From: Gammaproteobacteria bacterium
GTDB lineage: Bacteria > Pseudomonadota > Gammaproteobacteria > Pseudomonadales > Halieaceae
Reading direction: 5' to 3'
Assembly: GCA_030428835.1 (NCBI GenBank)
Contig: JAUIEP010000014.1
Span: 1-55,621, forward strand
Length of the DNA: 55,621 nucleotides
Shown one piece after another: positions 1-55,621 of the stretch (position 1 is its first letter; every line of letters begins with the position of its first letter). The position numbers were made by a program, and so were the translations under genes. Below the pieces are notes generated by a model. It worked only from the letters and a program-made list of their open reading frames with translations, had not been told where the DNA came from and made no database searches.

Positions 1-1495
1 CCCGCAGTTCGTGCGCGCCGCGGCCCGGCGCCACGGCGACGACCCCGCAGTCACCTTCATGGGCGAGACCCTGCCCGACGATGCGATAACATTCCGCGAA
101 CTGGAGCGGCAGTCAGCGCGACTGGCTCGCGGCCTCATCGCGCGCGGGGTGGGGAAGGGCTCGCGTATCGGCTTCATTTACAGCAACGGTCCGATGTTCG
201 CCGTGCTGTTCGCCGCCGTGGCGCGCGCCGGCGCGGTGGCCATTCCCATCAGTACCTTCATCAAGGCGGGGGAACTGGTGCGCGTGTTGCGCCAGTCGGA
301 TATCACCGGGCTCATCCTGCAGCGCTCGCTGCTCGGCGCGGATCTCGTCGACAGGTTGTGCGACGCGCTGCCCGGACTGCGCGGTTGCACTGACCCCGAG
401 CTGCGCCTGGACGACGCGCCTTTCCTGCGCTGGGTCGTCTCCAGCGGAGAGAACCTGCCGCCGGCGCTGCGCACTCTCGACTGGCTGGATGCCGGCGCGG
501 ACAGTGTCAGCGAGGCATTGCTCGCCGCCGTCGAGTCCGAAATTCACGCGACCGACCAGCTCGTGGAGATCTACACCTCCGGTTCGATGGCGCTGCCCAA
601 GGGCGTCAAGCACAACCACGGGCCGGTCATGGCGCGCACGCACTACGTCCGCGGGATGGTTTCCAGCATCCAGCACGGTGCGCAGATTCCCGCGGCACTG
701 CCCATGTTCTGGATCGGCGGGCTGCTCATGTACCTGCTCGCCAACTGGGAGGCGGGCGCGGTCACCGTGTGCATGGAGCGCACGCTGAGCGACAGCCGCA
801 TGTCCATGGGCAGCGTCCTGGCGGAGGATGACCTGGCCAGCATGCCCGAGATGCCGACCAAGTGGGCGCTCGGTATGACGGAAACGATCGGTCCGTACTC
901 CTATGGCGACGTCCTGCGCGTGCCCGGCTACCCGCTGTGCCCGCCGCTGGACCATATCGCCGACGGCTTCGAGGTGCGGGTCGTGGACGAGGCGGGCAAG
1001 CCGGTCGCCGACGGCGAGCGGGGCGAGATTCAGGTGCGCGGCTATGCGCTGACACCGGCGCTGCACAAGATCGAGCGCGCCGCGCACTTCACCCCGGACG
1101 GCTTCTTCCGCACCGGCGACATGGGTGTGCGCGACGGCGCGCGCATTCACTTTGTCGGGCGCGACGGCGACATGATCAAGACCGCGGGCAGCAACGTGTC
1201 GCCCGCCGAGGTGGAACTGGAGATGCAGCAGCTCGACGGCGTGCACTCGGCCTACGTGCTGGGCCTGCCGGACGCCGAGCGCGGCCAGCTGCTGGTGGCG
1301 GCGGTGGTGCCGCGGGAGGGCGGCGCGCCGGATGCCGAGGCGCTGCGCGCGGCGCTGAAGGCGCGCCTGTCCAGTTACAAGGTGCCGCGGGAATACGTGT
1401 TCCTGGCGCGCGAGGAGATCCCGCTGCTGCACAGCAACAAGGTCGCGCGGCGCGAGCTGCAAAAACTGATCGCCGCCCGGCTCGGCAGGGACTGA
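1..1495 (+). CDS. AMP-dependent acyl-CoA synthetase/ligase, 5' end cut by the window
   Basis: Adenylate-forming enzyme that would activate a carboxylic acid to its CoA thioester at the head of the catabolic cluster. The frame is open from base 2, before the first possible GTG at 11, so the true N-terminus probably lies outside the window. Counting from GTG 11, the P-loop-like motif YTSGSMALPKGV lies near residue 187 (usual form SGTTGxPKG, so STG has become SMA), GMTET near 287, FFRTGDMG and GRDGDMIKTAGSNVSP follow, and the C-terminal SNKVARREL keeps the lysine of motif A10. The stretch between P-loop and GMTET is only about 100 residues, roughly 40 shorter than usual, and the GGA-type strand before GMTET is not visible. 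The family call is firm; the substrate is unknown. Confidence 0.88.
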   Translation, partial: PQFVRAAARRHGDDPAVTFMGETLPDDAITFRELERQSARLARGLIARGVGKGSRIGFIYSNGPMFAVLFAAVARAGAVAIPISTFIKAGELVRVLRQSDITGLILQRSLLGADLVDRLCDALPGLRGCTDPELRLDDAPFLRWVVSSGENLPPALRTLDWLDAGADSVSEALLAAVESEIHATDQLVEIYTSGSMALPKGVKHNHGPVMARTHYVRGMVSSIQHGAQIPAALPMFWIGGLLMYLLANWEAGAVTVCMERTLSDSRMSMGSVLAEDDLASMPEMPTKWALGMTETIGPYSYGDVLRVPGYPLCPPLDHIADGFEVRVVDEAGKPVADGERGEIQVRGYALTPALHKIERAAHFTPDGFFRTGDMGVRDGARIHFVGRDGDMIKTAGSNVSPAEVELEMQQLDGVHSAYVLGLPDAERGQLLVAAVVPREGGAPDAEALRAALKARLSSYKVPREYVFLAREEIPLLHSNKVARRELQKLIAARLGRD

Positions 1496-1550
1496 CAGCC
1501 GGCCGCGCACCGGGTCGCGCGCCCCGGTACATCGACCAATCTGGAAAGTT

Positions 1551-1580
1551 GTCAGGCATTCAATTATTCTTTTGCCTGAC
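1551..1580. promoter_or_regulatory. Dyad symmetry upstream of the Rieske oxygenase gene
   Basis: Perfect 8-base inverted repeat GTCAGGCA (1551-1558) and TGCCTGAC (1573-1580) separated by a 14-base AT-rich spacer. It lies 80 bases before the oxygenase start and after the ligase stop. There is no T-run, so a regulator-binding site seems likelier than a terminator, but no regulator can be assigned. Confidence 0.35.
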
Positions 1581-1660
1581 CTCGCGCCCTGCAATACATC
1601 CTTGCACTCGCCCGGCCGGCCACTGTGCCGGTTGCGATTGCGCAAAACGGGAATCGAGCT

Positions 1661-2995
1661 ATGCCCGACAACACCGCAACCCAGGCCTCGGCCCAGCACA
1701 ACATACCGCACGCGATGTCGGCGCCGCACCGGGTGCCGAAGGAGCGCTACTACGACCGCGAGTTCTTCGAACTGGAGAAGACGCGCCTGTGGCCGCGCAC
1801 CTGGCAGATGGCGTGCCGCCTGCAGGAAATACCGAAGCCCAACGATTACGTGGAATACGAGATCTGCGACCAGTCCATACTGGTCGTACGGCAGGCCGAT
1901 CACGGCATAAAGGCGTTCTTCAACGTCTGCCCGCACCGCGCGACACAACTGGCCATGGGTGCCGGCTCCTTTCCCGGCGGGCAGGTGACCTGCCCGTTCC
2001 ACGGCTGGCGCTGGAACGCGAACGGCACCTCTTCTTTCATCTACGGCGCCGAGGGTTTCGCGCCCGAGTGCCTGCGCGACGAGGACATCGCGTTGCGCGA
2101 GTGCCGCGTGGAGGTGTGGGGCGACGCGGTATGGATCAACATGGACGCGAACGCGCGGCCGCTCGCGGAACAGCTGCAACCGGCGGCGGGCCGGCTGGAG
2201 GACGTGGCCATCGGCAACTGGCGCGTCAAGTGGTGGCAGGAGACCATCCTCAACGCCAACTGGAAGATGGCGCAGGAGGCCTTCATGGAGGGCTGGCACG
2301 TGATGCGCACGCACCCGCAGCTCACGCTGGGCGCGGGCGAGGCGTCGCCCGCCGGCTCGCTGCGCTACGACACCTATCCCAACGGTCACTGCAGTTTCGA
2401 GGGCGGCTCGCTGGACACCGATTTCCACAGCTTCGACGTCATGCTCGCCTCGTCGCAACTCCTCGCCGACGGCCTGGACGCGATGGCGATCGAGCGCGAC
2501 ATGCGCGTGCTGGAGAGCGTGCGCCACAAGATCGGCCCGGATGACACCATCCGCGCGGCGGTGGCCAGGGAGATGCGCGCCTACAACGAGGGCGCCGGTA
2601 TCCCGATGCCCGCGGGCATCGAGCAGCAGTCGCTGTGGTGGAACGGCATGGTCTTCCTGTTCCCGAATATTTTTTACCTGCCCATGTACGGCAATTCGCT
2701 GGCGTATCGCATCCGGCCTTACAACGACGACCCCGAGTGGTGCCGCTTCGAGGTCTGGTCGCTGACCACCTGGCCCGAGAGCTACCCCGAGGAGCGCGCC
2801 GTTTTGCGCGGCCGTTTCGACAAGGACGACACGGACAACTGGCCGCTGATTCCCATCCAGGATTTCTCCAACATCGAACGCCAGCAGCGCGGCTTGCATG
2901 TGCAGGGCTACCAGGGTCATCGATTAGCGGTGGACTGGGAAGCGGGTATCGAGAACATGCACCGCGAACTCGACAAGCGCCTGGCGCGGGCCTGA
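1661..2995 (+). CDS. Rieske non-heme iron oxygenase, alpha (oxygenase) subunit
   Basis: Aromatic-ring-hydroxylating-dioxygenase-type protein of 444 residues that would use electrons from a ferredoxin to hydroxylate or demethylate a substrate. The Rieske [2Fe-2S] site is C90-x-H92 and C111-x2-H114 (CPHRA and CPFHGW). The mononuclear iron histidines are H213 and H218 in EGWHVMRTH, a spacing typical of the family. ATG 1661 is chosen because it opens the conserved N-terminal part; an in-frame GTG at 1625 would add 12 residues with no family character. The next gene is a ferredoxin, so oxygenase and electron donor are co-transcribed; no reductase gene is in the window. The substrate cannot be read from sequence. 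Confidence 0.9.
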   Translation: MPDNTATQASAQHNIPHAMSAPHRVPKERYYDREFFELEKTRLWPRTWQMACRLQEIPKPNDYVEYEICDQSILVVRQADHGIKAFFNVCPHRATQLAMGAGSFPGGQVTCPFHGWRWNANGTSSFIYGAEGFAPECLRDEDIALRECRVEVWGDAVWINMDANARPLAEQLQPAAGRLEDVAIGNWRVKWWQETILNANWKMAQEAFMEGWHVMRTHPQLTLGAGEASPAGSLRYDTYPNGHCSFEGGSLDTDFHSFDVMLASSQLLADGLDAMAIERDMRVLESVRHKIGPDDTIRAAVAREMRAYNEGAGIPMPAGIEQQSLWWNGMVFLFPNIFYLPMYGNSLAYRIRPYNDDPEWCRFEVWSLTTWPESYPEERAVLRGRFDKDDTDNWPLIPIQDFSNIERQQRGLHVQGYQGHRLAVDWEAGIENMHRELDKRLARA

Positions 2996-3012
2996 GCGCA
3001 AAGGCGTCGCAC

Positions 3013-3327
3013 GTGCCGGTCGTCACCGTCCTGCCGGAAAACCTGGCTGTCGAAGTAGAGCCCGGCGAGTCGCTGGCGCAGGCTGCCTGGCGCCAGGGTT
3101 ACCACTGGCCCACGACCTGCTGGGGCGAGATGGAATGCACCGTGTGCGCCGCGACCGTGGTGGCGGGAGAGCATGCGGCGGAGCCCGCTACCGCGGAGGA
3201 GGAGGCGGCCATCGCGGGGCGCATGCCGCACTTCCTGCGCAAGCCGGGCACGCGACTGGCGTGCCGCCTGCGCGTGCTCGACGACGGTCTGGTGGTGGAG
3301 AAACCCGGTGTGCGGGCGCCGCAGTAA
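3013..3327 (+). CDS. [2Fe-2S] ferredoxin, adrenodoxin type
   Basis: Small electron carrier of 104 residues. The cluster ligands follow C-x5-C-x2-C (TTCWGEMECTVC) with a fourth Cys about 38 residues later in RLACRL, the spacing of adrenodoxin/putidaredoxin-type ferredoxins. GTG 3013 is preferred: AAAGG lies about 8 bases upstream, and the frame before it only overlaps the oxygenase gene. Its position 17 bases after the Rieske oxygenase suggests it is that enzyme's redox partner. An adrenodoxin-type donor could also serve a P450, but none is present here. Confidence 0.85.
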   Translation: MPVVTVLPENLAVEVEPGESLAQAAWRQGYHWPTTCWGEMECTVCAATVVAGEHAAEPATAEEEAAIAGRMPHFLRKPGTRLACRLRVLDDGLVVEKPGVRAPQ

Positions 3328-3446
3328 TGAATGGTGTAACGCGCAGAGCGTGCGATGACTCGCAGGGTTGCAGGCTGCACGCACCGGTTGCGCGCGGAAA
3401 CGCAGGCAGCGCCATCCGACGCTGCGTAGACAAGTGAAGGAATAGC

Positions 3447-5639
3447 ATGAACCTGGTACTACCCGAAGACAGTCTGCTGGTGCGCGACATGTTCGCGCGC
3501 CTGTTCGCCGAGCAGGCCTCGAGCGAGCGCGTGCGCGCCGCCGAACCCCTCGGCTTCGACGCCGATTTGTGGCGCGAGTTGTTGCAGGTCGACGCGCCGT
3601 TCCTGCGCGTATCCCTGGATGCGGGCGGCGCCGGCATGGGCCTGTTCGACGCCTGCCTGATGATGGAAGAGGCGGGCCGGCGCCTGGCGCCGGCGCCGCT
3701 GGCGGAGAGCGTCGCGGCCCTGCGCCTGCTGGGCGAACTCGGCGGGGCGGTGGCGGAGCAGTGGCTCGACCGTGTGCGCGGCGGCGACGCGCTGCTCACC
3801 CTGGCGGTGACCGAGGCGACGGCCGGGTCTGCGCAGATGATCCCGGGCGCCGGCGTCGCCGCGGGCATCCTGCTGCTGGACGGCGAGGACGTGGTCATCG
3901 AGGAGCCGGCCGAGCCGCCGGAGACGCCCCACACGCTGGGCGGCGCGGCGCTTGGGTTGTACACGCCGGGTACCGGCGCCCGCCAGGTTGTCGCGAGCGG
4001 CGCCGCGGCGCAGGCGGCGTGGCGCGCCGCGGTGCAGGAGTGGCAACTGCTGACGGCGGCGGCGCTGGTTGGCCTGGCCCAGGAGGCGCTGGCGATGGGC
4101 GCGCGGTACGCGGCGGAGCGCGAGGCTTTCGGCCAACCTATCGGCAGTTACCAGGGCATCGCGCACCCGCTGGCGGACGACGTCATCGACGCCGACGGCG
4201 CGCGCGTACTGCTGTGGCAGACGCTGCGGGCGATCGCCGATGGCGCTGCGCAGGCGGCGCCGATGGTGCCGCAACTGTTCTGGTGGGCCAACCGCACCGC
4301 GACCAACGCCGTTGCCCACGCGCTGCACACGTTCGGCGGTTACGGCCTGACCGACGAGTACGACATCCAGCTCTACCACCGCCGCGCCAAGGCCTGGGGC
4401 CTCGTGGCGGGCGACCCGCACGCGCACCTGGCGTGCGCGGGCCGCCGGCGCCTGCTCGGCGAACACGCGGACCTGCCCGACCCGGGCGAGGTGCCCGTGG
4501 AGTTCGAACCGCCGCCGGGCGGCGAGGAACTGGCGCGGGAGACCCGCGCGCTGTTCGAGCAACTGCTGGACCCCGACAAACACCTCCTGCACGACCACTC
4601 CTTCGAGTCGCACGACTGGGACGTGCACCGGGCGCTGGGTGCGGCGCGACTGCTGTTCCCCGACTGGCCCGAGGAGTGGGGCGGGCGCGGCGCCGACGCG
4701 GATTCCGCGCGCGCGAGCAAGGCGGTGTGGCAGGACGTCGGTTACACGCCGCCCGCGGCGGGTGTGACCGGCATGATCGGCGCCGCGGTGATGGCGTTCG
4801 GTACGCAGGCGCTGAAGGAAGAGGTCCTCAAGCCGTTCGCGGCGGGAGAGGTGACGGCGGTCCTGGGCTACACGGAACCCTCCTGCGGCTCCGACGTGTT
4901 CGCCGCGCGGACCCGCGCGGTGCGCGACGGCGATGACTGGATCATCAACGGCCAGAAGATGTTTACCTCGGGGGCGAACCTCGCGGGCTATGTCTTCCTG
5001 GTCACGCGCACCGACCCGGACGCGCCGAAACACCGCGGCATCACCATGTTCCTCGTGCCGCTCGACGATCCCGGCGTGGAGATTCACCCGGTCTACACCT
5101 TCATGGACGAGCGCACCAACGCGACCTTCTACTCCGACGTGCGGGTGCCGGACAAGTACCGCATCGGCGAGGTCAACGGCGGCGTCCGCGTACTGGCGTC
5201 GGCGCTCAGCCAGGAGCAGAGCGGCGGCTACTACTACCGCAACATGCGCGAGATGGCGGAGGCGGTCGAGCAGTGGCTGCGCGAGCGCGACGGGCTGGAC
5301 GATGACGGCGCCCTGGCGCGGCTGGCACAGGCGTACACCTACGCGGACATCGCGGAAGGGCTGGGGCACCGCTCGCTCGCGGCGCACCTTTCCGGTGAGG
5401 CGGACCTAGCCTACGGTCCGGCGGCCAAAATCTTCTGCAGCGAATCCTTCATCACCGTCGCCACGGACCTCATCGACCTCGCGGCCCCTGACTCGCTCGT
5501 GCGCGGCAAGGACGGCCTGGGCGTGGTCGAGATGGGCTACCGCCATTCCACGGCGACCACGATCTACGGCGGCACCAGCGAGGTGCTGCGCAGCATGGTT
5601 GCTGAGCGGCGGCTGGGCCTGCCGCGCAGCCGGGGCTGA
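3447..5639 (+). CDS. Fused two-domain acyl-CoA dehydrogenase
   Basis: A 730-residue flavoprotein made of two acyl-CoA dehydrogenase units in tandem. The first (about 1-360) contains the C-terminal-type AEREAFGQPIGSYQGIAH and HTFGGYGLTDEYD motifs. The second (about 370-730) contains YTEPSCGSD, INGQKMFTSGAN and a terminal IYGGTSEVLRSMVAERRLGLPR. Usual monomers are about 380 residues. The fused arrangement resembles FadE34/ChsE3 of mycobacterial sterol side-chain degradation, in which one half keeps the active site and the other is structural; that parallel is inference. AAGGA precedes the ATG. Expected reaction: alpha,beta-dehydrogenation of a bulky acyl-CoA with electrons passed to ETF. Confidence 0.88.
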   Translation: MNLVLPEDSLLVRDMFARLFAEQASSERVRAAEPLGFDADLWRELLQVDAPFLRVSLDAGGAGMGLFDACLMMEEAGRRLAPAPLAESVAALRLLGELGGAVAEQWLDRVRGGDALLTLAVTEATAGSAQMIPGAGVAAGILLLDGEDVVIEEPAEPPETPHTLGGAALGLYTPGTGARQVVASGAAAQAAWRAAVQEWQLLTAAALVGLAQEALAMGARYAAEREAFGQPIGSYQGIAHPLADDVIDADGARVLLWQTLRAIADGAAQAAPMVPQLFWWANRTATNAVAHALHTFGGYGLTDEYDIQLYHRRAKAWGLVAGDPHAHLACAGRRRLLGEHADLPDPGEVPVEFEPPPGGEELARETRALFEQLLDPDKHLLHDHSFESHDWDVHRALGAARLLFPDWPEEWGGRGADADSARASKAVWQDVGYTPPAAGVTGMIGAAVMAFGTQALKEEVLKPFAAGEVTAVLGYTEPSCGSDVFAARTRAVRDGDDWIINGQKMFTSGANLAGYVFLVTRTDPDAPKHRGITMFLVPLDDPGVEIHPVYTFMDERTNATFYSDVRVPDKYRIGEVNGGVRVLASALSQEQSGGYYYRNMREMAEAVEQWLRERDGLDDDGALARLAQAYTYADIAEGLGHRSLAAHLSGEADLAYGPAAKIFCSESFITVATDLIDLAAPDSLVRGKDGLGVVEMGYRHSTATTIYGGTSEVLRSMVAERRLGLPRSRG

Positions 5640-5815
5640 GTCTGCACGCTTTATAGTTGAACTCGCGTCAATAATAAGCGGCTTCCCCGCGATCATTTGC
5701 CGTTCAATACGCCGGAATCGACAAATAATTGATTATTTGTCAATATTATGGAGAATTGTAGACAGGTGCGACACGCCCCGACCGGGCCGCCGCGAGTGGA
5801 GTGCAGGCAGACCGC
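5640..5815. other. Intergenic region before the cyclase gene
   Basis: Short AT-rich interruption in otherwise GC-rich, tightly packed DNA. It contains the palindrome described at 5717-5744. The AT-richness and operator-like dyad suggest a separate promoter for the downstream genes; no convincing -35/-10 pair with normal spacing was found. Confidence 0.5.
5717..5744. promoter_or_regulatory. 28-bp operator-like palindrome
   Basis: The perfect core has 10-base arms: GACAAATAAT (5720-5729) and ATTATTTGTC (5732-5741) around a 2-base centre. Symmetry extends to 13-base arms with one mismatch (5719/5742). Size and tight centre fit a dimeric repressor site such as TetR, MarR or GntR families use. 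It lies about 72 bases before the cyclase start. No regulator gene is in the window. Confidence 0.6.
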
Positions 5816-6853
5816 ATGAGACGCTGGAAAAACAGGCCGGAGGGCGCCAACTGGGGCGAGTTCGGCGACGCCGACGCCATCGGCCGCCTGAACCTCCTCA
5901 CGCCCGAGAAGGTACTGCAGGGCGTGGCCGAGGTGCGCGAGGGCCGCAGCTTCTGCCTGTCGCTGCCGCTGGACTACCCGGGCGGCAGCGTCCTCAACCC
6001 GCGGCGCTTTCCCCCGGCGATCAGCTTCTCCATGCGCGGCGACGACCCCGCGATGTGTTACCCCATGGCGCGGGTGCAGCCCGGCCAGACCGACGTGGTC
6101 TGCGACGACCGCGTGCTGCTCTCCACGCAATACTCCACCCAGTGGGACAGCCTCGCGCACATGGGCGCGCTGTTCGACGCGGACGGCGACGGGCAGGACG
6201 AGATCGTGTTCTACAACGGCTACCGCGCGGGCGAGCACGTGCGCGCGCCGCGGGACTACCTGGACGGCGACCGCGACCTCGCGCCGCCCTACGGCGCGGG
6301 CCCGCTGGGCATCGACGCCGTCGCCACCACCTGTGTCCAGGGGCGCGGGGTGCTGGTGGACCTGCACGCGCATTTCGGCAACGAGCGGCGCGCGATCGGC
6401 TACGACGAGTGGATGCGCGTGCTGGACGCCGACGGCGTGGACGTGGAGGAGGGCGACATGCTGTGCATACGCACCGGCTTCGACCGGGTGTTGCTCGGGC
6501 ACGGCAAGGCGCCGCCCGAGGGCGTGCAGCACGCCGCCTGCACCGGCCTGGACGGCTCCGACGCCCGGCTGTTGCAGTGGATTACCGACGTGGGCGTGGC
6601 CGCGCTGGCCTCGGACAACGAGGCCGTGGAGTTCCTGCCCACGCCCAACCCGCCGGCGCGGCGCGGCGCGCACTTCCCGCTGCACGAGCACTGCCTGTTC
6701 AAGCTCGGCATCCCGCTCGGCGAGCTGTTCCTGTTGAGCGACCTCGCGGACTGGCTGCGCGAGAACGGGCGCTACCGTTTCCTGTTGACCGCGCCGCCCC
6801 TGCGCCTGCCGCAGGCGGTCGGTTCGCCGGTGACCGCCGTGGCCACGGTATAG
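5816..6853 (+). CDS. Cyclase-family (kynurenine formamidase-like) hydrolase
   Basis: A 345-residue member of the cyclase/Arylformamidase superfamily (PF04199 type). These enzymes hydrolyse amides or lactones at a divalent metal. The signature HxGTHxDxPxH appears as Q105-YST-Q109-W-D111-SLA-H115, so two metal-ligand histidines are glutamines; such TQWD variants may define a subfamily with changed or lost metal binding. In this cluster a ring-lactone hydrolase acting after the Baeyer-Villiger enzyme next door would make sense, but that is inference. ATG 5816 is preferred over an in-frame GTG at 5801; neither has a strong ribosome site. Confidence 0.75.
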   Translation: MRRWKNRPEGANWGEFGDADAIGRLNLLTPEKVLQGVAEVREGRSFCLSLPLDYPGGSVLNPRRFPPAISFSMRGDDPAMCYPMARVQPGQTDVVCDDRVLLSTQYSTQWDSLAHMGALFDADGDGQDEIVFYNGYRAGEHVRAPRDYLDGDRDLAPPYGAGPLGIDAVATTCVQGRGVLVDLHAHFGNERRAIGYDEWMRVLDADGVDVEEGDMLCIRTGFDRVLLGHGKAPPEGVQHAACTGLDGSDARLLQWITDVGVAALASDNEAVEFLPTPNPPARRGAHFPLHEHCLFKLGIPLGELFLLSDLADWLRENGRYRFLLTAPPLRLPQAVGSPVTAVATV

Positions 6854-6880
6854 GCGCGCCGGTGATACTTCCCACGGACA

Positions 6881-8872
6881 ATGACCATGACGTTTGACCT
6901 GAACGCGCAGCTGCGCGAGGCCGCGCGCGACCCCGCCGCCCTGCGCTGTGCCGTGGCCGGCGCGCACATCGTGCCGCTGCTCATGAGCTATGTGCACCTC
7001 ACAGGCGACCGTCGCTACCTCGAGCAGGTGCGCCCGTATATCCACGGTGGTTGGGACTACCAGCAGGATATTCCCGGCGCCCTGCAGGAGCAGATCCGCG
7101 CGGACCTGTGCGCCGCCATCGAACGCCTGGCGCAGTCCGGCACGGCTGAGCACCGCGAGCCCGCGCAGGCGGAACTCAAGGAGATGATCGACGTCGCCTG
7201 CGGCGCTGATGTGCCGGATATGTACCTGCCGATCTTCTACGAGGAGACCTGCTTCGGCGGTCGCGACTACCGCCGGATCGAGTGGCGCCGCGACGTGCCC
7301 GCCGCGCGGCGCGAGCAGTTCCAGGTGGTGATCGCCGGCGCCGGCTTCTCCGGGCTTGTCATGGGCCTGCGCCTGAAACAGGCCGGCATTCCCTTCGTCA
7401 TCGTGGAGAAGAACGCGGCGCTCGGCGGCACCTGGTACGAGAACTCGTATCCCGGCATCGGCGTGGACACGCCCTGCCACTTTTATTCCTTTTCACTGCT
7501 GCCGAACCCGGACTGGCCCGACTTCTTCAGTAAAGGCCCCGAGATACTCGCCTACCTGAATCGCATCGCCGACGAGTTCGGGCTGCGCGAGCATATCCGC
7601 TTCAACGAGGAAATCCGCAGCGCGCACTACGACGAGGAGCACTGCGTCTGGCGCATCGCCACGCAGCGGCGCGACGGCAGCCGTGATGCGCTCGAGGCGA
7701 ATGCGTTTGTCAGCGCCGTGGGCATCCTCAACCGTCCCTCCGTGCCGCCGCTGCCTGGCCTCGACAGTTTCGAGGGGCCCGCGTTCCACTCGGCGCGCTG
7801 GGATCACAGCGTCGATCTCACCGGCAAGCGCGTCGCGATGATCGGCACCGGCGCGTCCGGCATCCAGATCGGGCCGGCCATCGCCCCGCGCGTGGGCAGG
7901 CTGACCATCTTCCAGCGCTCCAAACACTGGATCATCCGCCACCCGATGTACCACGAGGGCGTGCCCGATGCGGTGAACTGGGCGAGCAAGCACATTCCCT
8001 ACTACCTCGATTGGTTCCGCTTCGGCCTGTTCTGGGCGGCCTCCGACGGTTTTCACCACACCCTGAAGATGGACCCTAAGTGGGGCGATCCCGAGCATTC
8101 GCTCAACGCCGAGAACGCGCAGATGCGCAAGGACCTCATCGCCTACGCGACCGCCGAACTGGGCGAGCGCACCGACCTGCTCGAGAAGACCATCCCCGAC
8201 TACCCGCCGTTCGGCAAGCGCATGCTGCGCGACAACGACTGGTACAAGATGCTGTGCAGGGACAACGTGGAGTTGTTCGCGGGCGATGTCGACCGCATCG
8301 AGGCGGACGGCGTGGTCGCCGGCGGCGAAAAATACCCCGCGGACGTCATCGTGCTGGCCACGGGCTTCGAGGCGCACCGCATGCTGGCCCCCATGGATAT
8401 TCGCGGCAGGGATGGGCGGTCGCTGCGCGACGAGTGGGGCGAGGACGACCCGCGCGCGCACCTGGGGATCACCGTGCCGGGCTATCCCAACTTCTTCCTG
8501 CTGTACGGCCCCAACACGAACCTCGCCCACGGCGGCAGCGCGTTTTTCCACAGCGAGTGCCAGGTGCGCTACATTTGCGATGCGCTGCGCGAGATGCTCG
8601 AGCACGGCTGGGACGAACTGGAAGTCCGGCAGGAGCCGTTCGAGGCGTACAACGCCAAGGTGGATGCCGAGCACCGCAACATGGTCTGGTCGCACCCCGG
8701 CGTGACGAGCTGGTACAAGAACGCGGGCGGCAGGGTCGTGATGAATTCGCCCTGGCGGCTGGCGGTGTACCGCCAGTTCACGGCGGCTATCGACCTTGAC
8801 GAATACCGTCACCGCTCGCTCGGTGGCGCCGGTGAAGACGCACGCGAGGAGCCGTTGGCCAATGAGCAGTAA
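6881..8872 (+). CDS. Baeyer-Villiger-type flavin monooxygenase with N-terminal extension
   Basis: Class B flavoprotein monooxygenase of 663 residues that would insert oxygen next to a ketone using NADPH and FAD. The FAD dinucleotide motif AGAGFSG is at 152-158, followed by GGTWYENSYPGIGVDTP. The Baeyer-Villiger fingerprint FxGxxxHxxxW[PD] is matched at 297-308 (FEGPAFHSARWD), and the NADPH motif GTGASG follows. About 145 residues precede the FAD motif, an extension also known in 4-hydroxyacetophenone monooxygenase-like enzymes. The end overlaps the next gene by 11 bases. The product would be an ester or lactone, a suitable input for the upstream cyclase-family hydrolase (inference). Confidence 0.9.
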   Translation: MTMTFDLNAQLREAARDPAALRCAVAGAHIVPLLMSYVHLTGDRRYLEQVRPYIHGGWDYQQDIPGALQEQIRADLCAAIERLAQSGTAEHREPAQAELKEMIDVACGADVPDMYLPIFYEETCFGGRDYRRIEWRRDVPAARREQFQVVIAGAGFSGLVMGLRLKQAGIPFVIVEKNAALGGTWYENSYPGIGVDTPCHFYSFSLLPNPDWPDFFSKGPEILAYLNRIADEFGLREHIRFNEEIRSAHYDEEHCVWRIATQRRDGSRDALEANAFVSAVGILNRPSVPPLPGLDSFEGPAFHSARWDHSVDLTGKRVAMIGTGASGIQIGPAIAPRVGRLTIFQRSKHWIIRHPMYHEGVPDAVNWASKHIPYYLDWFRFGLFWAASDGFHHTLKMDPKWGDPEHSLNAENAQMRKDLIAYATAELGERTDLLEKTIPDYPPFGKRMLRDNDWYKMLCRDNVELFAGDVDRIEADGVVAGGEKYPADVIVLATGFEAHRMLAPMDIRGRDGRSLRDEWGEDDPRAHLGITVPGYPNFFLLYGPNTNLAHGGSAFFHSECQVRYICDALREMLEHGWDELEVRQEPFEAYNAKVDAEHRNMVWSHPGVTSWYKNAGGRVVMNSPWRLAVYRQFTAAIDLDEYRHRSLGGAGEDAREEPLANEQ

Positions 8873-9239
8873 CATCCCCGGGGACATACTGGCGCGTGAG
8901 GAACAGCGTTGTCGCGCGTTGCTCGACGCCGACATCGACGCGCTGGGCGAATTGCTGTCCGACCGCCTGGTGTTCGCCCACGCCACTGCCAGGTACGAGG
9001 ACAAGACGAGTCTGTTGCAAAAGATGGGTGAGGGCAACATCGTCTACAACACGCTCGAGGTCACGGAGCAGCGCGTCATCGAACTCGGCGACAGCGCGCT
9101 GCTGCTGTCGCGCCTCACCGCGGACGTGAGCGTCGGCGGCCAGCCGCGGCGGATCGACAACCGCACCCTGTCCGTGTGGACGCGCGAGGACGACTGCTGG
9201 CGCCTCGTCGCCTACCAGCCCACCGCGATTCCCGCCTAG
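8862..9239 (+). CDS. NTF2/SnoaL-like protein (DUF4440 type)
   Basis: A 125-residue small alpha+beta-barrel type protein. The visible pattern is a helix EEQRCRALLDADIDALGELLSDRLVFAH, a central strand region and the end WTREDDCWRLVAYQPT, typical of DUF4440/SnoaL-like folds. ATG 8862 overlaps the monooxygenase stop, and GGAG lies about 10 bases upstream, so the two are translationally linked. Relatives include ketosteroid-isomerase-fold enzymes, but no catalytic pair can be assigned. Role in the pathway unknown; isomerase, dehydratase or ligand-binding are possible. Confidence 0.75.
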   Translation: MSSNIPGDILAREEQRCRALLDADIDALGELLSDRLVFAHATARYEDKTSLLQKMGEGNIVYNTLEVTEQRVIELGDSALLLSRLTADVSVGGQPRRIDNRTLSVWTREDDCWRLVAYQPTAIPA

Positions 9240-9247
9240 CCACCCGC

Positions 9248-10231
9248 ATGTACCTGGCGCTCGACAGCCACGAACAGGAAATCGCGAACGCCGCGGCCGC
9301 TTTCCTGCGCGCGGAGTTCCCGCTCGCGCGCCTGCACGCGCGCCGCGACGACGACGCACGGCTCGCGGAGTTCTCGACACTCGGCTGGTTCGGCCTCGCC
9401 GTGGCCGAGGAGCGCGGCGGCAGCGGCCTCGGTGTCATAGAGCAGATGTTGTTTTTCCTCGAGCTCGGCCGCGTGGCGGGCCCGTTCGGCGTGCTCCCGC
9501 AGGCGCTCGCGCTGCAAGTGGCGGCAGACGAGCCGGAACTGCTGCGCGCGTTGCTGGCGGGCGAGGAGAACGTGGCGCTGCTGGTGGAACGGGACGGCAG
9601 TGGCGCGCGCGGCCTCGGCGGGGACAACTGCCGCTACGCGCTGGAGCTGACGGCGGGTGAGTCAACGCTGTTCCGGCTCGCGCGCGAGCAGTGCGATGAC
9701 GTGCCCTGCCTCGACCGCTCCGTGGTGATGTTCAAAACACCCGCGAGCGCGCTGCAGACTGTCGCGCGCGTCACCGGGGACGGCCTGTGGCTGCGCGCGC
9801 AGGTCTGCGTGTCCGCCATGCTGCTCGGTGCGGCGGCGAGCGCGCTGGACATGATCACCGGCTACGCGAAAGAGCGCGAGACCTTCGGTCGCCCCATCGG
9901 GGCCTACCAGGCGGTGCGTCACCCCTGCGCTGACATGGCGGTGCGGGTCGAGAGCGCCCGCTGCCAGCTCTACTACGCGGCGGCCGCGCTCGCGGCCGGC
10001 CACGACGACGCGGCCCTGCAGGTCGCCGCCGCGCGCCTGGTGGCCCAGCACGCCGCGCGCGCCAACACCGACGCCAACATCCAGCTGCACGGCGGCATCG
10101 GCGTGACCGACGAATTCAGCGCGCACCTGCTGTTGAAGCGCGCCAACCTGCTGTGGCGCCTGTTCGGCTCCGGTCGCGATCGTGCGCGAACGCTGTTGCA
10201 GGTCGACGACCTCGACGGGGCGGGGAGCTGA
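9248..10231 (+). CDS. Acyl-CoA dehydrogenase, short subunit of a probable heteromeric pair
   Basis: A 327-residue acyl-CoA dehydrogenase-family protein, shorter than the usual 380. It shows the N-terminal helical domain (ANAAAAFLRAEF), the poorly conserved middle domain and the C-terminal AKERETFGRPIGAYQAVRH and IQLHGGIGVTDEF motifs. It is followed after 3 bases by a second dehydrogenase gene. Such adjacent, unequal pairs form alpha2beta2 enzymes in mycobacterial sterol side-chain degradation (FadE28/FadE29 type), where one subunit supplies the catalytic base and the other part of the FAD site. That assembly here is inference. ATG 9248 starts at the conserved N-terminus. Confidence 0.85.
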   Translation: MYLALDSHEQEIANAAAAFLRAEFPLARLHARRDDDARLAEFSTLGWFGLAVAEERGGSGLGVIEQMLFFLELGRVAGPFGVLPQALALQVAADEPELLRALLAGEENVALLVERDGSGARGLGGDNCRYALELTAGESTLFRLAREQCDDVPCLDRSVVMFKTPASALQTVARVTGDGLWLRAQVCVSAMLLGAAASALDMITGYAKERETFGRPIGAYQAVRHPCADMAVRVESARCQLYYAAAALAAGHDDAALQVAAARLVAQHAARANTDANIQLHGGIGVTDEFSAHLLLKRANLLWRLFGSGRDRARTLLQVDDLDGAGS

Positions 10232-10234
10232 CGC

Positions 10235-11413
10235 GTGGACCTGCACTACAGCGAACAGGAACTGCAGTTCCGCGCGCGTGCGCGGCAGTGGCTGCAGGAC
10301 AATATTCCGCGCCAGCCGCGCCCGGTCGGGGGCGAGGCCATGGCGCAGTTCGACCGCGACTGGCAGCGGCGCCTGTTCGAACACGGCTGGGCCGGCATCA
10401 ACTGGCCGGAGGAATACGGCGGGCTCGGCCTGTCGGCCATCCAGCAGGTTATCTGGTACGAGGAGTGCGCGCGCGCCGGCGCGCCGCACTTCATCAATAC
10501 GACGTATGTCGCGCTGATGCACGCGGGTCCCACGATCATCGCCTGTGGCACGCCACAGCAGAAGCAGTTTCACCTGCCGCGCATCCTGTCGGGCGAGAGC
10601 CTGTGGTGCCAGGGCTTCTCGGAGCCCAACGCGGGTTCGGACCTCGCCTCGCTCAAGACCACGGGCGCGGTCGACGGCGACGACCTGGTGATCAACGGCA
10701 CCAAGACCTGGACCACGGACGGCCAGCACGCCGACTTCCAGGAGTTGCTGGTGCGCACCACGCCGGGCTCGGAGCGCCACCGGGGACTGACCTGGGTGAT
10801 CTGCGACATGCGCGCGCCGGGCATCACGGTGCAGCCGATCCGCACCATGCTCGGCGACGAGCACGTCAACACCACGTTCTACGACGATGTGCGAATACCG
10901 CTTGCGAATGTCGTGGGCGAGATCGGCGGTGGCTGGCGCACGGCCATGTCCACGCTCGGCTTCGAGCGCGGTACCGGTTTCATCGGCGAACAGCTCGCGT
11001 TGTACGAGCGCGTCAACCAGGCCATCAAGCTTGCCGGCAGGACGCGCCTGGAAGGCGGCGGCCTGGCGATCGACGACAGCGACTTCGCGGCACGCCTCGC
11101 GCTGATCAAGGCCGACACCCTGGCGATCCGCGCCATGACGCTCGCGCAGATCAGCGAACTGCGCGAGGGCGACAACCCGGGGCCGAAGGGTTCGATGATG
11201 AAACTCATGGTGACCGGCACCGCCAAGGCGCTCAGCCACCTCGTGGCGGACATGCTCGGCTGGGAGTTCCTGGAATACAACGACAACCGCAACGAGCACC
11301 CGCTGACCTACGACTACCTGTGGAGCTGGGTGTACACCATCGCTGGCGGCACCTCCGAGATACAGCGCGAGATTATCGCCGACCAGATGCTGGAGCTGCC
11401 CCGTGCGCGTTAG
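10235..11413 (+). CDS. Acyl-CoA dehydrogenase, second subunit of the pair
   Basis: A full-length (392-residue) acyl-CoA dehydrogenase. Motifs: GINWPEEYGGLGLS, QGFSEPNAGSDLASLKTT (FAD/substrate-binding loop), INGTKTWTTDGQHAD, and the terminal IAGGTSEIQREIIADQMLELPR. It starts with GTG 10235 three bases after the previous stop. With the short neighbour it probably makes one heteromeric enzyme acting on a bulky acyl-CoA; electrons would go to ETF, whose genes are not in the window. Confidence 0.9.
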   Translation: MDLHYSEQELQFRARARQWLQDNIPRQPRPVGGEAMAQFDRDWQRRLFEHGWAGINWPEEYGGLGLSAIQQVIWYEECARAGAPHFINTTYVALMHAGPTIIACGTPQQKQFHLPRILSGESLWCQGFSEPNAGSDLASLKTTGAVDGDDLVINGTKTWTTDGQHADFQELLVRTTPGSERHRGLTWVICDMRAPGITVQPIRTMLGDEHVNTTFYDDVRIPLANVVGEIGGGWRTAMSTLGFERGTGFIGEQLALYERVNQAIKLAGRTRLEGGGLAIDDSDFAARLALIKADTLAIRAMTLAQISELREGDNPGPKGSMMKLMVTGTAKALSHLVADMLGWEFLEYNDNRNEHPLTYDYLWSWVYTIAGGTSEIQREIIADQMLELPRAR

Positions 11414-11414
11414 C

Positions 11415-11438
11415 GGCCTGAGACTTTTTCAACAGGCC
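11415..11438. repeat. Small inverted repeat between dehydrogenase and ligase genes
   Basis: GGCCTG (11415-11420) and CAGGCC (11433-11438) flank a 12-base loop containing TTTTT. It starts just after the dehydrogenase stop. It could be a weak attenuator or an old element end; there is no T-tail after the stem and no second copy in the window. Confidence 0.25.
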
Positions 11439-11482
11439 ACCAGGCTTTGGATGGAACAATTGCATTTCCTGGGCCGCCACGC

Positions 11483-13162
11483 GTGAACTGGACACTGCGC
11501 GAGGACTGCAGCGGCTTTCGCGTGCGCTGGTCGGAAGAACTCGCGACGCGCTGGCTGCGCGAGGGGCACTGGCAGCCGGGCACACTCGCCGACGTGGCCG
11601 GGCAACAGACCCGCGCGGACCCGGCGCGCACGTTACTGATCGAGGGCGACCGCCGCATTACACGCGGCGAGGTCCACGACGGCGCCCTGCGGCTGGCGGG
11701 CTACCTGCACGCGCGCGGGGCGCGGCCGGGTCAGGTGGTGGCGCTGCAGTTGCCGAACTGGTTTGAGACCGCCGTCATCGTGCTGGCCGCGCGCATGCTG
11801 GGCCTCGTCATCAACCCGATCCCGCCGATTTACCGCGAGGCCGAGCTGCGCTACATGCTCGCGGCGACCCGCGCCCGCTTCCTGTTCATTCCCGCGCAGT
11901 TCCGCAACTGTGATTACCGCGCGATGGTCGCGACGCTGCGTCCGGAACTGCCCGACCTCGAGGCGGTCGTCGTCCTGCGCGGCGAGGCGGGGCAGGATAC
12001 GGCCTGGCCGCAGGTGGTGGCGGGCGAGCCGCTCGCGACGCTGCCCGAGGTCGATCCCGCCGCGGTGTTCATGGTGATGTTCACGTCGGGCACCACCGGT
12101 CGCGCCAAGGGCGTGCTGCAGACGCACTACACCTTCGGTTACAAGGCGCGGCAGATGATCGCGGCCTGGCACGTAGACGAGCGCGACGTGATCTTCATGC
12201 CGTCGCCGGTCACCCACATCACCGGCGCGATCTGGGCGTTCGATATTCCCTGGCTGTCGGGCGCGCCGGCAGTCCTGCTGGACGTCTGGGACGCCGACGA
12301 CGGGATCGAGGCGATCCGGCGCCACGGCTGCACCATCAGCGGCGGCGCCACACCGTTCCTGCAGCAGCTCCTGGCCGCCAGCGCGGACCGGCGCGAGTCG
12401 CTCGCCTCCCTGAAGACATTTTTCTGCGGCGGCACCTCGGTGTCGCCGCAGCTCATCCGGGAAGTCTCGGGAGCCTTCCCGAACTGCCTGTTTTTCCGGG
12501 CCTACGGCTCCACCGAGGTGATGACGGTCACCCTGGGCATCTCCTCCCGCGAGGAGGCCGCGCTGGGCGCAGAGACCGACGGCGTGGTGCGTCCGCCGAT
12601 CGAGGTGCGGCTGGTCGACGACGCGGGTCGTGTCATCAGCGAGGACGGCGTGGAGGGCGAGATACTGGCCCGCGGTCCCGAGCAGTTCGCCGGCTACCTC
12701 GACCCGCGCGACAACGAGGGCGCCTTCGACGACGAGGGTTTCTTCCGCATGGGCGACCTGGGTTGCTGGAGTCACGGCAACTACCTCGTGATCACCGGGC
12801 GCAAGAAGGACATTATTATTCGATCCGGCGAGAACATCAGCCCGAAGGAAGTCGAGGATGTCCTGCTGGCGCATCCTGCCGTGGCGGAGGTCGCCGTGGT
12901 CGCCATGCCGAGCGCGACCACGGGCGAGATGGGCTGCGCATTCGTCGCGCCGGCCGCGGGAGCCGCGTTTGACCTGGCGGAAATGCAGCGCTTCCTGACG
13001 CAGGCGGGGCTGGCGAAACAGAAGTTCCCGGAGTGGCTGGAGCTCGTCGACGACTTCCCGCGCGTGCCCTCGGGCAAGGTGCGCAAGGACCTGTTGCGCG
13101 AGCGGGCGCGCGACATCGCGTCGGCGCAATGTGCACGGACCGAAGCGGAGACAAGCGAGTGA
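11483..13162 (+). CDS. AMP-dependent acyl-CoA ligase (cyclohexanecarboxylate-CoA ligase-like)
   Basis: A complete adenylate-forming ligase (559 residues from GTG 11483; a TTG at 11447 would add 12). Canonical motifs are all present: MFTSGTTGRAKGV P-loop near residue 199, AYGSTEVMT near 341, FFRMGDLG, GRKKDIIIRSGENISPKEVE and the A10 lysine in PSGKVRKDLL near 530. Unlike the first ligase in this cluster its length and motif spacing are normal. Overall it resembles cyclohexanecarboxylate/fatty-acyl CoA ligases. It would activate a carboxylate pathway intermediate. The stop overlaps the next start (GTGA). Confidence 0.88.
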   Translation: MNWTLREDCSGFRVRWSEELATRWLREGHWQPGTLADVAGQQTRADPARTLLIEGDRRITRGEVHDGALRLAGYLHARGARPGQVVALQLPNWFETAVIVLAARMLGLVINPIPPIYREAELRYMLAATRARFLFIPAQFRNCDYRAMVATLRPELPDLEAVVVLRGEAGQDTAWPQVVAGEPLATLPEVDPAAVFMVMFTSGTTGRAKGVLQTHYTFGYKARQMIAAWHVDERDVIFMPSPVTHITGAIWAFDIPWLSGAPAVLLDVWDADDGIEAIRRHGCTISGGATPFLQQLLAASADRRESLASLKTFFCGGTSVSPQLIREVSGAFPNCLFFRAYGSTEVMTVTLGISSREEAALGAETDGVVRPPIEVRLVDDAGRVISEDGVEGEILARGPEQFAGYLDPRDNEGAFDDEGFFRMGDLGCWSHGNYLVITGRKKDIIIRSGENISPKEVEDVLLAHPAVAEVAVVAMPSATTGEMGCAFVAPAAGAAFDLAEMQRFLTQAGLAKQKFPEWLELVDDFPRVPSGKVRKDLLRERARDIASAQCARTEAETSE

Positions 13163-13560
13163 GCAAGATCAGTATCGAGAACCGCCTGGCGATCCACGAA
13201 CTCATTGCCGAGTATTCGCACCGGGTGGACAACTACCGTGGCGAGGACTGGGCTGAGTTGTTCGTGGAGGACGGCCGGCTGACCGGCGTGGACCCGCCCA
13301 TGGAGGGGCGGCAGGCCTTCATCGACCAGTCCGCGCGCCTGCTCGGAGGCCCCACGGAATACCGCCACCTCATCACCAACGTCTACGTGTTGCCGGGCGC
13401 CACCGACGAGCGCGCCGGTGCAATGGCCTACGGCACCGTTGCCGACTGGGGTGTGTCGCCGCCGAAGATGGCGATATTCGTGGAGTACCGCTTCGACCTG
13501 GTGCGACGCGATGGCGAGTGGAAGATCGCCGAGATAGCGATACGCAGGCCCTACGAGTAG
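13159..13560 (+). CDS. SnoaL/NTF2-like protein
   Basis: A 133-residue protein with the NTF2-like layout: N-terminal helix ENRLAIHELIAEYSHRVDN, then EDWAELFVEDGRL, and a closing strand with DGEWKIAEIAIRRPYE. GTG 13159 overlaps the ligase stop codon, with GGAG 8 bases upstream. This fold includes small dehydratases (scytalone dehydratase/SnoaL-like_4) and isomerases; a Tyr-His-rich start (IHELIAEYSHRVD) is common in the dehydratase-like branch. A role as isomerase or dehydratase in ring breakdown is inference. Confidence 0.78.
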   Translation: MSKISIENRLAIHELIAEYSHRVDNYRGEDWAELFVEDGRLTGVDPPMEGRQAFIDQSARLLGGPTEYRHLITNVYVLPGATDERAGAMAYGTVADWGVSPPKMAIFVEYRFDLVRRDGEWKIAEIAIRRPYE

Positions 13561-13646
13561 TCGCGCGAGGTCGACGCGGGCGAATTGCGTCGGTCGCGCC
13601 GGATAGGTAGGCTCACCAACTCCTTTTTTCAGTTGAGGTTAACGCA

Positions 13647-14477
13647 ATGTCTGACACGGTACTGTACGAGGTGCGCGAGCACATCGCATTCATCACCCTG
13701 AACCGGCCCGACGTGCACAATGCACAGAACCCCGAGCTGCTCGCCGCGCTCGACGACTGCTGGACGCGCGCGGCGCAGGACGACGACGTCAAGGTGATCC
13801 TGCTGCAGGCCAACGGGCGCAACTTCTCCGCCGGGCACGACCTCGCCGTACCGGAGGACCGCAAGTCCGACCCCTTTTCCAACTTCGACTATAAGGAGCG
13901 CGGCGTCGCCGGACAGTACCTCTGGGAGCACGCGCACTACTTCGAGTACAGCCGCCGCTGGCGCAACAACCCGAAGCCATCGATCGCCGCCGTGCAGGGC
14001 GCCTGCATCGCGGCGGGCCTGATGCTGTGCTGGCCCTGCGACCTGATCGTCGCCGCCGACAACGCCTGGTTCAGCGACCCCACCCTGATGATGGGCATCG
14101 CGGGTGTCGAGTACCACGGCCACACCTGGGAACTGGGGCCGCGCAAGGCCAAGCAGATGCTGTTCACCTCGGACAGGCTCGGCGCGCAGGAAGCGCACAG
14201 CCTGGGCATGGTGAACGAGGTGGTGCCGCTCGACGAGCTGCAGGACTTCGCGCTGCAACTGGCGCAGAAGGTGGCGGAGAAGGACCTGTTCTCCCTGGTC
14301 ATGGCCAAGCGCGTCGTCAACCAGACCACCGACATCATGGGCCAGCCGGCGGCGCTGCAGGCCGGCTTCGACCTGCACGAGATGGGGCACGCCCAGTGCC
14401 TCGCGCGTTCCGGCGGCAAGACCGCGGTCCTGACGCGCGACGTCGCGGAATTGCGCAAGAAGAACACACAGTCCTGA
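13647..14477 (+). CDS. Enoyl-CoA hydratase/isomerase family (crotonase) protein without the usual glutamates
   Basis: A 276-residue crotonase-fold protein: NRPDVHNAQN and the oxyanion-hole segment FSAGHDL near residues 60-65, then AGLMLCWPCDLIVAADNAWFSD around 123-144. In hydratases two glutamates (rat E144 and E164) act as acid/base; the aligned positions here are M126 and T146, so ordinary hydration is unlikely. Other crotonases (isomerases, ring-opening hydrolases, decarboxylases) use different residues, so it may do a different reaction on a CoA thioester. GAGG precedes the ATG. Confidence 0.82.
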   Translation: MSDTVLYEVREHIAFITLNRPDVHNAQNPELLAALDDCWTRAAQDDDVKVILLQANGRNFSAGHDLAVPEDRKSDPFSNFDYKERGVAGQYLWEHAHYFEYSRRWRNNPKPSIAAVQGACIAAGLMLCWPCDLIVAADNAWFSDPTLMMGIAGVEYHGHTWELGPRKAKQMLFTSDRLGAQEAHSLGMVNEVVPLDELQDFALQLAQKVAEKDLFSLVMAKRVVNQTTDIMGQPAALQAGFDLHEMGHAQCLARSGGKTAVLTRDVAELRKKNTQS

Positions 14478-14502
14478 TAACGACAGAACAAGGAACATAC
14501 CC

Positions 14503-15336
14503 ATGAATCACCTGGCCGACAGGGTCATCGCGATCACCGGTGCGGGCGGCGGCTTCGGCCGGCTCGTGGCGAGCAAGGCGGCCGCGCAGGGCGCGGCGGT
14601 GGTCGCGGCGGATATCGACGCGCAGGCGGCGGCGGACACCGTGGCCGCGATCGAGGAGGCGGGCGGTCGGGCCTGCGCGATCGGCGCCGACGTCACCGTG
14701 GCCTCCGACATGACGGCCGTGGTGCAGGCGGGCATCGGGCAGTTTGGCGGGATCGACGTGATGGTCAACAACGCGGGCACCATGCCGCTGGCGTACTACG
14801 CCGACCACGCCGCGGCCCTGGAGGCCTGGCACCGCTGCATCGACATCAATTTCAAGGGGGTATTGAACGGCATCGTCGCGGTGCACGACCACATGATCGA
14901 GCGCGGCCGGGGGCACATCGTCAACCTGTCCTCTATCTACGGCAACTACCCGGTGCCGGGCGGCGCCGTGTATGCGGCGACCAAGGCGGCGGTCAATGTG
15001 CTGTCGGAGGCGCTGCGCCAGGAGTCACAGGGCCGCATCAAGGTGACCACCATACGGCCCACCGGCGTGCCGACCACCGGCATCGGCGGCGCCGTGGTCA
15101 ACTTCGAGGCGGGCGGCGGCATCATGGGCACCAACGTCGACGCGTTCGCCGAGCGCTTCACCGCGATTCTCGAGGGCACCGGCGAGGCGGGCTGGACCGA
15201 CCCGGATTCCGTGGAATTCTTCGCGCTCGAACCCGGGCAGCTTGCGGACCAGATTATCTATGCCATCAACCAGCCCTGGGGCGTGTCGATCAGCGACCTG
15301 ACCGTACGCGCCAGCGGCGATATGTACATGATCTGA
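14503..15336 (+). CDS. Short-chain dehydrogenase/reductase
   Basis: A 277-residue SDR oxidoreductase. The nucleotide-binding TGAGGGFG is at 12-19, the NNAG motif follows, and the catalytic set is S144, Y157 and K161 (spacing S-13-Y-3-K as in classical SDRs). An acidic residue (DID) after the second strand suggests NAD(H) preference. AAGGA lies about 9 bases before ATG. In the pathway it probably oxidises or reduces a hydroxyl/keto group on the ring or on a 3-hydroxyacyl-CoA. Confidence 0.88.
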   Translation: MNHLADRVIAITGAGGGFGRLVASKAAAQGAAVVAADIDAQAAADTVAAIEEAGGRACAIGADVTVASDMTAVVQAGIGQFGGIDVMVNNAGTMPLAYYADHAAALEAWHRCIDINFKGVLNGIVAVHDHMIERGRGHIVNLSSIYGNYPVPGGAVYAATKAAVNVLSEALRQESQGRIKVTTIRPTGVPTTGIGGAVVNFEAGGGIMGTNVDAFAERFTAILEGTGEAGWTDPDSVEFFALEPGQLADQIIYAINQPWGVSISDLTVRASGDMYMI

Positions 15337-15344
15337 GGCGGCCC

Positions 15345-16139
15345 GTGAGTAAACCTGAAAAACCTGGAAAAGGGCCGGAGGGCATCTTCAAGGAGTTCGG
15401 CCTCGTCATCGAGACGCGCGCGGATGACCTGTGGGGCGAGGCGCCGCTGTCGCGCGGCATGTACCTTGACGACTCGGGCGCGTTGCGCATGTCGATGCTG
15501 GTGACCTGGGCCGACATGATCTTCGGCGTCATCGCCATCAAGGCTATCGCGCCCAGCGTCCCGGTCACGCTGGAGATGGACATCCACCTGTTCCGGCCCG
15601 TGCGCGACATCGAGCAGATCGGCATGCGCGCACGCCTGTCGAAGGCGGGCAAGACGGTGCTCGTATTCGGTATCGATTTCTACGACGCAAACGGCGCGCA
15701 CCTGGGCTTCGGCCACAGCATGTTCATGGCGCTGCCGGACCCGAACTTCTCGCTGCCGCCGGGCGACTGGGCGGTGCGCCGCTTCGCGCAGCGTCGTGGC
15801 GAACTGCTGGCGCAGCCGCTGGCGCAGCGCGTGGGCTGCGGGATCAGCGAACCCGGCCGCGCCGTGCTGCCAAAACAGCGCGACATCGGCAACACCACGG
15901 GTGCGATCAACGGCGGCATCCTGGCCGTGCCAATCGAAGATGCCGCGCTCAGTGCGGCGCCCCCCGGCGCCTCGCTGTCCTCGCTGCTGATCCGCTACCT
16001 GCGCCCCGTGCGCGAGGGGCCGGCCATCGCCGTCGCCGATGTCGAGGGCGACCTCGCCCGCGTCGAGGTATTCGACGGGGAGGGCGACGTGCTGTCGATC
16101 AGCGCCACGGCGCGACTGTTTCCGGCGGAACCCGCGTAG
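15345..16139 (+). CDS. Double hot-dog, PaaI/thioesterase-like protein
   Basis: A 264-residue protein with two hot-dog-like halves: a helix WADMIFGVIAIKAIAPSVPVTLEMDIHLFRP in the first half, and a matching NTTGAINGGILAVPIEDAALSA plus LLIRYLRPVREGPAIAVADVEG in the second. Such proteins are acyl-CoA thioesterases or dehydratases. GTG 15345 follows the SDR stop by 8 bases with GAGG well placed. It may release CoA from pathway intermediates; substrate unknown. No clear catalytic Asp/Glu can be fixed by eye. Confidence 0.7.
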   Translation: MSKPEKPGKGPEGIFKEFGLVIETRADDLWGEAPLSRGMYLDDSGALRMSMLVTWADMIFGVIAIKAIAPSVPVTLEMDIHLFRPVRDIEQIGMRARLSKAGKTVLVFGIDFYDANGAHLGFGHSMFMALPDPNFSLPPGDWAVRRFAQRRGELLAQPLAQRVGCGISEPGRAVLPKQRDIGNTTGAINGGILAVPIEDAALSAAPPGASLSSLLIRYLRPVREGPAIAVADVEGDLARVEVFDGEGDVLSISATARLFPAEPA

Positions 16140-16186
16140 CCACTAACGAGCCTGCGGTACGCCGGATAAAAAAGGAGAGCGTTTGT

Positions 16187-17260
16187 ATGGGTCATCGAGT
16201 CGTCCACTGGGGTACCGGCAACGTGGGTTACCACGCGCTGCGGGCCACACTGCGCAACCCGCACCTGGAACTGGTCGGCCTGCACGCGCACAGCGCGGGC
16301 AAGATCGGCAGGGACGCGGGCGAGATCGCCGGGCTGGAAATGCGCACCGGCGTGCTCGCCACCGACGACGTCGACGCGTTGCTGGCGCTGGCGCCCGACG
16401 CGGTGGTCTACACCGCGAACGGCGAACTGCGCCCGGATGCAGCCGTCGCCGATATGGCGCGCATCCTGCGCGCGGGCATCAACGTGGTCGGCGTCGCGCT
16501 CATCTACCTGATCTACCCGCCGCACGCCGACGCGGCCCTGCGCGAGCCGCTCGAGCGGGCCTGCCGCGAAGGCAACAGCACGCTGTTCATCAACGGCGTG
16601 GACCCGGGCTTCTCCGGCGACGTGCTGCCCCTGTCCGCCCTGCAGGTCGCCGACCAGGTGCAGGAGATCCGCGTGCAGGAAATCTGCGACTACGGCACGT
16701 ACGAGGATCCCGATTTCACGGGCGTCGCCTTCGGTTTCGGCCAGCCGCCCGAGGCCGAGCCGATCATGGCCATGCCGGGCATGCTAGCCGGCGGCTGGGG
16801 CGGGATGCTCGAACTGGTGGCCAGGGCGATCGGGGTGGCGATCGAGGGCGTGGAGGAGGTCTTCGAACGGCACTACGCGCAGGAGGATTTCGAGTGCGCC
16901 ATGATGCCGGTCGCGAAGGGCACCTGTTCGGCGGCGCACTTCGAAGTGCGCGGCATGGTCGGCGGCAGGCCCCTGATCATCGCGGAGCACGTCAATCGCC
17001 TGCGCAGTACCGAGGCCTCGCACTGGCCCTCGGCGCCCCAGGGGCGCTCCGGCGTGCACCGCGTCATCGTCACCGGTAACCCGTCCGTGCAGATGGAGTG
17101 CTTCGTCACGGGAGAAGACGGCGACCACAACACCGGCGGTGTGCAGGCGACCGCGCTGCGCGTCACGAACGCCATACCGGCGGTGGTCGCACACGCACCG
17201 GGCATGATCTCAACGCTGGACCTGCCGCTCACGCCCGCGCGCAATATCGCTGCGCTTTGA
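16187..17260 (+). CDS. Dihydrodipicolinate-reductase-like NAD(P)-dependent oxidoreductase
   Basis: A 357-residue protein beginning with a Rossmann motif, HWGTGNVGYHAL, and a DapB-like N-terminal fold (DDVDALLALAPDAVVYTANG). The C-terminal half is not that of true DapB and resembles the broad family annotated as dihydrodipicolinate reductase or 2,4-diaminopentanoate dehydrogenase-like proteins, which recur in CoA-dependent degradation clusters. It has the best ribosome site of the cluster (AAGGAGAG, 8 bases before ATG). It is the last gene of the plus-strand run. Substrate unknown. Confidence 0.75.
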   Translation: MGHRVVHWGTGNVGYHALRATLRNPHLELVGLHAHSAGKIGRDAGEIAGLEMRTGVLATDDVDALLALAPDAVVYTANGELRPDAAVADMARILRAGINVVGVALIYLIYPPHADAALREPLERACREGNSTLFINGVDPGFSGDVLPLSALQVADQVQEIRVQEICDYGTYEDPDFTGVAFGFGQPPEAEPIMAMPGMLAGGWGGMLELVARAIGVAIEGVEEVFERHYAQEDFECAMMPVAKGTCSAAHFEVRGMVGGRPLIIAEHVNRLRSTEASHWPSAPQGRSGVHRVIVTGNPSVQMECFVTGEDGDHNTGGVQATALRVTNAIPAVVAHAPGMISTLDLPLTPARNIAAL

Positions 17261-17290
17261 CCGGTGCGCCGACGCCGTGACGTCCGGTCA
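17258..17290. terminator. Possible bidirectional stem-loop between convergent genes
   Basis: TGACCGG (17258-17264) and CCGGTCA (17284-17290) form a 7-base stem that includes the stop codons of both convergent genes. There is no T-run, so terminator strength is doubtful. Confidence 0.3.
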
Positions 17291-18424
17291 TGGTGTCACA
17301 TAAGGTGCGATGGTCTTCTCGATCTCCACGCGGGCGGTGCTCGCGTCGAAGGTACTCCCGGTCAACGTGTCCGCCAGTCCGAACATCGCGAAGACCAGCG
17401 GCATGCCGTTGGCGATCTTCGCCACCTTGAATTGCTTGTTGTTGGCGGCATAGTCCCGCCATATCTCACGCACCACGGCCCAGAAGGGGCCGGTGCGCTG
17501 CCAGTAGTCGTCACCCGGCCGCCAATCGAAATCGACGATGCGTTCATAGCGCGCGAGGCCATTTTCGCGGGCCAGCACCTGCGTAATACTGCCGGTTTCG
17601 TCGAGGGCGGTCTTCAGGTTGTGTTCTTCCTGTACCCACCCGGTCGGCGTGATGGTGTGCCGGTTGGTGCCGATGAGTACCTCGTAGTCGTCGCGCACGC
17701 TGAACTCGCGCCGCGGCAGTGGGCGCCAGGTCTCGTTGCTGGTCCAACTGGAGAAGTTTGTGCTGTGCTCCCAGCTGCCCAAGGCGGCGTAGCGCGGTGA
17801 ATCGTCCACCTGGTAGACAGACTGCAACCACTTGCCTCGCGACTCGCCGCGAGAAAGTGTCCGCCGCACCCATTCCCGGTGTCCGACAAAGACGTGCATG
17901 TCCCGGGACTGGTAGTGCCAGTCCTGTCGCCAGTGCTTGACCACCACCGGTTCCGCGGGCTCGCCGTCGGCATGGGACACACGCAGTACCATTATGTGTT
18001 GCAGGCTGATGAAGTTGGGCTCGTCAGCCACGACGTAGACGAATTCAGTGCCCCAGCTCTGGTAGGGCGGCCCGGGCCGGTAGCCCTCGTTGAAGCCCAC
18101 GGTTTCGATGAAATCGAAACTCGCCCGGTAGGGCCCCGCCATCGCCAGGATAGCGCGGCGGTCACGCTCCTTGGCGGGAAGACCGGGCTCGCGCAGTGCC
18201 AGCCACGCCTGCCCGGCTGATTCATCGAGCTGCACTTTTTCACCTTGCGTTGATCCTCCACGGGGAGCCATCTCCCCATCCGGCAGGTAGGGCCAGGCGA
18301 AAGTGTATTGCCGGATGGCACCTTCTGTGGAGGTTGCATCCGCGCCTAGAGCGTTGCCGGACAGGCTGAGGGTGAGGAGGTAGTACACACCTGTGCGGCT
18401 TATGAATCGGTAAAAAGTGGACAT
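17288..18424 (-). CDS. Secreted DUF6607-like protein, Fur-linked
   Basis: A 378-residue protein with a signal peptide (hydrophobic VYYLLTLSLSGNALG, cleavage near residue 28). The body is Trp/Tyr-rich, with repeated aromatic motifs such as KHWRQDWHYQSR, LGSWEHSTNFSSWTSNETW and YWQRTGPFWAVVREIWRDY, matching the pattern I associate with DUF6607. No enzymatic motif is visible. A Fur box lies 68 bases upstream of its start, suggesting induction under iron limitation and a role in metal or heme handling in the periplasm or outer membrane; the function is not established. Confidence 0.7.
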   Translation of the reverse strand: MSTFYRFISRTGVYYLLTLSLSGNALGADATSTEGAIRQYTFAWPYLPDGEMAPRGGSTQGEKVQLDESAGQAWLALREPGLPAKERDRRAILAMAGPYRASFDFIETVGFNEGYRPGPPYQSWGTEFVYVVADEPNFISLQHIMVLRVSHADGEPAEPVVVKHWRQDWHYQSRDMHVFVGHREWVRRTLSRGESRGKWLQSVYQVDDSPRYAALGSWEHSTNFSSWTSNETWRPLPRREFSVRDDYEVLIGTNRHTITPTGWVQEEHNLKTALDETGSITQVLARENGLARYERIVDFDWRPGDDYWQRTGPFWAVVREIWRDYAANNKQFKVAKIANGMPLVFAMFGLADTLTGSTFDASTARVEIEKTIAPYVTP

Positions 18425-18489
18425 AACGGTCCCGTGATCTAACGCGCTCCGCTCACATGAAGAGCAGGGCAGTGAGTGAAAAATACTAT

Positions 18490-18518
18490 TTGCAAATGAT
18501 TCTCATTAGCATTATAAA
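18490..18518 (+). promoter_or_regulatory. Sigma-70-type promoter overlapped by the Fur box
   Basis: TTGCAA (-35, 18490-18495), exactly 17 bases, then TATAAA (-10, 18513-18518), reading toward the plus-strand gene at 18567. The spacer holds almost the whole Fur box, the classic geometry for repression by iron-loaded Fur. Confidence 0.6.
18492..18510. promoter_or_regulatory. Fur box
   Basis: GCAAATGATTCTCATTAGC matches the 19-base consensus GATAATGATAATCATTATC at 14 positions, including both ATGAT/TCATTA cores. It sits in the divergent region between the DUF6607-like gene (minus) and the RuBisCO-like transcript (plus) and could control both. Confidence 0.75.
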
Positions 18519-18566
18519 CGAAAAAACCCTGTCATGCAGTCCTGACCCGTCCCGCGGAGAGACCCG

Positions 18567-18967
18567 ATGTCGCAGCCCCATCCAGAACGCCCCCGAGCAT
18601 CGGCGGTAAACCCGGTATCAATGGAACAACTGTCGCCGGGAGCTCGGTTGTTGGTCTGGAGTGTGCGCCAGTGGGTGGTCTCCGCTCATCTACGGCACTG
18701 TTACCCTCCAATCCGCAAGCCTATGCTACCGAGGCGCTCGCGCGGGCGGAGCGCGCGGCAGCCGCGCGGGGAATAGAGACCCAGACGCTCTGGGAGCTGC
18801 TGCTCAACGGCCAGGACATTCACGTCATCAAGGGCGAGGAAGCCAACCACAAAATTACCACGGCGCAGGACTGGGAAATCATGCAGAAAGTTACCTTTCC
18901 GCGCTGGCTGTCAGAAAACGCTCACTTGATAGAGGCACAAGACTATGCGCAAGAGCGCAGCCATTAG
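18567..18967 (+). pseudogene. Small gene with apparent frameshift, first gene of the Fur-linked transcript
   Basis: ATG 18567 has a good ribosome site (GGAGAG, 5 bases spacing) and opens a frame containing LSPGARLLVWSVRQWV, which looks like a real conserved start of a small protein; this frame ends at 18776 in low-complexity Arg-rich sequence. A second frame, open from before 18671 to 18967, carries protein-like sequence (ATEALARAERAAAARGIE, then TLWELLLNGQDIHVIKGEE) and overlaps the start of the next gene by 23 bases. A one-base gain or two-base loss around 18690-18720 would join them into about 133 codons. Whether this is decay, a sequence error or programmed shifting is unknown. I do not recognise the family. 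Confidence 0.45.
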
Positions 18968-20243
18968 TACGCGCGACCAGAGGCTTTATTGGCAGGACGG
19001 AGACGACTCCGCGGAGTTTGTGTTTGTCGACTATTACGTGGAGTCGCCATTCGAGCTTGAAGCAGCGGCGGTGTTCATGGCGGAGGAGCAGTCCTTGCCG
19101 GTCGATATAGCAGATAAGCTGCCGGTCGGCGTGGCGACTGATGCCCGGATCGCCAAAATCGTCAGCATTGCCCCGTTGCCAACGGTGAGCGACAGGCTGC
19201 TGCCGACCTACTGGCTGGGCGAGTTCGGCGAGGATCAGCGGCGCTGTCTTGCAGGAGAGACGTTTAGTGCCGGCGAGATCACGCTCGCCTTCCCTGTGGC
19301 GGGGTTCGGCGCCAACCTGACTCACCTGTGGAGCGTCGTCTACGGCGAACTGCCGCGCCACGGCACCCTTAGCGCTTTCCGCATTCTGGATATTCGCTTC
19401 CCCGACGAGGTGTTGCGCCAGTTTCCCGGGCCTGCGTTTGGCGTAGAGGGACTGCGCGAGCGGCTGGGAGTGTTCGATCGCCCCATCTTCGCCCGCTCGA
19501 CCCAGCCGCCCGTTGCACTTGGTACCGGCGCGATGGCGGAGATCGCGGCTCAGGTACTGCGCGGCGGCTTCGATTTCATCAAGGACGATGAACTGACCCT
19601 GAACGACCCGCTGTCACCCTTCGAAGCGCGTATACCGCACATGGTGAAGCGCCTTGCCGAGGTGAGCGAGGAGTGCAACGAGAGAAAACTGTTTTTCGCC
19701 AATATCATCGACAGCCCGCTGAAAAGTATCGAGCGGCTGGCCTTCGCTGAGGCCGCGGGTGTCGACGGTGTCGTCGTCGCGACCGGCATGCAGGGTATCG
19801 AGTTTATCCGCGAGGTCCGCGCGCGCTGCAGCGTCCCGATTCTGGCCCACAACGCCGGCATCGACATGCAGACCCGCCATCCGCGGTTTGGTGTGGACTA
19901 CGCGCTCAGCATCAAACTGGACCGTCTGTGCGGCGGCGACCTGGCGATGCTGCCAGGCGCTGCGCTGACCGAAGGCGGAGACGACGCCGAGCTGCGCCGC
20001 TGCCTGGACGCCTGTCTCGGTGCGCTCGGCACGCACAAGCCGATACTGCCGATACTGGCAGGTGGTAAGACCTCAGCCGAACTGGGCGACTATTGCGACG
20101 CGCTGGGCACGACGGACTTCATGCTGATCGTGGCCTCGGATGTCGACAACGACGCGGCGGGCCTGCAGGCGGGCGCCGGCCGCTACCGCTTGGCCTGGGA
20201 GAGCTACCTGCAGCAGCGGGAGAGTGCGGCGCTCTCCCTTTAG
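18945..20243 (+). CDS. RuBisCO-like protein (form IV), catalytic lysines replaced
   Basis: A 432-residue homolog of the RuBisCO large subunit. The hallmark GGFDFIKDDE (207-216) matches GGLDFTKDDE, with K213, D215 and E216 aligned to the carbamylated K201 and metal ligands D203/E204. The loop holding K175 and K177 in RuBisCO (TIKPK) reads STQPP: Q187 and P189 replace both lysines. C-terminally, PILAHNAGID keeps a histidine where RuBisCO has H294, and CGGD matches SGGD, but the phosphate-binding GGGT loop is lost (VASDVDND). It cannot be a carboxylase; form IV members are enolases, isomerases or transcarboxylases of sugar-phosphate-like compounds. It lies downstream of a Fur-box promoter, which is unusual. 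Confidence 0.85.
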   Translation: MRKSAAISTRDQRLYWQDGDDSAEFVFVDYYVESPFELEAAAVFMAEEQSLPVDIADKLPVGVATDARIAKIVSIAPLPTVSDRLLPTYWLGEFGEDQRRCLAGETFSAGEITLAFPVAGFGANLTHLWSVVYGELPRHGTLSAFRILDIRFPDEVLRQFPGPAFGVEGLRERLGVFDRPIFARSTQPPVALGTGAMAEIAAQVLRGGFDFIKDDELTLNDPLSPFEARIPHMVKRLAEVSEECNERKLFFANIIDSPLKSIERLAFAEAAGVDGVVVATGMQGIEFIREVRARCSVPILAHNAGIDMQTRHPRFGVDYALSIKLDRLCGGDLAMLPGAALTEGGDDAELRRCLDACLGALGTHKPILPILAGGKTSAELGDYCDALGTTDFMLIVASDVDNDAAGLQAGAGRYRLAWESYLQQRESAALSL

Positions 20244-20245
20244 CG

Positions 20246-20530
20246 TTCAGCCGTCGAGATTTCTGCGCATGATGGTCAGTACCTCCCCGCGCGCTTGAAC
20301 CAGTAGTGCAGGCCCAGCTCTTCGGTGAAACCCATGCCACCGTACACTTCCGTCGCGGTGCGCGCCACGAAGCGGCTGAGTCCACGAATTTGGCCAGTGC
20401 CGCCAGCTAATCGGGTAGCAGCTCCGCCGCGGCGCCGTCGCGGATCGTGCGCCGTATCTTGGCTGCTGCCCCGGCGCCTGTTTCCAGCAGTGGACGTTCC
20501 GCTAATACCGCAGGGAGCGGCGTCAGTTTT
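20246..20530 (-). pseudogene. Acyl-CoA dehydrogenase remnant (C-terminal end)
   Basis: On the minus strand three consecutive frames spell the end of an acyl-CoA dehydrogenase: LLETGAGAAAKIRRTI..ELLPD, an in-frame TAG, then LAALAKFVDSAAS; after a shift FVARTATEVYGGMGFTEE and LHYWFKRA; after another shift GEVLTIMRRNLDG and a stop at 20246-20248. One stop and two frameshifts in about 95 codons mark it as decayed. The rest of the gene is absent, so it is a deletion remnant between the RuBisCO-like gene and the lower-GC region. Confidence 0.75.
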
Positions 20531-20794
20531 TTTTACACTCGTGGCGCGTTTCTGCAAATTGAGCGTAGCGTACAGTTGGGTCAGCCACCTCGTTGGCGAC
20601 CTGGCGGGAATAATCTAACCTTATAGACTTCAAGGAGTTAGAGTTGCTTCTCGCGCGAACCCCTGGGCACTCTTTCAAGTGACGTTCGTTGTGGGCACGA
20701 AAGTTGTATGTTTGTCGGGAGTCCCTCTGAACCATGGGTGCACAAAATTGGCCATCCATCGAGGATAGCTCGTAAGACGACATTGGGAGTGCTG
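20531..20794. other. Non-coding leader before the cohesin-like gene
   Basis: About 260 bases of lower-GC DNA without a convincing gene. It contains a T-run (20525-20533 edge) and a sigma-54-like element at 20693-20708. Nothing else recognisable. Confidence 0.5.
20693..20708 (+). promoter_or_regulatory. Possible sigma-54 (-24/-12) promoter
   Basis: GGGCACG, 4 bases, then TTGTA approximates TGGCACG-N4-TTGCA; the -24 GG is kept, while the -12 GC reads GT. It lies about 87 bases before the cohesin-like gene. A related but weaker TTGTA element occurs at about 21459-21464 before the RHS gene. Confidence 0.3.
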
Positions 20795-21433
20795 ATGAAA
20801 GGAATGCTTCGCGTACTGTCCGTACTGGTGCTGTCACTGGCCAGCAGCACTCAGGCGGCATTGCTTACGCTGGAACCGACGGTGCAAAACGCGCAGCCGG
20901 GCAACACGGTGAGCATTGATCTTCTAGTATCCGGGCTCGGTCAGGGCGTTGGCCCCAACCTGGGTGCCTTCGATGTCGATATCGGCTACGACCCGCTGGC
21001 GCTGTCGCTGCAGGACCCCCTTATTCCATACACCCTTGGTGGTAGTCTAGGCGATTTCAGTCTGGGCGAAGCGTGGGATATCAGTTCGGGGGACCTGGGA
21101 GGGCTGATCAATGTCAGGGTGGTCAGTTTCCTGGAAAATGACGCTGTCAGCTGTGTCTTCTGTGTGGCCCCCTTCCTTGAAAATCTGCAATCGGATTCGT
21201 TTGTGCTGGCGTCATTCGAACTCTTCGTCGATGTGCTGGCGCCTGGTGCTTCTACGGCGCTGACTATCGAGACGGTCTATGGGTTGAGTGATGGCTTTGG
21301 TGTGCCGCTGCCAGTCAGCACGGAAAATGCGCTGGTCACGAGGCCGCGTGATGGCTCAGTCCCAATGCCTGAAACGTTGCCCCTCCTTGTGCTCGGACTG
21401 CTCTGTATGCGGTTCGTCAGGCGATACAGGTAG
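20795..21433 (+). CDS. Secreted cohesin-like protein with PEP-CTERM-like C-terminal anchor
   Basis: A 212-residue protein: signal peptide 1-21 (LRVLSVLVLSLASSTQA), then one beta-sandwich domain with cohesin-like wording (GNTVSIDLLVSGLG, LGAFDVDIGYDPLAL, VLASFELFVDV), and a C-terminal sorting-like tail: short MPE motif, hydrophobic helix TLPLLVLGLLCM and Arg-rich end RFVRRYR. That is the layout of PEP-CTERM proteins, though the usual PEP is here MPE. ATG 20795 is chosen for the signal peptide and GGGAG upstream; longer versions lack a signal. The next gene has a dockerin-like module, so this may be its receptor on the cell surface. No exosortase gene is in the window. Confidence 0.75.
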   Translation: MKGMLRVLSVLVLSLASSTQAALLTLEPTVQNAQPGNTVSIDLLVSGLGQGVGPNLGAFDVDIGYDPLALSLQDPLIPYTLGGSLGDFSLGEAWDISSGDLGGLINVRVVSFLENDAVSCVFCVAPFLENLQSDSFVLASFELFVDVLAPGASTALTIETVYGLSDGFGVPLPVSTENALVTRPRDGSVPMPETLPLLVLGLLCMRFVRRYR

Positions 21434-21524
21434 TCTTAAAAAAAATCCGGGGCGGTAGTTGTAATGTACTAACCTTCAGTAAGGCGGGGCCGGCGCCGGC
21501 TTTGCCTCCGAATGGGAGTAGTTC
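21434..21524. promoter_or_regulatory. Leader with GC hairpin before the RHS giant
   Basis: An A-run just after the previous stop is followed by a hairpin whose core is the 12-base palindrome GCCGGCGCCGGC (21489-21500), with outer AGGC/GCCT arms (21482-21485, 21504-21507). GGGAG lies 8 bases before the RHS ATG. No T-tail follows, so it is not an ordinary terminator. Confidence 0.3.
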
Positions 21525-24500
21525 ATGAGGGTATCTAGGGCCCTGGCGATTCTGGTGCTGCTCTGCTGGGGTCTGCCAGCGATCGCACAACCCTGTCATG
21601 TCGATGAAGATACCGATGTCGACCTCATCGATATCCTCTTTCAGTTCTTTACGATCAACCAGACGGTAACTGGTACCGAAGACCCGCGCGACGGCGACGG
21701 TGATGGAGATATAGACATCCACGATGTGCGCTACTGCGTTACCCAGTGCACACTGTCTCGCTGCGCGATAGTTCCGCCCAACGAGGCGCCCTCTATCGTC
21801 TCCTCAGCCGTGACGACGGCGACCGAGAACCAGGTTTATAGCTACGCGGTCATCGCCATTGACCCCGACAACGATGCACTTGCTTATGCGCTGGATACCG
21901 CGCCTGCTGGAATGTCCATTGATACGGTTTCGGGCCTTATCCAGTGGCTGCCGTCGGGTGCCCAGGGCGGGTCGAACGACGTTGCTATTCGCGTCGAGGA
22001 CGGTAAGGGCGGTTTCGCTACCCAGGTTTTCACTGTACAGGTAGAGGTCGCCAACGGCGCGCCGTTCTTCACATCGGCGCCGATAACCTCCGCGGCACAG
22101 GGTGCGCCCTTCGCTTACGATGTCGATGCGTCGGACCCCGATACCGACACATTGCAATACTCGCTGGACTCTGCCCCAGTGGGTATGGGCATCGACGCGG
22201 CTACAGGGTTGATTGAATGGACGCCCGCGAGCGGCCAGGTGGGCAGCAACAGTGTTGTCGTGCGCGTGGAGGACGGCCGGGGCGGCTCCGCGGTCCAGGG
22301 CTTCAGCATTAATGTGGCGGCGATACCAGTCGAGAACAGGCGGCCCGCGGCGGTAGATGACCATTACAGTGTTGTCAGCGGCACAACCCTGACTGTGGCT
22401 GCACCGGGTGTACTCGATAACGACACTGACGTCGACGGTGATCCACTTACCGCGGTACTGCAGGCACCACCCCGGAACGGAGACCTCACACTCAACCCCG
22501 ACGGTTCTTTCGGCTATGTTGCACGGCATCCGGACACCCCGGACGGCAGCAGGCGCTTCGCAGTCAATGAGAACCTGTCCATCCTGGCTGTACCCAATTT
22601 CGATCCGGAGTTTACTGATGTCACACGGGGCGCGCCGGAACGGAGTGCAGATGGCAGTCTCGACACGTCGTGGGTGGGCGCTTCTGCCACGACTGACCTG
22701 TACGAGCAGATTTTCGAGTATGAGGGCATTGCTGTGCGCGAGGTGCGCATGTTCGGCAATCGCCAGCACAGTGGATTTGCAGAGATCGCCGAGGGTGTGG
22801 TGCGCCTGTTCAACCGCGCCGGGGTGGAAGTTTGGAACAGTGGGCCAATACAGTTTCCGGCTCCGAACAGAGACCAGACGGTACTCGTCGACCCCGTGGT
22901 AGAGGACGTATACCGCGTGCAGTTCGAGGCGACTGCATTCGAGGGCACGGGATTCGAACGACTTGCCTTCGCCGAGTTTCAGGTCTTCGGCGATGGCTTC
23001 GTGCAGCAATTGCCGATGGGGCTCGAATGGAGCTGGACCGGCGAAGGCAAGGATCTGCCAGAGTATGAAAATGTGCTGCAAACCCCGTTGGTAGTAGACC
23101 TGAACGGGGATGCTTACCCAGAGGTCGTCTTCGCGGGCACGCTGCGCACGGGTAACACGGTTAATCCCGGCTTCCTGCGCGCAGTGGATGGCAGGGATGG
23201 TAGCGAGGTCTTCCCGACCGGGCAGTGCGTAGACGCTTCCACCACGATGGCTGCGGGTGATATCGACGGCGACGGTCTTCCGGAAATCGTCGCGAGCATG
23301 ACCTCGCGACAGGGTGATACATGCGTCGGCAATGGTGCCTTCGGCAAGGGGCCGCGACTCATCGCGTTCGAACATGACGGTACTTACAAGTGGGAGAGTG
23401 AGAACCTGGACAGCCAGTTCGTAAAGTGGGGCGGTGTGACTATTGCTGATCTGGATGCTGACGGAGTGCCTGAGATCCTGGTAGATCGTCAGGTGCTGGA
23501 CAATGAGGGCAATCACCTTTGGATCGGCTCGGAGACTGCATGTCGCGGCTGCGTTCCCAAAGCGGCCGACATTGATCTGGACGGCAAGCTTGAGGTGATC
23601 ATGGGGTGGGGCGTGTATGAACACGACGGTACATTGAAGTGGCCGGTAGTGCATACCTACTCTGCTATCGCCAACTTCGATGAGGACCCCTACGCGGAGA
23701 TTTTTGTCAACCAGGCCAATGCATGGATTCTCTACGAGCATGATGGTACTGAGAAGTGGCGCGCTTTTGGTGGCTTCGGTGGTGGCGTTCCCACGGTGGG
23801 CGATTTCGACGGAGACAATGAGCCGGAGATCGGCATTGCCACGGCGTCGGAGTACCGCGTCCTCGAAACAGACGGATCGATCAAGTGGCGGCACCGCATT
23901 TTTGACGGCAGCTCTGGCGTTACAGGCTCCTCGCTGTTTGATTTCGACAACGATGGTCGTATGGAGGTCGTGCAAAGTGATGAAGAGTACTTCCGTATCT
24001 GGGACGGGGCTACCGGCAATGTACGTTTTCGCGAACGGGTGACCTCGGTGACCGCCAACGAGTATCCTCTCGTAGCAGATATCGACGCCGACGGCGAAGC
24101 AGAGGTGGTTGTCCCCGCGTCTTTCCGTATCGTTGAGGACACGGACGAGCTCACAGGGGGCGTACATGTATTCGGCAGCACCCTGGGTAACTTTGTACGC
24201 GCACGCCCTATCTGGAACCAGCACGCTTACGCAGTGACCAATGTCCTTGAAGATGGAAGAATTCCCGCAAACGAGAAGGAAAACTGGCTACTGGCGGGAT
24301 TGAATCATTACCGGGTAAACGCGTTCCTGCCCGAGGACGAGTCTCGATTCGACAAGTTTACCTACAAAGCCAGCGACAGCGATCTGCTGTCCGATGAGGC
24401 CAGCGTATTCATCGATGTTACCGCGCCGACTGCGGCTCCTGTCATTACGACCGAGCCCGTCCTTTTCGCCTCGGTTGACCGACAGTACTTTTACAACGCG

Positions 24501-27500
24501 CAGGCGCTGGACCCGGATGCACAGCCACTGACGTTTTCCCTGCCGGTCGCGCCAGCGGCAATGACTATTGACGCTGGCACCGGCCTGCTTGAGTGGGTGC
24601 CGCAAGCTTCCGACCTGGGCGAGCATCCGGTAGTGGTAAAAGTGGAAGACACCGACGGGCTGTTCAGCTTCCAGTCATTCGACCTGACAGTCGGCCAGCC
24701 GGTGATCGTACCGAACGTGGTGGGGGAGACCCAGTCTTCAGCTGTCACGCTGCTCGCCGCAGTCGATCTGAACCTGGGCTCGGTGCAGTTCCAGAATCAC
24801 CCTACCATCACAGTGGGCAACATCATCTCGCAGGACCCGACGCAGGGGCAGGAAGCCGATTTCCAGGGCAGGGTGAACATTGTAGTGTCAAGCGGGCCGG
24901 GAGTGCTTGATACCGATGACGACGGTGACGGCTTTACCGAGAACCAGGGCGATTGCAGCGATACGGACGACAGCATTTTCCCCGGTGCCAACGACATTCC
25001 GGGAGACGGCATTGATCAGGACTGCGACGGCAGCGACGCGACTGTCCCCCCTGCCCAGATTCTCATCTCTCCCGTCAGCGCGACCGTGCTGACCGGCGAG
25101 CTGGTCGACCTTGCCGCTATCGGTATCTATCCGGATAACACCAGCGCGGATGTTACGGGGCTGGTGAACTGGTCCACCGGCGGCAGTGTATTCAGCTCTG
25201 CCGTGCCCGGCGTATTCAATGTGATGGCCAGTATCGGCGCGGTTACCGGTAGTGCCACCGTGACTGTCCGTGCGCCCGTCGTGGGTGATGCGACGCTGCC
25301 GTTTGCCGAGCTGGCTACGCCCGCCGCGGGTGACCGAGTAACAGCGCCGGTGGATGTGATCGGTACCGTCAGTGACGACAATTTTTTCAAATACACGCTG
25401 GCATACGCTCGTGCCGGCTCCAGTGACTTCACCGTATTCGCAGAGGGAACGAGCGAAGTGTCCGGCGGCGTGCTTGGACAACTCGATCCGACATTGCTGA
25501 TCAATGACCAATATGTCATCCGCCTGACCGCGTTCGACGCCGGCGGTAACTCCGCTTTCGTTGAGCAGTCTGTGGTGGTCGATGAAGACCTGAAGGTAGG
25601 CAATTTCACGCTCAATTTTACCGACCTCGCGATACCTATGTCCGGCATTCCCATTACCGTCACTCGCACATACGACAGTCGCGACAAGCAGAAGGGCGAC
25701 TTTGGTGTCGGTTGGCGGCTGGATGTGCAGACTCTCTCGATAAGCGCCAACAGGATCCAGGGCACCGCGTGGGAAACTGTACCTGCGGGTCTGTCCACGC
25801 TGCAATTGGTACCAACGGATGTGCACACCATCTCGTTGACGCTTCCCAACGGCCGGGCGGAACTGTTCGATATGGCAGTTAATCCCTCGATATCGGGTCT
25901 CGGCGGCAGCTTCGGATCGGTGCAGGTGTCCTATGTGCCGCGCAGCGGCACCCTCGGCAACCTGCAGATTGTGGGTAATGACTTCGTGAATGTTGTCGGT
26001 GGGCCGGAGGAAGTGGTGCTGGTCGATGACTCAAACTTTACAACCTTCAATCCCAGGCGCTTCCGCTATATCGCGGCTGATGGGTCGCGGGTCGTCTTAC
26101 ATACCGACAATGGCGTAGAAAGCGTTACCGATGCCAGCGGCAACACGCTGACCTTCAGTCCCTCTGGAATTGTGCATTCAGCGGGCAAGTCTGTCACTTT
26201 TCAGCGGGACGGAATGGGCCGGATCACGCGTCTGACTGATCCGATGGGCAATCAGCAGATTTACACCTATGACGCCAATGGCGACCTTGTAAGTCATACA
26301 GATGCCGAGGGGCTCGTTACGCGCTACACCTACAACTTCCGGCATGGCCTCCTCAGTGTCACCGACCCGCTGGACCGGGTAGTCTCACGCAGCACCTACG
26401 ATGACGACGGGCGACTTGCCAGTATCACTGACGCCAGTGGACGTGTTATCGCGTTCAGCCACGACGTGGGAGCCAGGCAGGAAGTCATCACCGACCCAGC
26501 CGGCAACGTTTCGGTCATCGAGTATGACGACAGCGGTAATATTCTGCGCCTCACCGATGCACTGGGCGGTGTGAATACGTTTACCTATGACGTCAATGGT
26601 AATCCCCTGACCGCCACCAACGCGGCGGGCGAGACCACCACGCAGACGTTTGATGGACGCGGCAACCTGCTGTCGCGCACGAATGCGGCGGGAGAGACGA
26701 CCACTTACACGTACAACTCTCAGGACAGGATTGCCACCGTGACCGATCCGCTCGGTCGAGTATCGAGCAGGACATATGACAGTGCCGGACGACTTGTCAG
26801 TGAGACCAATGCTCTCGGTATCATCGCGCAGAGCCGCACCTACGACAGTGCAGGCAATATCACTTCTGTTACGGACGCTAACGGTAATAGCGTCTCGCAC
26901 ACCTACGATGCATTTGGCAACCGACTATCCAGCACCGATGCCCGCGGCAATATGACGACCACTGCCTACGACGCGAATGGCAACATCGTGAGCGAGGTGG
27001 ACAGGCGCGGATTCGCTGTTGCAACGACACTGGACAAGAACGGTCGCTTCACGACCAAGATGGACGCGCTGGGCAATATGGGAATGTTTGACTACAACGC
27101 GGCGGGCGTCATGGCGCGTGTAGAGGATGCCCTGGGCAATGTGACCGAACAGATCGTGGACGCAAATGGGCGGGACCTTACATTCACGGACGCGCTGGGC
27201 AACCAGATCAGCAAAACCTACGACATCCTTGGCAACCTTGAATCCCTGACCAGTTTCTCTGGGCACACCACCAGTTACGAGTATGACGCCCTGTCGCGCA
27301 GGGTGCGGACGGTGAGGCCCGATAGTGGCGCGTTCGAGACGGTATACGATGCGGCTGATCGCGTCACTGCCGAGACTGATGCGCGGGGCAATACAACCGT
27401 GTTCGAGTACGATCTTGCTGGTCGCAATACGCGGCGTATCGACGCTCTGGGTAATGCCACAACCTTTGCTTACGACGCAGTCGGTAATCTTGTGCAGCAG

Positions 27501-30044
27501 GTGGACGCCGGCGGCAACGTCTTCAGTTTCGCCTACGATGACCTGAACCGCCTGATTACCACGACCTTCCCTGACGGTACCACATCGAGCACAAGCTATG
27601 ACGCGGTGGGCAATGTACTCACCCAAACCGATGCATTGGGCAAGGTTACGCGTTTCGCCTACGACGTAAACAATAACCTGCGGGAGGTCGAGCAGCCCGA
27701 TGGCGCCACCACGCGTTACACCTACGATAACGAGGACAACCTGTTGTCGCAGACGGACGCTTTGGGAAGAACTACGAGCTACACGTATAACGCCAATGGT
27801 CGACGCGTCTCGAAGACATATCCGAACGGTGCGACGGAGACGACCAGCTATGACGCGGCGGGTAGGGTAGCCACACGAACTGACCCCAATGGACTGACGA
27901 CGATATTCAGTTACGACGCCAGGGGGCGTGTTGTATCGAAGTCATTTGGGGACGGCACCAGCGAGACCTTTGCCTACACGGCGGGAGGCCAGGTCGCCAG
28001 CGCGACGAATGCCACCGGCAGCGTCAGCTACCAGTACGATGTCAATGAGCGCCTTACTCGCTTGACCAACGCCGATGGCAGCTTCGCGGAGTTTGACTAT
28101 GACCTGAACGGCAATCGAGTAGCGCTGGTGACAGGGCTCCCTGGCGGAGCCACCCGGACGACCGCATTCACCTACGATGTACTGAACCGACTGAGTACCG
28201 TGACAGACCCGGACGGGGGCGTGACCAGTCACACCTACGACACTATTGGCAACCTGGAAACAGTAACGTACCCCAACGGCGTACTTTCGACCTATAGCTA
28301 TGACGCCTTGAGCCGCCTTTCCAATTTGCGCCATTCCCGGTCCGGCACCACTTTGGCGGAGTACGCGTACCAGCTCAATGCGGTGGGCGACCGCACGCGA
28401 GTCGACCATCCCGACGGCTCGCGGGTGGTCTACGAGTATGACGAACGTCGTCGTCTTATCCGGGAACGTCATTCCGACAACTTCGGCCTGGACACCACCG
28501 ATATCAACTACAGTTATGACGCCGTCGGTAACCGCACCGGCACGGTTGATATCAATGGCACGTCAGTCGTCTACAGCTATGACAGTGCGGACCAGTTGTT
28601 GTCTGCAGGTAGTACTTCGTTCACCTACGACGACAACGGCAACCTGCAGAGCAAGTCGGCGGGCGCAGATGTGTCGAACTACATCTTCGATGCTGAGAAC
28701 CAGCTCACCATGGTTGAAACGCCCCAGGGCGACGTGGCGTTCGCCTACGATGCGACGGGCCAGCGAGTCAGTCGCTCGGCTCCGGCCGGAACGACCAACT
28801 TCCTGGTGGACCCGGGACATCTCACAGGTGTGTCGCAGTCTCTGGTGGACTACGACAGCAGCGGCCCCATCGCCGAATACACCTACGGGTACAGCCTTAT
28901 CAGCCAGGATCGATCGGGCCAGGATGCCTACTACCTCAGTGACGGCAGCCGCAATGTACGTTTGCTGACAAACGCTCTCGCCCTGGTCATCGATGACTAC
29001 GTCTACGATGCCTTCGGCAACCTTGTTGATTCGAACGGTGCAACCGTAAACCCCTACCTGTTTGCCGGAGACCGTTTCGGGGCAGAGGAGGGCCTGTTGT
29101 TCCTGCGGGCGCGCTACTACGACCCCGCCACTGGTCGCTTCATCAGTCGCGACCCCTTCGAGGGTGTGCTGCGAGACCCGGCGTCGTTGCACCGCTACCT
29201 CTACGCGAATGCCAACCCGATCAGCAATTATGACCCCACTGGTCAATACACCACCCTTGCGACCACTGTGGTCGCCAATGCGTTGATTTCAATAAGTATT
29301 TCTCTTATCGCGGACGGCGTCAGCGGCAATGTCACTTGGAAGGAGGCAGCCGTCAACGCGGTGATCGCTGGGGGGTTCGGTGCCATTGGCGGCGCGGCAG
29401 GTGCCGGGCTCGCGGCACAGGCGACGAAATCAATGACCTCGGCTGTTGCCAGTTCCGTGGCCAGGAAGGGCTTGTTGTCAATGGGCATTATTGTCGGCAA
29501 GGCTGCCGCTTCGACCCTGCTCTCCGCTGCTGAGAGTGGTTTCACGGACGCCATCGGGAGAACCAATGGCGCGCTCAATTCCTCCGCTTTGGCGCGTATC
29601 TTTTTCATCAACCTGGCGCTGGAGGCCGTGACGTTGGGGTTTGCTCCGCCGCTTGAGATAGAGCAGACCGTGACCAAGACGAGTACTGTGACGGCAACTG
29701 TAGGCAGTGAGATCTCCAACTCGAGCGTACAACAGGCACTCGGTCAATCGAAAAGGGCGGAAAATCTCTTCAAGCGTTTTGTTGATTCCGGTGAGGACGC
29801 TTTTACCTTCCTGAGCCGATGGGGTAAGGGCAAGAGCCCGAAGAATCTCGCCAACAGGGCGTTGGCGAACCTGGCGCCGAAGGAGGTGATTTTTACCCTG
29901 GAGGAACAGTCCGTAAATATCCTGCGCAAGTCTTTCCTGGGGGCCGGAAAAACCTTCCCCAGCTCGGATGCCTTCGATTATTTCGTGGATGCCATGAAGG
30001 GGGCGGTGATCAAAGTCACCGATGCCTCTCCATCTGCTAATTGA
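21525..30044 (+). CDS. Giant secreted RHS/YD-repeat protein with N-terminal dockerin-like module
   Basis: 2,839 residues. Order (approximate): signal peptide 1-21; dockerin-like pair of Ca-binding loops (H24-VDEDTDVDLID and DGDGDGDIDIHDV) to 76; two He_PIG/Ig-like domains 86-268; cadherin-like domain from 271, interrupted by an F5/8-like segment (347-492) and FG-GAP repeats (495-905), and resumed at DKFTYKASDSDLL near 942; a third He_PIG domain 971-1060; PASTA 1061-1128; MopE-type Ca-binding region 1129-1172; Big-like domain 1177-1255; RHS start near 1356; YD repeats about 1560-2390; RHS core end ARYYDPATGRFISRDPFEG near 2520-2546; a unique C-terminal tail 2572-2839 with glycine-rich hydrophobic stretches. 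The tail matches no toxin I know, and no immunity gene follows. Lower GC than its flanks suggests transfer. Confidence 0.88.
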   Translation: MRVSRALAILVLLCWGLPAIAQPCHVDEDTDVDLIDILFQFFTINQTVTGTEDPRDGDGDGDIDIHDVRYCVTQCTLSRCAIVPPNEAPSIVSSAVTTATENQVYSYAVIAIDPDNDALAYALDTAPAGMSIDTVSGLIQWLPSGAQGGSNDVAIRVEDGKGGFATQVFTVQVEVANGAPFFTSAPITSAAQGAPFAYDVDASDPDTDTLQYSLDSAPVGMGIDAATGLIEWTPASGQVGSNSVVVRVEDGRGGSAVQGFSINVAAIPVENRRPAAVDDHYSVVSGTTLTVAAPGVLDNDTDVDGDPLTAVLQAPPRNGDLTLNPDGSFGYVARHPDTPDGSRRFAVNENLSILAVPNFDPEFTDVTRGAPERSADGSLDTSWVGASATTDLYEQIFEYEGIAVREVRMFGNRQHSGFAEIAEGVVRLFNRAGVEVWNSGPIQFPAPNRDQTVLVDPVVEDVYRVQFEATAFEGTGFERLAFAEFQVFGDGFVQQLPMGLEWSWTGEGKDLPEYENVLQTPLVVDLNGDAYPEVVFAGTLRTGNTVNPGFLRAVDGRDGSEVFPTGQCVDASTTMAAGDIDGDGLPEIVASMTSRQGDTCVGNGAFGKGPRLIAFEHDGTYKWESENLDSQFVKWGGVTIADLDADGVPEILVDRQVLDNEGNHLWIGSETACRGCVPKAADIDLDGKLEVIMGWGVYEHDGTLKWPVVHTYSAIANFDEDPYAEIFVNQANAWILYEHDGTEKWRAFGGFGGGVPTVGDFDGDNEPEIGIATASEYRVLETDGSIKWRHRIFDGSSGVTGSSLFDFDNDGRMEVVQSDEEYFRIWDGATGNVRFRERVTSVTANEYPLVADIDADGEAEVVVPASFRIVEDTDELTGGVHVFGSTLGNFVRARPIWNQHAYAVTNVLEDGRIPANEKENWLLAGLNHYRVNAFLPEDESRFDKFTYKASDSDLLSDEASVFIDVTAPTAAPVITTEPVLFASVDRQYFYNAQALDPDAQPLTFSLPVAPAAMTIDAGTGLLEWVPQASDLGEHPVVVKVEDTDGLFSFQSFDLTVGQPVIVPNVVGETQSSAVTLLAAVDLNLGSVQFQNHPTITVGNIISQDPTQGQEADFQGRVNIVVSSGPGVLDTDDDGDGFTENQGDCSDTDDSIFPGANDIPGDGIDQDCDGSDATVPPAQILISPVSATVLTGELVDLAAIGIYPDNTSADVTGLVNWSTGGSVFSSAVPGVFNVMASIGAVTGSATVTVRAPVVGDATLPFAELATPAAGDRVTAPVDVIGTVSDDNFFKYTLAYARAGSSDFTVFAEGTSEVSGGVLGQLDPTLLINDQYVIRLTAFDAGGNSAFVEQSVVVDEDLKVGNFTLNFTDLAIPMSGIPITVTRTYDSRDKQKGDFGVGWRLDVQTLSISANRIQGTAWETVPAGLSTLQLVPTDVHTISLTLPNGRAELFDMAVNPSISGLGGSFGSVQVSYVPRSGTLGNLQIVGNDFVNVVGGPEEVVLVDDSNFTTFNPRRFRYIAADGSRVVLHTDNGVESVTDASGNTLTFSPSGIVHSAGKSVTFQRDGMGRITRLTDPMGNQQIYTYDANGDLVSHTDAEGLVTRYTYNFRHGLLSVTDPLDRVVSRSTYDDDGRLASITDASGRVIAFSHDVGARQEVITDPAGNVSVIEYDDSGNILRLTDALGGVNTFTYDVNGNPLTATNAAGETTTQTFDGRGNLLSRTNAAGETTTYTYNSQDRIATVTDPLGRVSSRTYDSAGRLVSETNALGIIAQSRTYDSAGNITSVTDANGNSVSHTYDAFGNRLSSTDARGNMTTTAYDANGNIVSEVDRRGFAVATTLDKNGRFTTKMDALGNMGMFDYNAAGVMARVEDALGNVTEQIVDANGRDLTFTDALGNQISKTYDILGNLESLTSFSGHTTSYEYDALSRRVRTVRPDSGAFETVYDAADRVTAETDARGNTTVFEYDLAGRNTRRIDALGNATTFAYDAVGNLVQQVDAGGNVFSFAYDDLNRLITTTFPDGTTSSTSYDAVGNVLTQTDALGKVTRFAYDVNNNLREVEQPDGATTRYTYDNEDNLLSQTDALGRTTSYTYNANGRRVSKTYPNGATETTSYDAAGRVATRTDPNGLTTIFSYDARGRVVSKSFGDGTSETFAYTAGGQVASATNATGSVSYQYDVNERLTRLTNADGSFAEFDYDLNGNRVALVTGLPGGATRTTAFTYDVLNRLSTVTDPDGGVTSHTYDTIGNLETVTYPNGVLSTYSYDALSRLSNLRHSRSGTTLAEYAYQLNAVGDRTRVDHPDGSRVVYEYDERRRLIRERHSDNFGLDTTDINYSYDAVGNRTGTVDINGTSVVYSYDSADQLLSAGSTSFTYDDNGNLQSKSAGADVSNYIFDAENQLTMVETPQGDVAFAYDATGQRVSRSAPAGTTNFLVDPGHLTGVSQSLVDYDSSGPIAEYTYGYSLISQDRSGQDAYYLSDGSRNVRLLTNALALVIDDYVYDAFGNLVDSNGATVNPYLFAGDRFGAEEGLLFLRARYYDPATGRFISRDPFEGVLRDPASLHRYLYANANPISNYDPTGQYTTLATTVVANALISISISLIADGVSGNVTWKEAAVNAVIAGGFGAIGGAAGAGLAAQATKSMTSAVASSVARKGLLSMGIIVGKAAASTLLSAAESGFTDAIGRTNGALNSSALARIFFINLALEAVTLGFAPPLEIEQTVTKTSTVTATVGSEISNSSVQQALGQSKRAENLFKRFVDSGEDAFTFLSRWGKGKSPKNLANRALANLAPKEVIFTLEEQSVNILRKSFLGAGKTFPSSDAFDYFVDAMKGAVIKVTDASPSAN

Positions 30045-30267
30045 TTGTGTGGGCGAGTGGTTCGGGAGGTGGCCGGGCAGGGGCTGTCGCTATTTCAGAC
30101 CTCGGTGAGCCTGCCCCGGGGGCGCGACCCGCATTGCGCAAATTTAACCTGCGTTAAGGCTGCACCGGCAGCATTCATCTGGACCCTGCAGGGCAATTCC
30201 CCTATAACACGGGTCAAAGTTGACGCCGACTACACCGCCGCTTACGCGGCCAGGGGTTTGAATCGCC
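30045..30267. other. Intergenic region after the RHS gene
   Basis: About 220 bases without a convincing gene; in particular no small immunity-like frame. An imperfect GC hairpin (left arm near 30073, right arm near 30111-30120) may end the RHS transcript. Confidence 0.4.
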
Positions 30268-32202
30268 ATGAAGGGTCTTGTTCGTTTACTCATCCTCGCC
30301 GCCTGCGCTGTTTGCCTGCCGCTGCAGGCTGCTGTGCAAAAGGTGGACAACTTCGTCCTGCTGGACCATACCGGCGCCGCCCAGGAGTTGTTCTATGACC
30401 GGGACGCCCGGGCCATCGTCCTGATCGTGCAGGGCAACGGCTGCCAGATCATTCGCTCCCTCACCCCCGATTTCCAGGCCCTGCAGAAAGACTACGCGAA
30501 GAAGGGCGTGCGCATGTTCATGCTCAACTCGAACCTGCAGGACACGCGCGCCGCCATTGCCGCCGAGGCGCGGGAATGGGGAATCGACATGCCGATCCTG
30601 CACGACACCGCGCAGGTCATCGGCCGCTCGCTCAACCTCACGCGCACCGGCGAGGTCATCGTGATCGAGCCGAAGAGCCGTGAGATCGTCTACCGCGGCG
30701 CCCTGAACGACCGGGTGGATTACGAGCGCCAGAAGAAGGGCGCGAGCAACACGTACGTGCGCGATGTTCTCGACGACCTGGTAAAGGGCAGGGCGGTCGC
30801 CTACAGCGAGGTGAACGGCCCCGGCTGCCTGATCAATTTCCCCGAGCAGGACGGCGCAGCGCTCTCCTACGCCGACGACATCGTGCCGATCCTCACGGCC
30901 AACTGCACCGGCTGCCACTCCGAGGGCGGCATCGCACCGTGGGCCATGACCGACTACAACATGATCCGCGGCTTCGCGCCCATGATCCGCGAGGTGCTGC
31001 GCACGAAGCGGATGCCGCCGTGGCACGCCGATCCGGAGATCGGCCAGTTCACCGGCAACCACGGCCTGCCCGACGAGGACCTGGCCACGCTGCTGGCCTG
31101 GATCGAGGCCGGCGCACCGCGCGGCGAGGGCGATGACCCGTTGCTGTCGTTGCAAGTCGACAAACCCGTGTGGGCCATGGGCGAGCCGGACCTGATACTG
31201 GAACTGCCCGCGTTCGAGGTGCCCGCCTCCGGTGAGGTGGACTATGTCTACCCGCTGGTGGCCAACCCGCTGGATCACGGCGTGTGGATCGTCGCCGGCA
31301 CCATCATCCCGGGCGACACCAAAGCCGTGCACCATGTGCTCGTGGGTTCGATGGACGAGAAGCCCCCCGAGCACGACGAGGGTGAGGTATTCGACAACTA
31401 CATCATGGGGTACGCCCCCGGTAACGAGTCGGGCCTCATGCCCGAAGGCACCGGTGTCTACGTGCCCGCCGGTGGCTACTTCGCCTTCCAGATGCACTAC
31501 ACCCCCTATGGGCGCGAGTCCGTGGATGTGACGAAGGCCGGTTTCTACATCGCGGACGAACCGCCCGGCAACTTCCTGCGCCAGACCGTGGTGGTCAACC
31601 CCGATATCTCGATCGAGCCACGCAGCGCCGATCACGAGGAAACGGCCTACTTCGAGTTTTACGACGACGCCACCATCTATTGGCTCGTCCCGCACGCGCA
31701 CTACCGCGGCAAGGCGGGCAGCTTCGAGTTGCAGTACCCCGACGGTCGCAACGAGGTGGTGCTCTCGGTGCCCAACTACGATTTCAACTGGCAGCGCACC
31801 TACGAGTTCGAGGAACCGATCAAGGTACCGGCGGGCACGCGTATTGTGCACCGCATGACCTACGATAACTCCAGCAATAACCCGGGCAACCCGGATCCGG
31901 ATCGCAAGGTGCCCTGGGGTTTGCAGTCCTGGGACGAAATGCTCTACGGCTCGGTGTCCTTCTCCTGGGACAACGAGCGCTCGGACGCGCCGCTGCACGA
32001 CGAGCGCACCGCCGACATCGCGCAGTGGATGGGTTTCATGGACGAGGACATGGACGGCCTGGTGCAGCGCGGCGAGCTGCCGTTCAAACTGCGCATGGGC
32101 CTGCTGTTCTCCTTCGGCGACCTCGACGGCGATGGCGACGGCGGGCTCAACCTGCAGGAGATGGTCGACATGCTCGACCACCTGCGCAGCAAGCGCAGCT
32201 AG
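30268..32202 (+). CDS. Multidomain redox protein: redoxin, cytochrome c, copper monooxygenase-like, EF-hands
   Basis: 644 residues, exported (signal peptide 1-21). Residues about 23-185 form a thioredoxin/peroxiredoxin-like domain with a single Cys in NGCQIIRS (C59). A heme-c site CTGCH is at 213-217 followed by MPPWHAD, as in planctomycete-type cytochromes. The rest resembles the copper type II ascorbate-dependent (PHM-like) monooxygenase fold: VHHVLVG near 354, MHYTPYG near 409 and PHAHYRG near 475 offer histidine and methionine copper ligands. Two EF-hand loops (DEDMDGLVQRGEL, DLDGDGDGGLNLQEM) close the protein. It probably performs periplasmic copper-dependent oxidation fed by its own heme; the substrate is unknown. 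Confidence 0.8.
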   Translation: MKGLVRLLILAACAVCLPLQAAVQKVDNFVLLDHTGAAQELFYDRDARAIVLIVQGNGCQIIRSLTPDFQALQKDYAKKGVRMFMLNSNLQDTRAAIAAEAREWGIDMPILHDTAQVIGRSLNLTRTGEVIVIEPKSREIVYRGALNDRVDYERQKKGASNTYVRDVLDDLVKGRAVAYSEVNGPGCLINFPEQDGAALSYADDIVPILTANCTGCHSEGGIAPWAMTDYNMIRGFAPMIREVLRTKRMPPWHADPEIGQFTGNHGLPDEDLATLLAWIEAGAPRGEGDDPLLSLQVDKPVWAMGEPDLILELPAFEVPASGEVDYVYPLVANPLDHGVWIVAGTIIPGDTKAVHHVLVGSMDEKPPEHDEGEVFDNYIMGYAPGNESGLMPEGTGVYVPAGGYFAFQMHYTPYGRESVDVTKAGFYIADEPPGNFLRQTVVVNPDISIEPRSADHEETAYFEFYDDATIYWLVPHAHYRGKAGSFELQYPDGRNEVVLSVPNYDFNWQRTYEFEEPIKVPAGTRIVHRMTYDNSSNNPGNPDPDRKVPWGLQSWDEMLYGSVSFSWDNERSDAPLHDERTADIAQWMGFMDEDMDGLVQRGELPFKLRMGLLFSFGDLDGDGDGGLNLQEMVDMLDHLRSKRS

Positions 32203-32220
32203 GGCGACACTCTCTCACGA

Positions 32221-32242
32221 CGGGCGGCCTTTCCGCCGCCCG
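32221..32242. terminator. Stem-loop between convergent genes
   Basis: Perfect 8-base GC stem CGGGCGGC (32221-32228) and GCCGCCCG (32235-32242) with a 6-base loop, lying between the convergent redox-fusion and RND genes. No strong T-run on either side. Confidence 0.45.
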
Positions 32243-32280
32243 GTTACACGGGCATTGCGCCACCCGGGCGCGGTGGGCAT

Positions 32281-35200
32281 TCAGGCCTCGCGCGACGCGC
32301 GGAACTTAAGCACCAGGACGGTCAGCGCCGGCAGCATGGTCAGCGTGACCAGCGCCGCCCCCACGATACCGAACATCACGATCACGCCGACTCCGCGATA
32401 CAGCTCGGTACCGGCGCCGGGGATGAACACCAGTGGCGCGAGCCCGAACAGCGTGGTGATCGTGGACATGGCGATCGGGCGCAGTCGCACTTCCACCGCC
32501 TCGCGTACCGCGGCCAGTGGCGCCATGGCCTGTTCCTTTACGTTCTGCACCGCGCGGTGCACCACGAGAATCGGGTTGTTCACCACGGTACCCATCAGGA
32601 TGAGGAAGCCGAGCATCGAGATCATGTCGAAGGGCTGCACGATCTTGCTGAAACCCGCGAGCGGCAGGAGCGCGCCCACGCCGTTCAGTGTCGCCAGCCC
32701 CACGAGTCCGCCGGCGATGCCGATCGGTATGCACGTCATGATCAGCAGCGGGTAACCCCAGTGATTGAAGATCGCCACCATGAGCAGGTAGATGACCAGC
32801 AGGGCAACGAGGTAGTTGCTGGCGAGCGCGTCGCGCGTGGCATCGAGTTGATCGGCCGCACCCGAGATCACGACGTCGATACGCGAGGGAATCTCGCCGC
32901 GCTCGCGCAGGTAGCCGACCAGTTCGTGGCGGACTTTCTCCACGCCCGTTTCCAGGGGCACGGAACGCGGCGGGATGATGTTCAGGGTGACCGTGCGCCG
33001 CCCGTTGACCCGGCGCACCGAGCTGGTGTCCACCGTCTCGACGACGTCCACCAGCGCGCCCAGCGGCAGGATGTCGCCCGCCGGGGTATAGACGGGTAGC
33101 TGCGGGAGGTCCTCCAGCGCGACGTCGCGACCCGCCTCGCTGTAGAGGTAGATGTCGATCTTGTCGTCGTCGAGGAAGAACTCGTCGACGTAGCCGCCGT
33201 CCGTGAGGGCCGCCACCATGAAGCCGAGCTCCTCGGCGGACAGGCCGAGCTCGGCGGCGCGCTCCCACCGCGGGTGCACCTGCAGGAGGGGCTGGGCCAG
33301 CGCCAGCGACCCCGGCTGGCTCTGGATGCGCGGATTATCGAAGATCTCGCCGGCGCGGCGGTACGCGGCCTGGGCCGCCGCGTAGATCTCGCCGAGATCC
33401 GCGCCGGCGATGTCGAGGTTGATACTGCGGGTGCCGCCCTGGTTGCTGGAGATGATCGAGCCACGTGTCGTAAAGGCGCGCATGCCCGGGTACTCGCGAT
33501 ACTTGGCGGACAGCGCGTCCATCAGCGCCTCCACATCCCCGGGGTCCACGGGCTCCGCGATCACCCGCAGCGTCTCCGGTCGCACGCGCATGTTGTAGTA
33601 GAGAATGGGCGGCATGTCCGTGTCGCCGCTCGCGAAAGCGGCGCGGTCCGCGCGCACGTGTGGCTGCAGGTAGGCCTGCAGCTCGGTCGCGATCTCCTGC
33701 ATGGCCGCCAGGTTGTAGCCGGGCGGTGCGGTCATGCTGGCGAAAATCTTGGGCTCCTCGCCCTCTGGCAGGTACTCCGCCGGGGGTGTGAGCAGCCATA
33801 TCACCGCGATGCTCAGCGCCGTCACACCCCCGATGCTCACCGCGCGGTTGCGCGGTGTGGACAGGATGCTGCCCACCGCCCCGAGCGTGGCGGCGCGGAT
33901 ACCGCCGCCGCCCGCGTCCGCGCGGTCGCGGAAATCGAGGCGCGCCGCCGCCGTCGGCAACACCGAGACCGCGACGACCAGTGAGGCCAGGATCGCCGCC
34001 GAGATGGCGATGGCGACATCGGAGTACAGTTGCCCGGCCTCCTGCTCGACGAACGCGACCGGCACGAACACCAGTACGGTGGTCATCGTGGACGCGAACA
34101 CGGCCGGCCAGACCTGGCGCACCCCGCGCGCGGCGGCGTCGAAGCGGCTCGCGCCCCGGCGCCGCTCCAGTTCGATGCTCTCCAGCACCACGATGCTGTT
34201 GTCCAGGGTCATGCCGATGGCGAACGCGATCCCGGCCAGCGAAATCACGTTGATGGTGCGCCCGAACAGCAACAGGCCGAGGAACGCGATGATGACGCAG
34301 ACCGGTATGCCCATCACGCCGACCAGCGTCGCCCGCGCCGAGCGCAGGAACACGAACATCACGAGGGACGCGAGGAGCGCGCCGAGGGCGAGGTTCTGCC
34401 ACACGTTGCGCAGTGATTCCTCCACGTAGACGACATCGTCGGCGAACCGGGTGATGCGCAGGCCGGCCGGCTCGAGGACTTCCGCATTCAGGGACTCCAG
34501 TTCCGCCATGACATTGCGCTTGATGTCGATCACGTTGGAGCCGGGCTGCCTGCGCAGCATCATGAAGATGTCGCGTGAGCCGTTCAGCGCCGTGAGGTTG
34601 CTCTCCTCGAAGTGGTCCAGGCGCACGGTGGCCACGTCACCCAGCCGTATGACGGAGTCGCCGCGCCGCGCCAGCACCAGCTCGGACAGTTGTTCGAGGT
34701 TGTCAAAGCGCCCCACGGTGCGCAGCAGGTACTGCCGCTTGCCGGCGTTGACCGTGCCCCCGGAACGGTCCCGGTTGCGGCTGCGCAGCGACTCGCGCAC
34801 GTCGAGCAGCGACAGCCCGCGCTGCGCCAGGCGCGCCGGGTCCACCAGTATCTGCACCTGTCGCTCCACGCCGCCGAAAGCGCCCACCTCCGAGATACCG
34901 GGCACGCTGCCGAGCCGTGTTTTCACGGTGTCCTCGACAAAATCCTGCGCCAGGCCCATGTCGATCTGGCGCGGGTTTCCCGGCAGCGGCGCGACGCTCA
35001 TGAACATGAACGCGTTGCTGGAGAACGAGTTGGCGTAGATGCGCGGTTCGTCCACCGCCTCGGGATAGGAGGGCACCTGGCTGAGTGCGTTGTTGACGCG
35101 TATCAGCATCTGGGTGATGTCGGTGCCGAGCGGAAACTCCAGCTCGATCTCCGCGCTGCTGTTGGATGCGGTCGCGTTGATGCGCGACAGGTTGGGCAGG

Positions 35201-35415
35201 TTGCGCAGGTAGTCTTCCTGCTCGATCAGGATCTCCTTCTCCACGTCCTGCGGTGTGGCGCCGGGCCAGTTCGTGCGCACGCTGATGGCGCGAACATCGA
35301 GGTCGGGAATCATCTGTACCGGTATGCGCAGGGCGGCGGCGGCACCCAGCACGCAGAGAATCAGGGTGGCGACCGTGACCAGGGTGGGGTGTGCTATCAG
35401 TTTCTCGAACACCAC
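32281..35415 (-). CDS. RND efflux pump, inner-membrane transporter (AcrB/HAE-1 type)
   Basis: 1,044 residues, the normal length. It has the RND start (FEKLIAHPTLVTVATLILCV), porter domains (WPGATPQDVE) and two sets of membrane helices. The TM4 proton-relay pair reads D405-N406 (AcrB D407-D408), and the TM10 AcrB K940 position is N946 (VVNNPILVV), so the relay is simplified. GTG 35415 lies 1 base after the membrane fusion gene stop, with GGAG upstream; the two are co-transcribed. No TolC-type outer membrane gene is in the window. It probably exports hydrophobic or toxic compounds by proton antiport. Confidence 0.92.
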   Translation of the reverse strand: MVFEKLIAHPTLVTVATLILCVLGAAAALRIPVQMIPDLDVRAISVRTNWPGATPQDVEKEILIEQEDYLRNLPNLSRINATASNSSAEIELEFPLGTDITQMLIRVNNALSQVPSYPEAVDEPRIYANSFSSNAFMFMSVAPLPGNPRQIDMGLAQDFVEDTVKTRLGSVPGISEVGAFGGVERQVQILVDPARLAQRGLSLLDVRESLRSRNRDRSGGTVNAGKRQYLLRTVGRFDNLEQLSELVLARRGDSVIRLGDVATVRLDHFEESNLTALNGSRDIFMMLRRQPGSNVIDIKRNVMAELESLNAEVLEPAGLRITRFADDVVYVEESLRNVWQNLALGALLASLVMFVFLRSARATLVGVMGIPVCVIIAFLGLLLFGRTINVISLAGIAFAIGMTLDNSIVVLESIELERRRGASRFDAAARGVRQVWPAVFASTMTTVLVFVPVAFVEQEAGQLYSDVAIAISAAILASLVVAVSVLPTAAARLDFRDRADAGGGGIRAATLGAVGSILSTPRNRAVSIGGVTALSIAVIWLLTPPAEYLPEGEEPKIFASMTAPPGYNLAAMQEIATELQAYLQPHVRADRAAFASGDTDMPPILYYNMRVRPETLRVIAEPVDPGDVEALMDALSAKYREYPGMRAFTTRGSIISSNQGGTRSINLDIAGADLGEIYAAAQAAYRRAGEIFDNPRIQSQPGSLALAQPLLQVHPRWERAAELGLSAEELGFMVAALTDGGYVDEFFLDDDKIDIYLYSEAGRDVALEDLPQLPVYTPAGDILPLGALVDVVETVDTSSVRRVNGRRTVTLNIIPPRSVPLETGVEKVRHELVGYLRERGEIPSRIDVVISGAADQLDATRDALASNYLVALLVIYLLMVAIFNHWGYPLLIMTCIPIGIAGGLVGLATLNGVGALLPLAGFSKIVQPFDMISMLGFLILMGTVVNNPILVVHRAVQNVKEQAMAPLAAVREAVEVRLRPIAMSTITTLFGLAPLVFIPGAGTELYRGVGVIVMFGIVGAALVTLTMLPALTVLVLKFRASREA

Positions 35416-35416
35416 C

Positions 35417-36499
35417 TTACTCCGCGGCGCGCTGCACGGTAACCCGCTGGCCGACCTGCAGGGCCTCGTTGCCCTTGATCACCACGCGCGTACCCCGCTC
35501 CAGTCCCGACCTGATCTCCACCAGGCCGTCGAACACCAGGCCCGGATCGACGATCCGCTCGCTTACCCGCGGTCCGTCCGCGCTGTCCTCCACGACCCAC
35601 ACGAGCACACGGCCGTCGGGGTGGCGGATAATGGCGTCGCGCGGCACGGCCTGCGACTGCCGCCCGGTATCGAGCATTATCCGCCCGCTCACCGACATGC
35701 CCGGACTCAACGGCGGTCCGCCGGCGGCCGGTTCGACCCGCAGCAGGAAAGTGCGCGCCACAGGGTCACTGACGGGCACCACCGAGGCGACCGTCCCCGT
35801 ACCCCCGGCGGCGCCGGCAAGGGCGGTGTTAAATGTCACCGCCGTGCCTGGCGCGATGCGTTGCAGGTACTGCTCGGCGACCGCGAAATCGATGCGCAGG
35901 TCGCTCGTCGCGACGAGTTCCAGCACGGCATCCCCCGGCACCACCCATTCACCCACGTCCGAGAGTTTCGCGGCCACCACACCGTCGTAGGGTGCCAGCA
36001 GCGTGTGCCGCGCGAGCAGGGCGTCGCGGTAGCCGGCTTCCGCCTGCGCGCGCTGCAGCGCCGCGTCGTCTTCTTCTACTTCCGCGGCGAGGTCGCGCAC
36101 CAGTGTCTCGGCGATGCTCTGCTTGGGCGCGAGAGACTGCGCCTCTTCCAGCCTGCGCCGGGCATCGTCGAGGGCCACGCGGGCCGCTCGCACCGCCGCC
36201 GCCGCGCTCTGCGCCTGCCAGCGCGCCAGTTCCGGGTCGAGTTCCAGCAGCGCGTCGCCGCGTTGCACCCGGCTGCCCGCGTCCACCGCCACGGCGGTGA
36301 TGAGTCCGCTGGTGGCGGGTGACAGGTTCGACGCACGCGCGGCGGTTACACTGCCGGTCAGGCGGATACTCTCGCGTACCGGCACCTCGCGCACCGACTG
36401 CGCGACGACGGGTACCGCGGGCGCCTGCGCATAACTCGCCGTGGGCAGAGTCGTCAGCAGTACGAGGATTATTTTCGTCAGGTGGCGGGCGCGCGGCAC
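35417..36499 (-). CDS. RND periplasmic adaptor (membrane fusion protein, HlyD/AcrA family)
   Basis: 360 residues with a signal peptide (KIILVLLTTLPTASYAQ), a lipoyl-like half (SGLITAVAVDAGSRVQRGDALLELD), a helical hairpin about 95-155 rich in Ala/Arg/Glu, the second lipoyl half (LLAPYDGVVAAKLSDVGEWV), and beta-barrel and proximal domains (PGMSVSGRIML, VVIKGNEALQVGQRVTV). No lipobox Cys, so it is probably anchored by its signal or free. It starts at GTG 36499 and is the first gene of the pump operon. Confidence 0.92.
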   Translation of the reverse strand: MPRARHLTKIILVLLTTLPTASYAQAPAVPVVAQSVREVPVRESIRLTGSVTAARASNLSPATSGLITAVAVDAGSRVQRGDALLELDPELARWQAQSAAAAVRAARVALDDARRRLEEAQSLAPKQSIAETLVRDLAAEVEEDDAALQRAQAEAGYRDALLARHTLLAPYDGVVAAKLSDVGEWVVPGDAVLELVATSDLRIDFAVAEQYLQRIAPGTAVTFNTALAGAAGGTGTVASVVPVSDPVARTFLLRVEPAAGGPPLSPGMSVSGRIMLDTGRQSQAVPRDAIIRHPDGRVLVWVVEDSADGPRVSERIVDPGLVFDGLVEIRSGLERGTRVVIKGNEALQVGQRVTVQRAAE

Positions 36500-36579
36500 G
36501 AGTTCGGTTCCGGTGTGATGGAGGAACGTGAAGAGTATCGGGCATTTGTCGCGGTGGCTACCGCGGCGATGCGATGTCG

Positions 36580-37458
36580 CTAGGAGTTTTGCGCCGCTCG
36601 TTCCTCCACGCGCTGCACCTGTATCTGGCCATCGATGTGGACATCGCGCTGCGGGAAGGCGATCACGATGTCGGCCTCGCGGAACAGTTCGTCGATCTTG
36701 TAGCGCAGGTCACTGCGTACCAGGCGCAGGCCCCGCTCCGCATTGGAATGCAACCAGACGATAAGTTCGAAGACGAGGGCGTTGTCGCCGAAATCCTCAA
36801 ATAACACAGTATGCGCAGGGTCTTTCAACACGCCCGTGTGGGATTCCGCCGCCTTGTTCAACAACTCGGTGACTCGCGAGACATCGCTGCCGTAGGCGAC
36901 GCCGACTACCACGGACGTGCGCACGAGCCGGTCCACGAGGGTCCAGTTGGTTACCGTGTTTTCCAGCAGGAAGCTGTTGGGTACCAGCACGTGCACGCCG
37001 TCCACCCTGCGGATGCGCGTCGAGCGCGTGTTGATGCTCTCCACGTTGCCCTTGATGTCTCCCAACTCGAGGAAGTCGCCGATCTTGACGGGGCGCTCCC
37101 ACATCAAAATCCAGCCGCTGATGAAGTTGTTGATGATGTTCTGCGCGCCGAAACCGATGCCGATTGCCACCGCGCCGGAGATGAAGGCGAAGGCCGTCAG
37201 AGGGATGCTCAGGAAATCGAGCACCATGAAGAACAGGATGACGAAGCCGGCGATGAGCCAGGCGCGGGACACGAGGTGCACGATGTCGGGGTTCACCGAG
37301 CGCGCCGCCAGGCGGTTGCGCACGACCCGGCTGCTCCAGATGACGAACAGGACGCCGAGCAGGGCGAAGGTGACGACAGAAAGCAGCTGGAACGGCGTGA
37401 GTGCAACCTCGCCGATGCGGAAGATGGGCTGGTATAGCCACTCGGTGCCGAATTCCAC
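36580..37458 (-). CDS. MscS-family mechanosensitive channel
   Basis: 292 residues. Two N-terminal helices (PFQLLSVVTFALLGVLFVIW and LIAGFVILFFMVLDFL) precede the pore helix AFISGAVAIGIGFGAQNIINN, whose Gly/Ala pattern and QN(I)INN are diagnostic of MscS. The cytoplasmic beta domain follows with GDIKGNVESINTRSTRIR and VPNSFLLENTVTNW. It starts at GTG 37458. It releases solutes during osmotic downshock. It is divergent from the CorA-like gene across a 136-base spacer and separated by 80 bases from the RND operon start. Confidence 0.93.
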   Translation of the reverse strand: MEFGTEWLYQPIFRIGEVALTPFQLLSVVTFALLGVLFVIWSSRVVRNRLAARSVNPDIVHLVSRAWLIAGFVILFFMVLDFLSIPLTAFAFISGAVAIGIGFGAQNIINNFISGWILMWERPVKIGDFLELGDIKGNVESINTRSTRIRRVDGVHVLVPNSFLLENTVTNWTLVDRLVRTSVVVGVAYGSDVSRVTELLNKAAESHTGVLKDPAHTVLFEDFGDNALVFELIVWLHSNAERGLRLVRSDLRYKIDELFREADIVIAFPQRDVHIDGQIQVQRVEERAAQNS

Positions 37459-37594
37459 GCTGTGCTCCCGCCGCTCGTCCCGGTGCGAAGATTGTCCTGC
37501 CGTGGAGGTTATTCAACACTAAATCCGGCCTGTCTTAAAGCGAAACGAACTTCTACAATGAACCCAGGTTATTACGCGTTGCACCGGGGGCGGC
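37459..37594. other. Divergent intergenic region between mscS-like and corA-like genes
   Basis: 136 bases that must hold the promoters of both divergent genes. No clear -35/-10 pair or operator was recognised. Confidence 0.4.
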
Positions 37595-38569
37595 ATGATC
37601 CAGACGATACTCAGGACGGCGCAGGGCGCCTGCAGTATGGGGGGCGTCGAGCAGGTGGCAACCTGGCGGGACCAGCCCGATACCTGCCTGTGGGTGGATA
37701 TCGAGGGCGAACTGGCGGACGGCGATGTCACCCTGCTCGAGCAGTTGGGTTGCGACCCGCTGTCCATCGCGGACGCCCAGCGTTCCCGGCACCCGCCGAA
37801 AATAGAGGCGTTCGACGCCAATACGTTTATCCTCTTTCGCGGAATCGCCCACCTCGGCGAGGACCTCGAACTCCAGCCGCAGCAACTCGGCATCTGGGTG
37901 TCGTCGCGGCTGGTGATCTCGACGCACCGGGGTCACTCGGTGAGCATCAGCCGTTTCTGGTCCGACCCCGGGCTTGGCGACATGCTGCAGAGCGCGGGCG
38001 AACTCGCCCTGCACCTGCTGCTGTACGCCAGCGGTCGCTACCTGGAGCGCCTGCTGGAGTTCGAAGACACGCTGGCGGAACTGGAAGACGGCCTGCTGAG
38101 CTCGCGCTCCGAGGAGCAGATGAAAGAGCTCGTAACCTACCGGTCGCACCTGCGCCGCCTGCGCCGCGTGTTCAACTACCACCGCACCGTGGCCGAAACG
38201 ATCTGGCAGGAGGGCGCCGGGTTTCCGGGGCTGGCGGACGGCGAGGACGAGAACGCGCATACCAGGCGCAACCTGTATGATCGCTGCGAACGCCTGCACA
38301 GCCTGAGCAGCATGTACTACGAGATCTGCGGCGACCTCGTGGAGGGCTATATCTCGCTCAGCTCCCACAACCTCAACAACACCATGAAAATCCTGACGAT
38401 CATCTCGGCCATATTCGTGCCGCTGACGTTCCTCGCTGGGATCTACGGCATGAACTTCGAGCACATGCCGGAACTCGGCTGGCGCTACGCCTACTTCACC
38501 CTGCTGGCGGTCATGGCGTCCGTCGCCATCGCGCTGTTTGTGCTGTTCCGGCGCATCCGGTGGTTATAG
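37595..38569 (+). CDS. CorA/ZntB-family divalent cation transporter
   Basis: 324 residues: a large N-terminal cytoplasmic alpha/beta domain, a long helix around 150-250 and two C-terminal membrane helices. The GMN selectivity motif is in GIYGMNFEHMPEL, directly after the first helix (ILTIISAIFVPLTFLA), and the end is the basic FRRIRWL. The cytoplasmic start (WRDQPDTCLWVDIEGE) is closer to the ZntB branch. It moves Mg2+ or Zn2+ across the inner membrane; the ion cannot be fixed by sequence. Confidence 0.9.
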   Translation: MIQTILRTAQGACSMGGVEQVATWRDQPDTCLWVDIEGELADGDVTLLEQLGCDPLSIADAQRSRHPPKIEAFDANTFILFRGIAHLGEDLELQPQQLGIWVSSRLVISTHRGHSVSISRFWSDPGLGDMLQSAGELALHLLLYASGRYLERLLEFEDTLAELEDGLLSSRSEEQMKELVTYRSHLRRLRRVFNYHRTVAETIWQEGAGFPGLADGEDENAHTRRNLYDRCERLHSLSSMYYEICGDLVEGYISLSSHNLNNTMKILTIISAIFVPLTFLAGIYGMNFEHMPELGWRYAYFTLLAVMASVAIALFVLFRRIRWL

Positions 38570-38701
38570 GGTGAAGTCAGTCCCCGGCACAGTTTCTGCC
38601 CTTAGCAGCATCGACTGTCACGGCGCACGCGTTACAATAACTCCTGTCAAGCGCGGGCGCCGGCCCACGATCGCAATAATCACCAGAGAGGAAACCCCGG
38701 C

Positions 38702-39910
38702 ATGAAGTTGGCCATTTTGTCCTGTAGTCCCCACTCATACAGCACGCGTCGCCTGAGAGAGGCCGCGGAGCAGCGCGGCCATCGTGTCAAGGTATTGAAC
38801 ACCTTGAAATTCGCGATCGACCTGGAGCGGGGCAACCCGGACCTCTACTACCGGCAGAAGCAGCTCAGCGATTATGACGCGGTGTTGCCGCGCATCGGCG
38901 CCTCCATCACCTATTACGGCACCGCCGTGGTCCGCCAGTTCCAGGAGATGGACGTGTTCTGCGCCAATACCGCGCACGGCATCACCAATTCCCGCGACAA
39001 GCTGCGCAGCCTGCAGATTCTCAGCCGCCACCATGTCGGTATCCCGCGCACGACGTACGTGCGTGACAAGAAGGACGTCCTGCCCGCGATCGAGCGCGTC
39101 GGCGGGGCGCCGGTCATCATCAAGCTGATCGAGGGCACCCAGGGAATCGGCGTGCTGCTGGCGGAGTCCGTCAACCAGGCCGCGTCGATCATCGAGCTGT
39201 TGCAGAGCCAGAAGCAGAACGTGCTCATCCAGAAGTTCGTGGCGGAGAGCAAGGGCCGCGACGTGCGGGCCTTCGTGGTCGGAGACCAGGTGGTCGCCGG
39301 TATGCGCCGGGTGGCGCAGGGGCAGGAGTTTCGCAGCAACGTGCACCGCGGGGGCATGGCCGAACAGGTTGACCTCGACGAGACCTACCGCGAGACGGCG
39401 GTGCGCGCCACGCAGATCCTGGGCCTGCGCGTGGCGGGCGTGGACATGCTCGAGGGCAAGGACGGCCCGCAGGTCATGGAGGTCAACTCCTCCCCGGGCC
39501 TCGAGGGCATCGAGACCTGCACCGAACTCGATATCGCGGGCGCGGTCGTGGACTACATCGCGGCACAGGTGGACTTCCCGGAGATCGACGTGCGCCAGCG
39601 CCTGACGGTCAGCCGGGGTTACGGCGTCAACGAGATCTATGTGCCGGAGGGTTCGAAGTTCGTCGGCCAGACTATCCTCGACACGCAGCTGCGGGAAAAC
39701 GATATCAACGTCCTGACGCTGTACCGCGGGAACAAGGTGATCCCCAATCCCAAGGGTTCACGTGTCCTGGAGCCCGGCGACAAGTTGTTGTGCTTCGGCA
39801 AGCTCGAGGCGATGCGGAGCATGATCCCGGCGCGCACGCGGCGCAAGCGCCGCCCGGTGGTGCAGGAACTCGACACTGCCCTGCACGACGACCTCGCGGT
39901 GACGGACTAG
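38702..39910 (+). CDS. rimK: RimK-type ATP-grasp glutamate ligase with C-terminal TrkA-C domain
   Basis: 402 residues. The first 300 form an ATP-grasp ligase of the RimK family (start MKLAILSCSPHSYSTRRLREA, KLIEGTQGIGVLLAES, VMEVNSSPGLEGIE with the metal-binding Glu/Asn). RimK adds glutamates to the C-terminus of ribosomal protein S6 and can make poly-glutamate. About residues 300-380 (YVPEGSKFVGQTILD, VLEPGDKLLCFGKLEAM) form a TrkA-C/RCK_C regulatory domain, absent from the ~300-residue E. coli enzyme. GAGAGGAAA precedes ATG. The following rimB-like and deacylase genes support a modification/turnover operon. Confidence 0.9.
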   Translation: MKLAILSCSPHSYSTRRLREAAEQRGHRVKVLNTLKFAIDLERGNPDLYYRQKQLSDYDAVLPRIGASITYYGTAVVRQFQEMDVFCANTAHGITNSRDKLRSLQILSRHHVGIPRTTYVRDKKDVLPAIERVGGAPVIIKLIEGTQGIGVLLAESVNQAASIIELLQSQKQNVLIQKFVAESKGRDVRAFVVGDQVVAGMRRVAQGQEFRSNVHRGGMAEQVDLDETYRETAVRATQILGLRVAGVDMLEGKDGPQVMEVNSSPGLEGIETCTELDIAGAVVDYIAAQVDFPEIDVRQRLTVSRGYGVNEIYVPEGSKFVGQTILDTQLRENDINVLTLYRGNKVIPNPKGSRVLEPGDKLLCFGKLEAMRSMIPARTRRKRRPVVQELDTALHDDLAVTD

Positions 39911-39920
39911 CGAGCGCCCG

Positions 39921-40367
39921 ATGTCGGAGCTGCAGCTGGTCGGCTGGCGTGAATGGGTTGCCTTCCCTGAACTGGGTGTCAAGCGGATCAAGGCGAAGGT
40001 GGATACGGGCGCGCGCACGAGCTGCCTCCACGCGTTCCGCATAGAACCCTTCACGCGCGACGGTCAGGACTGGCTGCGCTTCGATATCCATCCCAGCCAG
40101 CGCGACACCAGCGAGGTGCTGAGTTGCGAGGCGCCCGTGAAAGACCGCCGCATTGTGCGCGACTCGGGCGGCCACGAAGAGTTTCGCTACGTGATTGAAA
40201 CGGAACTGGTGATCGGCGGCCGCAGTTATCCGATCGAGGTGACCCTGACGGACAGGGACAACATGAAGTTCCGGGTACTGCTCGGGCGCACGGCCGTCAA
40301 GCGCCTGTTCCTGGTCGACCCGGGGCGCTCCTACCTGACCGGTACCCGGTCCCCGCGTACGGGCTGA
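39921..40367 (+). CDS. RimB-like retropepsin-fold protease (ATP-dependent zinc protease family)
   Basis: 148 residues of the PF05618-type family. The active-site motif is VDTGARTSCLHA near residues 27-38 (DTGA as in aspartic proteases), with the closing ILLGRT-type sequence at RVLLGRTAVKRLFLV. In pseudomonads RimB acts with RimK, removing added glutamates. It starts 10 bases after rimK and 16 bases before the deacylase gene, so all three are one operon. Confidence 0.88.
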   Translation: MSELQLVGWREWVAFPELGVKRIKAKVDTGARTSCLHAFRIEPFTRDGQDWLRFDIHPSQRDTSEVLSCEAPVKDRRIVRDSGGHEEFRYVIETELVIGGRSYPIEVTLTDRDNMKFRVLLGRTAVKRLFLVDPGRSYLTGTRSPRTG

Positions 40368-40383
40368 ATAAAAGGATGACACG

Positions 40384-41412
40384 TTGACCGAGCTTGTGAT
40401 TTCGGGGGAGTCGGTAGCGCCGGGCGAACGCCGCCTCATCGAGATGCCCCTCGCGCCGCTGTACACGCACGACAACCTCTCGCTCTCCGTGCAGGTGATC
40501 CGCAGTCGTAAACCCGGTCCCACGCTGTTCGTGAGCGGGGCGATTCACGGGGATGAGATCTGTGGCGTCGAGATCATCCGGCGCCTGCTGCGCCACAGCG
40601 TGCTCAAGAGGTTGCGCGGCACGCTGATAGCCATCCCGATCGTCAACGTCTACGGCTTCGTCAACCACAGCCGCTACCTTCCCGACGGCCGCGACCTGAA
40701 CCGGTCCTTCCCCGGTTCGCCGAAGGGCTCACTGACAGGCCGCGTCGCCGATACCTTCTTCAACGAGATCGTCGCCAAGTGCACACACGGCATCGACCTG
40801 CACACCGGCGCCAGGCATCGCAGCAATTTTCCGCAGGTGCGGGCGGACCTCGACGACCCGGTCGCGCACGCCATGACCCTCGCCTTCGGGGTGCCGCTGG
40901 CCATTGACGCGAAGATTCGCGACGGCTCGCTGCGCGAGTGCGCGGGCGACGCCGGGATCCCGGTCATCCTGTACGAGGCGGGCGAGGCCCTGCGGTTCGA
41001 GGAGATCCACATCCGCGCGGGAGTTACCGGGGTTATCCGGGTGATGCGGGAGATCGGCATGCTGCCACCGTCCAGGACTGTGAAACGCAAGCGCGACCCC
41101 ATCATCTGCAACCAGACACAGTGGGTTCGCGCCTCCGCGAGCGGCATCCTGCGCTCGCGGGTGCGGCTGGGTGACCGGGTGCAGAAAGGCCAGGTGCTGG
41201 CCTACATCGCCGACCCGCTGGGAGATGCGGATATCCCCGTCGAATCGCCCAGCGATGGCGTCATTATCGGCGCCACCCGCCTGCCGCTGATGTACGAGGG
41301 CGATGCGACGTTCCACATCGCGCGCTACGGCAAGCGCGCGGAACAGGTGGAGCGCGACGTGGAGCGCTTCCAGGAGGAACTGGGCGTCGCCGCGACGGAG
41401 CCGACCTTCTAG
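40384..41412 (+). CDS. Succinylglutamate desuccinylase/aspartoacylase-family zinc hydrolase
   Basis: 342 residues. Zinc ligands are H55 and E58 (GAIHGDE) and H140 (DLHTGA), the AstE/aspartoacylase arrangement. RDLNRSFPGSPKGS is the substrate-carboxylate motif. The C-terminal third is a lipoyl/biotinyl-like beta domain (SGILRSRVRLGDRVQKGQVLAYI). TTG 40384 is the start: AAAAGGA sits 7 bases before it and the nearby ATG runs straight to a stop. Third gene of the rimK-rimB operon, so it may hydrolyse N-acyl or gamma-linked glutamate/aspartate products; the actual substrate is unknown. Confidence 0.87.
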   Translation: MTELVISGESVAPGERRLIEMPLAPLYTHDNLSLSVQVIRSRKPGPTLFVSGAIHGDEICGVEIIRRLLRHSVLKRLRGTLIAIPIVNVYGFVNHSRYLPDGRDLNRSFPGSPKGSLTGRVADTFFNEIVAKCTHGIDLHTGARHRSNFPQVRADLDDPVAHAMTLAFGVPLAIDAKIRDGSLRECAGDAGIPVILYEAGEALRFEEIHIRAGVTGVIRVMREIGMLPPSRTVKRKRDPIICNQTQWVRASASGILRSRVRLGDRVQKGQVLAYIADPLGDADIPVESPSDGVIIGATRLPLMYEGDATFHIARYGKRAEQVERDVERFQEELGVAATEPTF

Positions 41413-41426
41413 GAGCGCGCGCCGGC

Positions 41427-43130
41427 TTACTGCCAGCTCAGGATCAACTCATCGTAGCCGATGGTTTCACCTTTGGGTTTCTCGTTGTCCAGCCGGGGTT
41501 TCGGTGCGCCGGGTTGCGCCAGCCAGTAGTCGCGCCCTTTGGGTTCGTTGAGTTTCGGCCCGCAGTCCCCGAGTACCCCGGCGCGTTCGAGGCGCTTCAT
41601 TAGTCGTTCCTGGTCCTGCGCCAGGTCGGTCATCGCCGCCTGTGGCGACTTCTCGCCCGAGACCGCGTTGCCGATATTCTGCCACCAGAGCTGCGCCAGG
41701 CGCGGGTAGTCGGGCACGTTGGTGCCTGTCGGCGTCCACTGGGTCCGCGCGGGCGAGCGGTAAAACTCCACGAGGCCCCCGAGTTCCGCCGCGCGCTCCG
41801 TGAAGCTGTCGTGCAGGATGTCGGATTCGCGGATGATCGTGAGGCCCTTGTGGCTCTTCTTCAGCGAGACGCTCTTCGAGGTCACGAACTGCGCGTACAG
41901 CCATGCCGCCTGCGCGCGTTTCACGGGGGTGGATTTCATCAGCGTCCACGCGCCCGCGTCCTGGTAGCCGAGCTTCATGCCTTCCTCCCAGTAGGCGCCG
42001 CGGGGCGAGGGCGCCATGCGCCACTTCGGTGTGCCGTCCTCGTTCATCACCGGCAGGCCCGGCTGCACCATGTCGGCGGTGAAGGTCGTGTACCAGAAGA
42101 TCTGCTGGGCGACCTGCCCCTGCGCGGGCACCGGCCCCGCCTCGGAGAAGACCATGCCGCCGGCGTCCGGTGGCGCGTAGTCGCGCAGCCAGTCGATGTA
42201 CTTCGTCAGCGCGTAGACCGCCGCCGGTCCGTCGGTGGCGCCGCCGCGCTCGACGCTGGACGCCACGGGCCTGCAGCCCTCCACGCGGATGCCCCACTCG
42301 TCCACCGGCAGGCCGTTGGGCAGGCCCTTGTCACCGGCGCCGGCCATCGACAGCCAGGCGTCGGTGAAGCGCCAGCCGAGGGACGGGTCCTTCTTGCCGT
42401 AGTCCATGTGGCCGTAAACGCGCTTGCCGTCGATGGTTTTCACGTCATTAGTGAAAAAATTTGCAATGTCTTCGTAGGCGGACCAGTTCAGTGGAACGCC
42501 GAGTTCGTAGCCATACTTCGCGTGAAATCTAGCTTTCAGGTCGGGGTCGGTAAACCAGTCGTAGCGGAACCAGTACAGATTGGCGAATTGTTGATCAGGC
42601 AGTTGATACAGCTTGCCGTCCGGGCCGGTGGTAAAGGAGCGCCCGATGAAGTCGTCGATGTCCAGCGTGGGGGAGGTGACCGCCTTGCCGTCGCCCGCCA
42701 TCCAGTCGGTGAGGTTGCGCACCTGTTGGTAGCGCGAGTGCGTGCCGATGAGGTCGGAGTCGTTGATGTAGGCGTCGTAGATATTCTGCTGCGTCTGCAT
42801 CTGCGTCTGCAGTTTCTCCACCACGTCGCCCTCGCCGATCAGGTCGTGGGTCACCTCGATGCCGGTGATCTCGGAGAACGCCTTCGCCAGCACCTGCGAC
42901 TCGTACTCGTGCGTGGTAATGGTTTCCGAGACCACCTTGATCGCCATGCCCTCATAGGGTTTCGCCGCCTCGGCGAACCACTCGAGCTCCGCGACCTGCG
43001 CGTCGCGCGACAGCGTGGAAGGCTGGAATTCGGGCAGCCACTTGTCGATGGCGGCGGTGTTGGCGGTGGTGGTGAGGGGTGTGAGGGCGAGGCAGGTGAT
43101 GGCGAGGCGGGCGATCGTCGGCTTGAACAT
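41427..43130 (-). CDS. glpV: Glycerol-type ABC transporter substrate-binding protein (GlpV-like)
   Basis: 567-residue periplasmic binding protein with a signal peptide (ARLAITCLALTPLTTTANT). Large two-lobed family 1 solute-binding fold, rich in Trp/Tyr (LYWFRYDWFTDPDLKARF, GWRFTDAWLSMAGAG, PSPRGAYWEEGMKLGYQD). Its length and the neighbouring set (two ATPases, two permeases and a DUF2160 protein) match the GlpSTPQUV glycerol uptake system known from rhizobia. It is the last gene of the operon and is separated from the others by a 176-base gap carrying a palindromic element. Confidence 0.85.
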   Translation of the reverse strand: MFKPTIARLAITCLALTPLTTTANTAAIDKWLPEFQPSTLSRDAQVAELEWFAEAAKPYEGMAIKVVSETITTHEYESQVLAKAFSEITGIEVTHDLIGEGDVVEKLQTQMQTQQNIYDAYINDSDLIGTHSRYQQVRNLTDWMAGDGKAVTSPTLDIDDFIGRSFTTGPDGKLYQLPDQQFANLYWFRYDWFTDPDLKARFHAKYGYELGVPLNWSAYEDIANFFTNDVKTIDGKRVYGHMDYGKKDPSLGWRFTDAWLSMAGAGDKGLPNGLPVDEWGIRVEGCRPVASSVERGGATDGPAAVYALTKYIDWLRDYAPPDAGGMVFSEAGPVPAQGQVAQQIFWYTTFTADMVQPGLPVMNEDGTPKWRMAPSPRGAYWEEGMKLGYQDAGAWTLMKSTPVKRAQAAWLYAQFVTSKSVSLKKSHKGLTIIRESDILHDSFTERAAELGGLVEFYRSPARTQWTPTGTNVPDYPRLAQLWWQNIGNAVSGEKSPQAAMTDLAQDQERLMKRLERAGVLGDCGPKLNEPKGRDYWLAQPGAPKPRLDNEKPKGETIGYDELILSWQ

Positions 43131-43171
43131 GGATTTTCTCTTTATTCTGGAATTTAACGTCGATCTCGCCG

Positions 43172-43271
43172 CTGTAGGGTCGAATTCATTCGACCTGGAA
43201 CAGATTTCTCGATACGCACGGTGCCCGGTATCGAGAGACGGGCTCCAGGTCGAATGAATTCGACCCTACAG
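43172..43271. mobile_element. 100-bp palindromic MITE-like element
   Basis: Perfect 28-base terminal inverted repeats (43172-43199 and 43244-43271). Each arm itself contains a palindrome, GTCGAAT-2-ATTCGAC. The interior carries another hairpin, TCTCGATAC (43207-43215) and GTATCGAGA (43228-43236). The whole can fold into one long cruciform. It has no coding capacity and no obvious target duplication. It lies between the DUF2160 gene and glpV inside the operon, so it may lower or stabilise expression of part of the mRNA. Confidence 0.75.
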
Positions 43272-43306
43272 GGTGCGGCGAGCCGATCAGCAACCCCACC
43301 TTATTA

Positions 43307-43588
43307 CTAACACAACCAGAAGATCAATGCGGCGAGCGCCGCGCAGGCGACCAGCGCCCACCACAGCGGCAGCGGGACGAGGCCGAGCCAGGCCAGGCAC
43401 AGCCAGGCGCTGGACAGCAGTGAGATGAACAGGCGGTCGCCGCGGGTCGTGTGCAGGCCGAGAATGCCCTTGCGCGGGCCGCCGCCGGGCACGATCAGCT
43501 CCCAGATGAACATGGCGAGGATCAACGCGGCGATGGTCGCGAAGAATATCGCCGTCGGTGTGGTCCAGCCCATCCACGCGAAATCCAT
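43307..43588 (-). CDS. glpU: Small membrane protein of the glycerol ABC operon (DUF2160, GlpU-like)
   Basis: 93 residues with two or three hydrophobic helices (TAIFFATIAALILAMFIWE, LFISLLSSAWLCLAWLGLV, WWALVACAALAALIFWL) and a conserved loop PGGGPRKGILGLHTTRGDR. This is the DUF2160 pattern, found only with Glp-type ABC genes. It starts 15 bases after the GlpQ stop. It is probably an accessory inner-membrane component of the importer; its exact job is unknown. Confidence 0.85.
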   Translation of the reverse strand: MDFAWMGWTTPTAIFFATIAALILAMFIWELIVPGGGPRKGILGLHTTRGDRLFISLLSSAWLCLAWLGLVPLPLWWALVACAALAALIFWLC

Positions 43589-43603
43589 GATCGCGACGCC
43601 TCC

Positions 43604-44421
<818 letters not shown>

Positions 44422-44425
<4 letters not shown>

Positions 44426-45296
44426 CGTTGGCCTTCCTGCGCCTGCTCGTCGTCCCGCGTCATCACCGTGTAGAACACCCAGGACAGGGCCAGGATGATC
44501 AGGAAGTAGATCAGCGACATCGCCGCGGCGGGGCCGATGTCGAACTGTCCCACCGCCATCTGCACCAGGTCGATGGACAGGAAGGTGGTGGCGTTGCCCG
44601 GCCCGCCGCCGGTCAGCACGAAGGGCTCGGTGTAGATCATGAACGAGTCCATGAAGCGCAGCAGGACCGCGATGATCAGGACGCGTTTCATGCGCGGGAG
44701 CTGGATGGCGCGGAAGATGGACCAGCGTCCCGCGCCGTCGATGCGCGCGGCCTGGTAGTAGGCCTCGGGAATCGCCACGAGGGCGGAGTAGCACAGCAGC
44801 ACCACCAGGGACGTCCAGTGCCAGACGTCCATGAGCACGATCGTGATCCAGGCATCCGTCACGTCGGAGGTGTAGTTGAATTCGACGCCCGCTGCGTTGA
44901 GCCAGTGCCCGAGCAGGCCGATGTCGACCCGGCCGAAGATCTGCCAGATGGTGCCGACCACGTTCCAGGGGATCAGCAGCGGCAGCGCCATGAGCACCAG
45001 GCAGAAGGAGACACCGATGCCGCGCGTGGGCATGCACAGGGCGATGGCGATGCCCAGGGGGATCTCGATGGCCAGCACGATGCCGGAGAACAGCAGGTTG
45101 CGCAACAGCGCGTTGTGGAAGCGCTCCGACGCCAGTACCTCCTGGAACCACTCCGTGCCGACCCAGAAGAACTCGTTGTTGCCGAAGCTGTCCTGTACCG
45201 AGTAGTTCACGACGGTCATCAGGGGAATGACGGCACTGAACGCGACGAGCACCAGCACCGGCAGGACCAGCAGCCAGGCGCGGTTGTTCCAGGACT

Positions 45297-45300
<4 letters not shown>
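44422..45300 (-). CDS. glpP: ABC transporter permease (GlpP-like)
   Basis: 292 residues, MalF-type permease with a start helix WLLVLPVLVLVAFSAVIPL and the EAA loop EAYYQAARIDGAGRWSIFRA. It ends in a charged tail (RDDEQAQEGQR). It overlaps the preceding ATPase stop and the following permease start by 4 bases each, so the operon is tightly coupled. With GlpQ it forms the transmembrane channel of the importer. Confidence 0.9.
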
Positions 45301-46376
<1,076 letters not shown>

Positions 46377-46380
46377 GTGC

Positions 46381-47445
46381 CTACCCCGCCGCCAGTGCAC
46401 CGCCGGTGGCGGCATCGAAGTACAGGAAATCCCGCGGGTTGATGTAGCAGGCGAACGCCGCACCCGGGTCGAGTTTTCGCACGCCGTGTACCAGCGCCAC
46501 CCAGCGCTCGCCCGCGAAGTTGAAGTGGATGAAGCTCTCCGAACCGGTGATCTCGTTGACGACGACCTTGGCGCGGATCTCGATGTCCTGCGCGTGCTGT
46601 CGTTCGAGCCGCACGTGGTGTGGCCGCACGCCCACCGTGTACGCGCCCTCGGGCAGTCGGGCGGCGGCCGTTGATCCTCCCTCTCCCTCAGCAAGGGTGA
46701 GTGTCGGGCCCTGCATCCGCGCGGCGACACGGTTCAGCGGCGGGTCGGAGAAGGCTCCCGCGGCAGTCAGGTTGACCGGCGCGCGATAGACCTCGCGCGC
46801 CGGCCCGTCCTGCGCGACGCGCCCCTCGTGCAGTACCGCGACGTGGCCGTCCAGTATCAGCGCCTCCAGCGGTTCCGTGGTGGCGTACACGAGCACGGCG
46901 CCGTGGGAGTGGAACAGTTCGGGCAGTTCCACGCGCAGTTCCTCGCGCAGCTTGTAGTCGAGGTTGGCGAGCGGTTCGTCCAGTAACACGAGTTCGGCGC
47001 GCTTGGCGAGCGCGCGGGCGAGGGCGACGCGCTGCTGCTGCCCGCCGGACAGTTCCGCGGGCAGCTTGTCGAGCTGGTTGTCGATACGCAGCAGCGTCGC
47101 GGCCTCGCGCACCCGCTCCTCGATCTCGCCGCGGCCGGCCCCCGCCACCTTCAGCGGCGAGGCGATGTTGTCGTACACGGAGAGGGAGGGGTAGTTGATG
47201 AACTGTTGATAGACCATGGCCACGTTGCGCTTCTGCACGGGCACACCCAGTACGGAGCGCCCGTTGAACCGCAGGTCGCCGCTGTCGGGGCGATCGAGAC
47301 CCGCCATGATCCGCATGAGGGACGTCTTGCCCGACAACGTGGGTCCGAGGAGGATATTGGTAACGCCCGCCGCGAGCCGCAGGTTGACGCCCTGCGCAAT
47401 GACCTCGCCTGAGACGCGGCGGGAGATGTCGGTGAGTTCCAGCAC
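46381..47445 (-). CDS. glpS: ABC transporter ATPase lacking the H-loop His (GlpS-like)
   Basis: 354 residues and the first gene of the operon. Walker A GPTLSGKT (34-41), signature LSGGQQQR (132-139), Walker B VLLDEP with E157, and a TOBE-like C-terminal domain (GVRPHHVRLE). The switch histidine after Walker B is T190 (VYATTEP instead of VTHD). It starts with GTG 47445. It would pair with GlpT so that only one of the two ATP sites is complete. Confidence 0.88.
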   Translation of the reverse strand: MLELTDISRRVSGEVIAQGVNLRLAAGVTNILLGPTLSGKTSLMRIMAGLDRPDSGDLRFNGRSVLGVPVQKRNVAMVYQQFINYPSLSVYDNIASPLKVAGAGRGEIEERVREAATLLRIDNQLDKLPAELSGGQQQRVALARALAKRAELVLLDEPLANLDYKLREELRVELPELFHSHGAVLVYATTEPLEALILDGHVAVLHEGRVAQDGPAREVYRAPVNLTAAGAFSDPPLNRVAARMQGPTLTLAEGEGGSTAAARLPEGAYTVGVRPHHVRLERQHAQDIEIRAKVVVNEITGSESFIHFNFAGERWVALVHGVRKLDPGAAFACYINPRDFLYFDAATGGALAAG

Positions 47446-47465
47446 GCGGTTACCGCTCCGGTACG

Positions 47466-47488
47466 CCGGCCGGGGTGTGTCCGGCCGG
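47466..47488. promoter_or_regulatory. GC-rich hairpin in the glp operon leader
   Basis: Two copies of the self-palindrome CCGGCCGG (47466-47473 and 47481-47488) with a 7-base loop, in the untranslated leader between the predicted promoter and GlpS. It may act as a regulatory structure or mRNA shield. Confidence 0.3.
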
Positions 47489-47512
47489 TCCTGTTCTTGT
47501 TGTCATGCCCTG

Positions 47513-47540
47513 ATTATCTTCGCTCGCGGCGGTAATGCAA
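47513..47540 (-). promoter_or_regulatory. Predicted sigma-70 promoter of the glp operon
   Basis: On the minus strand TTGCAT (47540-47535), 16 bases, GATAAT (47518-47513). The -10 is five of six; the -35 is weak. It lies about 68 bases upstream of the GlpS start. Confidence 0.4.
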
Positions 47541-47641
47541 CGCGCGGCGCCAGCCCGATTGGGTGCTTGCGTGGACGCGACTGTCCGCAGTCAATAGACT
47601 GGCGGCCACGACAACGCCGTCAGCCAGTCAGGGAGCACCGC

Positions 47642-48646
47642 TTGCGCAGGTATGAACCGGGCCGTCCGCCCCTCGGAATTCTCGCCGAACCCGTGGGTCC
47701 GGTTGCGCGCGAAGGCTACGACCTGCGTACACCCATGGGCGGCCGCGCGGGCTGGTTCGCGCGGCGTTTCGGTTTCAAGCATTTCCAGTATATGGGCGCG
47801 GTGAGCGACAAACTGTTTGTCGGGTGCGCGATCGCCGACGCGGGCCTGCTCGTGAACTCCTTTGCCTACGCGTTCGATCCGCGTTCGCGACAGCTGTGCA
47901 AGCGCGGCTGGGAGCGACCGCTGGGACGCGGGTTTGCCTACAACCCGGACCCGGACGACGGCGTGAGTCGCTTCACAGGCGCGCGCGGCAGCGTCACCAT
48001 GACGGCAGTGCAGGGGCGCCATGAGAAGCGCCTGCAGGTCGAACTCGACGACCTGGAAATCGATATGGCGTTCGTCGACGCGCCGCCGTTCGAGACCCTG
48101 CGTATCTGCACGCAAACGGGCGCGACCGGCTGGACCTACGCGCAGAAGGTCGCGGGGGTGCCGGCGACCGGCACCGTGCGCTGCGCCCTCGGCGAGTTCA
48201 ACCTGGAAGAGATCAACGCCTATGCCCACCACGACTTCACGGCCGGCTACCTGCGGGCACAGACCAACTGGTACTGGGCCTGCCTGTCGGGGCGTGCCGC
48301 GAGCGGCGAGGTCATCGGCTGCAACCTGTCCAGCGGCGTCAACGAGTCCGGCGTGACCGAGAACTGCCTGTGGTGCGACGGCAGGCTGTTCAAGGTGGAT
48401 TCGGTGCTGCTGGAGTGCGACGAGGACGACCTCGAACGACCGTGGGAGATCTCCTCGCACGACGGCGCGGTGGCGCTGGTGTTCACGCCGCTGGGTGCGT
48501 ACCGCGCGCGGCGCAACCTGTGGCTGGCCGGGAACAACTTCCAGCAGTTGTTCGGGCGCTTCGACGGGGTGATCCGGTGTGGCGAGCGCGAGATCGTGGT
48601 GCGGGATATGGGCGGTTTTGCGGAGCGGCAGTACCTGAAGTGGTGA
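47642..48646 (+). CDS. DUF2804 domain protein
   Basis: 334 residues. Conserved wording of DUF2804 is visible: FKHFQYMGAVSDKLFVGCAI, TNWYWACLSGRAASGEVIGC, NLSSGVNESGVTENCLWCDG and a final LFGRFDGVI. Probably a lipocalin-like beta-barrel, possibly lipid-binding; no catalytic motif is known. TTG 47642 is the likely start: GGGAG ends 6 bases before it, and the frame upstream runs through the glp leader and GlpS gene with no family character. It is divergent from the glp operon. Function unknown. Confidence 0.8.
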   Translation: MRRYEPGRPPLGILAEPVGPVAREGYDLRTPMGGRAGWFARRFGFKHFQYMGAVSDKLFVGCAIADAGLLVNSFAYAFDPRSRQLCKRGWERPLGRGFAYNPDPDDGVSRFTGARGSVTMTAVQGRHEKRLQVELDDLEIDMAFVDAPPFETLRICTQTGATGWTYAQKVAGVPATGTVRCALGEFNLEEINAYAHHDFTAGYLRAQTNWYWACLSGRAASGEVIGCNLSSGVNESGVTENCLWCDGRLFKVDSVLLECDEDDLERPWEISSHDGAVALVFTPLGAYRARRNLWLAGNNFQQLFGRFDGVIRCGEREIVVRDMGGFAERQYLKW

Positions 48647-48660
48647 ACGCGCCCTGTACT

Positions 48661-48686
48661 GTCGTCCCCGCTTTCGCGGGGACGAC
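48661..48686. terminator. Bidirectional hairpin, REP-like
   Basis: Perfect 11-base stem GTCGTCCCCGC (48661-48671) and GCGGGGACGAC (48676-48686) with a TTTC loop, between convergent DUF2804 and sulfatase genes. The CCCCGC-TTTCG-CGGGG core is of the type that recurs as an intergenic repeat in many proteobacteria; this is the only copy in the window. Confidence 0.6.
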
Positions 48687-48710
48687 GGTGAGCGGCGAGC
48701 GCTGCGGGCC

Positions 48711-50387
48711 TCAATTCGACCAGTAGATATACTCATCACCCGGCGCATCCGGCTGCGACAGGTCCTTGTCGATATTGATCGGGATCGACATCCTGCTGGG
48801 CCACGCCGAGGGCGCCTGCTCCGCGTTGTGTGCCGCCAGCGCCGCCTGCAGTTCCGCCAGCTTGTCGGGGCGTTCCGCCGACAGGTCCCGCCGCTCCGTC
48901 GGGTCCGCCGACAGGTCGAACAGCCACGTGCGGCCCGGCGGGTCGCTCACGTTGAGCTTCCAGCCGTCCACCAGCGCGGACTGTGACGCGCCGCTGCGCC
49001 AGAACAGCCGCCGGTGCGGTACGCCCTGCGCCGCGCCGGTGACATACGGCAGGAGGTCCACGCCGTCCACCCTGCGGTCGGTCGGCAGGCTGGCGCCGCC
49101 CGCCGCGGCGGCCGTGGCGTACATGTCGAAGTGGTGCACGGGCGCGTCCACCACGGTGCCGGCCGGGATGCGCGCCGGCCAGCGGGCGAAGTAGGGCACG
49201 TGTATGCCCCCTTCAAACAGCGAGATCTTCCAGCCGCGGAACGGCTTGTTCACGTCGGGCAGGCCGATGTACCCGGCGCCGCCGTTGTCCGAGGTGAACA
49301 GCACCAGCGTATTGTCGTCCAGACCGTTGTCCTTGAGTGCCTGCAGCACCTGGCCGACGCCCCGGTCGAGACTGCGGATCATCCCGGCGTAGACGCGCTC
49401 ACGGTGTAGCTCGATGTGCGCCAGCGCGTCGTAGTCCTCCCTGCTGGCCTGCAGCGGGGTGTGCGGCGCCCAGTGGGCGAGGTAGAGGAAGAAGGGCCGG
49501 TCCCGGTTAGCCTCGATCACCTTGACCGCTTCCTGCGTGTAGTAGTCCGTGAGGTAGCCGCGCGGCTCGAAGCGGTCGAGCTCGGGCGCATCGGTTGTGC
49601 TGAACGACGCGGCGTAGCGCATGGCCGCCCAGAGGAAGCGATCGATGGGGTCGAAGTCCTGCTTCGCGTTCACCACGTCGGGGTCGTCCGGGGGCAGGTA
49701 CAGGCCGCTGGCCATGAGCAGGCTCTCGGCGAAGCCCTGGTCGACCGGCGCCATGCCGTTGGTGAGGCCCACGTGCCACTTGCCGATGTGCACGGTGTGA
49801 TAGCCGCGGTCGCGCAGCAACTCGGCGATGGTGATCTCGCTGGTCGGCATACCCATGTCCTCGTAGGGCACAGCTGCCGCGTCGGGATAACTGATCGAGT
49901 CGCGCAGCCGGCCCTCGTCGCGCGGCGCCAGGGCGGCGAGCTGCATCATGCCGGGCGGTGTCGGTGTGAACTCGAAGCCGAAACGCGTGCCGTAGCGGCC
50001 GGACAACAGCGCGGCGCGGGAGGGCGCGCAGGTGCCGTTGGCGGCGTAGCCGTTGGTGAACATGACGCCCTCGTGGGCGATGGCATCGATGTTCGGGGTG
50101 GGCACGGTACCGCCGGCCACGCCGCCCCCGGCGACGGTCAGGTCGTTCCAGCCCAGGTCGTCGGCGAGGATCAGCACGATGTTCGGCGGCCGCTGCGAGG
50201 GTGCGCGACCCTGTGGGTCCGCGCCCGTCGCCCAGTCGATCTCCCGGTGCGCTGCCACCGGCATGCGCATCTGCATCATGAGGCCGACGCCCTTCAGCGC
50301 TATGGTCTCGCGGTTGCCGTAGGCAACGGCCAGTAACAGAACCAGCGCAAGGGCCGCGCCGAACAACCGCTTCGCACCTGTACCCAT
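48711..50387 (-). CDS. Arylsulfatase (sulfatase family, formylglycine type)
   Basis: 558 residues from ATG 50387, chosen for GGAGAG 7 bases upstream and a start that opens on the signal/anchor helix (LFGAALALVLLLAVAYG). Metal-binding ILADDLGWND near 73-82; sulfatase signature CAPSR with C120, the residue converted to formylglycine, followed by GRYGTR; HIGKWHVG and FTSDNGG are the usual downstream motifs. It would cleave sulfate esters in the periplasm. No sulfatase-maturing enzyme is in the window. An in-frame start 20 codons upstream is less likely. Confidence 0.92.
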   Translation of the reverse strand: MGTGAKRLFGAALALVLLLAVAYGNRETIALKGVGLMMQMRMPVAAHREIDWATGADPQGRAPSQRPPNIVLILADDLGWNDLTVAGGGVAGGTVPTPNIDAIAHEGVMFTNGYAANGTCAPSRAALLSGRYGTRFGFEFTPTPPGMMQLAALAPRDEGRLRDSISYPDAAAVPYEDMGMPTSEITIAELLRDRGYHTVHIGKWHVGLTNGMAPVDQGFAESLLMASGLYLPPDDPDVVNAKQDFDPIDRFLWAAMRYAASFSTTDAPELDRFEPRGYLTDYYTQEAVKVIEANRDRPFFLYLAHWAPHTPLQASREDYDALAHIELHRERVYAGMIRSLDRGVGQVLQALKDNGLDDNTLVLFTSDNGGAGYIGLPDVNKPFRGWKISLFEGGIHVPYFARWPARIPAGTVVDAPVHHFDMYATAAAAGGASLPTDRRVDGVDLLPYVTGAAQGVPHRRLFWRSGASQSALVDGWKLNVSDPPGRTWLFDLSADPTERRDLSAERPDKLAELQAALAAHNAEQAPSAWPSRMSIPINIDKDLSQPDAPGDEYIYWSN

Positions 50388-50702
50388 GTGCTCTCTCCCG
50401 GGGCGGGCGCCCGCTTTTGGTGCCGGTGGGCCGGCAAGTTTTGGCACATATTATGCCGCTATATTACGATCCACAAGCGGCGCGCCGGACGCGACCCGTG
50501 AGGTGCGATTGCGCGCGGTATGAAGGACGGTGGGTAAGCGCAGCCGATGCGCCGCGACATCGCAAGATTCCTTGATCTGGATTCACGGCGCGTGGCCGGA
50601 ATTGGGCCATACTGCGTATTGCAGCGCTCCCTGCTTCCGTAACATTGTAGGGGGCAGGATAACGCGTAACGGATCAGCACAGAGGGAGGTCAGCAGCGGG
50701 AT
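50388..50702. other. Divergent intergenic region before the GAPDH pair
   Basis: About 315 bases between the sulfatase (minus) and the GAPDH-like pair (plus). AGGGAGG lies about 8 bases before the GAPDH-like ATG (50703). No clear promoter or gene was recognised; short frames here lack coding character. Confidence 0.4.
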
Positions 50703-51716
50703 ATGGGTAGCATCAGGCTCGGCATCATGGGCTTCGGCCAGACGGGCAGGCAGCTCTACGAGCTCGCCGGTCGCAGCGACGACATCGAGGTCGTCGCCAT
50801 CGCGGATATCGGCAAGCCCGACATCCTGCACTATCTGCTGTGCTCGGAGGTTGCCGACCCCGGCGCCTACCGGCTCGAGGGTAATTTCCTGGCGGGCCCC
50901 GGCGGCAGGGCGCGACTCATGAGCATCGACACGCCCGCGGAGATGCCCTGGGATATCTTCGGCGTGGATGCCGTGATCGATTCCACGGGCAAGTTCCGCG
51001 ACCGCGGCTTCATGGAGGACCACCTGGGCAACGGCGCCCCGCGCGTTTTCCTGCGCACGCTGCCGACCGACCACATCGACCGCATCGTGATTCCCGGCAT
51101 CAACGAGGCCAGCGCCACCGCCGCAGACCGCATGGTATCCGCGGGTTCGGCCACCACCGGCGCCCTGTGCCAGTTGCTCAATGCGCTGTCGAGGCGCTTC
51201 GGTATCGAGTGCGGCAGCATGACCACGGTGCACGCCTTCACCTCCGACCAGGCGTTGCAGGACTACGCGGGCAGCGACTACCGCCGCAGCCGCTCCGCCG
51301 CGAAGAACATCATTCCCAACACCCACGAGGCGGCCCACTGGCTCGGTCGCGTGCTGCCGGACTTCGCGGGCCGGGTGCTCACCTCCGCGCTGAATGTGCC
51401 GGTGCTGGACGGCTGTCTCCTGGACACGACCCTCGTGATGTCCGATGTCACGGTCACCGCGGAGGACGTCAACGCCGCGATGCGCGAGGCCGCGCAGGCG
51501 GCGCCCGGGATCATCGACGTCGCCGAGGACCCGATTGTGTCCTCCGACGTGATCGGCAACAGTCACTCCCTGCTGTTCGACGCCAGGGGCACGATCAAGG
51601 CGGGCGAGCGCACCATCAAGACGCTGGGCTGGTATGAGAACCTGGGGCACGCGGCGCGCCTGCTGGACGTGGTGCGGCTCTACCAGGGACTGGATCAAGG
51701 GGGGGCGGCATCATGA
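50703..51716 (+). CDS. GAPDH-like protein with catalytic Cys replaced by Ala
   Basis: 337 residues, full length for glyceraldehyde-3-phosphate dehydrogenase. NAD-binding GFGQTGR (10-16; canonical GFGRIGR) and the catalytic-domain H177 (TTVHAFTSDQ) are kept, but the nucleophile motif SCTTNC reads SATTGA: A150 stands exactly where the neighbour has C150. The C-terminal WYEN replaces the canonical WYDNE. It cannot carry out the normal thiohemiacetal chemistry. It overlaps the following true GAPDH gene by 4 bases (ATGA), implying translational coupling and perhaps a mixed tetramer or regulatory role. Confidence 0.88.
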   Translation: MGSIRLGIMGFGQTGRQLYELAGRSDDIEVVAIADIGKPDILHYLLCSEVADPGAYRLEGNFLAGPGGRARLMSIDTPAEMPWDIFGVDAVIDSTGKFRDRGFMEDHLGNGAPRVFLRTLPTDHIDRIVIPGINEASATAADRMVSAGSATTGALCQLLNALSRRFGIECGSMTTVHAFTSDQALQDYAGSDYRRSRSAAKNIIPNTHEAAHWLGRVLPDFAGRVLTSALNVPVLDGCLLDTTLVMSDVTVTAEDVNAAMREAAQAAPGIIDVAEDPIVSSDVIGNSHSLLFDARGTIKAGERTIKTLGWYENLGHAARLLDVVRLYQGLDQGGAAS

Positions 51717-52711
51717 AAGTGGCAATCAACGGTTTCGGCCGCATCGGCCGCTCAGTCTTTCGCATCCTGGAGGGCGTGCCCGGCATCGACGTGGTCGCCA
51801 TCAACGACCTGTTCGACAACGAGGCGCTGCGCTACCTGCTGAGTTACGACACGGTGATGGGTCCCTTCCGCAAGAACCTCGCGCTGGTCGACGACTGCTT
51901 CGTGACGGACAAGGGCAGCACGCAGATGTTGTCCGAGCGCGACCCCGCGAAGCTGCCCTGGGGTGAGATGGGTATCGACGTCGTGGTGGAGTCCACGGGC
52001 GTCTTCCGCACGCGCGAGCAACTGGAGCAGCACCTCGCCGCCGGCGCGGGCCGCGTGGTGCTCACGGTGCCCGCCAAGGACGCGATCGACTACACCGTGG
52101 TGCTGGGTGTGAACGATGACGGACTTGACGACTCGCACCGCATCATCTCCAACGCGAGTTGCACCACCAACTGCCTGGCGCCCATGGCGAAGGTACTCAA
52201 CGACGCCTTCGGCATCGAGGAGGGCGTGATCAACACGGTGCACGCCTACACCAATGACCAGCGCCTGGCCGACGTGCCGCACTCCGACTGGCGCCGCAGC
52301 CGCGCGGCGGCGGAGAACATCATTCCCACGTCCACCGGTGCGGCCAAGGCCGTGGGCGAGGTATTGCCTGAGCTGAAGGGCAAGCTGCACGGCATCGCGG
52401 CGCGGGTGCCGGTGCCGGACGGCTCGGTGGTCGACCTGTTCGTCACGCTGGGCAGGAACGTGTCGGTCGACGAGGTGAAAGACGCCGTGTGGTCCGCGGC
52501 GCAGTCCGACGCGCTGCGCGGCATCCTGCAGTACGCCGAAACGCCTATCGTGTCATCCGACATCATCGGCAACGCGCACTCGTCGATCTTCGACTCGGGA
52601 TTCACCGCGGTGACCCGCGGGCGTCACCTGCGCGTGCTGAACTGGTACGACAACGAGTGGGGCTACTCGTCGCGGGTCTGCGACCTGCTCGGCCGCATCA
52701 ACAGCTGGTAG
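51713..52711 (+). CDS. gap: Glyceraldehyde-3-phosphate dehydrogenase, type I
   Basis: 332 residues with all hallmarks: NGFGRIGR (6-13), SNASCTTNCLAP with C150, H177 in NTVHAYTNDQ, WRRSRAAAENIIPT, and a WYDNEWGYS end. It oxidises glyceraldehyde-3-phosphate with phosphate and NAD(P). D32 region (AINDLFD) suggests NAD preference. It starts inside the stop of the upstream cysteine-less paralog. Confidence 0.95.
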   Translation: MKVAINGFGRIGRSVFRILEGVPGIDVVAINDLFDNEALRYLLSYDTVMGPFRKNLALVDDCFVTDKGSTQMLSERDPAKLPWGEMGIDVVVESTGVFRTREQLEQHLAAGAGRVVLTVPAKDAIDYTVVLGVNDDGLDDSHRIISNASCTTNCLAPMAKVLNDAFGIEEGVINTVHAYTNDQRLADVPHSDWRRSRAAAENIIPTSTGAAKAVGEVLPELKGKLHGIAARVPVPDGSVVDLFVTLGRNVSVDEVKDAVWSAAQSDALRGILQYAETPIVSSDIIGNAHSSIFDSGFTAVTRGRHLRVLNWYDNEWGYSSRVCDLLGRINSW

Positions 52712-52735
52712 GCGGACAGCGGCGGAACAACACGG

Positions 52736-53524
52736 TCAGGCGAGTTTCCGCACCAGCCAGGCATCCTGCCCGACCCAGAAGTGGTCGGGCTGCATGAGCA
52801 GCAGTTCGGCGTTGTCCAGCGCGTCGACGGCGCGGCGCACGAACGCTTCCGACGTGATCGTGGTGCCGTACCGGGCGCCGTCGAGGTGGTCTGACTCGCT
52901 CGACGCCGTGAAGAAGAATCCCTCCGCGTCCAGCGCAACGTCATTGCGTTGGGCGAAGCCGTCGCCGTGAGTGGTGAACACGAGGATGCCCCCGGTTTCC
53001 ACGGCGCCGAACAATGTGTCCAGCCAGTCCCGCCAGCTGTCGCGCGGCAGGTGGGAAAACAGTGACAGCACGAACACGACGGCAAAGCGGCGCGGGAACC
53101 TGACCGCGCGCGGGTCGTGGTGCGAGGCAAAACCCGGCAGGCCGAACTTGTCGTGAATGAACTCGATCGCCCCGGGCATCAGGTCGGAGACGTGGACGCG
53201 GTCGGCGCCCGGAAACTTCGCGAGGTGGCGCGACAGGCGCCCGTAGCCGCAGGCGAATTCCAGGAATGACTCGCAGTCGGCGAGCGGGCTGCCGACTTTT
53301 TCCAACAGGACCATCAGCTCGTAGGACGTGCGCCAGCCGTCCACGAGGTAGTCGCGCAGCGGGTTCAGGCTGTCCGGGTGGTCGTGGATGAAGCGGAAGA
53401 TTTCGTCGCCCGGGTGGATCTCGCAGTTGACGCCTATCCAACTGGCAAAGGTGCCGGGTCCGCCGGCCTGCTCCGCGGCGTTGTGGTGTTGCAGCAGGCG
53501 CGCGATGTCTGTACTACCCGGCAC
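52736..53524 (-). CDS. Class I SAM-dependent methyltransferase
   Basis: 262 residues. SAM-binding motif I is FLEFACGYGRLSRHLAKF, followed by the acidic end of strand 2 (HVSDLMPGAIEFI) and motif-IV-like FAVVFVLSLFSHLP. It starts with GTG 53524. It is convergent with the GAPDH operon (24-base gap). The methyl acceptor is unknown. Confidence 0.82.
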   Translation of the reverse strand: MPGSTDIARLLQHHNAAEQAGGPGTFASWIGVNCEIHPGDEIFRFIHDHPDSLNPLRDYLVDGWRTSYELMVLLEKVGSPLADCESFLEFACGYGRLSRHLAKFPGADRVHVSDLMPGAIEFIHDKFGLPGFASHHDPRAVRFPRRFAVVFVLSLFSHLPRDSWRDWLDTLFGAVETGGILVFTTHGDGFAQRNDVALDAEGFFFTASSESDHLDGARYGTTITSEAFVRRAVDALDNAELLLMQPDHFWVGQDAWLVRKLA

Positions 53525-53588
53525 TGGTGGTGTCTCCCCTGTTGTCGCGGGGGCAGTATACCAGTGCGCGGGTGTAGCCGGGCTTGTG

Positions 53589-54737
53589 TCAGCCTTCCAG
53601 GAAGCCGTCGCACTCGCCGGTGGAGAGCAGGCTTACGACCTCCAGCGCGACCAGGAGCATGGTGTTGACGTCGCCGTTGTCGAACGCGCCCTCGCCGGCA
53701 TCGACGATGGCGGCCATGGTCGCGGCGTGGGCCGAGATGGTGGCCTGTTGCCCGGGGGTGAAGCGCCCGATGTCCGGCAGGGCCTCCTGTATCAGCATGC
53801 TGAGGGACTGTGCATCGGCGAAGGTGGCCAGGGCGGGCGCCCCGTCGAAGGCGGGCACGACGTCGTCGTTGGCGAGCCTGTCGGTGAGTGCGGCCGCAAT
53901 GCGGATCTGCTGGTACAGCTTGTCGAAATCGACCACGCTGATGTCGTCGCCGGTGGTGTGGTAACAGGGGCCCGTCGAATCGGTGAAGAACACGGAGGGT
54001 ACGCCGGCGTCGATCAATATGGCGTGGTCGGAGCGACCCTGGCCGAAGATCTCGCTGAACTGCACGACCGCCAGCGGCTCGGTCGCGGTCGCCTGTTCCA
54101 CGAGGTCGCGCATCTGCTGGCCGCCGCTCTCGGCGCCCACCGCGATGCTGAAGTCGCGCAGGCTGGGCAGGAGGTTTGCGCCCTGGATGTCGAAGTTGAT
54201 GTAGGCCACCGTGGCGGCCAGCGGCACGAGCGGATTGGCGGTGTAGTAGCGCGATCCCAGCAGCCCGTCCTCCTCCCTGTCCCAGAACGCGAGAATGACG
54301 GAGCGCCTGGGGCGGTTGTCGGGAACCGACAGGTGCAGTGCGACGTCCAGTACCGCGGCCACACCCGTGGCGTTGTCGGTTGCGCCGTTACAGATGAAAT
54401 CGCCCGGAGCGGCGCTCGCGCAGCTGCCCAGGTGGTCGTAGTGCGCGCCGATCATCACGTACTCGTGCGCGAGATCGGTGCCGGGGATCAATCCCAGTAT
54501 GTTGGTGCCGAGCGTGAAGCCCTGCTTGAAGGCCGCGGCGCCGGTGGCGCCGCTGTCCAGCCCCACCGCCCCGGAGTTACTCATGAGGGCGATGAGGTAG
54601 TTCTGCGTGGCGGTGGAACCCGCGGTGTTGTTGTTGCGGCCGGAGAGTGAATCGCTGGCCAGCGTGTCGGTATGCAGCTGGGCGCAGGATGAAACGAGCA
54701 GCAGTGTCGCGAGCGCGAGCAGGAAACGGGTGTGCAT
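53589..54737 (-). CDS. M28-family zinc aminopeptidase, predicted lipoprotein
   Basis: 382 residues. The lipobox LVSSC near residue 18 follows a hydrophobic signal (RFLLALATLLL), so it should be membrane-anchored outside the cytoplasm. The two-zinc site is complete: HYDH in IGAHYDHLG, the bridging Asp in GATDNATGV, EE in WDREEDGLLGS, Asp in NFDIQG and the last His in CYHTTGDD. It would trim peptides in the periplasm or at the surface. It starts 65 bases after the methyltransferase gene region's other side; the dipeptidase gene upstream is on the same strand. Confidence 0.9.
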   Translation of the reverse strand: MHTRFLLALATLLLVSSCAQLHTDTLASDSLSGRNNNTAGSTATQNYLIALMSNSGAVGLDSGATGAAAFKQGFTLGTNILGLIPGTDLAHEYVMIGAHYDHLGSCASAAPGDFICNGATDNATGVAAVLDVALHLSVPDNRPRRSVILAFWDREEDGLLGSRYYTANPLVPLAATVAYINFDIQGANLLPSLRDFSIAVGAESGGQQMRDLVEQATATEPLAVVQFSEIFGQGRSDHAILIDAGVPSVFFTDSTGPCYHTTGDDISVVDFDKLYQQIRIAAALTDRLANDDVVPAFDGAPALATFADAQSLSMLIQEALPDIGRFTPGQQATISAHAATMAAIVDAGEGAFDNGDVNTMLLVALEVVSLLSTGECDGFLEG

Positions 54738-54806
54738 GGTGTGAACCTTGTTATGGACGTACTGCCAGTATAGTTGGCTTTTGCCCGTCTGCCCGGCCGG
54801 CGCGCG

Positions 54807-55621
54807 TCAGTCCGGCGGCCGCGCCAGGGCCCGCGCCGCACCCCACGCGCGCAACAGGTTGCCGCCCCATATCAAGTCGATCTGCGCCTCGCTGTAGCCG
54901 CGGCGCAGCAACTCCCGCGTGACGGCGGGCGATTCGCCGGCGTCGTCCCAGCCCTGGATACCGCCGCCACCGCCGAAGTCCGAGGCCACGCCCACGTGCC
55001 GCACGCCCACCAGCTGCGCGATGTAGTCGATGTGGTCGACGAGGTCGGCCACGGTGGCGCGCGGCCACTGCGCCTGCAGCGCATTGATGCGCTCGCGCAG
55101 TGCCGCCAGTTCGGCCTGGCTGGCGCGGCCGTACCAGTCCGGACCGTCCACGCCCGCCGCGCCCAGCACCGCCCGAATCGCCGCCTGGTTGTCCTCGCTC
55201 ACGTGGCGCAGGTAGCTGTCGAAGGCGACGACCTGGACGACGCCGCCGGTCGCCGCGATCGCGCGAATCTCCGCGTCGCCCAGGTTGCGCGGGTGATCGA
55301 ACACGCCCATCGCGCCCGAGTGCGAGGCGATGACCGGCGCGCGCGACAGCGCAGCCGCCTGCAGGGTTGACTGGTCGGACGCGTGGGAGACATCGATCAT
55401 GATGCCCAGGTCGTTGAGTCGCGCCACGAGCGTCCGACCCAGTGGCGTCAGTCCGGTGTCTTCGCCCGTCTCGTCCGGCCGGGGTCGCGCGGCAACGCCG
55501 AACTGGTTGTTGCCGTCGTGGGTGATCGAGATGTAAGCGGCGCCCCGCGCGGCGAATTCGTCCAGGTGTTCCAGGCCGGGCCCCAGCGGGTAGCCGTTTT
55601 CCACACCGATCACCGCGGACA
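54807..55621 (-). CDS. Membrane dipeptidase (M19 family), N-terminal part outside the window
   Basis: C-terminal 271 codons of an M19 renal-dipeptidase-like zinc enzyme. Recognised pieces: IGVENGYPLG (metal-bridging Glu), YISITHDGNNQF, IMIDVSHASDQS and ASHSGAMGVFDHPRN (zinc His ligands), and the C-terminal HVGVASDFGGGGG with its catalytic-site Asp. The frame continues past the window edge, and the N-terminal HxD motif is not present, so the true start lies outside. It lies upstream of the M28 peptidase on the same strand, suggesting a shared peptide-degradation role. Confidence 0.88.
   Translation of the reverse strand, partial: SAVIGVENGYPLGPGLEHLDEFAARGAAYISITHDGNNQFGVAARPRPDETGEDTGLTPLGRTLVARLNDLGIMIDVSHASDQSTLQAAALSRAPVIASHSGAMGVFDHPRNLGDAEIRAIAATGGVVQVVAFDSYLRHVSEDNQAAIRAVLGAAGVDGPDWYGRASQAELAALRERINALQAQWPRATVADLVDHIDYIAQLVGVRHVGVASDFGGGGGIQGWDDAGESPAVTRELLRRGYSEAQIDLIWGGNLLRAWGAARALARPPD

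Follow-up and report, generated by a model that had tools for sequence, protein, structure and literature searches.

Two neighbouring genes of a gammaproteobacterium of the Halioglobus group encode what our analyses support as a pair of the cohesin-dockerin type. We propose that they form a non-cellulosomal display unit, in which an exosortase-sorted cohesin would dock a dockerin-tagged RHS giant through calcium, and we put the probability of this reading at roughly three in four. The genes lie in a stretch of 55,621 nucleotides, which is called the window here. Both reading frames of the preliminary description were confirmed at their positions; they are on the same strand and 91 nt apart. 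The features of the locus are as follows.

20795..21433, + strand: cohesin gene, coding for a 212-aa secreted protein with a signal peptide, one cohesin domain and a PEP-CTERM-like tail (reading frame, AF2, Foldseek)
20795..20854, + strand: signal peptide of the cohesin protein, residues 1-20 (cleavage site estimated by eye from the sequence)
20855..21352, + strand: cohesin domain (family comparison, AF2, Foldseek)
21359..21430, + strand: PEP-CTERM-like tail, composed of VPMP, a hydrophobic helix and RRYR (NCBIfam matches to the tail only)
21434..21524, + strand: intergenic gap of 91 nt between the cohesin and RHS genes, containing an 11-bp hairpin
21482-21507, + strand: 11-bp G+C-rich hairpin without a T run, shortly before the RHS start (sequence, folding)
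21525..30044, + strand: gene of the 2,839-aa RHS protein (reading frame, Pfam, NCBIfam)
21525..21587, + strand: signal peptide of the RHS protein, residues 1-21 (by eye from the sequence)
21588..21773, + strand: dockerin-type module of the RHS protein, residues 22-83 (family profiles, pairwise BLASTP, conserved cysteines)
21597..21632, + strand: F-hand loop 1, residues 25-36, HVDEDTDVDLID, degenerate at positions 1 and 6 (consensus count)
21690..21725, + strand: F-hand loop 2, residues 56-67, DGDGDGDIDIHD, full match (consensus count)
29004..29246, + strand: RHS repeat-associated core, residues 2494-2574 (TIGR03696, E 1.7e-18)
29247..30041, + strand: C-terminal region of 265 aa beyond the RHS core (outside all NCBIfam families; chance-level Pfam match only)

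No terminator-like site was found in the 91-nt gap, and a scan for promoters and terminators was uninformative. The hairpin, which lies in a region of ordinary folding energy (z = 0.16), might set the ratio of cohesin to RHS product.

The cohesin-like beta-sandwich that had been noticed in the 212-residue secreted protein is borne out by structure prediction. AlphaFold2, run with 34 relatives, modelled the protein with a pLDDT of 91.7 and a pTM of 0.81, and in a Foldseek search of the PDB with this model all of ranks 1-24 were taken by chains that bear a cohesin. The best E is 6.3e-10, and 1g1k aligns with a TM of 0.82 when normalised to target length. Judged by its predicted structure, the protein is a cohesin fold. 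By sequence, the Pfam family Cohesin (PF00963) matches it with E 0.17 and 12.5 bits, under the gathering score of 24.1, and with E 0.10 when the domain alone is searched. The same family is found at E<0.01 in 23 of the 35 members of our cohesin alignment A4, and a sequence search of the PDB with the profile built from these members retrieves cohesins of cellulosomes (best E 3.1e-7).

The protein had further been described as carrying a PEP-CTERM-like membrane tail. Here the tail stands, and its reading as a membrane tail calls for a correction. NCBIfam PEP-CTERM models match the protein over the tail alone, weakly (best E 0.0081), and the AF2 model has a helix at residues 174-191; the protein presents the C-terminal motif, the hydrophobic helix and the basic end of such signals, in a genome that encodes an exosortase on contig C76 (240 bits). 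The Pfam PEP-CTERM family is found at E<0.01 in 26 of the 35 A4 members, the window protein not being among them. PEP-CTERM is a sorting signal of exported proteins that is read by exosortase, and not simply an anchor, so the mature cohesin protein need not remain in the membrane. In the excerpts available of PMC5244752, exosortases and archaeosortases are described as transpeptidases that recognise sorting signals. In our sample of 57 genomes, exosortase was found in 10 of the 11 genomes with a cohesin (it is absent from G010, which is 89% complete) versus 22 of the 46 others.

The second gene codes for a giant in which, according to the best-matching stretches and a reading of the sequence, the order of domains is signal peptide, dockerin, He_PIG, Big_9/cadherin-like, FG-GAP repeats, He_PIG, PASTA, MopE motif, DUF6531, RHS/YD repeats, RHS core and C-terminus. 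The RHS/YD repeats (PF05593) are matched with E 5.2e-143 over 24 stretches, and the core (TIGR03696) with E 1.7e-18. In the C-terminal 265 residues no NCBIfam family was found, and the only Pfam match is at chance level (E 0.11). This region opens with a hydrophobic Gly/Ala-rich stretch, like that of RHS proteins with variable tips. An unsystematic look at the flanks recognised no immunity gene next to the RHS gene.

Two F-hand loops at dockerin spacing were said to follow directly upon the RHS signal peptide, and HVDEDTDVDLID and DGDGDGDIDIHD do lie there at that spacing. Loop 2 agrees with all 7 of 7 positions of the F-hand consensus; loop 1, which has His at position 1 and Thr at position 6, is degenerate and agrees with 5 of 7. 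Across the 111,238 six-frame residues of the window, the complete motif is present two times, the second occurrence being the C-terminal EF-hand of the gene at 30268-32202. A direct match of the window sequences to the Cohesin and Dockerin_1 models did not materialise: Cohesin stayed under its cut-off at E 0.17, and a Pfam search with the window module gave no match to Dockerin_1 (PF00404). Relatives provide the connection. A dockerin profile of ten rows and a second profile, each with the window module as one of its rows, find that module at 93.2 and 82.1 bits, respectively, and pairwise BLASTP aligns it with the two dockerins of locus L115 at E 1.6e-16 and 5e-17. In an alignment of 49 dockerin modules, Dockerin_1 is found at E<0.01 in 27 and EF-hand_6 in 34. 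The dockerin profile A5 also matches a solved dockerin of the PDB (2y3n_B, E 2.8e-6), with four PDB sequences ranking higher; it retrieves 347 PDB sequences at E<=1, mostly other EF-hands among the matches listed, and calcium-binding proteins and calmodulins score as well as or above solved dockerins. Four cysteine columns run through the family (window Cys24, Cys71, Cys75 and Cys80), each with Cys in 44 of the 49 members, and these residues may pair up as a disulphide clasp close to where the module begins and ends. Taken together, the sequence comparisons support the view that the window RHS protein starts with a dockerin-type module.

The genome of the window holds another such pair, located on contig C241. 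There, a cohesin gene, whose product lies above the Pfam Cohesin cut-off (25.7 bits), is followed by a dockerin gene as the next gene; the partner is a secreted protein that starts with a Dockerin_1 match at cut-off (22.9 bits), continued by a beta-helix and CxxCH motifs. Family profiles find two cohesins and three dockerins in this genome. The cohesins, of which Pfam Cohesin finds the C241 one, both belong to single-cohesin proteins and are 39% identical, and the two paired dockerins are 29-31% identical. The third dockerin protein (L112:294-476, - strand, on contig C1) is truncated where its contig ends, and the 4 kb examined contained no cohesin; from its sequence, it is a candidate for cargo that docks in trans.

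To see the neighbourhood of such modules more widely, the dockerin profile alone was scanned against the contigs of one genome per species from 84,980 species, which yielded 42 loci. They come from Halioglobus, other Gammaproteobacteria, Betaproteobacteria (Zoogloeaceae, Nitrosomonas and relatives of Burkholderiales), Nitrospirota, and one MAG each of Deferrisomatales, Acidobacteriia and Clostridia; no cohesin was found near the dockerin in the Acidobacteriia and Clostridia MAGs, the Clostridia match being weak. After removal of duplicates of contigs already in our sample, 37 loci remained, and in 24 of these a cohesin on the same strand lies within 1 kb of the dockerin-bearing gene. Halioglobus japonicus (L067) is among the bacteria with a pair.

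The position of the cohesin gene usually follows that of the dockerin in the payload protein. We combined the dockerin scan, the seeds and the class-sample loci (for the class sample see below) into 68 non-redundant dockerin modules, and counted orientation by the distance to the partner gene. For N-terminal dockerins the cohesin gene was upstream in 18 cases and downstream in 0, and for C-terminal dockerins downstream in 21 and upstream in 4 (Fisher 1.4e-8, with ancestry ignored and with neighbour-finding profiles that were built partly from the same loci). Thus the dockerin end faces the cohesin gene in 39 of 43 same-strand neighbours with a terminal dockerin, the crossed cases being L089, L090, L121 and L095. 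As to the other modules, for 22 of the 68 the search detected no cohesin up to 1 kb from the gene, some of these loci ending close by; two have a cohesin solely on the opposite strand, and a cohesin lies upstream of one internal dockerin. In G010, another profile finds a cohesin fragment right before the dockerin. An earlier count with a 1-kb cut-off from dockerin to cohesin (N-terminal, 18 upstream and 0 downstream; C-terminal, 0 upstream and 21 downstream) was rejected because a payload gene is usually longer than 1 kb, so that this cut-off drops most of the crossed cases. Also rejected was a cohesin directly after the dockerin gene in G022, where the dockerin is C-terminal in an ORF of 4,094 aa and the cohesin lies 12.8 kb further on. 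The orientation counts mean that the cohesin and dockerin modules usually abut on the DNA, with the payload on either side. On a cohesin tree of 38 rows, made by a quick method with SH-aLRT support only, the arrangement needs 6 parsimony changes, of which well-supported branches force 2 to 3; a single inherited arrangement is therefore unlikely as the whole explanation of the pattern.

Some loci depart from the simple two-gene form. In L115, one cohesin gene stands between a gene with a C-terminal dockerin and a shell gene with an N-terminal one, and in L095 (Nitrosomonas aestuarii) three genes in a row, all with a dockerin-like module at the C-terminus, come after a single cohesin gene. In L086, L087 and L092, the gene of a PEP-CTERM protein comes directly after a C-terminal dockerin, and the cohesin profile matches this protein only in or near the tail; by their sequences, these proteins are possibly a diverged or different receptor.

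These observations bear on which cohesin the window dockerin would bind. With two cohesins and three dockerins in one genome, at the identities given above, the window dockerin could bind the C241 cohesin or a third partner rather than the window cohesin, the two window genes having merely been acquired together, and G014, with four dockerins and one detected cohesin, offers a parallel: docking in trans must occur there if those dockerins use that cohesin. We consider such non-cognate binding unlikely, since a cohesin gene is found repeatedly beside the dockerin-carrying gene across many payloads, and since the window cohesin groups with a cohesin that has a comparable neighbour. Among 37 other paired cohesins on the tree, its nearest relative is that of L115 (52% identity, SH-aLRT 99), which comes from a different order and also neighbours a YD-shell protein; the cohesins of its own genus are less close.

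The two modules had been expected to co-occur in relatives. They do so, and neighbour each other, much more often than chance would allow, and the own genome adds the paralogous pair. Profile searches of the 57 genomes, the own genome included, found a dockerin in 11 of the 11 genomes with a cohesin versus 5 of the 46 others; eight of these 11 had supplied rows of the dockerin profile, and the three that had not (G010, G022 and G054) also have both modules. In a class sample of 370 genomes, 23 had a cohesin, 26 a dockerin and 18 both, which corresponds to a dockerin in 18/23 cohesin genomes versus 8/347 genomes without one (Fisher 2.7e-20, shared ancestry ignored). When the five seed genomes, namely the own genome and four recognised by matching ORF lengths, were removed, the figures were 13/18 versus 8/347 (Fisher 5.9e-15, shared ancestry again ignored). 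Weak scores underlie five of the 18 shared genomes (G122, G134, G207, G244 and G301), and no dockerin match was obtained in five of the 23 cohesin genomes (G076, G161, G165, G214 and G414). At E<=1e-10 there were 14 cohesin genomes and 14 dockerin genomes, 13 of them common to both, and in all eight non-seed genomes among these 13 no more than 1 kb separates the cohesin from a dockerin-bearing gene of the same strand. G165 carries an orphan PEP-CTERM cohesin (L132:5509-6162, - strand) with a strong score of 88 bits.

A second alternative takes the double EF-hand as only a calcium-stabilised, disulphide-clasped cap or spacer with which large secreted proteins end, the job of the PEP-CTERM beta-sandwich being unrelated. 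The matches of the dockerin profile to calmodulin-type EF-hands, some above dockerins, fit this idea, as do the four conserved cysteines, which suggest a role in stability, and the TSP3, MopE and other calcium or metal motifs present in several payloads. We regard it as very unlikely: what lies next door is specifically a cohesin fold, both the co-occurrence and the adjacency of the two modules extend across phyla, and a cap needs no cohesin beside it.

In other bacteria this type of cohesin/dockerin pair carries unrelated payloads, RHS being one of many. We scanned 38 partner proteins against Pfam, and 12 of them have no family at 1e-5. The payload types include beta-helices, subtilases, one M19 dipeptidase-like protein, a metallo-beta-lactamase fold, Endonuclease I with Exo_endo_phos, one GDSL lipase-like protein, VWA, IgGFc-binding, adhesin-like proteins and PKD/He_PIG/cadherin giants. 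No catalytic glycoside hydrolase family was found in these 38 proteins at E<=1e-5, and this, together with the two single-cohesin proteins found in the own genome, is not the picture of a cellulosome. Glucodextran_B matches two of the 38 payloads, and Sde0182_C, the C-terminal domain of a cellulose-binding protein, matches four, over PKD-like stretches. Three lineages have RHS/YD shells: besides the window protein, two of the 38 partners carry one, each with a cohesin gene upstream. One is the payload of L094 (a Chromatiales MAG), which is 41% identical to the window RHS protein over 1,257 columns and has the dockerin followed by PASTA and then RHS; the other, with a teneurin-like shell, is the second of the two dockerin proteins of L115 (G269), which belongs to another order. 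In G038, an RHS-like protein of 3,875 aa (L136:2310-13937, + strand), whose FG-GAP region is 32% identical to that of the window, gave no dockerin match, and its sequence suggests that this type of RHS payload also exists without the dockerin plug.

RHS proteins commonly bear toxic C-terminal domains, and the 265-aa end of the window protein, which matches no family and has no immunity gene recognised directly downstream in the unsystematic look, would leave room for a cohesin that assists the secretion or folding of the RHS payload, or shields it during export for self-protection, instead of being a surface anchor, an idea that we find hardly credible given that the same cohesin type neighbours payloads without sign of toxicity and that PEP-CTERM is a sorting signal for exported proteins.

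The docking unit that we favour would work as follows. The signal peptide would export the small cohesin protein, and exosortase would probably process it via the PEP-CTERM-like tail, so that one cohesin domain would end up on the surface of the cell or in the matrix around it. Export of the RHS giant would be separate, and its first mature domain, the cysteine-bearing dockerin, would fold with calcium and dock into the cohesin. Since docking would be through the N-terminal dockerin, the shell would be held by its N-terminus, with the C-terminal end outward. The unit would be modular, the dockerin usually occupying whichever end of the payload gene lies closer to the cohesin gene.

The congener G016 provides a proxy for the complex: its cohesin and dockerin genes share a frame and were folded as one chain. 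The prediction has a pTM of 0.70, with 65 residues below a pLDDT of 50; the cohesin is mostly at pLDDT 93-97 and the dockerin at 79-95 over residues 231-290. A rough estimate from assumed confidences would give a pTM of 0.53 for an unplaced dockerin and of 0.67 for a placed one, and by this rough yardstick docking in the fused model is suggested only. A structure search with the proxy returned only cohesin chains among the 50 matches listed, and so gives no separate check of the dockerin fold. A profile comparison of the cohesin and dockerin families found them unrelated, as expected.

It is tempting to generalise further. Single exosortase-sorted cohesins and disulphide-clasped dockerins may constitute a widespread and transferable Gram-negative display platform for any payload, be it an enzyme, a CxxCH-bearing beta-helix, an adhesin or an RHS shell, of which the window would show an RHS shell, possibly effector-loaded, on or near the outside of the cell; because the coding ends of the cohesin and dockerin are side by side, payloads could be exchanged on the far side with the lock-and-key pair unbroken. 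We offer this wider reading tentatively, at slightly less than even odds.

The window pair resembles the cellulosomal type I and II systems of Clostridia, with which it shares the cohesin fold, a dockerin-type module of two F-hands, the first of them degenerate in the window, and, in our model, the docking module on the cargo and the receptor on an anchor or scaffold. It differs from them in having one cohesin per protein instead of the repeated cohesin arrays of scaffoldins, a PEP-CTERM-like sorting tail in a Gram-negative host instead of SLH or sortase anchors, four conserved cysteines in the dockerin, and payloads without a catalytic glycoside hydrolase family. Cellulosomes also have sortase- or SLH-anchored cohesins on surface proteins; there the cohesin sits on a surface-anchored protein as in our model, whereas anchor chemistry and host envelope differ. 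Another known system that the pair resembles is PEP-CTERM/exosortase, through the C-terminal tail of the window cohesin and the exosortase of the genome; this system is known mainly for EPS- and floc-associated proteins. Cohesins and dockerins outside cellulosomes are already known in archaea and bacteria, reportedly from work that includes Peer et al. in 2009, and RHS modules have already been described in Clostridial cellulosome proteins. According to the excerpts available of PMC6780208 and PMC3413522, the scaffoldins ScaO1, ScaO2 and ScaP2 of Clostridium alkalicellulosi have RHS modules with a cohesin and a dockerin, and dockerin proteins of A. cellulolyticus carry RhsA. RHS as dockerin cargo thus has a precedent; in these excerpts, the C. 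alkalicellulosi case concerns cohesin, dockerin and RhsA in one polypeptide of a cellulosome producer, whereas the window has two neighbouring genes in a Halioglobus-group gammaproteobacterium. For ANME archaea, excerpts of PMC9012536 and PMC5244752 report cohesins and dockerins outside cellulose degradation, with a suggested role in cell contact or adhesion; the proteins are scaffoldin-like with up to five cohesins, and a PEP-CTERM cohesin beside a payload gene is not mentioned in those excerpts. A giant ORF of Omnitrophota also contains dockerins (PMC10066038, in excerpt).

Searches of the open-licence full-text literature returned nothing on PEP-CTERM with cohesin, PEP-CTERM with dockerin or dockerin with YD repeat, and ANME only for exosortase with a cohesin domain; broader searches listed mainly work on cellulosomes. 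Within that literature, the two-gene, exosortase-linked, payload-exchanging form in Gram-negatives, used for an RHS shell, appears to be new. It bears on the roles of cohesins and dockerins outside cellulosomes and on those of most PEP-CTERM proteins. The recurring socket-and-plug gene pairs suggest a general-purpose docking of secreted proteins outside the cell. If the pairs bind, many poorly annotated secreted proteins of Proteobacteria and Nitrospirota would share one logic, that of plug-tagged cargo and an exosortase-sorted socket, and there would be a way to hold RHS/teneurin-like shells outside a bacterium, as well as new protein pairs for surface display.

The two window genes also stand out by composition. 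Their G+C is 0.577 and 0.587 (0.65 and 0.69 at third positions). By comparison, the upstream region at 10-20 kb has 0.66, the downstream region at 31-45 kb has 0.655, and the flanking genes have third-position values of 0.79 and 0.89; the upstream edge of this low-GC stretch is not sharp, 18.0-19.0 kb also being at 0.59-0.60. The C241 pair has a G+C of 0.665, like its genome. The low G+C of both genes and the L115-like cohesin suggest that the two were probably acquired together. Contamination as the source of the contig was rejected by tetranucleotide correlation: without 20-31 kb, the window correlates at 0.98 with part of C241 and at 0.96-0.97 with two other contigs, values as high as those among the contigs of the genome themselves. 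The gene just upstream of the pair (18945-20243, + strand) is RuBisCO-large-chain-like (Pfam E 8.6e-24). Its own genome contains two further, shorter matches to it, and a search of 27 other genomes gave none at E<=1e-30. The gene just downstream (30268-32202, + strand) combines a thioredoxin-like domain with a C-terminal EF-hand and also gives weak matches to cytochrome and copper monooxygenase; it has three more matches in its own genome and matches in 11 of the 27 others.
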